Shown here in pieces: positions 1 through 39,572 of a stretch of 39,572 nucleotides of DNA. The notes beneath the pieces were generated by a model. The model did no database searches and was not told the origin of the DNA. It saw nothing but the letters and a program-made list of their open reading frames with translations. Position 1 is the stretch's first letter, and each line of letters begins with the position of its first letter. Source of the stretch: a virus; IMG/VR virus record IMGVR_UViG_3300027852_000092, positions 1 through 39,572 of that record. The stretch is one strand, 5' to 3'. Position numbers and translations under genes: made by a program.

Positions 1-1
1 T

Positions 2-205
2 CTGCCCATGACCGGTGACGGTAAAGGCGCTGAGATGGCGACTGTGACTGACGAAGTGTCGGGCCTGTCGGTTCGTGCGCGTATGTGGTACGACGGCGGC
101 ACCGCGACGAACTTCGTCGCTCTGGATGCACTGTATGGTACTCAGGTCCTCGACCCGATGCTCGGTGTCCAGGTCAAACGTGCGACCACGGTCTATCCGG
201 CCTAA
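2..205 (+). CDS. Major capsid protein, C-terminal fragment (5' end outside window)
   Basis: An open frame enters from the left edge and stops at 205. About 67 residues are visible. The segment around VSGLSVRARMWYDGG, followed by a hydrophobic stretch and a short LDALYG motif, resembles the C-terminus of P22-type coat proteins, which end with a beta-rich segment describing a coat protein that matches sequence from the wider family. It is followed by a strong hairpin, as expected after a highly expressed capsid gene, and by small head genes and connectors. The beginning of the protein lies outside the window, so the ATG at 8 is only an internal methionine. The assignment rests on the short tail and on gene order; another head protein is possible. 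Confidence 0.55.
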   Translation: MPMTGDGKGAEMATVTDEVSGLSVRARMWYDGGTATNFVALDALYGTQVLDPMLGVQVKRATTVYPA

Positions 206-241
206 GTGATTAAGGCGGGCGCTTCGGCGCCCGTCGATCAC
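206..241 (+). terminator. Hairpin with UUCG loop after the capsid gene
   Basis: The stem GGGCGC (217-222) and GCGCCC (227-232) encloses a TTCG tetraloop and extends to about nine pairs at 214-235. An outer GTGAT (206-210) and ATCAC (237-241) pair starts right at the capsid stop codon. There is no clear T-run, so it may act as a partial terminator or as an mRNA 3'-end stabiliser. Confidence 0.6.
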
Positions 242-276
242 TAAACGAAACCCACCCGACAACAAGGAGCCAAACC

Positions 277-537
277 ATGGCTAAGAACACAGAGACTTTT
301 GCCGTCTCAAAAGGCAAATCCGACAAATTCTTCGGCTACGCTGACGCGGGCCAAATCGCGCGCTCAAATGGCGTCCTGAAACTGTTCGACGCTGACAAGG
401 CCGAGAAGATCAAGATTCAGAAAAAGGTTGACGCTGAGGCGACCAAACAAGCCTCAGTTGACGCCGCGCAGACCGACGCCAAGAAAGCAGGCGGTTCCGA
501 CGCTGGCGCAGTCCGCAAAGGGCCTGCTTCGAAATAA
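277..537 (+). CDS. Small charged protein of the head module, unknown function
   Basis: The 86-residue protein starts at an ATG preceded by AAGGAG (about 265-270). The first half is a mixed fold (FGYADAGQIARSNGVLKLFDADKAEKI). The second half is rich in Lys, Ala and Asp with low complexity, likely helical or disordered. There is no signal peptide or membrane segment. It lies alone between two hairpin terminators directly after the capsid gene, a position that in siphoviruses often holds head decoration or head-completion proteins. That role is inference from position only, since the sequence matches no family I recognise. Confidence 0.6.
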   Translation: MAKNTETFAVSKGKSDKFFGYADAGQIARSNGVLKLFDADKAEKIKIQKKVDAEATKQASVDAAQTDAKKAGGSDAGAVRKGPASK

Positions 538-560
538 GGCGCGCTCACTTCGTTTAAACG

Positions 561-592
561 ACGAGGCGCGTCTACTCGGCGTGCCTCGTTTT
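561..592 (+). terminator. Rho-independent terminator
   Basis: ACGAGGC (561-567) pairs with GCCTCGT (583-589) around a 15-base loop, followed by TTTT (589-592). It lies 24 bases after the stop of the 277-537 gene. The palindrome TCGTTTAAACGA (550-561) abuts the left arm. Confidence 0.6.
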
Positions 593-623
593 GAATCAAA
601 CACACTCATTCGCTGGAGGCGAC

Positions 624-887
624 ATGGACGACAACACACCAATCCAGTTGACCCGCGGCGAATTGAAAGCCGTGATAGAAGAAGCGGTCGACAACAGCCT
701 AACCAAAATGGGCATCGACACGCACGACCCAATCGAAATGCAACGAGACTTCCAGCATCTGCGCGACTGGCGCATTGCGGTGAAGTCGGCACAGTCAAAA
801 GGTTTCCTGACGATCATCGGATTGCTCACGGCAGGCATTGTGGCAGCGTTGTGGCTCGGGTTCAAAGCAATGGTTCAGCAACCTTAA
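624..887 (+). CDS. Small single-pass membrane protein, unknown function
   Basis: The start at 624 is chosen over an in-frame upstream one because GGAGG sits at 615-619, giving an 87-residue protein. Residues 1-50 are acidic and helical (ELKAVIEEAVDNSLTKMG, then DPIEMQRDFQHLRDWR). Residues 55-82 form one hydrophobic segment (FLTIIGLLTAGIVAALWLGF), so it is probably membrane-anchored with its N-terminal domain in the cytoplasm. It resembles short phage proteins of the DUF6127 kind found in alphaproteobacterial phages, but I hold this loosely. It is too short and has only one membrane segment, so a holin role is possible but not shown. Confidence 0.6.
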   Translation: MDDNTPIQLTRGELKAVIEEAVDNSLTKMGIDTHDPIEMQRDFQHLRDWRIAVKSAQSKGFLTIIGLLTAGIVAALWLGFKAMVQQP

Positions 888-951
888 ATTCTCATTGGGT
901 AGCGCTTCGCGCTTCGTCAACGATGTGAACGAACTGAACTAGGAGTGAAGA

Positions 952-2586
952 ATGCCAAAAGTGATCGACGTGACTGCTGAGCAGACGGCAGAGACATTTA
1001 TCAAGAACCGTTTCAACATGCGCGCCACGTCGCGCGAGTTGGGTGTCTCACGAGGCACAGTCAAGTCGCGATTGATCGAAGCGGAAGACATGGGTTTCAA
1101 TTTTGACAAACCTGTCTCGGGCGGCAAGCTGAAAGAAGATCCTGTCGTCGTCAGACCGCTCCCGCCCAAAGGCGAACTCAAGCGGTACATTATCACCTCC
1201 GCACAAAACAACACGGACGCGAACGTCCCATTCTTCACCAACCTCATGACCTACGCCGACTATCTCGACGCCGAGATCTTGGTCGGAACATTCGCCTACA
1301 ATCGGAACGCATATGTGCGCGGTGTGAAACGCGACAAAGGCCCGACTGCAGATGATCGAATGGCCGATTGGTACGATCCGATCCTGACCCCTTATCTAAC
1401 AGACGAACGCGTCGAACTCGCACCTATGCTGCATTGGTGTGGGCATATCAACATAAGCCCCACAGCAACCCGGCCTCTGTCGTCGCTCGAGGCCTACACA
1501 GGCCTTGCGTCGGCAATCTTCCCGCACACCAAGTTCGCTATGCAGTCAGTCGCAGGCACGAAGGACGACGGCGCCAAGTTCGGTTATACGACGGGCGCAG
1601 TGACCATGCTGAACTACGTCGAAAAGAAAGCAGGTTTCAAAGCCTCATTCCACCACACGTTCGGTGCGCTCATTGTCGAGGTCGATCACGATGGTGATTG
1701 GTTCGTCCGTCAATTGAACGCATCAACAGACGGTTCGTTCTACGACATTGACGACAACGGAGCGATCTACATCCACGACGGTGAAATAGAAGACGCAGAA
1801 GTCGAAGCGATCAACTGGGGCGATTTCCACGTCCGCGTGATCGACGAAGAAATCTACTCGCTCGCATTTGGCGAGAATGGGATCATGGACACGTTGCGTC
1901 CTCGCACGCAACTCGTCCACGACATTCTCGACTTCAAGTCGCGCAATCACCACGAGTCGAAAAACATTCGACGCAAGTATGAGAAATGGAAACGCGGCGA
2001 GGAGTGCGTGCGCGCCGAGATCAAGGAAGTGGTCGAATGCCTCGAAGACATCAAGCGCGACGATTGCTTGACCGTCGTCGTTGACTCAAACCACGACAAC
2101 GCATTGACGCGATGGATCGACGACGCTGACTGGAAGCATGACGCTGTGAACGCGGAATTCTATCTCGAAGCGTCGCTCGACTGGATCCGAAACGGCGCGA
2201 ACAACAACGACTACCATGTGCTGCGCGAGGCGTGCCATCGTGAAGGTCTGGACAAAGAAATCATCTTCCTCGGCGCAGATGAGTCGTTCGTGATATGCGG
2301 AGACGAGCATGGCGGGATCGAATGTGGGATGCACGGTCACCTTGGGCCTAATGGCGCACGAGGCGCACCGCTTGGCTTGTCGAAGATCGGTCGACGTTCG
2401 AACACAGGGCACACTCACAGCGCGCAGATCATAGACGGCTTATACGTCGCGGGCACAATGACCAAGCTGCGCCTTGACTACAACACAGGCCCCAGCAGCT
2501 GGTCGCACTCGATCATTGTCACCTATCCCAACGGGAAACGCACGATAGTGACCTGCTTCAACGGTAAGTGGCGCGGCTCCACCTAA
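952..2586 (+). CDS. HTH plus calcineurin-like metallophosphoesterase-fold protein (phage A1-like)
   Basis: The 544-residue protein starts after AGGAG at 941-945. Residues about 15-45 form a helix-turn-helix (MRATSRELGVSRGTVKSRL). The C-terminal half carries signatures of calcineurin-like phosphoesterases: SNHD near residue 380 (motif III), a His-rich GMHGHLGPNG near 462, and GHTH near 486 (motif V), then a beta-rich tail. The usual N-terminal metal motifs DxH and GDxxD are not obvious. At the matching place I see ITSAQNNTDAN and VGTFAYNRN, so one half of the metal site may be lost. The architecture recalls the T5 pre-early A1 protein type, which acts on DNA, but this is a memory-based analogy. 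It sits inside the structural module, between capsid and connectors. A nuclease or regulator role is inferred. Confidence 0.55.
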   Translation: MPKVIDVTAEQTAETFIKNRFNMRATSRELGVSRGTVKSRLIEAEDMGFNFDKPVSGGKLKEDPVVVRPLPPKGELKRYIITSAQNNTDANVPFFTNLMTYADYLDAEILVGTFAYNRNAYVRGVKRDKGPTADDRMADWYDPILTPYLTDERVELAPMLHWCGHINISPTATRPLSSLEAYTGLASAIFPHTKFAMQSVAGTKDDGAKFGYTTGAVTMLNYVEKKAGFKASFHHTFGALIVEVDHDGDWFVRQLNASTDGSFYDIDDNGAIYIHDGEIEDAEVEAINWGDFHVRVIDEEIYSLAFGENGIMDTLRPRTQLVHDILDFKSRNHHESKNIRRKYEKWKRGEECVRAEIKEVVECLEDIKRDDCLTVVVDSNHDNALTRWIDDADWKHDAVNAEFYLEASLDWIRNGANNNDYHVLREACHREGLDKEIIFLGADESFVICGDEHGGIECGMHGHLGPNGARGAPLGLSKIGRRSNTGHTHSAQIIDGLYVAGTMTKLRLDYNTGPSSWSHSIIVTYPNGKRTIVTCFNGKWRGST

Positions 2587-2593
2587 TTAAATA

Positions 2594-2608
2594 AATAAGT
2601 CGCTTATT
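2594..2608 (+). promoter_or_regulatory. Operator-like inverted repeat, copy 1
   Basis: AATAAG-TCG-CTTATT is a perfect 6-bp dyad with a TCG centre, immediately after the 952-2586 gene and upstream of the connector/tail operon. The core ATAAGTCGCTTAT recurs at 31719-31731 on the same strand and at 22315-22327 on the opposite strand next to the HTH gene. It is probably a binding site for a phage-encoded regulator. Confidence 0.6.
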
Positions 2609-2626
2609 ACCAGGACTCCTTTTCGA

Positions 2627-2655
2627 TTGATCAACAGCACCTACTCCCGTAGGAT
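2627..2655 (+). promoter_or_regulatory. Possible sigma70-like promoter for the connector operon
   Basis: TTGATC (2627-2632) and TAGGAT (2650-2655) are separated by 17 bases, each matching 4 of 6 consensus positions. It lies 27 bases upstream of the 2682 start and just downstream of the operator-like repeat. A small hairpin CCTAC-TCCC-GTAGG (2640-2653) overlaps it. The call rests on consensus match only. Confidence 0.3.
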
Positions 2656-2681
2656 CGCCGTGACGAAAGGACCCGTTTACC

Positions 2682-3167
2682 ATGGCTTTGACTGTTGGCA
2701 CTGACGCATACGAGACTCTAGCAAACGTTCGCACCTATTGGGCGGATCGTGGTGATACCGCATGGGCGGCTCTCACGGACGCCGATGCTGAGGTCTACAT
2801 CCGCAAGGCGACCGATTGGGTCGACCGCACTTACTCATTCATTGGTGACAAGGCAACAGCAGCTCAGCGACTGAAATGGCCGCGCACAGATGCAGTCGTC
2901 GAGTCGTTCACTTTGTCGAGCACAGAGATCCCGTGGCAGGTCGAGGAAGCTACCGCGCAGGTCGCTGAAATGTTCCGCCTCGGAACCTACGACATGGAAG
3001 GCATCGTCACCGACGACGCCGCAGCCATCTCGAAGCAGAAGGTTGATGTGATCGAAGTGCAGTATGACACAAGCAAACGTCTCGGCTCCGGCGACATTCC
3101 GTCGCACGTTTACGAGATCCTGCGTCCTGTCATTCTCGGGAACAGCGGAGGCTTGCTGCGAGCATGA
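2682..3167 (+). CDS. Head-tail connector (DnaT-like family)
   Basis: The 161-residue protein begins with the family's typical MALTVGTDAYETLANVRTYW, followed by AEVYIRKATDWVD and RLKWPR, then PWQVEEATAQVAEM. This is the small helical protein often labelled DnaT-like single-strand DNA-binding protein in phage genomes, although its position next to the neck genes makes a head-tail adaptor role more likely. It overlaps the next gene by four bases. A weak AAAGGA Shine-Dalgarno lies upstream. It probably forms a ring under the portal. Confidence 0.7.
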   Translation: MALTVGTDAYETLANVRTYWADRGDTAWAALTDADAEVYIRKATDWVDRTYSFIGDKATAAQRLKWPRTDAVVESFTLSSTEIPWQVEEATAQVAEMFRLGTYDMEGIVTDDAAAISKQKVDVIEVQYDTSKRLGSGDIPSHVYEILRPVILGNSGGLLRA

Positions 3168-3553
3168 GTTTCTACGAAGGACTCCGGGACGATACCGCAG
3201 GGCCATTGATTGCCCAGTTCGGTCAGGATGCGTTCTACCGCACCTACGACTCCGAGACCTACGACAATGCGACGGGCAAAACGACGCCCGGTGGTGCAAC
3301 AGACACCGCGATCAAATGCCTTGACCTTCCTTTGAAGGAACGCGAGTTCTCGGAGGAGGTCACTGCGATGGCTCAGGCCATGCTTTTGGTTTCTGCGAAG
3401 GAGCTCGCTGCTGCGAGCATCACGCCTGCGGTGGACGCGTTCGTTCAACGTGGGACAAAGATTCACCAGATCCTGGCCATCAACACGGTCGGGCCTTCTG
3501 GCGTCGCGGTCATTTACAAAATGGCAGTGACTGAGCATACGGAGGTGATCTGA
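3164..3553 (+). CDS. Head closure / head-tail adaptor protein
   Basis: The 129-residue beta-rich protein has its ATG inside the stop of the previous gene, with GGAGG at about 3149. Segments such as AIKCLDLPLKEREF, AMLLVSAKEL and DAFVQRGTKIHQILAINTVGPSG fit the small beta-barrel stopper proteins of siphovirus necks (Hc-type), which plug the DNA channel after packaging. Its place as the second gene of a connector / closure / neck / terminator series supports this. No catalytic motif is visible. The family call is from pattern and gene order. Confidence 0.6.
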   Translation: MSFYEGLRDDTAGPLIAQFGQDAFYRTYDSETYDNATGKTTPGGATDTAIKCLDLPLKEREFSEEVTAMAQAMLLVSAKELAAASITPAVDAFVQRGTKIHQILAINTVGPSGVAVIYKMAVTEHTEVI

Positions 3554-3966
3554 TGCCTCGCGGTTTGTCGCCTCGCGCGTTCGCTCTTGACCTGAAGAAA
3601 TTCGGGAAGGTGACACGCGAAGAAGCAAAAGTGATCTTTCAGAAGATCACCATCGACCTGGACAGTCGCGTCGTTCTTCAGACGCCTGTCGATGAAGGAA
3701 CAGCGCGCGGGAATTGGTTCCCGTCACTCAACAAGCCATCGGGTGCGATGGACGAGAAGATAAAAGACAAAAGCGGTGCTGCATCAATTGCACGCATCAC
3801 CGCAACAGCGGCAGGTGCTGAGCTAGGCGACACGGTCTGGTTGACGAACAACCTGCCTTATATCCTACCGCTCGAGAACGGGCACTCAGGTCAAGCGCCT
3901 GAAGGTATGGTCGACGAGAATTTGAATGCCGTGCAGGCACAATATGGAGGCAAGATCGTTCGATGA
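3553..3966 (+). CDS. HK97 gp10-like neck / tail-completion protein
   Basis: The 137-residue protein has the hallmark TPVDEGTARGNW (about residues 38-50) and a C-terminal NNLPYILPLENGHSGQAPEGMV, both typical of the HK97 gp10-like tail-component family. This family sits at the head-tail joining region in siphoviruses. The start overlaps the previous stop (TGATG arrangement) and its own stop overlaps the next ATG, so the four neck genes are translationally coupled. Confidence 0.78.
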   Translation: MPRGLSPRAFALDLKKFGKVTREEAKVIFQKITIDLDSRVVLQTPVDEGTARGNWFPSLNKPSGAMDEKIKDKSGAASIARITATAAGAELGDTVWLTNNLPYILPLENGHSGQAPEGMVDENLNAVQAQYGGKIVR

Positions 3967-4370
3967 CTTACGCGGTCGCAAATGCAGCCATCCGGCAACG
4001 GTTCGAAACACAATGGGGCGCCACTTCGGCGGTCCAGTTCCCAGGAGTCAAGTTCGTTGAACCTGACGCCAAGTGGGTGCGTTTAAACATCGCGCAATCA
4101 GCGTCCGACTGGGCGTCGATGGGTGATCCTGGAAACAACGTCGAGCGAAACCTCGGCCAGGTCACTTTGCAAATCTTCACGCCGAAAGGCACCGGTGAAG
4201 GTGATGCGCTAGAACTTGCTGATCAGGCAAGGGCTGTGTTCCGCTCATGGCAGGACGTGGCATCAGGAGTGAGGTTCGTGGTACCTCCTTACTCCCGCGT
4301 GATCGGTAACGGAGACAAATGGTATCAAATCAACGTTGTTGCGCCATTCCGGTTCGACGACTTCACTTAA
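3963..4370 (+). CDS. Tail terminator protein (DUF4128-like)
   Basis: The 135-residue protein begins with MTYAVANAAIRQRFETQWG and has the alternating pattern VKFVEPDAKWVRLNIAQS, then GQVTLQIFTPKGTGEGDALELADQARAVFRSW. This matches the DUF4128 tail-terminator family, functionally equivalent to lambda gpU, which caps the tail tube before head attachment. The gene ends 18 bases before the tail-tube start. One GTTTAAAC octamer lies inside it at 4081-4088 and forces a TTA leucine codon. Confidence 0.72.
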   Translation: MTYAVANAAIRQRFETQWGATSAVQFPGVKFVEPDAKWVRLNIAQSASDWASMGDPGNNVERNLGQVTLQIFTPKGTGEGDALELADQARAVFRSWQDVASGVRFVVPPYSRVIGNGDKWYQINVVAPFRFDDFT

Positions 4371-4388
4371 GGGAAAAGGAGACTCCCA

Positions 4389-5588
4389 ATGCCTGATTTT
4401 GGCACATCCAACCGGGTGGCGCTCCGTCAAGTCGCGGAAGTGACTTGGGGCACCATTCCTGGTACTCCGACCTTCGAAGCCGTTCGCTTCACGTCGGAAT
4501 CACTGAACTACAATGCCGACTTCATCACGTCGGAAGAAATTCGTGCGGACCGTATGACGCCCGATACCATTCAGGTGTCGAGCCAAGCGGGCGGAGACAT
4601 CAATGGGGAATGGTCCTACGCGACCTACGACGCCTTCATTGCTTCCGCACTGTATTCCGCATGGGTTACGACCGCGACTGCTGAGGCCGCTCAAGTGGAC
4701 ATTTCGATCACCAAGACCGGCGGTACGCCGAACACTTGGACCATCGACTCGGCTGCGCTTGCTGACTTCACGGACAACTCGTTCGTCGTCGGCCAGTTCG
4801 TCAAGATCGCGGGTTTCTCGGTCGCAGGGGACTTCTGGGCTGAGATCACGTCGATTGCTACGCTGTCGCTGGGCATCAACCCACTGACCGACGTTGCGTC
4901 GGAAGCTGCGGGTGATTCTGTCACCGTGACGCCGCTCGACTACGTGCGCAACGGCACAACCAAAACGTCCTTCACGATCCAGAAGGCTTTCACCGATCTC
5001 AGCACGCCTGAGCTGTGGAACTTCACTGGCTCGCGGATTTCGACTTGGAACCTGGAACTGGCTACTGGCTCGATCCTGAACACGACCTTTGGCGTACTTG
5101 CCAAAGACGCGAACATGACCGAGACGCAGGAAGCTGGCGCGACGATCAACGCGGCCAACACCAACACGGTTCTCAACGCCGTGGACAACGTTGCGGCAAT
5201 CGTGTTCGATGGTGACCCAGGTGGCTCGACTTTCTACTTCAACTCGCTGTCGGTGAATCTCGACAACGCGTTGCGTGGTCAGGAGGCCGTTGGTACGCTT
5301 GGTCTGATCGGTGTGGAAGCAGGTCGTTTGCAGCTGACTGGCTCAATCGAACTGTACTTCGAGAACAGCGCGCTGTTTGACAAGTTCCGCGCTGCTACCG
5401 CGTTCGCCTTGACATTCCAGGCGCAGGACGCTGCAGGCAACGTCTACTTCGTGACCATCCCGCGTGCCAAGTACACGTCGATGGAAATCGTTGCAGGTGG
5501 CACCGACCAAGATATCTTCGCATCGGCACAGTTCGAAGGCATCATTAACTCGGCCGGTACATACCAGTACCAAATCAGCCGCGGTTAA
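4389..5588 (+). CDS. Major tail tube protein
   Basis: The 399-residue protein follows a strong AAGGAG and starts MPDFGTSNRVALRQVAEVTWGT, the usual opening of the phage tail-tube family (Phage_tube type). It then has TSEEIRADRMTPDTIQVSSQAGGDINGEWSYATYDAFI, where the enrichment of Thr, Ser and Asp in beta segments fits a tube ring subunit. Residues about 95-190 look like an inserted beta domain, which in this family can project from the tube surface. It is followed by a long hairpin terminator, consistent with high-level expression. Confidence 0.8.
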   Translation: MPDFGTSNRVALRQVAEVTWGTIPGTPTFEAVRFTSESLNYNADFITSEEIRADRMTPDTIQVSSQAGGDINGEWSYATYDAFIASALYSAWVTTATAEAAQVDISITKTGGTPNTWTIDSAALADFTDNSFVVGQFVKIAGFSVAGDFWAEITSIATLSLGINPLTDVASEAAGDSVTVTPLDYVRNGTTKTSFTIQKAFTDLSTPELWNFTGSRISTWNLELATGSILNTTFGVLAKDANMTETQEAGATINAANTNTVLNAVDNVAAIVFDGDPGGSTFYFNSLSVNLDNALRGQEAVGTLGLIGVEAGRLQLTGSIELYFENSALFDKFRAATAFALTFQAQDAAGNVYFVTIPRAKYTSMEIVAGGTDQDIFASAQFEGIINSAGTYQYQISRG

Positions 5589-5612
5589 TCCCGACATGTA
5601 GTGCGCACTATC

Positions 5613-5643
5613 GCGAGGCAGGTGGTCGGGTCGCCTGCCTCGC
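5613..5643 (+). terminator. Terminator hairpin after the tail tube gene
   Basis: GCGAGGCAGG (5613-5622) pairs perfectly with CCTGCCTCGC (5634-5643) across an 11-base loop, 25 bases after the stop. A weak T-containing tail (accttattctat) follows. A ten-pair GC-rich stem makes it likely to reduce read-through into the chaperone and tape measure genes. Confidence 0.7.
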
Positions 5644-5657
5644 ACCTTATTCTATCC

Positions 5658-5687
5658 TTGCATTTCTATGCCAGGATCTCGTATCTT
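5658..5687 (+). promoter_or_regulatory. Weak candidate promoter before the tail chaperone
   Basis: TTGCAT (5658-5663) and TATCTT (5682-5687) are 18 bases apart, between the tail-tube terminator and the chaperone start at 5726. The match is modest and based only on consensus. Confidence 0.2.
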
Positions 5688-5725
5688 CGAGGTTGTAAAA
5701 CCCGACTCCTTGAAAGGATACCCGA

Positions 5726-6127
5726 ATGAGCGATCTCCGCTTCGACATTAACGACTTCAAACTCGACAAGGCAGCCAAAGCAGATGGTGTCTGGATCGAG
5801 ATGGGCGGCGACGCTGCCTTCCTTGTTGCAGCCTTCGACAACCCGTCCTTCACCGACGCGTTCCGCAAGGCGACCAAGCCTTACAACGACCTGGGCAAAA
5901 CAATCTCCGAAGACGATCAACTCGAGATCATGGCTCGCACCATGTCGCAGTTCATCGTTCTCGACTGGCGCGGCGTGTTCGACGGTGACGACGAACTGCC
6001 TTACTCGCAGGACGCGGCCTACCGACTCCTGAAGGAGCTCGAGTGGATTCGTTCCAAGCTGATCACCGAAGCGCAGAACCTTGAAAACTTCAAGGCGAAG
6101 GCGAAGAAGGCCACAGCAAAAAACTAG
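5726..6127 (+). CDS. Tail assembly chaperone, short form (gpG-like)
   Basis: The 133-residue protein sits directly upstream of the tape measure, the conserved place of lambda G-type tail chaperones. It has a compact N-terminal domain and an alpha-helical middle (DDQLEIMARTMSQFIVLDWRG), and ends in a lysine- and alanine-rich helix (ENFKAKAKKATAKN). The last sense codons before the TAG contain a slippery heptamer, so a fraction of ribosomes should make a longer fusion. Chaperones of this kind coat the tape measure and recruit tube subunits. The gene starts after a GAAAGGA-like site. Confidence 0.82.
   Translation: MSDLRFDINDFKLDKAAKADGVWIEMGGDAAFLVAAFDNPSFTDAFRKATKPYNDLGKTISEDDQLEIMARTMSQFIVLDWRGVFDGDDELPYSQDAAYRLLKELEWIRSKLITEAQNLENFKAKAKKATAKN
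6118..6124 (+). promoter_or_regulatory. Programmed -1 ribosomal frameshift site (A AAA AAC)
   Basis: The heptamer A-AAA-AAC is positioned in the zero frame exactly as X XXY YYZ, just before the TAG stop at 6125-6127. Slippage by one base reads CTA-GAA-AGC and continues for 124 codons to the stop at 6496-6498. Siphovirus tail chaperones use this kind of site at the same location. Confidence 0.88.
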
Positions 6128-6498
6128 AAAGCTGCGTCCTCTGGGAACTGAACTATGGGGACCGAATTGAGCTCCTGGTGAAGATGTCGAGCGCGAGTGG
6201 TAAAACGCCTCCCGCGCTCGCAAATCGGCCAGAGCCAACTCGTCACGCAGCACCTTATTTATCCGCTTTCAAACGACTGCATTCTTCGCGTATGATAGCA
6301 CCTAACGGCCAGCCGTCTGGGATAGCCCTGTCTGAGATAGAATCCTATGCGCGAATGTTCGGGTTTGAGACCATGGACGACCGCTTCGACCTTTTGCACT
6401 TTGTGAAGGTATGCGACGACATCTGGTTGAAAGAAGTGAACAAGCGGAGAACCAAGACAGGTGGCAACCCAGGAAAGCACACTACGCGTAGGCGTTGA
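6124..6498 (+). CDS. Tail assembly chaperone, T-domain reached by -1 frameshift (gpGT fusion)
   Basis: This frame is open from the slippery site and begins LESCVLWELNYGDRIELLVKM, a classic opening of the T-part of GT chaperones, where a Trp-rich start precedes a helical region. No good Shine-Dalgarno precedes the internal ATG at 6181, which supports translation only as a fusion of about 257 residues (133 + 124). The T domain is the part that binds the tail tube protein in lambda. It overlaps the start of the tape measure gene by 38 bases, a typical arrangement. Confidence 0.82.
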   Translation, partial: LESCVLWELNYGDRIELLVKMSSASGKTPPALANRPEPTRHAAPYLSAFKRLHSSRMIAPNGQPSGIALSEIESYARMFGFETMDDRFDLLHFVKVCDDIWLKEVNKRRTKTGGNPGKHTTRRR

Positions 6499-9469
6499 TT
6501 CCAAGCCAATGGTCGACGGAGCCAAGAAGGGCGAGAAAGCCCTCGGTGGTCTCGGTACGAAAGCCGGCAAGCTTGGCAAAACGTTCGACACGCTCAACTC
6601 AAAGACAGGGCTGCTCGCGAAAGCGTTCACGGCCCTGATTGCAGTTGGGATCGGTGCGTTCTTCGCGACCGCGATCCGAGCAGCTGGCTCATTCGAAACG
6701 AAACTCGCAGAGATCAGCACACTCGTTGACACCGCAACCTTCAAAATGGACGCTCTCACCGACGCGTTGAAAGAACAGTCTGCTCAGTTCGGCTCGACTG
6801 CTGTTCAACAAGGTGCCGCGGCCTACCAGATCATCTCGGCGGGTGCGGGAACGGCAACGGATGCCGTGAACCTCCTGACCGCATCGAACAAGCTCGCAGT
6901 CGGCGGCGTCACTGACGTTGCAACGGCTGCGGATGGCTTGACCTCACTGCTCAACGCCTATGGTTTGGCCTCAAGCAACGCAACCGAAGTCTCTGACGCG
7001 CTTTTCGTGGGTATGCGGGCAGGTAAGACCACTATTGGGGAGCTGTCGTCCTCGCTCGGTAAAGTCGCGCCGCTCGCCGCACAGGCAGGCGTGGGTGTCG
7101 ATGAATTGGTTGCTGCTGTTGCCGCGTTGACGAAAGGCGGTATCTCGACACGCGAAGCCGTGACCGGTGTTCGTGCGATCATGGCTGCCGTTGTCAAACC
7201 AACATCCGAAGCAACCGAGATGGCTGAGAAGCTCGGCATCGAATTTAACTCGACCGCACTGCAGGCGAAAGGCCTCGGTGGGTTCATGGAAGATCTCGTT
7301 GCGAAGACCGGCGGTAACACTGACGCAATGGCGAAACTGTTCGGCGGTGTCGAAGCATTGATCCCAGCCCTTGCTCTCGCAGGTCAGGCGGGCGTCGATA
7401 TGTCGTCGATCATGGCTGACATGGCGACGAAGTCAGGCGCGACACAAGAAGCTTTCGAGAAGATGACCAACACGTTTGAGTTCCAAGCAGCCGTGCTGCG
7501 CGGTAACCTCGCGAACATCTTCCTGACCATTGGCGCGATCATCAATTCCGTGTTGACTCCTGCGCTCAAATTCCTCAACGAGAACTTCGAGGCAATCACT
7601 CGTTTCGTGACCGTCGCAGCAGCTGGCTTCACCGCGCTGCTCATTCCTGCAATGCTTGCCATGTTGCCGGTCATCGCATCGACGACCGCAGGCTTGCTCG
7701 CGATGGCTGCCGCGTGGCTGTTGACACCATTCGGTCAGATCGCCGCGTTGATTCTAGCCGCATCTGCTGCACTCGCATATTTTGGTGAGCAAACGATCCA
7801 GGTCGGCGGTTACACTGTCACGGTTTGGAACGCGTTCATTGGCGCGCTCGGAGTCGCATGGGATCTGCTGAAAGAAGGCGTTGCATACGTCACAGAATTC
7901 TTCTCAGTCGGCGCGGATGTCGCAGGCGGGTTCTTCGACACGGTAACAAGCGGTCTGATGGGCTTCCTTGAGGACTGGGGCATCACGCTCGATAGCGTCG
8001 GTGGTTTCATCAAGAAAGCAGTCAACACCTATATTGGTCTCTACGTCGGCTTGATCCAAGCAATTGGCGCAATCGTCACTCAAGGCATTCCTGCTGCGTT
8101 CAACCTCGCAATGGGCGCCGCGAAGAACATCGTGATTGCTGCCGTTCAGTTCATTGTGACCACGTTCGCGAACGCACTCGGATCAGTGGGCGACGCGTTG
8201 TCGTATCTGCCCGGCGTTGCTGACGACCTCGGGTCCTCAATTCGAAACGCGCTCAACATCGACCTGTCCGACGTGAAAGCCGACACCGCCGCACTGCGTG
8301 CTGAGTTCAACAGCGCAGGCGACGCAATCGGTGAAGCCTTCTCAGGTGCGCAGGTTGACTATGTGGGCGCGATGGGCGAAGCCATCGGCGCTGCTGGTGA
8401 TACGCTGCAGACGCGGTTCACGGACAAGCTCGCGACTGCGAACGAAGAACTGCTCATGTCGCAGGACGTTCTGCCTCAGGTTGCTGCCGTGACGACTGAA
8501 ACTGTCGTCCCTGCAATCGACGCACTCGGTACGTCGGCTGGTGGCGCGGCGAAAGCCATGAGCGACCTGAACAAAGAAAAGCAAGAATTCATTGATGGGA
8601 TCGACGACGAGTTTGCAGCCATTCAGGAAGCGAACGGCGGTGCGGTTGCTGCTGTTGAATTGTGGTACCAGCAGCAGAGCATGAAATTGAAACAACTGGG
8701 TCTCGAGTATACCGAGTACGCGGACAAGCTCGACGTGATCTTTGGCGAGCGAATTGCTGCCGCGTATCAAACAGATCTCGAGAACGCGTCTGATTGGCGA
8801 TCAGGCCTTGAACGCGCGGTGTCCGGTCTCGGTGAGACAATCGGCAACGAAGCCGATCTTGCAGAAACAGCACTGACTTCGCTATTCAACAACGCGGCAA
8901 GCGCAATCGTTGATTTCGCGAAAACAGGTACTTTCGACTTCAAGAAATTCGCGTCGAGTGTTGCACAAGACATCCTCATGATGACCACGAAGATGCTCCT
9001 GCTCGGCGCGCTCAAAATGGCGTTCGGGTTGAAGGACGGCGGTTCGGTTGGTTTCAAAGACGGCGGCCCTGTCAAATTCGCAGACGGCGGTTCGGTGAAA
9101 GGTCCTGGCGGTCCTCGCACGGATTCAATTCCTGCGATGCTGTCCAACGGTGAGTTCGTCGTGAACGCGAAAGCGACCGAGCAGTTCGGTCCTTTGCTCG
9201 AGGCGATCAATTCAGGGAACATGGACATGATGGGTCTCGCTGCCGGCGGGTTGTCGAACGAGGCGGCGTCACTTCCCGCACAACCTGAAGCGGCAGCTGT
9301 CAAGCCAGTCGACGAAGGCGGTACCCAGAAAGCTGGTGGCAATTTGACGATCATCCCGACTATAAATCCGAGTGACATTGTAGACACATTTGACTCCGAC
9401 GACGGTGACCGGGTGTTGATCAATATGCTCGAACGAAACAAAACAACCATTCAAGGGATCATGGGTTAA
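6461..9469 (+). CDS. Tape measure protein
   Basis: The 1002-residue protein begins at a GTG (6461), with CGGAGA upstream, inside the end of the chaperone T frame. The N-terminal third is helical and Ala/Thr-rich (AGSFETKLAEISTLVD, GISTREAVTGVRAIM), typical of TP901-type tape measures. Residues about 350-440 and 510-580 hold hydrophobic stretches that could insert in the membrane at DNA ejection. The C-terminus has repeated DGGSVGFK, DGGPVKFA and DGGSVKGP followed by GPRTDSIPAMLSNGEFVV, a common tape measure end. By the usual 1.5 angstrom per residue rule the tail would be about 150 nm; that is inference. Confidence 0.9.
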   Translation: MATQESTLRVGVDSKPMVDGAKKGEKALGGLGTKAGKLGKTFDTLNSKTGLLAKAFTALIAVGIGAFFATAIRAAGSFETKLAEISTLVDTATFKMDALTDALKEQSAQFGSTAVQQGAAAYQIISAGAGTATDAVNLLTASNKLAVGGVTDVATAADGLTSLLNAYGLASSNATEVSDALFVGMRAGKTTIGELSSSLGKVAPLAAQAGVGVDELVAAVAALTKGGISTREAVTGVRAIMAAVVKPTSEATEMAEKLGIEFNSTALQAKGLGGFMEDLVAKTGGNTDAMAKLFGGVEALIPALALAGQAGVDMSSIMADMATKSGATQEAFEKMTNTFEFQAAVLRGNLANIFLTIGAIINSVLTPALKFLNENFEAITRFVTVAAAGFTALLIPAMLAMLPVIASTTAGLLAMAAAWLLTPFGQIAALILAASAALAYFGEQTIQVGGYTVTVWNAFIGALGVAWDLLKEGVAYVTEFFSVGADVAGGFFDTVTSGLMGFLEDWGITLDSVGGFIKKAVNTYIGLYVGLIQAIGAIVTQGIPAAFNLAMGAAKNIVIAAVQFIVTTFANALGSVGDALSYLPGVADDLGSSIRNALNIDLSDVKADTAALRAEFNSAGDAIGEAFSGAQVDYVGAMGEAIGAAGDTLQTRFTDKLATANEELLMSQDVLPQVAAVTTETVVPAIDALGTSAGGAAKAMSDLNKEKQEFIDGIDDEFAAIQEANGGAVAAVELWYQQQSMKLKQLGLEYTEYADKLDVIFGERIAAAYQTDLENASDWRSGLERAVSGLGETIGNEADLAETALTSLFNNAASAIVDFAKTGTFDFKKFASSVAQDILMMTTKMLLLGALKMAFGLKDGGSVGFKDGGPVKFADGGSVKGPGGPRTDSIPAMLSNGEFVVNAKATEQFGPLLEAINSGNMDMMGLAAGGLSNEAASLPAQPEAAAVKPVDEGGTQKAGGNLTIIPTINPSDIVDTFDSDDGDRVLINMLERNKTTIQGIMG

Positions 9470-10998
9470 TGGCAACAGCTACCGGAACAGCAAATAGCGC
9501 AGTAGACCTCCTCAACAAACTCAACACGTTCCTGATTGGCACCCCTGGGTGGACGAAATTGCGCGGCGAGACAGACATTGCTCCTGCGTCGCCTAAGTCG
9601 GCTCGCTACTGGCGCGTCCTCTGGCTCGAGAACGACGACGTGAATGCTGACTTCCGAGAAATCGAACTTATGGAATGGCGCACAACCTCAGGTGGTGCGA
9701 ACGTCGCGACGACGGGTACCAGCTACGCTTTCAAATCAATTGCAAGCGGAACAGGTGCTGACCTTGTGTCAGGTACCACACCAATCATCTCTCCAGACAT
9801 CGACGACGATATCTGGTGGGTCAGCTATGACTTCGGCGTGGGCACGATCATCCGCGAGATCACGATCATGGCGGACACCGACAACTATGCTCCTTCGAAT
9901 ATCATCATCCAATGGTCCAACGACAATTTCTCGTGGACGGACATGGCGCGCTTTGCTCACGACACGTCGCGGTACACAGCAGACAATCAGACTTTCACTT
10001 ACACCTGGGACACGGGCGCCGGTTACACGCATCCGGACCACTACAGCGCGACGATTGCACGTCGTCGCGGAACGTCCTTCAGCGATCTGATTTCTGGTAG
10101 CACAGGACCGGGCCAGCAAGAAAACTGGAACGACGATATCTGGAGTTGGCAAGGACCTGGATACGACGCGGCGCGCCGCGTCTATGTTGCGGCGGTGCCA
10201 TCCTTTGATCTTGCAACCTCAGATGAGTACATTTCGTTCTCGGGTTCTATCGCCGTGGACACCGGGTTTGATGCAAACGATTGGTGGTTCAATCAGTCAG
10301 GTGTCCTCGGAAAGGACGTTGACTCATCCTGCCCGACGTTGAACATCTCATCCAACGGCGTGACCTACTGGTTCTACGGCGACGGCAACCGCTTCATTAT
10401 CGTGATCAAAAACGGTGTTGACGACTACACCATGGCTTACTGCGGTTTCATGTCGGCCTTCGCGCAACCAGACGACTATCCGTTCCCACTTTACATTGGC
10501 GGCTCAAGCGCGAACATTTTCACGTCACTCTCGCAGACTGGTACATACGTCCGCGACGCAGGAGACCCGGCGTATTCGGCTGCTTGGTATCGTCGTTGGG
10601 ATAACTCGTGGATCCGCGCATCTAACCACCGCGACCATGCGTCGTTTAACCGCTATTGGGACCCGAACAACTTCAACGCGCACATCTGGCCGAAGCACAT
10701 CGGTGTCACAGGTCGGAGCGACTATCCTTTCTCGGTCATGTCTGACTACTTCGATGGCACGACGCACTACATGGACAACATGGATCCAACGGACCAGGAT
10801 GATCTCCCAATCATCCCGCAAATCGTCATGGATCCCGACTTTGGATTCGTCGGTGCGCTGACTGGTCTATTTGCTGTTCCTGGCGGGTCGTTGCTCGCAC
10901 CGGAAGCGACGTTCACAATCGGTGCTGACACCTATCGAATTTTCACCACTCGTGATCACTCGGAAGGTGGTCACTATTACTGCGTCAAGGAGGTTTGA
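9469..10998 (+). CDS. Minor tail protein with discoidin-like module
   Basis: The 509-residue protein follows the tape measure with its ATG overlapping the previous stop. Residues about 45-160 read like a discoidin/F5-8C-type carbohydrate-binding fold (SARYWRVLWLENDD, IELMEWRTTSGGANVATTG, then WWVSYDFG and SNIIIQWSNDNFSW). The same signature recurs in the 17591-21511 adhesin. Residues about 170-480 form a second, Trp-, Asp- and Tyr-rich domain. The end (FTIGADTYRIFTTRD) resembles the end of the next gene. It is probably a tail-tip component near the distal end, but I cannot say whether it is a distal tail protein. Confidence 0.6.
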   Translation: MATATGTANSAVDLLNKLNTFLIGTPGWTKLRGETDIAPASPKSARYWRVLWLENDDVNADFREIELMEWRTTSGGANVATTGTSYAFKSIASGTGADLVSGTTPIISPDIDDDIWWVSYDFGVGTIIREITIMADTDNYAPSNIIIQWSNDNFSWTDMARFAHDTSRYTADNQTFTYTWDTGAGYTHPDHYSATIARRRGTSFSDLISGSTGPGQQENWNDDIWSWQGPGYDAARRVYVAAVPSFDLATSDEYISFSGSIAVDTGFDANDWWFNQSGVLGKDVDSSCPTLNISSNGVTYWFYGDGNRFIIVIKNGVDDYTMAYCGFMSAFAQPDDYPFPLYIGGSSANIFTSLSQTGTYVRDAGDPAYSAAWYRRWDNSWIRASNHRDHASFNRYWDPNNFNAHIWPKHIGVTGRSDYPFSVMSDYFDGTTHYMDNMDPTDQDDLPIIPQIVMDPDFGFVGALTGLFAVPGGSLLAPEATFTIGADTYRIFTTRDHSEGGHYYCVKEV

Positions 10999-11001
10999 TC
11001 A

Positions 11002-12075
11002 ATGGCCTATTCCACGGGATCAGGTGACTACAACGCGCTGATGGCAGCCGTACTCGTTCACGCCCTCGCAGACGGGTGGACGGAGATTGGTGGTCTCGGA
11101 ACAGGTTGGCCCATTTCGAAAGGCAACGTGCGCGGCGTCGATTGGACGACCTATACTTTGTTCGAAGCTGATTTGACCATCGGTGGAACTGGTGTGTCTA
11201 AGACGCAACGCTACATCCGCATCGGTGTCGGTTCATCGGGTGCAACTGCGACAACAAATGCCGCTGACACGTCGAGTCCTTATTGCGCAAATATGGGTTA
11301 CACTTTCACGGCGTGGCATATCTTCTCGGACACCACTGTCAACGATCACATCCATGTGGTCGTCGAATTCTCGAACGGTGTGACTGCTGACTGCCATTCT
11401 CACTTCTCGTTTGGCGAGATTGACAAAGGCGGTTTGACTTACACGTCGATTGCTTACGCAACAGCAACAGGCGGTCGCGCATACGCGGCCAGCGCTGCTG
11501 GTGGTAACGGTATTCAAGAGGCAACAACGGGTGAGGATTGGAACACAGTCAACCGTTGTCGAAACATGTGGGCAGGTGCGTATGGCGAGAACGACGACGG
11601 CTCTGCCGTCACCGCGTTCATGACGCACGCAACAACATCACCGCACCCGAACGGTTCAGGCAGCTGGCCTGCGACGGATACGTGGATCAAAGACGGTGCG
11701 TATCTTTGGGCGAAGAATGCGCGGCAAAATGACGCGCTGAACTCACTGAACCTTACCACAGATAAGGACGGTTCATTTGCAAACGTTCCTATGTGGCGAG
11801 GATTGAACGCGGCGACGGGTTTCGTACCGCTCGGACCCATTCCGTTTATCATGATCAACGGGACGCTTTCGGGTTCGCGTATGCGCTGGATGGGTGTTTA
11901 TCCAAACGTTCGTTTCTGCTCCATGGAAGGCATCAATCCAGGTGACGAGTTCACTTTTGGCGCCGACACCTGGAAAATGTTCCCTGTTCGACGCTCAACA
12001 GTATGGACTCTACTGAACCAGCGGTACCAAGTTACCAGCGGCTACTCAGGATACGCGTATAAGAAGGTTCCCTAA
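11002..12075 (+). CDS. Minor tail protein, related at its C-terminus to the preceding gene
   Basis: The 357-residue protein starts MAYSTGSGDYNALMAAVLVHALADGWTEI. It carries glycine- and serine-rich beta segments and histidines around residues 110-135 (NDHIHVVVEF, DCHSHFSFGEI). Its C-terminal GDEFTFGADTWKMFPVRR parallels FTIGADTYRIFTTRD in the upstream gene, suggesting a shared attachment domain. It lies in a three-gene minor-tail cluster with its stop overlapping the next ATG. Function is unknown beyond structural. Confidence 0.55.
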   Translation: MAYSTGSGDYNALMAAVLVHALADGWTEIGGLGTGWPISKGNVRGVDWTTYTLFEADLTIGGTGVSKTQRYIRIGVGSSGATATTNAADTSSPYCANMGYTFTAWHIFSDTTVNDHIHVVVEFSNGVTADCHSHFSFGEIDKGGLTYTSIAYATATGGRAYAASAAGGNGIQEATTGEDWNTVNRCRNMWAGAYGENDDGSAVTAFMTHATTSPHPNGSGSWPATDTWIKDGAYLWAKNARQNDALNSLNLTTDKDGSFANVPMWRGLNAATGFVPLGPIPFIMINGTLSGSRMRWMGVYPNVRFCSMEGINPGDEFTFGADTWKMFPVRRSTVWTLLNQRYQVTSGYSGYAYKKVP

Positions 12076-13775
12076 TGGCACAGCAAGCACTCTTTGGTGA
12101 AATTGTCCCAGCTGCTGCACCGGGTGCCTCGACCAACCCGTGGATTTACGCGTGGGTAAACGGTAGCGGCCCTTACACGACCGCTTGGTCGGGTTCAGCG
12201 ACGCCTAAAGTGTCGGACGACATCTACGAGGACGATCCTGGCGACCTCGCGAACGTGTCGGGCGTTGCTCCTCACGTTCCCGGTTCATTTGATGCGGCAA
12301 TCATGGCCTCATGGCACACGGATTTCCATTTCCGTTTCTGGACGATTCCAACGTCGCTCAACCTGAGCAATCCGACGATTGGCGCCAACATCCCATTCAA
12401 CATCTGGAACACGTTTGACGAACTCGGCACGTTGTCGTCTGTTGTCGTCACGGGATCTTCGGTGCTGTCGTTTGATTACACAGCAGCCGAGACGATCCGA
12501 GGCGGTGAGTACCTCGAAGTCAACATGCAGATCGCTGCCGGTGAACCGACAATCGACGCAACGATTGACTTCATTCACGACATTGGGACGGCAGAGCTCG
12601 CTGTCCTCGCAATCGTCGCGGAAACGTTCCCGATCCTGCCTGAGGTTCCAGTCAATGAGACTTGGGGCTTCAAGACGGACATTATGACCAACTACAAAGG
12701 CGTTGAGTCGCGCATGTCGTTGATGCCCGAACCGCGGATCAACATGTCCTTCAACGTGAAGGTGGTTGACTTCGAAGAGCGGAAAGTGCTTTATGGCCTG
12801 TCCGCGTCGAACATCAAGACGGCGTCCGTTGTGCCTATGTTCCAGTACGCTGCACCGATCACGCAGGAAACAGCAATTGGTGGTGCTCGACTGTATTTCG
12901 ATCCTGCATTGTGCAACGCACGCGTAGGCAAGAACCTTATCGTGATGAACCGCGCGACGCAGGCGGTACAGCTCGGCTCTGTTACGACGCTCCACGCGGA
13001 TGGTGCAACTATCAACGCAGCGGTCGGTGTTACCATTGAACCCGGTCTCTGGTTCGCTGTGCCCGGGTTGCTTTGCTTCCTGCGCGATGACTCGGGCCTC
13101 GACTTCGGTACGCAAGCCGGTGAATACTCACTTGATGCGGACGCCGTCGAAACGTGGGACTTGCAGCGACCTTCCGCAACCCAGACAATCGCAACCTATG
13201 ACTCCTTGCCAATGATCGAGAAGTCGTTCTTGATCACGACGCCTGAGCGTTTCGCATATCGTCGCGAGTTGTTGGACAACAGCATCGGTGCGCAGGAGAT
13301 TCGTTCGCAGGACACTAACTTCGTCGTAAAGCGTTCGGTCAAGTTCTCTGTTGATCGAAACAGCGACGAGTTTGACTACTGGCGTGAATTCTTTGCGCTT
13401 GTCGTGGGTGCTCAGAAGCCTTTCCTTATGTCAACGCAATTGCCTGACCTGTCGTTGCGTCTCGCGCACAGCGACGGTGCATCAACGTTGGACATCAATG
13501 AGTCCTACTATGAGTCGAAACTGTATCCGCTCGACGCGTTTAAACGCCTATGGATCGACTACACCGATGGCACATCGACGCAGCACAACGTCACGAACGC
13601 GGTTACTGACGTGTTCAGCAACACGCAACTTTCTATCTCACCTGCGTTGACGATTGGTAAGACCGCATCCCGCTTCTCCTTCTTGCAGAAAGTGCGTGCA
13701 GCCGATACAATCCGACTTGAGCACTACAACGACTACTCCTATATCAAGTTCGGAGCGAGGACCACGAACACATGA
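12075..13775 (+). CDS. Tail protein, possible distal tail / hub component
   Basis: The 566-residue protein has beta-rich N-terminal segments (FHFRFWTIPTSLNLSNP, IPFNIWNTFDELG) and a central ETWGFKTDIMTNYKGVESRMSL. Its C-terminal domain repeats a pattern seen in siphovirus distal-tail and tube-adaptor proteins (RINMSFNVKVVDFEERKVL, KRSVKFSVDRNSDEFDYWREFFALVVG). The gene directly precedes the cysteine-rich hub gene and overlaps it by four bases. I favour a tail-hub scaffold, but this is from order and general fold, not a definite family. Confidence 0.55.
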   Translation: MAQQALFGEIVPAAAPGASTNPWIYAWVNGSGPYTTAWSGSATPKVSDDIYEDDPGDLANVSGVAPHVPGSFDAAIMASWHTDFHFRFWTIPTSLNLSNPTIGANIPFNIWNTFDELGTLSSVVVTGSSVLSFDYTAAETIRGGEYLEVNMQIAAGEPTIDATIDFIHDIGTAELAVLAIVAETFPILPEVPVNETWGFKTDIMTNYKGVESRMSLMPEPRINMSFNVKVVDFEERKVLYGLSASNIKTASVVPMFQYAAPITQETAIGGARLYFDPALCNARVGKNLIVMNRATQAVQLGSVTTLHADGATINAAVGVTIEPGLWFAVPGLLCFLRDDSGLDFGTQAGEYSLDADAVETWDLQRPSATQTIATYDSLPMIEKSFLITTPERFAYRRELLDNSIGAQEIRSQDTNFVVKRSVKFSVDRNSDEFDYWREFFALVVGAQKPFLMSTQLPDLSLRLAHSDGASTLDINESYYESKLYPLDAFKRLWIDYTDGTSTQHNVTNAVTDVFSNTQLSISPALTIGKTASRFSFLQKVRAADTIRLEHYNDYSYIKFGARTTNT

Positions 13776-14581
13776 CCTTTGCCACCGACGAGCAATCCCT
13801 CTACGACGGCGCGCCGATTGAGTTGTACCATTTCGATGGAACAATCAACGACTACTTCGTCACGACGTCTGCCGACACAATCATCTCGTCTGGTCAAACC
13901 TATGTTCCTCTAGCAGGCTTGAAGCGTAACGTTTTGAAGATCGGGACGCAGGAAGAAGAGTCGCTCGCGCTCGACATTGAGATGCCTTATGATCACCCGT
14001 TGGTCACGGAATACGCCTACAAGACAGCACCGCCCACGCTCGAATTGAATTTGTACCGCGCACACCGCACCGATCCGTCAGACCGGATCCTGATGTGGAA
14101 AGGCAAGGTTTTGTCGTTCTCGGTTGAAGGCCGCATCTGCAAGATGCGTGTGCCTGCGTTGTTCGCGTATCTGCTGAATGGCGTCGCGCCGTCACCGCGT
14201 TACCAAGCTCCGTGCAACCACGTCCTTTACGACGCACGCTGCACCGTCAACCCGGCGTCTCACCAAACAGTGACCACCGTGACAGGACTACTCAACAACG
14301 TGATCTCGGTCGCGTCTCTCGGGTCGTTGACCATTGCTGAAATGGTCGGCGGCGATATGTCGTGGGCGACGGGCGGTGAGAATCGAATGATCACCACCGG
14401 AACAGGTCTCGACCTGACCGTGACTTATCCTTTCGCCAATCTTTCAATCGGTGATTCTATCACACTTCGACGCGGTTGCGACCATTCCTTCGCAACATGC
14501 AAAAGCAAGTTTTCGAACGGACCCAACTTCGGAGGTTGTCCACTCGTGCCCGACAAAAACCCATTCACGAGTAAGCCATGA
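13772..14581 (+). CDS. Tail hub protein, BR0599/DUF2163 family, with C-terminal cysteines
   Basis: The 269-residue protein resembles phage BR0599 / DUF2163 proteins, which include lambda gpL and a hub protein of gene transfer agents. The N-terminal half is a beta domain (IELYHFDGTINDYFVTTSADTI, LKIGTQEEESLALDIEMP). The C-terminal part carries cysteines in PCNHVLYDARC, RRGCDHSFATC and NFGGCP. In lambda gpL, C-terminal cysteines bind an iron-sulfur cluster, and the same number of candidate ligands is present here. It overlaps the tip gene by four bases, matching the gpL-gpJ order. Confidence 0.72.
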   Translation: MTFATDEQSLYDGAPIELYHFDGTINDYFVTTSADTIISSGQTYVPLAGLKRNVLKIGTQEEESLALDIEMPYDHPLVTEYAYKTAPPTLELNLYRAHRTDPSDRILMWKGKVLSFSVEGRICKMRVPALFAYLLNGVAPSPRYQAPCNHVLYDARCTVNPASHQTVTTVTGLLNNVISVASLGSLTIAEMVGGDMSWATGGENRMITTGTGLDLTVTYPFANLSIGDSITLRRGCDHSFATCKSKFSNGPNFGGCPLVPDKNPFTSKP

Positions 14582-17175
14582 TTTGGTTTACCATTGCCCT
14601 CTTCGTCGTCAGCTTTCTGGTGACTGCACTTCTGGCGCCCAAGCCAGACATCGAAGACGCGCGTGCGGGCTCGCTCGACGACGTTCAGTTCCCGCGGGCG
14701 ACTGAGGACGCGCCTATCCCGCTTGTGCTCGGACGTGTTCGAATGAACGCACCGAACACTCTCTGGTATGGAGACTTCTCGACTGTCGCGATCACCGAGA
14801 AAGTCAAAACAGGTTTGTTCTCGTCCAAGCACGTCGTTGTCGGACACAAATACTACTTGGGTTTGGACCTTGGCTTGTGCCTCGGACCTGACGTTGCAAT
14901 GACCGAGATTTTCATCGACGAGGAATCCGTGTGGACGGGAACCACATCGTCGACCGTTCCGACCACGGGAACGATTTCTGCTTCCCAGTTGTTTGGCGGC
15001 TATAAAGGTGGTGGCGGTTGGACAGGCGGCTTCCGTTTCTATCCAGGCACGTTCCCACAAACAGAAAATGCCTACATTGAAGGCATCGTTGGCGCAGGTA
15101 ACTCGCCTGGCTACGGCGGTATGTCTCACCTCGTTTTTGAGAACAACTATATCGGTGAGTCGAACCAGCTGCGGAAGATGGGTTTCATCCTTCAGAAGTA
15201 CACCAACGACATTGGCGCGCCGAACTCGGGCAAAGTCGGCGACGACATGAACCCAATGGAAGCGCTGTACCAGATCTGCATTGATCCTTGGGTAGGCCTC
15301 GGTATTGATCCCGCTCAAATCGACGGAGCGAACTGGCTCGCTGTCGCAACGACGCTGCACACCGAAGGCAATGGTTGCTCGGTACTCGTGACAACGGGTC
15401 AGTCAGGCAAGCAGATCATGAAAGAGATCTTGCGCCAGATTGATGCGATCATGTTCCAGGATCCTGAGACTGGTCAACTGAAGATCAAACTGATCCGCGA
15501 CGACTACGACGTGGGAACTATTCTCGCGTTCGACGAGGACGACATTCTGAAGGTCCGCAACTTCACGAAAACAGCGTGGGAAGACGTTGTTGCTCAGGTC
15601 AAGGTTTCGTTCCCGCAATTGAACAAAGAATCCTCAGCAGTCGCGATCTCGCAGGATATGGCTACCGCTGGCATGATCGGTCGAATGAAGACGGTCAACA
15701 TGTCCTTCCCGTTCTGCTACGAGGCTGATCTTGCGAACGAGATCGCATCGCGCGAACGCGCACAGCAGTCAGTTCCTTTGTTCCGCATGACTCTCGAAAT
15801 GAACCGGAACGCTTATACGCTGCGACCGGGCGACGTGTTCAAGATCTCGTGGCCAGAATATGGCTTGAGCGACCTCGTGATGCGAGTGCAAAAGCACGAC
15901 CTCGGTGAGCTGCTCAACAACAAGATCGTGGTCGATTGTATCCAGGACGCTTTCGCGGTCGGTACTGTCGTGTTCGCGGCACCTGTAGGGAGCTCATGGA
16001 CAGCGCCTGTCACCACTCCTTCGTTGATCGTGACATGGGAGGAGTTGAACCTACCATTCTTCTTCGCTCGTAAACTCGACTACCCAGTGGCTGCGACGTA
16101 TGCGCAACCGTTCATGATCCCGCTGAAACCGAACTCGAGTTCAAGCACCTACACGCATTGGGGCGGCATCGTTTCCGGGACCTTGGACACCGCTGATCAA
16201 GTGGAAGTCGAGTATCCTGCAACAGGCACACTCGCCGCTGCGTATGATCGAGAAACAGGCCAGTTGACCGGTCTCGATGCTACTGGGTTCACGATTGATG
16301 GACGGGACGGTACTTTTGTCGCGGGCACGGATTCCGCTGAAGTTCATTCCGGTGACCTCGGTATTCTTTACATCGACGGCGAGTGGCTAGGTTTCACTGG
16401 CGTGACGAACAACCCAACGACTGCGGTCGTGACGAACGTCTACCGCGGCCTGTTCGGCTCGACCGTGAAGGATCACGCACTCGGCACACGCGTCTACCAG
16501 GTTACTCCTGAGATGTATGGCTACGGTTATGCAGGCGCGGACGTTGTGGGCGACAACACAGGACGCACCAACTGGTATTTCAAACTGCTTGATGCTGTTG
16601 GCGGCAACGTCATGGATCCCGCGTCGGTGACAGAAGAAACTTATACGCCGGGCGACGAGATGCGCGTCCCTGCACGTCCTCGCAACTTGCAGCTTGATGC
16701 TGTTCGAACTGTGCGCGAAGTCATCGCAGCAGACGGTGATCTTGACGTGACGTGGAGCGCGACTGACCGTGAGTCGGGCACATCATACCCAACTGAGACG
16801 GCTGCCGCAGAGACGCCCGCAGAGACCGAGACATACGACGTGTCTGTCTACATCGGCGGCGTTTACAACGCAGGGCTTTCGACAACGAGCAACGCGACCA
16901 CAACATTCACCATTCCGTTCTCAACGTTGACTCCTCCTGTTGAGGAACTCGACTGCGAGGTGCGCGTGTGGGCGAAGAAGGTGAACCCAGACAATCCTAC
17001 AGACACGTTTGACTACCTTTCTACCGGCTATGCAAGCCTCTCCTTTACTTGTAATATCGTCGCGAATAAGGTACTATTGTCAGGCGATATGCAGAGCGGT
17101 ACAGACAACATCCTGTTGTCAGGCGACGAGCAAAGCGGTACAGACATTCTAGACCTTTCAGGAGACGAAGCGTAA
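14578..17175 (+). CDS. Tail tip / host-specificity protein (gpJ-like)
   Basis: The 865-residue protein opens with a hydrophobic helix (IALFVVSFLVTALLAP), then KPDIEDARAG and APIPLVLGRVRM, the usual beginning of phage tip-attachment proteins related to lambda gpJ. The middle has a phage-tail-type domain (DPWVGLGIDPAQID, MKEILRQIDAIMFQDPETGQLKIKLIRDDYDV). Residues about 700-800 look like fibronectin-type beta domains. The C-terminus ends in three tandem SGD-containing repeats. The order hub then tip, and the following fibre gene, support the role as the base of the adhesion device. Confidence 0.72.
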   Translation: MIWFTIALFVVSFLVTALLAPKPDIEDARAGSLDDVQFPRATEDAPIPLVLGRVRMNAPNTLWYGDFSTVAITEKVKTGLFSSKHVVVGHKYYLGLDLGLCLGPDVAMTEIFIDEESVWTGTTSSTVPTTGTISASQLFGGYKGGGGWTGGFRFYPGTFPQTENAYIEGIVGAGNSPGYGGMSHLVFENNYIGESNQLRKMGFILQKYTNDIGAPNSGKVGDDMNPMEALYQICIDPWVGLGIDPAQIDGANWLAVATTLHTEGNGCSVLVTTGQSGKQIMKEILRQIDAIMFQDPETGQLKIKLIRDDYDVGTILAFDEDDILKVRNFTKTAWEDVVAQVKVSFPQLNKESSAVAISQDMATAGMIGRMKTVNMSFPFCYEADLANEIASRERAQQSVPLFRMTLEMNRNAYTLRPGDVFKISWPEYGLSDLVMRVQKHDLGELLNNKIVVDCIQDAFAVGTVVFAAPVGSSWTAPVTTPSLIVTWEELNLPFFFARKLDYPVAATYAQPFMIPLKPNSSSSTYTHWGGIVSGTLDTADQVEVEYPATGTLAAAYDRETGQLTGLDATGFTIDGRDGTFVAGTDSAEVHSGDLGILYIDGEWLGFTGVTNNPTTAVVTNVYRGLFGSTVKDHALGTRVYQVTPEMYGYGYAGADVVGDNTGRTNWYFKLLDAVGGNVMDPASVTEETYTPGDEMRVPARPRNLQLDAVRTVREVIAADGDLDVTWSATDRESGTSYPTETAAAETPAETETYDVSVYIGGVYNAGLSTTSNATTTFTIPFSTLTPPVEELDCEVRVWAKKVNPDNPTDTFDYLSTGYASLSFTCNIVANKVLLSGDMQSGTDNILLSGDEQSGTDILDLSGDEA
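17071..17172 (+). repeat. Short tandem repeat encoding the tail-tip C-terminus
   Basis: Three consecutive units encode VLLSGDMQSGTDN (residues 832-844), ILLSGDEQSGTD (845-856) and ILDLSGDEA (857-865). The DNA repeats are about 39, 36 and 27 bases. The third is the end of the protein, two bases before the next gene's start overlap. Confidence 0.8.
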
Positions 17176-17594
17176 TGGCAGACAAAGAAATCAGTGCGCT
17201 CACAGCAGCGACAAAACCAGATGGCACGGAAGTCATTCATGGGAAACAAGGCGCGAACTCGCGCAAGATCACGTCGCAACAACTCGTTGAACTTGGCGCG
17301 TCGATTGTCACGGACAGCACAACGTCGCGGGCGTTCGTCGTCGGTGACGTTGGCAAGTACATTCGTTTCACGAACGGCGCCGCGATCACCGCAACATTCA
17401 ACACGGGAATCTTTTCTGCAAACGACGAGATGATCTTCGAACAAGCAGGCGCTGGTGTGATCACGTTCACTGCAGGCGCTGGGTTCACGTTGACGTCCGC
17501 GGGTTCACTCGTTGACTCGAACGGGCAGCAAACTGTCCAAGGCATCAAATTCCTGTCCGCAAGCTCGGCAATTCTGTTTGGTAATCTCGCATGA
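17175..17594 (+). CDS. Small tail-associated protein, fibre-like
   Basis: The 139-residue protein begins MADKEISALTAATKPDGTEVI, which resembles the short N-terminal modules of tail fibres that dock to the tip. The rest is Gly-, Ala- and Thr-rich beta sequence (KYIRFTNGAAITATFNTGIFSAND, GAGVITFTAGAGFTLTSAG), reminiscent of a compact beta-domain in phage structural proteins. The ATG overlaps the stop of the tip gene and its stop overlaps the adhesin start. Probably a fibre adaptor or a tail decoration protein, inferred from position. Confidence 0.6.
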   Translation: MADKEISALTAATKPDGTEVIHGKQGANSRKITSQQLVELGASIVTDSTTSRAFVVGDVGKYIRFTNGAAITATFNTGIFSANDEMIFEQAGAGVITFTAGAGFTLTSAGSLVDSNGQQTVQGIKFLSASSAILFGNLA

Positions 17595-20500
17595 TGAAGC
17601 AACTCCTAGGTGTTATCGCTAGCGCGGGCACCGGTGGCGGCGGTCCTGGACCTGGGAGTGACTTCCCAGTCATTGAGTCCTACAACACGAACACCGATCC
17701 TGCGACCAACGCGGGTTTCATCACGGTAACCAAACCGGCATCAGTCGCCATTGGCGACCTTTTGCTGTTCATCGTTGGTGACGCTGACACAACAGCCACC
17801 GACAACTGGACAGCGCCTTCCGGGTTCTTCGATGCAGGTCACTTCGGCAACGCGACTTCCGATTCTCACTTCTCGATCTTCTGGCGTATCGCTGACGGTA
17901 CGGAGACCGCAACTGCGACTGCGAATGTCAGTGACACAGGCGACGACATTGGCGCCATCTACATTCGAATCTCGAACGCCGATCAGACAGCGCCTATTTC
18001 TATGGTCGGCGCCGAAACAACCACAGCTGGGTTGACCGTCGTAGCGTCAGACATCACGACGCCTACAGACAACAATCTCGTGATCGCTTTGGCAGCAAAG
18101 GATGCAAACCAACCTACTGGCTGGTCTTTCGACAACGGGTTCTCGAGTCTGCATTCTTTCTGGTTCGATGCGGATCCTTCTTCCGGTTTGTTCATTGGTG
18201 AGAGTGACGAGGCAACAGCGGGCGCAATTGGCGCGACCACATTGACCATTGACGACAACTCAGACGGTCTGGTCGCCATGCAATTTTCGATCCAGCCACC
18301 ACAACCTACAGTCGAGGCGTTGATCAAGATTCCTGCGCACACTGTCGGGTCAGATTTGACTGACTTCCCAATCATGATCGACCTTGCCGACATGTCAGCA
18401 GCTTTCATCGCTGCCGTTGACGCGTCAGGCGACAATATCCGCGCCTATGAAGTAGATGGTACAACAGTAATCCCGCATGATGTGACCTACTTCAACAAAC
18501 CGGACAGTCGCGGTCGGATGTATGTCAAGAAAACGATCACCGAAGCGTCTGACACGGAGTTTTTGATCAAAGCAGAAACAACAGGCACAGCGCGCCTCGC
18601 TGTCGGTGACACGAATGGGCGGAATGCTGTTTGGTCCGACTACGAAGTCGTCTGGCAGTTTCCCGAGACCGATAACCGTACCGGCAACGCATATACTCAA
18701 GATGTGGTCGACCTCGAACCTCACACGGAATGGATCACCGTTGACTACCATGAGTTCGTTGGCAACCCGCACCAAGGCTTGGCTGTCGATGGGTCCAACC
18801 TGATCACAATCGACACAAACTACTTCCGTCGTCACACCACGTCCGACTTCGTCACCGTTGCCGCATCGAACATTGATCCCGTAGGCGACGTGAACACGGA
18901 CAAAGGCATCACCGCTCTCGATCACGCATCGGATGGTTGCATCGTCTCGGGAGAGCTCTGGGTTCCCATCGGGAAGTACCCACCTTCAGGTGCTCACAAC
19001 GAGTGGCTTGCTGTGTTCGACTCGACCACGCTCGCCTACCTTCGCGCCTACGACGTTACCTCAGGAACGATCTTGAACTCGTCAATCTGCTACGATGGCA
19101 CGTCGTTGTTCTACTGCTGTGACTTCGACGACGGGACCGTGATGCGGACCTATAACTCGACGGGCGTTCTTCAATCCACAATTACTCTTTCCACGTCGGT
19201 ATCGAGCGCGCAAGGCATCGAGTACGTTGACGGTGTGATCTACATCGCCTGCTCGGACGCAAACGAAGCCACATATGCTTTCGAGACAGACGGTACTTAC
19301 ATCGGTGAAGTGTTCCGTCGCCCTACTGTGGGTATCCAAGAAGGTTTGTCTTATGACGGAACATCGTTGTGGTCGCTGGATGGCGACGGTGATCTAATTC
19401 GTCTGCAGCAGGTTGCTGGGATCACAGATTACCGCAAGCTGCACTACGCGAACATCAACGTGAATATTCCGACGCTTTCGACAACGTGGACGATGGCAAC
19501 GTCTGTCTACTGGTCTGTGGAAGGCGGAGATCTTCAGCACGCTTTCCTGTCGATTGGCGATGGTGTCACAGACGCAAATCGCGCGTCCCTTGCTTACGAC
19601 GACGGTCCCGACGTTATCTCAATGTGGAACAGTACGGACAGTTGGGTTGCGGGATCCTACAATCCAGGCGAGTATGACACGTTCCGAGTTGCTGCAATGA
19701 GTGACGGCACGACCAATCGAAAGGTTTGGGAGAACGGTGCTGCTACCGTGGACAGTCCCGTGTCCGCTCGTCCTGTATCAGCAGGCACGGACGCTGACTT
19801 TGTCGTCAACGCATCGCGCACGGATAACTGGGAGGATGGCGAGGGCTACTACCAGAACATTTGGCTGCGCCATGAGGCCATGTCGGACGACTGGATGTTT
19901 GCAGATCATGCGAACATGCACGACCGCGCGAACTTCTACGTGGTCAATGATAAGTACACCGACTGGCGAGTCCTCGTCGATGAAGGTGGGCACGAGAACT
20001 ACCTGTCCATTCAAGAAATCGAGATGGCCGCGGCAGCTTCTGGAACGAACCTTTGCACAAACGGCTACGCGTATGCAGGAACAAATCGCACCGGTTGGGG
20101 GCCTGAGGAGGCTTTCGATGGTGACAAGGTTTCAACGAGTCACGGTTGGTCGGTGGACAAAACCGTTGACACTGATCGCTCGGAATGGTGGGTTGCTTAC
20201 TCGTTCACGAATCCACAAGACATCAACGAACTGCGTCTGTTCGCACGTCCGGATTGGGGCGTGCATATGCCCGTCTCATTCCGTCTCCAGTATCTTGATG
20301 GAACGGTGTGGAAAACCAAGTTCTCTGCTCGCTACGAACCGTTCTGGGATGACTCGGAAACACGGGCATTCACCGCCAACGTGGATCACCGCACTGAAGG
20401 GGCTGCACGCTACTGGCGTGTTTGGGGACCCACGTCAGACAACGGCACAAATGTCCACATTGCCGAACTAGAATTCCGTGAAAGCCATGGCGGTGCGGAC

Positions 20501-21511
20501 GTCACGACTACCGGTTTCGCGATCCAGGGCGGTGAGCGTGTAGGTTTTGAAGGGACATATGCGTTCGACAATATCGCGACAACAAGCAATTCGTGGGGCG
20601 TGGCTACCGGTACGACTTCTTACGACCTGCGATGGATCGGGCAGGACTTCGGTGCTGCAAACGACAAGGACGTGGTCGAGATTCAGATGACCTCGCGAGC
20701 AGATAGTTTCTACTCGCAGACGCCTACCAGTTTCTACATTGAACGGTCGACCGATGGTGTGACCTACACGCCCGCGTGGTACGTTGAGTCAATGGGCGCG
20801 ACGTGGACGGCTGCAGATTCTCGCATCTACCGTAGCCCTTGGGCCGCTGACGAACTTCGATTGATCGGTGAGAATGGTACAGCTGGTGCACAAGACACAA
20901 CCGACCAGAGCCCGGCCGCGACGACGTTGACTTGGGGCGGAGGCTCTGAGGTTTCTGAAACTCAAGCCTTGCACGGTCAGACGAAGTCAATCGGTATCAA
21001 CCACGACGACTTGTCGGGCGACACGCTGACAATCCCAGCGATTGACTTCGGGTCCACATCGACCGACGACTTCACGGTCGAGGTTTGGTTCTTTTCGACG
21101 ACGCACAACGCGACGTACTTCCACGCCTTGATGGGTAACGGTGACAACTCGACTGCCGGCTCGTGGTCGTTGTTCGTGCGCGACGACCCAAACAACTATC
21201 TTGACTTCCGTTGCCAAGGAGGTGCTGTTCTTCTCGGCGCAACGGATATTGCTGAGGACGAATGGCACCACGCTGCTATCTGTCGTGAAGGCGACGACTG
21301 GTACTTGTATCTCGACGGTGTTCAGCAAGACACTCACACGGACGCCGCTCGTTCGATGTATGGCGCAGCAGCCGGTGCAATCCACATCGGCGGCAACCAA
21401 GCTGGTGTGAACGATGAATGGCGCGGGTTCTTGGACAAGGTTCGCATCACGAAAGGCTTCTGTCGCTATCCTGGCGGCACAACCTTCAACCCACCGGAGT
21501 ATGTCGGATGA
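17591..21511 (+). CDS. Large multidomain tail adhesin / receptor-binding protein
   Basis: The 1306-residue protein appears to be a string of beta modules. Residues 30-235 are a Thr/Asp-rich beta sandwich. Residues 240-340 resemble DUF2341 (LIKIPAHTVGSDLTDFPIMID). Residues 377-611 look like a beta-propeller with repeated DGTSLF, DGVIYIA and DGTSLWSLDGDGD strand ends. Residues 616-770 are LamG-like. Residues 790-1073 hold two discoidin-like modules, one starting ARYWRVWGPTSD with GGADVTTTG. Residues 1113-1303 are a concanavalin/LamG-like domain (FTVEVWF, EWHHAAICREGDDWYLYLDG, KVRITKG). Sugar-binding folds at a tail tip suggest receptor recognition. Domain calls are by eye. Confidence 0.7.
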   Translation: MMKQLLGVIASAGTGGGGPGPGSDFPVIESYNTNTDPATNAGFITVTKPASVAIGDLLLFIVGDADTTATDNWTAPSGFFDAGHFGNATSDSHFSIFWRIADGTETATATANVSDTGDDIGAIYIRISNADQTAPISMVGAETTTAGLTVVASDITTPTDNNLVIALAAKDANQPTGWSFDNGFSSLHSFWFDADPSSGLFIGESDEATAGAIGATTLTIDDNSDGLVAMQFSIQPPQPTVEALIKIPAHTVGSDLTDFPIMIDLADMSAAFIAAVDASGDNIRAYEVDGTTVIPHDVTYFNKPDSRGRMYVKKTITEASDTEFLIKAETTGTARLAVGDTNGRNAVWSDYEVVWQFPETDNRTGNAYTQDVVDLEPHTEWITVDYHEFVGNPHQGLAVDGSNLITIDTNYFRRHTTSDFVTVAASNIDPVGDVNTDKGITALDHASDGCIVSGELWVPIGKYPPSGAHNEWLAVFDSTTLAYLRAYDVTSGTILNSSICYDGTSLFYCCDFDDGTVMRTYNSTGVLQSTITLSTSVSSAQGIEYVDGVIYIACSDANEATYAFETDGTYIGEVFRRPTVGIQEGLSYDGTSLWSLDGDGDLIRLQQVAGITDYRKLHYANINVNIPTLSTTWTMATSVYWSVEGGDLQHAFLSIGDGVTDANRASLAYDDGPDVISMWNSTDSWVAGSYNPGEYDTFRVAAMSDGTTNRKVWENGAATVDSPVSARPVSAGTDADFVVNASRTDNWEDGEGYYQNIWLRHEAMSDDWMFADHANMHDRANFYVVNDKYTDWRVLVDEGGHENYLSIQEIEMAAAASGTNLCTNGYAYAGTNRTGWGPEEAFDGDKVSTSHGWSVDKTVDTDRSEWWVAYSFTNPQDINELRLFARPDWGVHMPVSFRLQYLDGTVWKTKFSARYEPFWDDSETRAFTANVDHRTEGAARYWRVWGPTSDNGTNVHIAELEFRESHGGADVTTTGFAIQGGERVGFEGTYAFDNIATTSNSWGVATGTTSYDLRWIGQDFGAANDKDVVEIQMTSRADSFYSQTPTSFYIERSTDGVTYTPAWYVESMGATWTAADSRIYRSPWAADELRLIGENGTAGAQDTTDQSPAATTLTWGGGSEVSETQALHGQTKSIGINHDDLSGDTLTIPAIDFGSTSTDDFTVEVWFFSTTHNATYFHALMGNGDNSTAGSWSLFVRDDPNNYLDFRCQGGAVLLGATDIAEDEWHHAAICREGDDWYLYLDGVQQDTHTDAARSMYGAAAGAIHIGGNQAGVNDEWRGFLDKVRITKGFCRYPGGTTFNPPEYVG

Positions 21512-21897
21512 TCATGACTTTCCTTGCACGTTTCGCAATTGGCCGCGCACTGAGCGCCTTCGCTTCAAAGCTGCCGTGGCAAATCTGGGCAGCGCTTGCG
21601 GTGATCGTGTTTTTGGGGGCGAGTGCGTGGTATATCGACCGAACCGCCTTCACGCGCGGTTTTTCGAGGGCTGACGCGCAGTGGGTTGCGAAGGTCGAGG
21701 CTGAGGTTGCGCGACAAACAGAAATAAACAACACTGCTTTGCGGGCGGCAGAGGAAACCATTGCCCGTTTAAACGAGGCCAAGGAGGTCCGAGATGCTAC
21801 AATTGAACGACTTAACCGGGAAGCTGCTGAGGATCCCAATGCTAATCGGGAGTCTATTGGTGTTGACGGCGTGCGCCGACTCGATAACCAGCATTGA
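21508..21897 (+). CDS. Inner-membrane spanin (Rz-like)
   Basis: The start at 21508 is preferred because GGAGT (21496-21500) precedes it; a second ATG is at 21514. The 129-residue protein has one membrane helix at about residues 24-43 (LPWQIWAALAVIVFLGASAW). A long Glu-, Ala- and Arg-rich coiled coil follows (AKVEAEVARQTEINNTALRAAEETIARLNEAKEV). This topology, plus an embedded lipoprotein gene downstream, is that of the Rz-Rz1 spanin pair that fuses inner and outer membranes in the last step of lysis. No endolysin or holin is adjacent in the window. Confidence 0.75.
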   Translation: MIMTFLARFAIGRALSAFASKLPWQIWAALAVIVFLGASAWYIDRTAFTRGFSRADAQWVAKVEAEVARQTEINNTALRAAEETIARLNEAKEVRDATIERLNREAAEDPNANRESIGVDGVRRLDNQH

Positions 21898-22102
21898 CGG
21901 CGCCCCTGTACTGGAACCTGTGCCCGCGCAGCTGGCTGTCGCGTGCCTTGGTCCTGTCAAGCTGCCCAATCGCGCATTGACACAAGTCGAGGTTGAGACG
22001 CTTTGGCGTCAAGATCGTGAGAATTTGAAAGCGTGTGGGATCAGCAAAGAAGCTGTCGTCGCATACTACCAAGATCGTGATCGACGCCTTACCGGGTCTT
22101 GA
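21794..22102 (+). CDS. Outer-membrane spanin lipoprotein (Rz1-like)
   Basis: A strong AAGGAGG (21781-21787) places the start at 21794, giving 102 residues. It overlaps the Rz-like gene by 104 bases in another frame. The N-terminus has Lys and Arg, then a hydrophobic stretch and the lipobox LTAC, with the cysteine at residue 27. The mature part (PVPAQLAVACLGPVKLPNRALTQ, LWRQDRENLKACGISK) matches alphaproteobacterial phage o-spanins more than proline-rich coliphage Rz1. It overlaps the convergent HTH gene by 14 bases. Confidence 0.72.
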   Translation: MLQLNDLTGKLLRIPMLIGSLLVLTACADSITSIDGAPVLEPVPAQLAVACLGPVKLPNRALTQVEVETLWRQDRENLKACGISKEAVVAYYQDRDRRLTGS

Positions 22103-22283
22103 CCGGCTGTTCACGCAATTTCTTGATAGCAGCATCTAAGAGCACTTCAACGTGTTCAGGGATGGCTTGGCGTTTGTTTCGGTAGTTGGAAATCGACTGC
22201 GGAGTTTTGCGTAGTTGGCTCGCCATCTTGACATTGGTCCAACCCAGCGCTGTCTGCTTGCGAATAAATTCGTCTGAAGTCAT
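22089..22283 (-). CDS. Small Cro/CI-type helix-turn-helix regulator
   Basis: This 64-residue minus-strand gene is the only one in the window on that strand. The sequence MTSDEFIRKQTALGWTNVKMA, then SQLRKTPQSISNYRNKRQAIPEHVEVLLDAAIKKL, fits a compact XRE helix-turn-helix, with the recognition helix near TPQSISNYRN. There is no dimerisation or cleavage domain, as in Cro-like proteins. On the minus strand AAAGGA (complement of 22291-22296) precedes the start. An inverted repeat lies 32 bases upstream of the start, suggesting autoregulation. It may control the operators at 2594 and 31718; that is inference. Confidence 0.78.
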   Translation of the reverse strand: MTSDEFIRKQTALGWTNVKMASQLRKTPQSISNYRNKRQAIPEHVEVLLDAAIKKLREQPVKTR

Positions 22284-22314
22284 GCTCGGGTCCTTTGGTT
22301 ACCCGATTGATAGC

Positions 22315-22327
22315 ATAAGCGACTTAT
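22315..22327 (-). promoter_or_regulatory. Operator-like inverted repeat, copy 2, by the HTH gene
   Basis: ATAAG-CGA-CTTAT on the plus strand reads ATAAG-TCG-CTTAT on the minus strand, the direction of the HTH gene. A weak minus-strand promoter overlaps: TATGCT (complement of 22312-22317), with TTGTGC 19 bases further upstream. Binding here would plausibly repress the HTH gene. Confidence 0.65.
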
Positions 22328-22359
22328 ATTCTGCGAGCACAAAACTAGGTGGCGTTCCA

Positions 22360-22568
22360 TTCCCTGCAAAAAGCCCTGCGTTACGCGTATGCGCGTGTCC
22401 TTTTGGAAAATTTGTCTGACCCCCTTGCATGCTGCAGGTCGTGCAGGGAATGTTTGTTTTCAATCGGTTACGCGAGAAGTTCATGCAGGGAACGTGCAGG
22501 GAATCAGTTCCTGTTTTGCAACGGCGTCATAAAAACAAGTGGTTTGCGCAAAAATTTCGTGCAGGGAA
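22360..22568 (+). repeat. Iteron-like TGCAGGGAA repeats in a 390-base non-coding region
   Basis: The stretch 22284-22677 contains no gene I can support. It holds four direct copies of TGCAGGGAA at 22442-22450, 22484-22492, 22495-22503 and 22560-22568, and one inverted copy at 22360-22368. The copies share flanks (consensus YRTGCAGGGAAYRT or close). The spacing between direct copies is 42, 11 and 65 bases, near whole helical turns. It lies between a regulator and the replication genes, a usual place for a phage origin or a regulatory region. Confidence 0.65.
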
Positions 22569-22620
22569 CATGCCTCACCTAATGATCTAGCCTTATTGCC
22601 TTATTCGATCCTTGCGCAAG
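22543..22620 (+). repeat. Paired TTGCGCAA palindromes
   Basis: TTTGCGCAAA (22543-22552) and CTTGCGCAAG (22611-22620) are perfect 10-base palindromes with a shared TTGCGCAA core, 68 bases apart. Two CCTTATT direct copies (22591-22597 and 22599-22605) lie between them. They may be protein-binding sites in the same control region. Confidence 0.45.
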
Positions 22621-22677
22621 CGCGTGCGAACGTCCTACAACTGGGCATCGACAATCAACACCGCAACGGAGCAACAC

Positions 22678-23523
22678 ATGACTGACCTTATCTGGCAACC
22701 CGACGTCTTCGCCCTTGGGCAAACGGAATTCAACGTGGCTGAGTTCGAGGCTTGGATTGACCACAACGATTTCCAGCTGCACAAGACAGGCGAAAGCGAC
22801 ACACCGCTGGCCAACCTTTGGGCCGACGTGGAAGACGAGTACGCAATCGAGCGCATGATCGAATTTGGTGGGCGTCACTGCTACCGCGCATGGCAGTCAG
22901 GACGTGACCGTTCCGACTACATTGAGAACATCATTGAGATGGAACACGGCTCGGTGCTCGAGCATTCGACGATCAACTGGGGCATCCAAGGCGTGTCGCG
23001 TTCACTGTCACTCGAGCTTGCACGGCATCGCGTTGGTATCGCACTGTCGCAAGAATCGCAGCGGTATGTCGATGCAGCGGACATCAATTTCGTAGTGCCG
23101 CCTCTGGTCGCATATCTCGCTGGCGGGTCGATGTCCAACGCCGACGTGATCACGGAATTCCATCGCCACTGCTTGCGCGACCTCGAAACCTACAAGGCGT
23201 TGCAGGAAATGATTGTGGACGAGATCAAACGTAAGACGCCAAACATCAAGTCGCTGACCATGATCAAGAAACGCGCGAACGAAGCAGCACGAGCGCACCT
23301 GCCGAACGCGTGCGAAACGCGCTTCCTTTGGACGACCAACATGCGTCTCCTGCGCCACTTCCTGTGGCTGCGAGGCGGCAACGGCGCTGATCTTGAAATC
23401 CGTCGTCTTGCGAACTGGCTGCTTGCACAAGCGCAGGATGCTGCTCCTTCCGTATTCCACGACATGGCGTCGTCCGCCAATGATGGCGAGTATGGTGTGC
23501 CTGTGATCGTGAGCGCGAAGTGA
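22678..23523 (+). CDS. thyX: FAD-dependent thymidylate synthase ThyX
   Basis: ThyX methylates dUMP to dTMP using methylenetetrahydrofolate and reduced FAD. The start at 22678 follows ACGGAG and gives 281 residues, typical of the family. Visible motifs are HGSVLEHSTINW (90-101) and the ThyX signature RHRVGIALSQESQRY (116-130). The usual signature is RHR-x7-S; here the matching Ser is one residue further, a variant I believe occurs in phage enzymes. The gene overlaps the next start and heads the replication operon, so it should boost dTTP supply during infection. Confidence 0.9.
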   Translation: MTDLIWQPDVFALGQTEFNVAEFEAWIDHNDFQLHKTGESDTPLANLWADVEDEYAIERMIEFGGRHCYRAWQSGRDRSDYIENIIEMEHGSVLEHSTINWGIQGVSRSLSLELARHRVGIALSQESQRYVDAADINFVVPPLVAYLAGGSMSNADVITEFHRHCLRDLETYKALQEMIVDEIKRKTPNIKSLTMIKKRANEAARAHLPNACETRFLWTTNMRLLRHFLWLRGGNGADLEIRRLANWLLAQAQDAAPSVFHDMASSANDGEYGVPVIVSAK

Positions 23524-25295
23524 CACAGGTCTACGTCGAAAACGCTCACGGAATCGTCGAGGGGCTCGGTTATGATGCGAGCCGGTCCCTCGGCGACCGT
23601 TTAAACACCGAAGTCGAATACCAAGGCAATCGGATCAAATTCGTTCCGACGAAGCACGCATTGACTACGCTGGTCGAAGAAGTTGGCCGCGAGGCATTCC
23701 ATCCTGGTTGCCGCTTCGCGTGGGCGCATCACTACAAAGACAAACCGAAGCAGGAAGTCGAGTTCGAATGGGTGACCGAGCCCTACGACCACCAACGCGA
23801 ATGGTGGTCACTGATCAAGGACATGGAATACTTCTCGCTTGAATGGGAAATGGGTCTTGGAAAATCGAAGACAATCCTTGACGTGTGCCAGTGGGCATAT
23901 GCGAAAGGCGAGCTAGACGCGCTCCTCGTCGTCACGTTGAACGGCGTCCACCGCAAATGGGTCGAGAAAGAAGTTCCTGCACACTTCCCAAAAGGCAAGG
24001 CGCACGCAGCATTCTGGAACACCAACATCGTGGATGCCGGGATGTGGTATGGTGAGAACGCACGCAATCGGACGTCGATTGTGGACAGTGATCGCTTTGC
24101 CGTCGCAACGATCAACTTCGAATCTGTTCACCGTGCGAAAGGGCTCAAATTCTGCGAGCGTTTCCTGCGATCACGCAAGTGCGCCATCGTCGTGGATGAG
24201 TCGCAGTATATCAAAACGCCGGGTGCTGCTGTCACCAAGGCGATGATCAACAAATTGAAGAAGCTTTCCGAACGTCGTTGGATCACGACGGGAACCATGT
24301 CAACAGGATCGACGCTCGACCCGTGGTCGCAGTATTCCTTCCTGGATTCGAACATCGTCAACAACATGAAATTCCACCAGTGGAAAGCCGAGTTCGCAGA
24401 ACAGGAACAGGTGGGAGACAAAACGTTCGAGGCGTGGGAATATCAACCGCACCTCAAGAAGTCGATCAAGGTCACCAAGCCAGTGATGACTGTCACCGGT
24501 TTCAAGAACGAGGAAAAGCTGTGCCGCATGCTCGACCCATTCCGGTCGCGCCTGCTCAAAGAGGACTGCCTCGACCTACCGCCGAAAATGTATCGGATGC
24601 GCTCATTCGAGATGACCGACAACATGCGCCGCGCCTACAATCAAATGGCGAAGGACTTCCTGGTCGAGATCGAAGGCGGTCAAACGATGACCGCAACCAT
24701 GGCGATGGTGAAGGCGGTGCGCCTGTCACAGATCGCGCAGGGATACGTTGTGCCCGACGACGCCGACCCGTTGTCCGAAGACGTGCCCGGTATTGCGCTT
24801 GACGACAAGAACCCACGTCTCGAGGCGCTCATGCAGGAGATGGAAAAGGTTCGGAACAAAGGCATCATCTGGTCCTACGCTCGCTATTCGTTGCGATTGA
24901 TCGCCGACGCATTGCGCGAGGCATACGGTGACGACTCGGTGATCGAATACCATGGCGGCGTGTCGCCTGATCAGAAAGCGAAAAACCTGCTCCTGTTCAA
25001 AGAAGACCGGACGCGCTGGTTCGTTGGCAATCCTATGTCAGGCGGCACAGGCATCGACCTCGTGGAGGCCGATCAGATGGCCTACTACAACAACTCATTC
25101 AACCTCGCTTTGCGATTGCAATCGGAAGACAGGTTTCATCGCATCGGACAGGAGGCCGAGTCATGCACCATAACCGACATTGAGTGTCTTGGGACTATTG
25201 ATCGACCACAACTTCGCGCATTGAAAGACAAGCGCGACGTGGCATCTAAAGTCTCGGGAGACATCCTTAGATCGTGGTTGACCGGCGCGGTCTGA
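23520..25295 (+). CDS. SNF2-family DEAD-like helicase
   Basis: The 591-residue protein starts with GTG (23520) overlapping the thyX stop. Motif I is GLGKS (112-116). Motif II is a DESQ variant (VVDESQYIK, about 226-230) in place of DEAH/DEGH. Motif III is TTGTM and motif VI is QSEDRFHRIGQ (about 534-544), the latter strongly SNF2-like. Such proteins use ATP to move along double-stranded DNA and appear in phage replication or recombination modules. It follows thyX and precedes the SSB-like gene. The N-terminal 90 residues are a small extra domain. Confidence 0.85.
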   Translation: MTQVYVENAHGIVEGLGYDASRSLGDRLNTEVEYQGNRIKFVPTKHALTTLVEEVGREAFHPGCRFAWAHHYKDKPKQEVEFEWVTEPYDHQREWWSLIKDMEYFSLEWEMGLGKSKTILDVCQWAYAKGELDALLVVTLNGVHRKWVEKEVPAHFPKGKAHAAFWNTNIVDAGMWYGENARNRTSIVDSDRFAVATINFESVHRAKGLKFCERFLRSRKCAIVVDESQYIKTPGAAVTKAMINKLKKLSERRWITTGTMSTGSTLDPWSQYSFLDSNIVNNMKFHQWKAEFAEQEQVGDKTFEAWEYQPHLKKSIKVTKPVMTVTGFKNEEKLCRMLDPFRSRLLKEDCLDLPPKMYRMRSFEMTDNMRRAYNQMAKDFLVEIEGGQTMTATMAMVKAVRLSQIAQGYVVPDDADPLSEDVPGIALDDKNPRLEALMQEMEKVRNKGIIWSYARYSLRLIADALREAYGDDSVIEYHGGVSPDQKAKNLLLFKEDRTRWFVGNPMSGGTGIDLVEADQMAYYNNSFNLALRLQSEDRFHRIGQEAESCTITDIECLGTIDRPQLRALKDKRDVASKVSGDILRSWLTGAV

Positions 25296-25328
25296 TCACT
25301 TAAAACAATCCTACAACGGAGTAACAAA

Positions 25329-25697
25329 ATGCCTAAAGTATTTATCGTCAACGAACCGGATGAGTCCCGTGTGCCCGCAGGGCGCGCTTCTTGGGACACG
25401 TCGCCTGCAGGTCACTTCGGTGAGCTTGTCTATATCTTCACCGCGGACAACCCACCGCCGGTGCGTGATCGAGACAACGCCATCGACCGTGCCCACGACG
25501 TTCTTCAGGACGCCGAACCAGGTGACTACATCGTTTGGGCAGGCGGCGATCCTTTTGGCATGATCCTTGCAGCCGGCATCCTCGCCGACTACACGGATGG
25601 GCAATTCAACTATTTGATGTGGGACCGCATGGCTCGCTCGTATGCTCCGATTGATGTGGACCTGCTGTTCAATAACGGAGAAGAAGAATATGAGTGA
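25329..25697 (+). CDS. Hypothetical protein, replication module
   Basis: The 122-residue protein starts after ACAACGGAG. The sequence MPKVFIVNEPDESRVPAGR, then GHFGELVYIFTADNPPPVRDRDNAID, and DYIVWAGGDPFGMILAAGIL, suggests a compact alpha/beta fold with a Gly-rich turn (WAGGDPFG). There is no membrane segment or known catalytic motif. It overlaps the next gene by eight bases, so it is coupled to it. I recognise it only as a kind of conserved phage hypothetical protein, and its function is unknown. Confidence 0.65.
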   Translation: MPKVFIVNEPDESRVPAGRASWDTSPAGHFGELVYIFTADNPPPVRDRDNAIDRAHDVLQDAEPGDYIVWAGGDPFGMILAAGILADYTDGQFNYLMWDRMARSYAPIDVDLLFNNGEEEYE

Positions 25698-26232
25698 TCT
25701 CGACGAACTCGCAGCCGAGGGCGAAAAAGTAGCCTCGACCGATCTCAAAGACGTGACCGCGCTCGCGCACAAGCAACTCGAACTCGAGGGCAACGTGGCG
25801 CGCATCGAAGCGACCTTGAAGGAAGCAAAAGCTGAACTCGACAAGATTCAGCTGAGCCAGCTTCCTGCTGCTTTGAAGGCCGCGGGCATCCCATCGTTCC
25901 AGTTGGAAAACGGAATGACTGTTGGCTATGCCGAGGACATGAAAGTGTCCGTCCCAAAAGCGCGCAAAGACGCGATCATCAAGAAGATGAAAGAATGGGG
26001 CTACAGCGGCAACGTCGCGAACACCATCACCATCGACCTTGGAAAAGGCGATACGAACATGGCGGGCGAATTTGTCGCCAAAGCCGAAGAATTGGGCGTC
26101 GAGGCGACCGTGGCGGAGGACATTCCTACCGGCACAGTCAAGAAGGCACTCAACGCACGCGTGAAGGAAGGCAAGAACGACGACCTTGCATTCTTTGGCG
26201 CGTACTCGTTCACCAAATCAACGGTGAAATAA
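25690..26232 (+). CDS. Coiled-coil protein, partner of the SSB-like gene
   Basis: The start at 25690 follows AACGGAG, giving 180 residues. Residues 1-60 are a coiled coil (LAHKQLELEGNVARIEATLKEAKAELDKIQ). The C-terminal domain has MTVGYAEDMKVSVPKARKDAIIKKM and AGEFVAKAEELGVEATVAEDIPTGTVKKALNARV, a pattern shared by phage proteins found next to single-strand DNA-binding protein genes. It likely acts in replication, but no activity can be assigned from the motifs. Confidence 0.6.
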   Translation: MSDLDELAAEGEKVASTDLKDVTALAHKQLELEGNVARIEATLKEAKAELDKIQLSQLPAALKAAGIPSFQLENGMTVGYAEDMKVSVPKARKDAIIKKMKEWGYSGNVANTITIDLGKGDTNMAGEFVAKAEELGVEATVAEDIPTGTVKKALNARVKEGKNDDLAFFGAYSFTKSTVK

Positions 26233-26256
26233 CCAGGCCATAAAAGGAGACCTTAC

Positions 26257-27141
26257 ATGGCACAAGCGAAAACAGCGACGAAAGAAGTCGCTACGAAAAA
26301 AGAAGCTGGTCTGCCCGCCGAGTTCATGGACGAACTCGCACTGGCCGGTGAAGAACACAAGGAAGCGCTCGGCAAAGACGACATGTCGATTCCGTTCCTG
26401 CAGATCCTGCAGTCCCTGTCGCCTCAGTGTACCAAAGGCGAGCCTGAGTTTATCAAAGGCTCTGAACCTTCGGACCTGTTGAACACGGTCACCCAAACGA
26501 TCATCAAGACCCGTGACGACGACGACAACGCAATTGCTGGCTGTCGGGTCCTCCCGATCTCCTACAAGCGTTCCTTCATCGAATGGGTTCCACGTTCGCA
26601 AGGCGGCGGCATCGTCAACGAGTACTCGGTCGAGGATGGTCTGTCGATCATCACGCAGCGTTCCGCTGAAACTGGCCAGGACATTATCCAAGCGAACTCG
26701 CCTTTGGGCACGCCTGGTAACCAGTTGAACGATACCCACACGCACTTCATGTTCTTGCTCAACGACGATGGCACACATGAGCCGGTTGTCTTGACCATGG
26801 CCTCGACGCAGATCAAGCCGTCGAAGGACCTGAACAACATGGTGAGCAAACAGGTTCTGCCTGATGGCCGCAAGGCGCCACGCTTCTTCGGGATCTACGA
26901 CGTGACAACGGTTCGCCGTTCGAACGATCAAGGCTCCTGGTACATCTGGAAATTCGAACGCGCGACCGACGTGCTGACGGACGACAAGATGGGCATGTTC
27001 CGCGAGGCGAAAGAATTCGTTGCGGGCATCGAATCTGGCGAGCACAAAGCCGACCATTCGAAGGCTGAAGGCGAAGTCAATCCGAAGACCGCGGACACGT
27101 CCGGCGCGTCGGGTGACAACGACGACGAAGTGCCGTTCTAA
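26257..27141 (+). CDS. Single-strand DNA-binding protein with acidic C-terminal tip
   Basis: The 294-residue protein follows a good AAAAGGAG. The beta-rich core is residues about 45-235 (IPFLQILQSLSPQC, GCRVLPISYKRSFIEWVP, VVLTMASTQIKPSKDLNNMV). The C-terminal 45 residues are acidic and disordered, ending DNDDEVPF. Bacterial SSB ends with a similar acidic tip (DDDIPF) that docks partner proteins. This tip and the location between helicase and primase support an SSB role. The core is not an obvious OB-fold SSB by eye. The gene is followed by a terminator-like hairpin. Confidence 0.72.
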   Translation: MAQAKTATKEVATKKEAGLPAEFMDELALAGEEHKEALGKDDMSIPFLQILQSLSPQCTKGEPEFIKGSEPSDLLNTVTQTIIKTRDDDDNAIAGCRVLPISYKRSFIEWVPRSQGGGIVNEYSVEDGLSIITQRSAETGQDIIQANSPLGTPGNQLNDTHTHFMFLLNDDGTHEPVVLTMASTQIKPSKDLNNMVSKQVLPDGRKAPRFFGIYDVTTVRRSNDQGSWYIWKFERATDVLTDDKMGMFREAKEFVAGIESGEHKADHSKAEGEVNPKTADTSGASGDNDDEVPF

Positions 27142-27150
27142 GAACACGGG

Positions 27151-27170
27151 TGGGCGTTTAAACGCGCCCA
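27151..27170 (+). terminator. Terminator-like hairpin containing GTTTAAAC
   Basis: TGGGCG (27151-27156) pairs with CGCCCA (27165-27170) around TTTAAACG, ten bases after the SSB stop. The octamer GTTTAAAC (27156-27163) lies across it, within GCGTTTAAACGC (27154-27165). The following 180 bases have another possible hairpin, with GTCAGG (27179-27184) against CCTGAC, and no supported gene before the primase start at 27351. Confidence 0.45.
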
Positions 27171-27350
27171 CCTAGACGTCAGGCAGTTCCTGCCGACGCT
27201 CCTGACTCACAGGGAAAGCACAAGCTCATGACCGAAAGCGCGCAGACCACGCAAGTAGTGAGAGGCTAAGGAACAAAGTGAGGAGGACGAGAGTCCCGTG
27301 TCGATTAGGTCCTGGTCGATCAATTCAATCTAACGCTCAAGGAGAACGGC

Positions 27351-29129
27351 GTGACAAAAAACGGAGACAGGTTTGCCCGGTTGTTCAAAGGGCACGGATC
27401 GCGCTATGGGCGATACGACATAACCGGCGACACAGTCGCAGAAGAAAAGGTTGCAGGGAAAGCACGAACGGTCGACCAGCAAATCACGCTCAAGGACTAC
27501 AATGATCACGTTGCCGGCAAGGTCGGTATTGGCGTCATTCCGCTGCAAGGCGCAGCCAAAGAACAAGGCATGATCAACTTCGCCGCGATAGACATCGACG
27601 TCTACAAGCAGGACGAAAAAGAAAAGCGCAACCTTACCCATGAAGACATCGCACTCGCGTTGATGGAAACGCCCTTGATTGTGACGAAGTCGAAGTCGGG
27701 CGGCATCCATGTTTGGATGTTCTCAAAAGAAGGCATCCCTGCAAGAATCGCAATCGAGTATTTGAACGCGCAGGCGTCCCACTTGGGCGTCGGTGGTTGT
27801 GAGGTGTTCCCGAAACAAACAGAACGATTCTCGGACGAGGACGTAGGCAACTGGATCAACCTGCCATACTTCGGCGGGCATCGTGTCGCGGTCGTCCCAT
27901 CAAAAACGGGATCGTCCATTGAGTACATCGAACCCGACCTTGACCAGTTCCTAGACATTGCCGAGTCGGTCGCTGAGACCACCACCTCAGAATTCATTCT
28001 CGACAACATGCCGACGCACATCAATCAGCGTGCCGACGACAAAGAAGAAGAATTGTTCTACGACGGTCCTCCGTGCCTTCAACGCATGATCATAGGCGAC
28101 CCGCGAGCCATCGCGAAACTCGAAGACAAACACCGCAAGAAACTGAATGGGATTCCGTCGCCTTACGCGTCGGAGGCCGCGCAGACGCGTGCCGAGGCTT
28201 GGCTTGAACGTCAGAAGGCCGCGTTGTCGCCTCAGAACATCGAGAACAACCGCAACAACGTGTTCTTCTGTGTTGGCATGTATCTGCACCGGAGACTGTC
28301 GCCACACGACCCAGACGCTAAGCTCGAAGGTGACGAAGCCAAAGCGCTCGGAAACATGATGACCGAGATCCACACCGAGTGGCGCATGGCGACGGGCAAC
28401 AAAGGTATTCAAAAAGAACTCACGACATTGTCCGCCCAAGGCGTGCAAGGCAAGTGGGGCTACAAATGCACGCAGGAGCCGCTCAAAAGCTACTGTGATC
28501 GACGCCTCTGCCACAAGCGCAAGTTCGGCGTAGGCACAGGCGCGAAGGACTCACCTTTTGCAATCACCGGTTTCACCATCGTGGAATCCGAGGAACGGCA
28601 ATACTACTTGACTGTGGGCGACAAACGCATCCACATCCCGGACGCTGCGTCGTTGTTCTCTCAGGCGACATTCGCGCAACACGTCCTCAACCAAACGGAC
28701 AGGATGTGGCGACAATTGCAGGATCCGAAGTACAAAGAATTGATGGACGTCTTGCTCGAGAAAGCTGACCGAATTGATCCACCGCCTGACTCGGACTCCG
28801 TGTCGATCATCCGCAACAACCTTTATGACTTCGTCCATGACTTGCGTCAGGCACGCGGGCAAAACGACACAGGATTCTTCCAGGGGCGTGTCCTCGTTTC
28901 AGAAGACGAGAAAACCGCGCTATTCAAACTCGACCAGTTCGAGATGTATCTGCGAGGTCGTGGCTACACGCAATTCACCACGCGCATGATTGCGAAGAAA
29001 CTCATTGACGACCTGAATGTGGTGGGACGTGGCAACACGGAAATTGCTGGTCGTCAGGTGCGACCATACGAAGTCAACCTCGCCAACCTCGAACTCCTAA
29101 TGAGTGGAGGCGTCGGTGGGGCGGCTTAA
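27351..29129 (+). CDS. Archaeo-eukaryotic-type primase with cysteine cluster
   Basis: The 592-residue protein starts at a GTG following AAGGAG. Primase-type motifs are visible: DID at 81-83, SGGIHVW at 116-122 and GNWINLPYFGG at 166-176. The same arrangement (acidic pair, SxH, and a conserved aromatic strand) marks archaeo-eukaryotic primase domains in phages and plasmids. The C-terminal half has cysteines near 307, 373, 382 and 387, a spacing resembling the iron-sulfur cluster of large-subunit-type primase domains. It likely primes DNA synthesis with the helicase genes around it; cluster binding is inferred. Confidence 0.75.
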   Translation: MTKNGDRFARLFKGHGSRYGRYDITGDTVAEEKVAGKARTVDQQITLKDYNDHVAGKVGIGVIPLQGAAKEQGMINFAAIDIDVYKQDEKEKRNLTHEDIALALMETPLIVTKSKSGGIHVWMFSKEGIPARIAIEYLNAQASHLGVGGCEVFPKQTERFSDEDVGNWINLPYFGGHRVAVVPSKTGSSIEYIEPDLDQFLDIAESVAETTTSEFILDNMPTHINQRADDKEEELFYDGPPCLQRMIIGDPRAIAKLEDKHRKKLNGIPSPYASEAAQTRAEAWLERQKAALSPQNIENNRNNVFFCVGMYLHRRLSPHDPDAKLEGDEAKALGNMMTEIHTEWRMATGNKGIQKELTTLSAQGVQGKWGYKCTQEPLKSYCDRRLCHKRKFGVGTGAKDSPFAITGFTIVESEERQYYLTVGDKRIHIPDAASLFSQATFAQHVLNQTDRMWRQLQDPKYKELMDVLLEKADRIDPPPDSDSVSIIRNNLYDFVHDLRQARGQNDTGFFQGRVLVSEDEKTALFKLDQFEMYLRGRGYTQFTTRMIAKKLIDDLNVVGRGNTEIAGRQVRPYEVNLANLELLMSGGVGGAA

Positions 29130-30651
29130 ACCAACACTAATCCTAGGCGGTCCGGGATGCGGCAAAACGACTGCGCTACTCAACGTTGTTGAGAAGGCGT
29201 TCTCCCGTGGCGTTGAACCGAACCGGATCGCCTACGTTGCTTTCACACGGAAGGCAGCACAAGAAGCGAAGGAGCGCATGGCGGAGAAGTTCGGGTTAGA
29301 ACCTGACTCGATCCCGTACTTCCGAACCTTGCACTCCTTCGCCTTCAAATTCATCGACGCGCAGCCGTCGCAGATCCTGAACGAACCGAAACTGAGATCA
29401 TTCGCAAAGGCTGAAGGCCTGCGCCTATCGAGCGAGTTCATCGACGAGTTTGGGCAGAAGATTTCGACGCCGCAGACTCCCGACGATAAAGCATTGAATT
29501 GCGACGCGTCAGCGCGCCTGACGGGACGACACATGGACGACGTGATCATAGAGCAAGGCTTGTCCTTCGACTACGTTGCGAAGGTCGTTGCCGACTATAA
29601 CGAGTACAAGGAAACGCACATCCTGCTCGACTTCACCGACATGTTGAAGAAGTTCGTTGACGAGGCAACCATCCCTGAGTTCGACTTGCTCATTGTTGAC
29701 GAGGCGCAAGACCTTTCCGCCTTGCAATGGCAGATGGTCGAGAAACTCGTTGACCATTCGAAAGACGTCTATTATGCAGGCGACGACGACCAAGCGATCT
29801 ATGCGTGGGCCGGAGCCGACATTGAGCACTTCCTGAACCTCGACGCCGACCGCGAAGTCCTTCCCGTTTCATATCGCCTGAAACGAGAAATCTTCGACGC
29901 GTGCCAGAAAGTGATCCACTGGTGCGATGATCGCTATCCGAAAGATTGGGAACCACATGCTGAAGGCGGGTCGCTCGAGTATACGAACTCGCTCGATAAA
30001 CTGGCCGACGACATGCGCGAAGGCGAATGGTTCCTGCTCGCTCGAACCAACTCACAACTCGCGAAGTATATCAAGTTTTGCAAACAGCGAGGACTGGCAT
30101 ATTTCGCGGCCACCAAGGACGGTATGTCGTCGTCGGTTGCTGTTGATCCTGTGCAAGCCGTTTTGACCTACGAGAACCTTCGACAAGGCAAACGTTTCGA
30201 AGGCGACAAGATGCAACTGTGCTGGTCACGAATACTTCCGAAGCTGCGCCCGGAAAGCGCGCCTGTGTTCGATCCTGTGCATGACTATGGCATAGACGAC
30301 CTATGCTCGACTGGATTCGACGCAAGCGCCTCGTGGCTCGACACTCTCGACATGGCAGGCGGCATGAAGGACTACATTCGAGCGCTGAGATCTGAAGGCG
30401 AGAGCCTGATCAAGCCGCCACGCATAACCATCTCGACCATTCACGGCGTGAAAGGCGGAGAGGCGGACAACGTCGTGGTGTGGCAGAAACTCGGTTCAAT
30501 CGCGCACAAGACCTGGATCGGACCAACTGGTAAGCAATACGACCAGGAAGTCAGAGCCTTATTTACTGCTATGAGTCGAGCGAAGAATCGTCTTATATTC
30601 CTCGACACACCAACGGCAACACAGTATCACGTTGAAAGGATGCTCAGATGA
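29116..30651 (+). CDS. UvrD/Rep-type superfamily 1 helicase
   Basis: The start at GTG 29116 is preferred over GTG 29104 because GGAGG (29106-29110) fits it; the gene overlaps the primase end. The 511-residue protein has Walker A GGPGCGKTT (11-19), an FTRKAAQEA motif Ia and Walker B VDEAQDLS (about 194-200). It also has GDDDQAIYAWAGA (about 223-235), STIHGVKGGEADNV (about 441) and a motif VI ALFTAMSRAKNRL. This set defines a 3'-5' DNA helicase used in replication or recombination. No nuclease domain is visible. Confidence 0.9.
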   Translation: MGRLKPTLILGGPGCGKTTALLNVVEKAFSRGVEPNRIAYVAFTRKAAQEAKERMAEKFGLEPDSIPYFRTLHSFAFKFIDAQPSQILNEPKLRSFAKAEGLRLSSEFIDEFGQKISTPQTPDDKALNCDASARLTGRHMDDVIIEQGLSFDYVAKVVADYNEYKETHILLDFTDMLKKFVDEATIPEFDLLIVDEAQDLSALQWQMVEKLVDHSKDVYYAGDDDQAIYAWAGADIEHFLNLDADREVLPVSYRLKREIFDACQKVIHWCDDRYPKDWEPHAEGGSLEYTNSLDKLADDMREGEWFLLARTNSQLAKYIKFCKQRGLAYFAATKDGMSSSVAVDPVQAVLTYENLRQGKRFEGDKMQLCWSRILPKLRPESAPVFDPVHDYGIDDLCSTGFDASASWLDTLDMAGGMKDYIRALRSEGESLIKPPRITISTIHGVKGGEADNVVVWQKLGSIAHKTWIGPTGKQYDQEVRALFTAMSRAKNRLIFLDTPTATQYHVERMLR

Positions 30652-31235
30652 CCAAACAGATAATTTTCGACTGCGACGACGTTCTCCTGAACTGGATCGG
30701 AGGCTTCCGGCAATACGCCGCAACACGATTGCAGCACACGGTGACGGGCGAACCGCAATCGTGGAACATGGGCGAGTGGCTCGGGACGACCAACGAGGTC
30801 GCTTTTGAACTCGTCGAAGAATTCAACGCGTCGATCCACTTCGGTCGCCTTGAGGCCGTTGACGGTGCACGCGAAGGCATGGAAGACTTGCGGATGTATA
30901 TCCCGAATGTCCGTTTCCATGTGATCACGTCCTGCTCGTCCGAACCGACGACCGTCCACCTGCGACGCGACAACATCGAGAACCAATTTGGTGCGCGAAC
31001 GTTCGACACAATTCACTGCCTCGACCTTGGTCAGAAGAAAACCAAGCTCCTGCAGGCGTGGCGTCAGGATGCGATCTGGGTGGAAGACAACTACAAGAAC
31101 GCATTGATGGGCGCGGAGCTCGGTCTCAAGACCTACATTCGCAAGCGTCCGCACAACGCAGAATTCCAGGAACTGCATGACGACCGGCTGACCTGGTTCG
31201 ACGAATGGTCGGAACTCACGGAGATGCTCACTTGA
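30648..31235 (+). CDS. HAD-family phosphatase, nucleotidase-like
   Basis: The 195-residue protein starts inside the helicase stop. HAD motif I is FDCDDV (D8 and D10), motif II lies at VITSC (about 92-95), a Lys follows in KKTKLLQAW (about 129), and the acidic motif is WVEDNYKN (about 143-150). These support a phosphohydrolase, likely acting on nucleotides (5'(3')-deoxyribonucleotidase type) by resemblance. It overlaps queD by a few bases and so may be co-expressed with the 7-deazaguanine pathway. A dephosphorylating role on a pathway intermediate is possible but not shown. Confidence 0.7.
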   Translation: MTKQIIFDCDDVLLNWIGGFRQYAATRLQHTVTGEPQSWNMGEWLGTTNEVAFELVEEFNASIHFGRLEAVDGAREGMEDLRMYIPNVRFHVITSCSSEPTTVHLRRDNIENQFGARTFDTIHCLDLGQKKTKLLQAWRQDAIWVEDNYKNALMGAELGLKTYIRKRPHNAEFQELHDDRLTWFDEWSELTEMLT

Positions 31236-31672
31236 CCTACCGCTCAACCAAATCCTATCCCGACCTCGGTCCTGTCGCCTATCGGCAGCACAAGGCGGAT
31301 TCGCATTGCAACCTGATCCACGGTTACAGCCTGTCCTTCAAATTCACTTTTGAATCCGACACGCTCGACGCGCGGAACTGGGTTGTTGACTTCGGCAGCT
31401 TGCGCCCGTTGAAGGAGCTGCTGGAATCGCAGTTCGATCACACGTTGCTCGTTGCTGAGGATGATCCTGAGATTGATTGGTACCGCGAGGCGCACAAGCG
31501 CAAGATAGCGCGTGTCGTAGAATTGCCCGCACTCGGTTGTGAAGCAATCGCGGACCTTGTGTTCGAGTACACCGAGGGGTGGCTTGTGGAAGCAGGTTAC
31601 GGCGACCGCGTTCGTCTCGTCGAGGTCGAGGTGATGGAACACGCCAAGAACACAGCGATGCGCATCGCCTAA
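31232..31672 (+). CDS. queD: QueD-like 6-carboxytetrahydropterin synthase
   Basis: QueD converts dihydroneopterin triphosphate into 6-carboxytetrahydropterin, the second step to preQ0. The start is a TTG at 31232 overlapping the previous TGA, chosen because CGGAG (31218-31222) lies nine bases upstream; an ATG at 31205 has no such site. The protein is 146 residues. Motifs are the candidate Cys nucleophile and His in HCNLIHGY, VDFGSLRPL, and FDHTLL for the catalytic Asp-His pair. The usual HGH is HGY here, so one zinc-binding His may differ. Near the end VEVMEHAKNTAM gives the conserved Glu region. Confidence 0.75.
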   Translation: MTYRSTKSYPDLGPVAYRQHKADSHCNLIHGYSLSFKFTFESDTLDARNWVVDFGSLRPLKELLESQFDHTLLVAEDDPEIDWYREAHKRKIARVVELPALGCEAIADLVFEYTEGWLVEAGYGDRVRLVEVEVMEHAKNTAMRIA

Positions 31673-31705
31673 GAAAATTATTTTGTGGTTCGCGTCGATT
31701 TCTTG

Positions 31706-31734
31706 TTGACGCGGACCTATAAGTCGCTTATACG
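31706..31734 (+). promoter_or_regulatory. Sigma70-like promoter with embedded operator (copy 3)
   Basis: TTGACG (31706-31711) and TATACG (31729-31734) are exactly 17 bases apart, a near-ideal promoter. The perfect dyad TATAAG-TCG-CTTATA (31718-31732) fills the spacer and overlaps the -10. A weaker hairpin CGCGTC / GACGCG (31691-31713) overlaps the -35. Bound regulator would block RNA polymerase, so the downstream genes should be under repression. Confidence 0.75.
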
Positions 31735-31771
31735 TCGTCACATCAACAACGAAACAACGGATGGACACGAC

Positions 31772-31993
31772 ATGGCACAGGTAGAAAACTTCGAAGGCGA
31801 AAAAGTCAACGTGAAGGTTGGTGACTACGTCGGTTTCAAATGTGACATTGAGCAGTATGCTCAAATCGTAAAAATCACCGGCAACGGAATCTACACCACG
31901 CTGCACTTCGCATCGGACGAAGGTTTCGAAGGTGACTACATCCGCGACAACACCGAACATTCCGAACGCGCATCCGACTGCTGGATCGACTAA
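31772..31993 (+). CDS. Small acidic hypothetical protein
   Basis: The 73-residue product begins at ATG 31772, 38 bases after the promoter -10 box. It reads MAQVENFEGEKVNVKVGDYVGFKCDIEQYAQIVKITGNGIYTTL and then an acidic tail ending SDCWID. The VKVGDYVGFK segment and following strands suggest a small SH3-like beta barrel, but no family is certain. As the first gene behind an operator-controlled promoter, it may be early-expressed. Confidence 0.6.
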   Translation: MAQVENFEGEKVNVKVGDYVGFKCDIEQYAQIVKITGNGIYTTLHFASDEGFEGDYIRDNTEHSERASDCWID

Positions 31994-32015
31994 TCCTCAA
32001 ACAACGGAGACTGAC

Positions 32016-32231
32016 ATGACCAACCTGAACCTCACCACCCGCGAAACGAAACTGACTGACGCTGAGTTTGCGTCGATTGAACGCAACGCGGACGGCCGCA
32101 TCCTCGACGACTTTGACTTCGTCTGGATTTGGGCAACCCCTGAACAAAAAGCCACGATGCACGGCGACGACCTGTCGCGTGGCGACGACACCGACGAAGA
32201 ATTGCGTTGCATGCTCGCTGAGTTCATGTAA
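32016..32231 (+). CDS. Small acidic hypothetical protein
   Basis: The 71-residue protein starts at 32016 after ACAACGGAG. It is very acidic (DGRILDDFDFVWIWATPEQ, RGDDTDEELRCMLAEF) and lacks membrane or catalytic motifs. Such acidic proteins in phage early operons sometimes mimic DNA, but nothing here proves that. It follows the 31772 gene by 22 bases in the same operon. Confidence 0.55.
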   Translation: MTNLNLTTRETKLTDAEFASIERNADGRILDDFDFVWIWATPEQKATMHGDDLSRGDDTDEELRCMLAEFM

Positions 32232-32285
32232 TGTACCACCCGCGCAATCCTGCGCATCAACTGACCACAACAACTGGAGACTACT

Positions 32286-33002
32286 ATGACCAAACAATTC
32301 ATCGCCCACGCTGACGAACCTCGCACCTTTGCCGACAAAAAAGGCGCGACCAAAGCGATCAAACGTGACCTCACGAAACATTGGGACGCCCACGGCGACG
32401 TTCTTTTTGACACCGGCTTTGACGTGAAAGAATCTGGTGATCGTTTCGGCGTGATCTTGTACTGCGACCTGACTGCCAAGTCTGCGAAAAAACTCGTGGG
32501 CGCGGAGCTGACTGGTTACGTGATCGAACCACAACTCACGGAGGAACCTGTGAAAAAATCCAAGCCCGCAAAACCTGCGACAACTGCAAAACCTGCAACG
32601 ACCGACGCGCCCAAAAAGCCCTCGCGTCGCAAAGGTCAAGTGCGCGTTGCACCGACAACCTACGCGCTCATCCCGTGCCGCGCTGGCTCGAAGCAACAAG
32701 CGATCATCGACATGATCTCGCGCGGCAACGTCTGGGACCAACCGTTCCTCGACGACGACGAAAACGAGATCGGTAAACTGTCGCTTGTTGGCGGCGCGAC
32801 GCTCGACGACCTGCGCACTGTCTGCATCAAAAAAGATGGCGTGACGCCGTGGGACGACAACTCGATCCGGTCCGCGTTGTACTACGACCTCAAAGACAAA
32901 GGCTACGGTACGTCCACGCAATTCGTTGACGGCATCCCGATCTACTCGCTCGTCCTGCCTGTAGGCGTCGATGCACCTTTGCCCGCAAAAGGCACATCCT
33001 AA
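32286..33002 (+). CDS. Two-domain protein with Lys/Pro/Thr linker, possible DNA-binding
   Basis: The 238-residue protein starts after ACTGGAG. Residues 1-85 are an N-terminal alpha/beta domain (FIAHADEPRTFADKKGATKAIKRDLTKHW). Residues 88-120 are a repetitive basic linker with PAKPATTAKPATTDAPKKP and RRKG. The C-terminal domain (IPCRAGSKQQAIIDMISRG, WDDNSIRSALYYDLKDKGYG) has the look of a winged-helix DNA-binding domain. A hairpin follows the gene. A DNA-binding role is inferred from basic linker and helix pattern. Confidence 0.55.
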   Translation: MTKQFIAHADEPRTFADKKGATKAIKRDLTKHWDAHGDVLFDTGFDVKESGDRFGVILYCDLTAKSAKKLVGAELTGYVIEPQLTEEPVKKSKPAKPATTAKPATTDAPKKPSRRKGQVRVAPTTYALIPCRAGSKQQAIIDMISRGNVWDQPFLDDDENEIGKLSLVGGATLDDLRTVCIKKDGVTPWDDNSIRSALYYDLKDKGYGTSTQFVDGIPIYSLVLPVGVDAPLPAKGTS

Positions 33003-33010
33003 GATCGTGC

Positions 33011-33038
33011 TTGCGCTCGTCAGGGCGCGGCATATAAC
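33011..33038 (+). promoter_or_regulatory. Weak candidate promoter before queC
   Basis: TATAAC (33033-33038) matches the -10 consensus at five of six positions, with TTGCGC (33011-33016) 16 bases upstream as a weak -35. It lies 99 bases before queC, but the terminator-like hairpin at 33046-33071 lies between, so productive use is uncertain. Confidence 0.25.
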
Positions 33039-33045
33039 GTTGGTG

Positions 33046-33071
33046 AGCGGTCGGCCTTCGGGTCGGCCGTT
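33046..33071 (+). terminator. Terminator-like hairpin with UUCG loop
   Basis: GGTCGGCC (33049-33056) and GGTCGGCC (33061-33068) can pair across a TTCG loop with two G-T wobbles, extended to 33046-33071 by outer pairs. It lies 44 bases after the stop of the 32286 gene and separates it from queC. No T-tract follows. Confidence 0.5.
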
Positions 33072-33083
33072 ACCAAGTAACCA

Positions 33084-33099
33084 GCGCGTTTAAACGCGC
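33084..33099 (+). repeat. 16-base perfect palindrome of the GTTTAAAC family
   Basis: GCGCGTTTAAACGCGC is a complete dyad upstream of queC. It is the longest of eight GTTTAAAC copies in the window: 552-559, 4081-4088, 13538-13545, 21767-21774, 23599-23606, 27156-27163, 33088-33095 and 35597-35604. All eight have C on the left (CGTTTAAAC), and six of eight have G on the right. Coding copies usually contain a TTA leucine codon. Confidence 0.85.
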
Positions 33100-33136
33100 A
33101 CCTGTGATGGACTAACCAGGAAAGGAAAACCATCTC

Positions 33137-33979
33137 ATGACCTCCAAAGCACTCGTCGTCCTATCGGGCGGCCAAGACTCCACACTGTGCCTGCATTGGG
33201 CGCTTCAGCAGGGCTACGACGAAGTTCATGCTGTCGCGTTTGACTACGGTCAGAAGCACAACATCGAACTCGAGATGGCAGCACGTCAGTGCGCCGACTT
33301 GAACGTCGCGCTTGAGATCACGCACCTCGGTGCGAACATCCTCGCCGGAACGTCGCCTTTGACGAACCCAGACGAGAAGCTCGAGCAATACGAAGACGGC
33401 GACCTTCCTGGTGGCCTCGAAAAGACCTTCGTGCCGATGCGCAATCAACTCTTCCTGACCGTCGCTGCCAACCGCGCATATGTGCTTGGTGCAACGAACC
33501 TGATCACTGGCGTCTGCCAGGAGGACTCAGGCGGGTATCCCGATTGCCGTCAAATCTTCATCCACGCCGTCCGCGACGCGTGCAACACGGGCACCTTCAC
33601 GGGTGAACCTGGCACAGTGTCGAACCTGACGATCCACACGCCGCTGATGAATCTCAGCAAGGCGGAGTCGATCATCATGGCGATGAAGATCCCAGGCGCC
33701 TATGCCGCATGGGCATACTCCCACACGGCCTACGACGGCGCCTATCCGCCCAACGGTGCAGATCATGCGACCGTGCTGCGTGCGCAAGGCTTTGAGGCCG
33801 CGGGCGTTCCCGATCCTTTGATCTGTCGCGCATCGTGCGAGGGCTTGATGGAATTGCCGGACACCGACAACTACGACGTTGCTCGGAAGGTCACTGACAA
33901 GGGACCGAAAGGCAAAAAGAAGTCGTGGACAGCGGATGAATTTGTTGCGCTGGTCGCGGATGCGGTAGGAGCAGCATGA
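33137..33979 (+). CDS. queC: QueC-like 7-cyano-7-deazaguanine synthase lacking zinc cysteines
   Basis: QueC uses ATP and ammonia to turn CDG into preQ0. The 280-residue protein has the PP-loop SGGQDS (10-15), then FDYGQKHNIEL and the family's FVPMRNQLFL. The C-terminal zinc site of QueC is four cysteines in an SCY and CGxCxxC arrangement. At the matching place (about 195-219) I read SHTAYDGAYPPNGADHATVLRAQGF, placing Ala198, Asn206, Asp209 and Thr212 where cysteines are expected. A pair of cysteines follows at LICRASCEG. The remaining catalytic segments look intact. It overlaps folE by four bases. Confidence 0.85.
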   Translation: MTSKALVVLSGGQDSTLCLHWALQQGYDEVHAVAFDYGQKHNIELEMAARQCADLNVALEITHLGANILAGTSPLTNPDEKLEQYEDGDLPGGLEKTFVPMRNQLFLTVAANRAYVLGATNLITGVCQEDSGGYPDCRQIFIHAVRDACNTGTFTGEPGTVSNLTIHTPLMNLSKAESIIMAMKIPGAYAAWAYSHTAYDGAYPPNGADHATVLRAQGFEAAGVPDPLICRASCEGLMELPDTDNYDVARKVTDKGPKGKKKSWTADEFVALVADAVGAA

Positions 33980-34542
33980 GCGCCTATTCCGAAAAGATGG
34001 TCCGCGAGATACTGAACCTGATCGAACCGGGTGAACGCGAAGGGCTGGTGGAAACACCGGCCCGGGTCGTCAAGGCTTGGAAGACGTGGTTCGGTGGCTA
34101 CGACACCCAACCCGAATCTGTGCTCAAGGTGTTCGAAGACGGCGCTGAGGGCGTTGACGAGATGGTGATCGAAGTCGACATTCCGTTCTATACGCACTGC
34201 GAACATCACATGGCGCCTTTCTTCGGGCTGGCTTCTGTCGCCTATATCCCGAATGGCAAGGTGCTGGGCCTGTCGAAGATGAACCGACTCGTTGACCTGT
34301 TCGCGCGTCGATTGCAGGTCCAAGAGCGGTTGACCAACCAAATTGCCGACGCTCTCGACGAGGGCTTGAAGCCAAAAGGGGTTGGTGTGCTACTTCGTGC
34401 CCGTCACATGTGCGTTGAGTCGCGTGGCGTTCAACATCGTGGTTGCTCAACGACGACGTCCGCCTTGCGCGGGTGCATCAAAGAAGAACCTGACGCGCGG
34501 ATGGAATTCCTGACGCTCGCCAAAACCAACACGCCAATCTAG
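33976..34542 (+). CDS. folE: GTP cyclohydrolase I (FolE)
   Basis: FolE opens GTP to dihydroneopterin triphosphate, the first step shared by folate and 7-deazaguanine pathways. The 188-residue protein has THCEHHMAPFFG (73-84), with zinc ligands Cys75 and His78, and RHMCVESRGVQHRG (143-156), with Cys146. It also has GLSKMNRLVDLFARRLQVQERLT (98-120), the family's typical core. It starts in the queC stop with AGGAG upstream. As a gene between queC and queF it serves the DNA-modification pathway rather than folate. Confidence 0.93.
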   Translation: MSAYSEKMVREILNLIEPGEREGLVETPARVVKAWKTWFGGYDTQPESVLKVFEDGAEGVDEMVIEVDIPFYTHCEHHMAPFFGLASVAYIPNGKVLGLSKMNRLVDLFARRLQVQERLTNQIADALDEGLKPKGVGVLLRARHMCVESRGVQHRGCSTTTSALRGCIKEEPDARMEFLTLAKTNTPI

Positions 34543-34552
34543 GAGGATCCCG

Positions 34553-35047
34553 ATGGCATTTAAACCCCTATCCAATCCCGATGATCTCGAAGCCCTCGGC
34601 TCGGGCAATTCGGGTTTCGATCCCGCGAACGCTGAACCGGCTGACGCGCGCTTTCTCGAGACGTTTCCGAACCCAATGGCTCAGGTCGCAGGAGCGCCCA
34701 TGATCCAGTTCGGTGGCTATGAAGATCCGAAGGAGTTCACGTCGCTCTGTCCGAAGACAGGGCAACCCGACTTCGCTCGCATCGTGCTCGAGTATGTGCC
34801 CAAGGACTCGTGCATCGAGTCGAAGAGCTGGAAACTGTATCTCGGGTCCTTCCGCAATGCGCAGGAATTCCATGAGGCCTGCGTTGCGCGTATCCTCCGC
34901 GACGTGGTCGCAGCCTGCGATCCGCACTGGGTGCGCGTGACAGGCCAGTTCACTCCTCGCGGCGGAATCTCGATCAACCCGGAAATGGTTTATGATCGAG
35001 CACGGGAGCAGGCAATCGCAGAAGCGAAAATGCCAGAACCTAACTAA
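34553..35047 (+). CDS. queF: QueF, NADPH-dependent preQ0 reductase
   Basis: QueF reduces the nitrile of preQ0 to the aminomethyl group of preQ1 with NADPH. The 164-residue length matches single-domain QueF. The catalytic Cys66 and Asp73 lie in SLCPKTGQPDF. The NADPH-binding motif ESKSWKLYL (89-97) is present, as is FHE at 106-108. QueF-like archaeosine amidinotransferases lack that NADPH motif, so this is likely a true reductase. It starts after AGGAGG ten bases after folE. The preQ1 product would be the substrate for the downstream dpdA. Confidence 0.9.
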   Translation: MAFKPLSNPDDLEALGSGNSGFDPANAEPADARFLETFPNPMAQVAGAPMIQFGGYEDPKEFTSLCPKTGQPDFARIVLEYVPKDSCIESKSWKLYLGSFRNAQEFHEACVARILRDVVAACDPHWVRVTGQFTPRGGISINPEMVYDRAREQAIAEAKMPEPN

Positions 35048-35053
35048 ACAAGG

Positions 35054-35089
35054 TGAGCGCCTGCTTTCGCTATTGACCGCGGGCGCTCA
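35054..35089 (+). terminator. Hairpin after queF
   Basis: TGAGCGCC (35054-35061) pairs with GGCGCTCA (35082-35089) around a 20-base loop, seven bases after the queF stop. There is no T-run. A promoter -35 box lies within its loop region, so transcripts from that promoter start after it. Confidence 0.5.
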
Positions 35090-35101
35090 TTGCACTACAG
35101 T
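35073..35101 (+). promoter_or_regulatory. Sigma70-like promoter for the dpdA operon
   Basis: TTGACC (35073-35078) and TACAGT (35096-35101) are separated by 17 bases, 34 bases before the small gene at 35135 that leads to dpdA. The -35 matches five of six and the -10 four of six. No copy of the ATAAG-TCG-CTTAT operator overlaps it, so its control should differ from the 31706 promoter. Confidence 0.5.
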
Positions 35102-35134
35102 GACGACACAAACCCGAACACAACGGAGACCGAT

Positions 35135-35308
35135 ATGAGTCCTTTAACAGCAGCCCAAGAAGCATTCCTGGTTCAGATGAAACTGAACAACACGGACAAC
35201 CGCGCACTGCAAGTCATGCGTGCCGCGTTCATTCACCGCAACAACATCGACGCGCGCCAGGCGCAGAATGTTGCGTTCGCTGAGGCCCTCGACAAGGTTG
35301 CTGGTTAA
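35135..35308 (+). CDS. Small hypothetical protein upstream of dpdA
   Basis: The 57-residue protein starts at ATG 35135 after ACAACGGAG. It is helical (LTAAQEAFLVQMKLNNTDNRALQVMRAAFIHRNN) and ends DARQAQNVAFAEALDKVAG. Its TAA stop shares its last A with the dpdA start (TAATG), so the two are translationally coupled. No family is recognised. Coupling hints at a role with DpdA, which is only inference. Confidence 0.6.
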   Translation: MSPLTAAQEAFLVQMKLNNTDNRALQVMRAAFIHRNNIDARQAQNVAFAEALDKVAG

Positions 35309-36621
35309 TGCACCTCTACATGTCCGGCACGCCTCGAAACGATCCTTACCAGACCGTTGAGAATCGCCTCTGCACGCACCGCCTCTTTTCGATGCACGCT
35401 GAGTATGAGAAACCAGTGTTGCGTTGGGTCGATGATCTTGCGAAAGGCATCATGGACGCCGACGAGTATTTGAAGGCGTATCCTCAGCACAAAGACCTGA
35501 TCATCAACCGCGACATGAAACGACGCGAGGCCCAGGCCGAATATGGCCGGACGTTCGATTGGGACACAGCAGAGATCCTTGAGGACGTCTGCCAACGTTT
35601 AAACGGGCGCCCATACCCGAAGGCGATCCTGCTCGATTCCGGCGCGTTCACCGCATGGAACAAAGGCGAGGAAACAACAGTCGACGACGTGAAGCGAAAG
35701 TACTCACGCTTCATCGAACGCGCGGGCGATCTGTTCGACGAGATCTGGGGCATCAACCTTGACGTGATCCCGGGCGAAAAAGGACGAGATCCCACGGTCG
35801 ACGAACTCAAAAAAGCTGTGGAGGTTTCTGACATAAATTTTGAGATCCTGGTCAAAGAATTCGGTGACGTGATCCTGCCCGTCTATCACCAAGGCGAGTC
35901 AATCGCACGCCTGGACGAATGTGTCGCGCAGGTCGATGGCAAGTCGAACTACATTTGTATCTCGCCACGGAACGACCTCGCGGAATCGCATCGTGTCAAA
36001 TGGTCTCGCGACGCTCACGGCGAGCTGACACGCAACCATCCGCACATCATGACCCACGGCCTTGCAACAACAGGCAACAAGATGGTGCGCACCGTGCCTT
36101 GGTATTCAGGTGACTCCGCTGCTTGGGTTCAGCATGGTGGCTATGGAATGATCGACATCTTCCACGACGAAGATCACTCGTTCGGTCGCAAGCCAGACCC
36201 GCACTACATGAACTACTTCGTGTCGCTCGAGAACGTCGGTTACGATCTGTCAGGTGACAAGCTGTTCCCTGACGGGACGAAGATCAACGTGGGATCCTTG
36301 GGCGTCGATCACACCGCGCCTTTCAAAGAGATTGCTGACGCGTTGACCGCTGCCGGGATCCATCCCGACGAGTTTCCTTTTGGCGAGGATACAGGTCACC
36401 GACACGATCCCGCGAAAGCATATTGGTCACTGACCCACGCACCAGAACAGCAGGCCTACATTCGCGAACGCGTTGAACGACTCGGCTTCCCATTCGAGAT
36501 TGCCATCTGGGACTCGCGTGTTCGGAACCTGATCTGCATGGCTGAGTTCGTCGCATTTGCCGAGTGGGCAAAGACGTCAACGAAGTCAGCCGGTCAACTC
36601 GACGTACTGGGAGGACTGTGA
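35308..36621 (+). CDS. dpdA: DpdA-type DNA 7-deazaguanine transglycosylase
   Basis: DpdA proteins are relatives of tRNA-guanine transglycosylase that exchange guanine in DNA for a 7-deazaguanine. The 437-residue protein has TGT-like catalytic regions: LLDSGAF with Asp110, a second Asp152 in INLDVIPG, ILPVYHQGE near 190, HGLATTGNKM near 250, and SGDSAAWVQHGGYG near 270-283. The gene is the last in the queC-folE-queF-small gene-dpdA series, which makes function much clearer than similarity alone. It overlaps the RecD-like helicase start by one base. Confidence 0.85.
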   Translation: MHLYMSGTPRNDPYQTVENRLCTHRLFSMHAEYEKPVLRWVDDLAKGIMDADEYLKAYPQHKDLIINRDMKRREAQAEYGRTFDWDTAEILEDVCQRLNGRPYPKAILLDSGAFTAWNKGEETTVDDVKRKYSRFIERAGDLFDEIWGINLDVIPGEKGRDPTVDELKKAVEVSDINFEILVKEFGDVILPVYHQGESIARLDECVAQVDGKSNYICISPRNDLAESHRVKWSRDAHGELTRNHPHIMTHGLATTGNKMVRTVPWYSGDSAAWVQHGGYGMIDIFHDEDHSFGRKPDPHYMNYFVSLENVGYDLSGDKLFPDGTKINVGSLGVDHTAPFKEIADALTAAGIHPDEFPFGEDTGHRHDPAKAYWSLTHAPEQQAYIRERVERLGFPFEIAIWDSRVRNLICMAEFVAFAEWAKTSTKSAGQLDVLGGL

Positions 36622-37832
36622 TGCAATGGTCACCTGATCAAGATCGCGCGTTGAAGGCAATCGACGACTGGCTGAAACGCGGCGACAAACCATGGTTCAG
36701 CCTCGGCGGGTATGCCGGGACGGGTAAGACGACTCTCGCGAAGCACATCGCAGAAAACCACGGTGGCGAGGTCAAGTTTGCGGCCTTCACAGGCAAGGCG
36801 GCATCCGTCCTGCGTGCGAAAGGCTGTCCTGGTGCGACGACGATCCACAAATTGATCTACCAGCCGAAAGGATCGGTCGGCGAGAGCGAGATCGAAGAAC
36901 TGCAAAACCTGATCCAAGGCGAGGCTCTGAAAAAGGAGCCCGACGAGATGAAACTGTTCACATGGCGACGCGAACTCGAAAAGAAGAACGCGGACAGCAA
37001 TGCCGTGTTCGAACGCAAAGTAGAAGCAGAAATTCAGGAGGCGGACCTTGTCATTGTTGACGAAAGCTCCATGGTCGATAAACGCATGGGAAACGATCTT
37101 GAGTCCTACGGAATCCCTGTACTGTATCTTGGAGACCCAGGTCAGCTGCCACCAGTCAAAGGAAAGCCGCGACTCGGTCCGAATGACTACGACTTTGTCC
37201 TTGAGGAAATCCACCGTCAAGCTGCTGACTCCCCCATCATCTGGCTAGCCAATGAAATACGGCACGGGAAACCTGTGCAGTATGGCGAGTTCGGTGACGG
37301 GCAAGTCAAGCTGCTGCGCAAGAACGAGTGGGACATAGACGTGATCTGCTCGGCCAACCAAGTGATCACCGGCATGAACAAGTCGCGGTTCCGCATCACG
37401 CGCGACATGCGCAAGCACATCGGGTTCACTGAGGTGTTCCCGCTCGCAGGCGACAAACTGATCTGCCGCAAGAACGACCACGAACTTGGCGTCCTCAACG
37501 GCGTGACGTGTCGCGCGATCAACGAGGGGCGCAAACGCGGCAACATCATCCACTTGGACATCGAGTACGATGGCAAGGAACACATGGGCAAGATTTGTGA
37601 TCCCGGCTACTTCCAGGAGAACTATGGCGAACGAACTCACTATCCCAAAGGCGACGGCATTCAGCACTTCGACTATGGGTACTGCATCACGGGCCACAAG
37701 TCGCAGGGCTCGCAATGGAATCACGTCGTCATAGCGGACGACCTGATGCGACGCAACGACCGGGAGCAACGCAAGAAGTGGCTCTACACGGTATTCACTC
37801 GCGCCGAGGAGCGCTTAACCTACTATGTCTAA
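36621..37832 (+). CDS. RecD/Dda-like superfamily 1 helicase
   Basis: The start at 36621 overlaps the dpdA TGA and follows GGAGG. The 403-residue protein has Walker A GGYAGTGKTT (29-38) and a FTGKAASVL motif Ia. Walker B is VIVDESSMV (about 142-150), with GDPGQLPPV near 171, GYCITGHKSQGSQW near 352 and YTVFTRAEERL near the end. These are features of 5'-3' SF1B helicases like Dda and RecD2. It is probably the replicative or recombination helicase serving the phage; there is no extra nuclease domain. Confidence 0.9.
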   Translation: MQWSPDQDRALKAIDDWLKRGDKPWFSLGGYAGTGKTTLAKHIAENHGGEVKFAAFTGKAASVLRAKGCPGATTIHKLIYQPKGSVGESEIEELQNLIQGEALKKEPDEMKLFTWRRELEKKNADSNAVFERKVEAEIQEADLVIVDESSMVDKRMGNDLESYGIPVLYLGDPGQLPPVKGKPRLGPNDYDFVLEEIHRQAADSPIIWLANEIRHGKPVQYGEFGDGQVKLLRKNEWDIDVICSANQVITGMNKSRFRITRDMRKHIGFTEVFPLAGDKLICRKNDHELGVLNGVTCRAINEGRKRGNIIHLDIEYDGKEHMGKICDPGYFQENYGERTHYPKGDGIQHFDYGYCITGHKSQGSQWNHVVIADDLMRRNDREQRKKWLYTVFTRAEERLTYYV

Positions 37833-38256
37833 TGATTTCCACCAATACCTTGCGCGGCAGTGTGCTGTCGGTCGCGAGAAGTTCGGCCCAGGCGAACGTC
37901 GCAAAGGCGTCCAGGAGCATATCCTGCAGGAGTTCGACGAGATCGACAAAGCCGAAACGAAGCAAGAAGCAGCTGACGAATGGGTAGACGTCGCGATCCT
38001 TTCTCTGGACGGCCTCATGCGCGCCGTGCGCGAGGGCTTGCGCGAGCAGCTCAAAGATGCACCCGAAGGGCCGAACTACGACAACAACGGCCAGCTGATC
38101 GGCTTCAACGGTGAACCGACCAACGATTGCGTTGCCGGAATCACCATGAACTTGATCGTGGCGAAGCAGCACAAAAACGAGCTGCGCGACTTCGGTGATT
38201 GGCGTGGCGTGTCGGAAGACGAAGCCATCAACCACAAGGAGGGGATCCATGACTGA
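37825..38256 (+). CDS. MazG/MazZ-like dNTP pyrophosphohydrolase (DUF550-type)
   Basis: The 143-residue helical protein has REKFGPGERRKGVQEHILQEFDEIDKAETKQEAADEWVDVAILSLDG (about 17-63). The acidic E-x2-E and D-E-W-x-D arrangement is that of MazG-type enzymes, which hydrolyse NTPs or dNTPs to monophosphates. The family named dATP/dGTP diphosphohydrolase (MazZ) in phages is the closest I recognise. No PurZ, the marker of 2-aminoadenine phages, is visible. A role in shaping the dGTP pool beside a guanine-modifying pathway is an appealing inference. Confidence 0.7.
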   Translation: MSNDFHQYLARQCAVGREKFGPGERRKGVQEHILQEFDEIDKAETKQEAADEWVDVAILSLDGLMRAVREGLREQLKDAPEGPNYDNNGQLIGFNGEPTNDCVAGITMNLIVAKQHKNELRDFGDWRGVSEDEAINHKEGIHD

Positions 38257-38899
38257 TATCCGCACACTCGTCTTCGACACGGAGACCAACGGCAAGCGCC
38301 CGAAACGTGCGCAGCTGGCCGACGAACCAGCGATCACGCAGATCGCCGCAATCCTGTTCTGGGGGCGTCGTCCTGTCGCGCACCTGTCCACCTTCGTCGA
38401 ACCGCTGACGTTCCAAGGCAAGCCCGCGACGATCCCAACGGAACAGTTCTTCATTGACTCAGGCATCACGCAGGAGACCGTCGATGCTGTTGGTCGCCCG
38501 CTCAAAACCGGCCTCGCTGAGTTCAATCAGATGGTGAAGGTTTCCGACCGTATCATCGCGCACAACATCCAGTTCGATGATCCGATCACTCGGTCGAACT
38601 ACTGCCGCGTCGCAGCACCTCAGCGGGAGTATTGGGATACTCCTAAGTATTGCACTATGAAGACGCTGGAGCCCGTGCTAAAACTGCCGGGCAAGTACGG
38701 TTACAAATTCCCGACGCTCGACGAGAGCTACCGGGCGCTTGTTGACCCGCACGGATTCGAAGGTGCGCACGATGCAATGGAAGACGTGAAAGCGTGTGCT
38801 GCTGTATTGTTCGCGATAGAAGACAAGATCGCGGAGGGCGATCCTCGCTTTGAGGGACATCCTTTGTGGCAACTGCCAGAAAACTGGCCCAAGGAGTAA
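38249..38899 (+). CDS. DnaQ-like 3'-5' exonuclease (DEDDh)
   Basis: The start at 38249 follows AAGGAGG, giving 216 residues; it overlaps the previous gene by eight bases. Exo motifs are DTET (10-13), AHNIQFDDPI near 110 and HDAMEDVKAC near 171-180, which supplies the last catalytic His and Asp. This is the proofreading-type exonuclease fold. No polymerase domain is attached, so it would act alone or with a separate polymerase outside the window. Confidence 0.85.
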   Translation: MTDIRTLVFDTETNGKRPKRAQLADEPAITQIAAILFWGRRPVAHLSTFVEPLTFQGKPATIPTEQFFIDSGITQETVDAVGRPLKTGLAEFNQMVKVSDRIIAHNIQFDDPITRSNYCRVAAPQREYWDTPKYCTMKTLEPVLKLPGKYGYKFPTLDESYRALVDPHGFEGAHDAMEDVKACAAVLFAIEDKIAEGDPRFEGHPLWQLPENWPKE

Positions 38900-38902
38900 C
38901 GG

Positions 38903-39572
38903 ATGAAAGAAGCCTTTTCATATGTGCGACCCGCCTGCGACTTTGCAGGCGTGTTGTCCGACAACGCGGCGGTGAGTGTGATCGACGGTCGCATGGAAGC
39001 ACAGAACAAGCACCTGATGGTTTCCCAACCATGCGACGGTCCTGCGTTCTCTGTGTCGGCCACCGACTTCGACTTCGCCATGCGCAAGTTCGACGATCCC
39101 AAAATCTCGGTCACGGAAACCAACGTGATCCTGAAAGGCAACGGGACCGCTCGTGTCAAACGAGTTGTGACGCGCACGAAGAACTTCTTGAAGCCAGACA
39201 TTGAGACGCACGAGATCGAAAACGTCGCGGATCTCATGGGCGCAATCGACGACGTCTTCCCGTTCACCGAAGGTGATCCGGCCCGTCCATGGTCGGAAGG
39301 CGCACGTTTTGACGACACAACAGTGACTGCCACCAACAGTATTGTGCTGTGCCAGGCAGAGCTCGTCAGCGCTTGCGGTTTCGAGGGCGTCACGGTTAGT
39401 CGTGCGGCTCTCGCCTACATGCGCCTTAGACGCGAAGCGCTGAAGTCGTGGGGGATTGGCAAAAAAGGCCTTCTGATCGAGTTCGACGACGATTCTTGGT
39501 GCCTCGCCTCGCGCATGTCGATGGAAATGCCAGACGCCGCTGTCGGCCTCCTGTCGATGATCAACAATTGGG
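38903..39572 (+). CDS. Probable sliding clamp, 3' end outside window
   Basis: An open frame begins at ATG 38903, with AAGGAG upstream, and runs to the window edge without a stop (223 codons). The beta-alternating sequence KEAFSYVRPACDFAGV, DGRMEAQNKHLMVSQPC, FSVSATDFDFAMRKF, VILKGNGTARVKRVV and VTVSRAALAYMRL has the repeated strand-helix pattern of beta-clamp or phage processivity proteins. Its place after helicase and exonuclease genes agrees. The family is not certain without a profile search; no direct clamp-loader contact motif is visible in the part present. Confidence 0.5.
   Translation, partial: MKEAFSYVRPACDFAGVLSDNAAVSVIDGRMEAQNKHLMVSQPCDGPAFSVSATDFDFAMRKFDDPKISVTETNVILKGNGTARVKRVVTRTKNFLKPDIETHEIENVADLMGAIDDVFPFTEGDPARPWSEGARFDDTTVTATNSIVLCQAELVSACGFEGVTVSRAALAYMRLRREALKSWGIGKKGLLIEFDDDSWCLASRMSMEMPDAAVGLLSMINNW

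Follow-up and report, generated by a model that had tools for sequence, protein, structure and literature searches.

Genes and signals between queD and queC

The window, which is the whole 39.6-kb virus record that was analyzed, is kin of the Nanhaivirus phages R5C and R26L, to which it is 75.6% and 76.3% identical in DNA sequence, respectively, across the matching portions of a 9-kb query. Pfam and PHROG matches identify genes for QueD, QueC, FolE, QueF, and a TGT-like protein, which form a block for predicted 7-deazaguanine modification of DNA. Between queD (a PTPS match, 9e-16) and queC (2.5e-49) are three open reading frames, orfA, orfB, and orfC, and their presence and boundaries, as given in an earlier note on this DNA, are confirmed (Table 1). 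The phages R5C, R26L, and Pan1 have the same que block, OrfC, a small helix-turn-helix (HTH) gene, and the regulon described below, but OrfA and OrfB give way in them to other small ORFs or to none.

Table 1. Positions of features in the window
Feature	Position	Strand	Remarks
Hairpin, 13 pairs, loop of 5	31687..31717	+	Between queD and cassette; 3' arm holds -35 box
Sigma70-type promoter TTGACG-N17-TATACG	31706..31734	+	-35 TTGACG at 31706-31711, -10 TATACG at 31729-31734
Palindromic operator TATAAGTCGCTTATA, 15 bp, perfect	31718..31732	.	Overlaps spacer and -10
OrfA, 73 aa	31772..31993	+	Acidic, putative variable cargo
OrfB, 71 aa	32016..32231	+	Acidic, putative variable cargo
OrfC, 238 aa	32286..33002	+	Basic, conserved; predicted DUF3489-like C-terminal winged helix
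Structured queC leader, three hairpins	33050..33137	+	Stands between cassette and queC
HTH gene, 64 aa	22089..22283	-	Candidate palindrome reader
Operator copy, 1 mismatch	22314..22328	-	30 bp upstream of HTH gene
Operator copy, 2 mismatches	2594..2608	+	Precedes gene at 2682; position matches R5C 30215, Pan1 19100

The promoter ahead of orfA had been called the best in the window. It is a real promoter-like match, but it is one of 22 window sites with a consensus score of 9/12, and its rank is tenable only when the operator and the comparative evidence are added to the score. A simple promoter scanner omits positions 31706-31734, and simple scanning for promoters and terminators is uninformative here. 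The hairpin whose 3' arm holds the -35 box folds at -23.1 kcal/mol, and none of 200 shuffled sequences folds at so low an energy. In R26L and Pan1, too, the operator is preceded by a hairpin whose 3' arm covers or adjoins the -35 box. The window hairpin, which lacks a U tract, may or may not act as an intrinsic terminator.

The gene orfC occupies this position in nine loci: those of the window, R26L, R5C, and Pan1, and five others (L006, L007, L029, L031, and G001). The number of small ORFs before orfC is two in the window and L031, one in L006, L007, R5C, Pan1, and G001, and none in R26L and L029, and by eye the ORFs that occupy this slot look mutually unrelated. Because the slot holds zero to two other, seemingly unrelated small ORFs in related loci, OrfA and OrfB are, on this comparison, exchangeable cargo. 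Only OrfC is kept in the relatives, so the three genes do not form a single conserved cassette.

Five relatives of OrfA are present in viral contigs, where they occur within runs of tiny phage ORFs, and no relative was confirmed among annotated phages, plasmids, or the genome_contigs collection. Its fold is tentatively a small SH3/KOW/Tudor-like barrel (best Z 7.3, rmsd 2.5, 62 residues aligned), as one good structural model was obtained among five (80.5, versus 40-55 for the others). Foldseek against the PDB returned no match to OrfA at E 0.001. Among 50,697 phage records, OrfB has a single relative, which lies in Citromicrobium phage RXM, 0.7 kb from an annotated ArdA gene; in the viral_contigs collection, none of eight candidate stretches was confirmed.

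OrfC is predicted to comprise an N-terminal alpha/beta part, a basic linker at about residues 89-120, and a C-terminal winged helix. The C-terminal half matches 70 annotated phage records, which are mostly YuA-like, and also PHROG 7790. Against DUF3489 (PF11994; cut-off 29.5 bits), the OrfC of the window scores 12.6 bits and its R5C orthologue 31.7 bits. The structural model, which was built from six sequences, has a mean pLDDT of 75 and a pTM of 0.52, and places the winged helix at about residues 132-228. Its best structural neighbours are MecI and BlaI (Z 6.3, rmsd 3.1 over 72 residues to 1okr_B), although a Z of about 6 can mean a common arrangement only. Foldseek on the PDB found no match to OrfC at E 0.001, and a PDB sequence search with the OrfC family gave nothing credible. 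Judged by domain match and model, OrfC is probably a conserved, DNA-binding protein of the DUF3489 winged-helix type. The domain in the window carries an insertion of roughly 25 residues. This insertion (about residues 147-169, window 32724-32792) lies inside the winged helix, and among the orthologues it is found only in the window, L006, and L029.

The DUF3489 proteins of Mesyanzhinovviridae (such as YuA gp08, PHROG 7790) share with OrfC the predicted winged helix and a neighbourhood of base-modification or ribonucleotide reductase genes, but the N-terminal half of OrfC is not recognizably shared. Relatives in YuA, Sonora, Pam3, and RHph_I65 are located near genes of one or the other kind. 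The possible link between OrfC and DNA modification is only a lead, because the shared neighbourhood partly reflects shared descent.

The three genes might instead act jointly as an anti-defence cassette. They share an operon, and OrfA and OrfB are small and acidic (pI 4.4 and 4.2), as the earlier note had said of all three proteins; also, the OrfB relative is near an annotated ArdA, and the OrfA relatives are in arrays of tiny ORFs. However, OrfA and OrfB are replaced or absent in the eight other loci while OrfC stays, and OrfC is basic (pI 8.6), is not small, and resembles DNA-binding proteins. PADLOC gave no match for any of seven proteins, although it covers defence genes and not anti-defence genes, and no annotated anti-defence relative of OrfA, OrfB, or OrfC was found. 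A joint anti-defence function is unlikely on this evidence, and OrfC is more likely to be a DNA-binding regulator than an anti-defence peptide.

A palindrome placed at promoters across the clade

The perfect palindrome TATAAGTCGCTTATA lies inside the promoter-like match ahead of orfA, in agreement with the claim that an operator is present. Three palindromes near TATAAGTCGCTTATA, the perfect copy included, are found in the window, where 0.11 matches are expected and none of 100 shuffles reaches this count. When up to two mismatches to four variants are allowed, R26L has 16 sites, R5C 9, Pan1 15, and the window 3, compared with shuffle means of 0, 0, 0, and 0.05; these variants were selected in light of an initial scan of the sites. 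Six further records were scanned with a reversed-word control: all six match the pattern, and the control gives 0. One of these, G001, was new to the motif scan, and pieces of the other five had been scanned earlier. The motif is shared by phages that infect an alphaproteobacterium and phages that infect a cyanobacterium.

The sites lie between genes. In R26L, whose genome is 93.7% coding, 14 of the 16 sites are free of coding bases, and the other two touch two and five. By eye, in the gene tables of R5C and Pan1, overlap with an annotated gene does not exceed 5 bases at any of the 24 sites. Upstream of the orfC operon, the palindrome is present with up to two mismatches in seven of the nine loci and with three mismatches in L031; R5C has none within three mismatches.

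Sites are also set in fixed registers relative to promoter elements. In a set of 46 sites scored in both orientations, which omits one R26L site close to the end of its record, boxes with at least five of six matches to TTGACA peak at offsets -23 (seven boxes) and -12 (five boxes), whereas 0.34 is expected at each and no other offset has more than two. These registers are 11 bp apart, and place either one half-site or the other at the -10 position with a 17-bp spacing; the cassette promoter of the window is in the -12 register. Only 12 of the 92 site-orientations score five of six in the two registers, and most sites are without a strong -35. Each of the other 11 promoters in these registers is followed by a first gene that is hypothetical, according to annotation inspected by eye. 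By association, this favours accessory or host-takeover genes. It is suggestive only, because a function is predicted for 42 of 116 R26L genes, so that about 64% lack one. A helicase gene follows one site in R26L that has TTGACA at -13.

Copies of the palindrome outside the clade of R26L, R5C, and Pan1 are possible. Exact TATAACTCGCTTATA occurs in 48 stretches of the viral_contigs collection, of which 11 have a GC content above 0.5; the stretches are mostly not GC-rich and hold single matches, which may be due to chance. In the accessible literature on phages of the R5C/R26L type we found no comparable motif described, whether as a promoter, an operator, or a palindrome, and a search at the same depth found no paper on the palindrome or on the GTTTAAAC motif discussed below. 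The operator-controlled cassette is real, yet it belongs to a phage-wide regulon and is not an isolated unit.

Candidate readers of the palindrome

The HTH gene is a candidate for the regulator of these sites. Its product matches Pfam HTH_19 at an E-value of 4e-4 and 20.7 bits, which is under the curated cut-off of 30.2. Its length across the clade is 64-77 amino acids. Sequence identity to the orthologues in R26L, R5C, and Pan1 is 64-81%, with the HTH region conserved in the alignment and the putative recognition helix nearly invariant. A PDB sequence search with this protein gave no solved relative and nothing credible. The gene was sought in ten records (the window, R26L, R5C, Pan1, and G001-G006), and a palindrome is located 30-36 bp upstream of it in all nine records that hold it; the tenth, G002, is a 37-kb fragment. 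This fixed position suggests that the palindrome is probably read by one small, virus-made, Cro-like repressor.

Cro of phage lambda is a small, autoregulated HTH repressor with palindromic operators that overlap promoters. The protein proposed here is likewise small and is predicted to be an HTH protein, with putative operators on promoters and its own gene under the same operator. It differs from lambda Cro in that there are nine to sixteen sites per complete genome and no integrase or CI partner is reported, and the Cro-like role is a prediction. The genome papers on R5C and R26L, in their available text, report no repressor and describe these phages as being without lysogeny genes. Control by one phage protein of many genome-wide sites is exemplified by the immunity repressor and stoperators of Cluster A mycobacteriophages (PMC9283540). 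Stoperators are asymmetric and stop elongation, whereas the sites here are palindromic, intergenic, and on promoters, those with a clear -35 being in the promoter register.

We consider it likely that a Cro-like HTH protein represses a phage-wide palindrome regulon that includes its own gene, and that the cassette is a member of this regulon with exchangeable cargo and OrfC. The HTH protein would bind the 15-bp palindrome where it overlaps the -10 region of some ten to sixteen promoters in each genome, and would block RNA polymerase at these promoters, its own among them. After entry of the DNA, the promoters would fire until the HTH protein builds up, and then would be shut off together with the HTH gene. 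This would produce, early in infection, a pulse of small accessory proteins. In the queD-queC interval, the slot directly behind such a promoter holds the exchangeable OrfA and OrfB, which probably serve in host takeover or anti-defence, followed by OrfC.

Alternatively, the palindrome might be a site for an activator or host factor, as in a middle-promoter element that recruits polymerase through a host or phage protein. Promoters that are activated often have no good -35, as is true of many palindrome sites, and YuA gp08, a relative of OrfC, is behind an annotated 'putative sigma70 promoter requiring phage-encoded cofactor'. However, both registers put a half-site over the -10 position, and a protein bound there would normally exclude polymerase. 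A host factor in particular is difficult to reconcile with the same motif in phages of an alphaproteobacterium and a cyanobacterium, and activation at these sites appears quite improbable. It is also hardly probable that the OrfC winged helix, rather than the small HTH protein, reads the palindrome and controls the regulon, as its predicted resemblance to MecI and BlaI and the palindrome at the start of seven of nine orfC operons might suggest, because R5C has nine sites and orfC but no site ahead of orfC, because four phages that have OrfC relatives and no HTH gene (YuA, Sonora, Pam3, and RHph_I65) have no palindrome, and because the HTH gene carries a site in nine of nine records.

Repression by the HTH protein is the reading that we prefer, although the HTH gene and the palindrome regulon were found in one clade only, so their co-occurrence could result from shared descent. 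If the reading is correct, the motif gives a list of genes that are likely co-expressed at takeover in phages published, in the text available, as having no repressor, and the HTH gene is a single gene whose loss would probe the whole scheme. Small anti-host proteins could also be sought across the clade in the variable slot ahead of orfC.

A wider proposal, which we regard as a long shot, is that this clade of lytic phages scatters small, rapidly exchanged anti-host genes across the entire genome and ties them into one regulon with a palindrome that doubles as a -10 box and has one autoregulated, Cro-like protein as its sole reader. OrfC would then be another DNA-binding regulator, one associated with base hypermodification even where the chemistry is unrelated (7-deazaguanine in this phage, thymidine modification in YuA-like phages), and could perhaps tell modified phage DNA from host DNA.

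The queC leader and a recurrent octamer

At 33012-33040, ahead of queC, a TTGCGC box lies about 16-17 bp before a TA-rich box, and by eye this arrangement is present in most relatives. Because the promoter-like sequence recurs, queC is probably not wholly reliant on the cassette promoter; it has this promoter-like sequence and a structured leader of its own.

The three hairpins of the queC leader are kept in eight sequences, with 94.5% of cells paired. Nine of 21 pairs have changed on both sides, a level that is reached by two of 500 shuffles and is far above that of slid controls. The loop of the third hairpin contains the Shine-Dalgarno sequence, and this hairpin ends on the start codon of queC. 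A ninth sequence (L049) has the same layout by eye. Rfam models at the gathering threshold find nothing in the window, the leader included. The leader might represent a new cis-regulatory RNA that belongs to the deazaguanine pathway.

The octamer GTTTAAAC occurs 20 times in R26L, 17 in R5C, 16 in Pan1, and 8 in the window, where base composition predicts about 0.3-0.4 occurrences each, and in all four it ranks first of the 256 palindromic octamers. Its window positions are 552, 4081, 13538, 21767, 23599, 27156, 33088, and 35597. It was not found in five other phages. We can only guess at its function; it might be a binding site for a phage protein or a modification target. In six further records the octamer occurs 36 times and the reversed word twice. 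TTTAAA is part of GTTTAAAC in 20 of 20 instances in R26L, 17 of 19 in R5C, 16 of 16 in Pan1, and 8 of 9 in the window. In R26L, 12 of the 20 copies lie wholly within genes. The copies are also spaced more evenly than random sites, with coefficients of variation of the gaps of 0.36 in R26L (reached by none of 20,000 random sets), 0.59 in R5C (P 0.017), and 0.51 in Pan1 (P 0.004).
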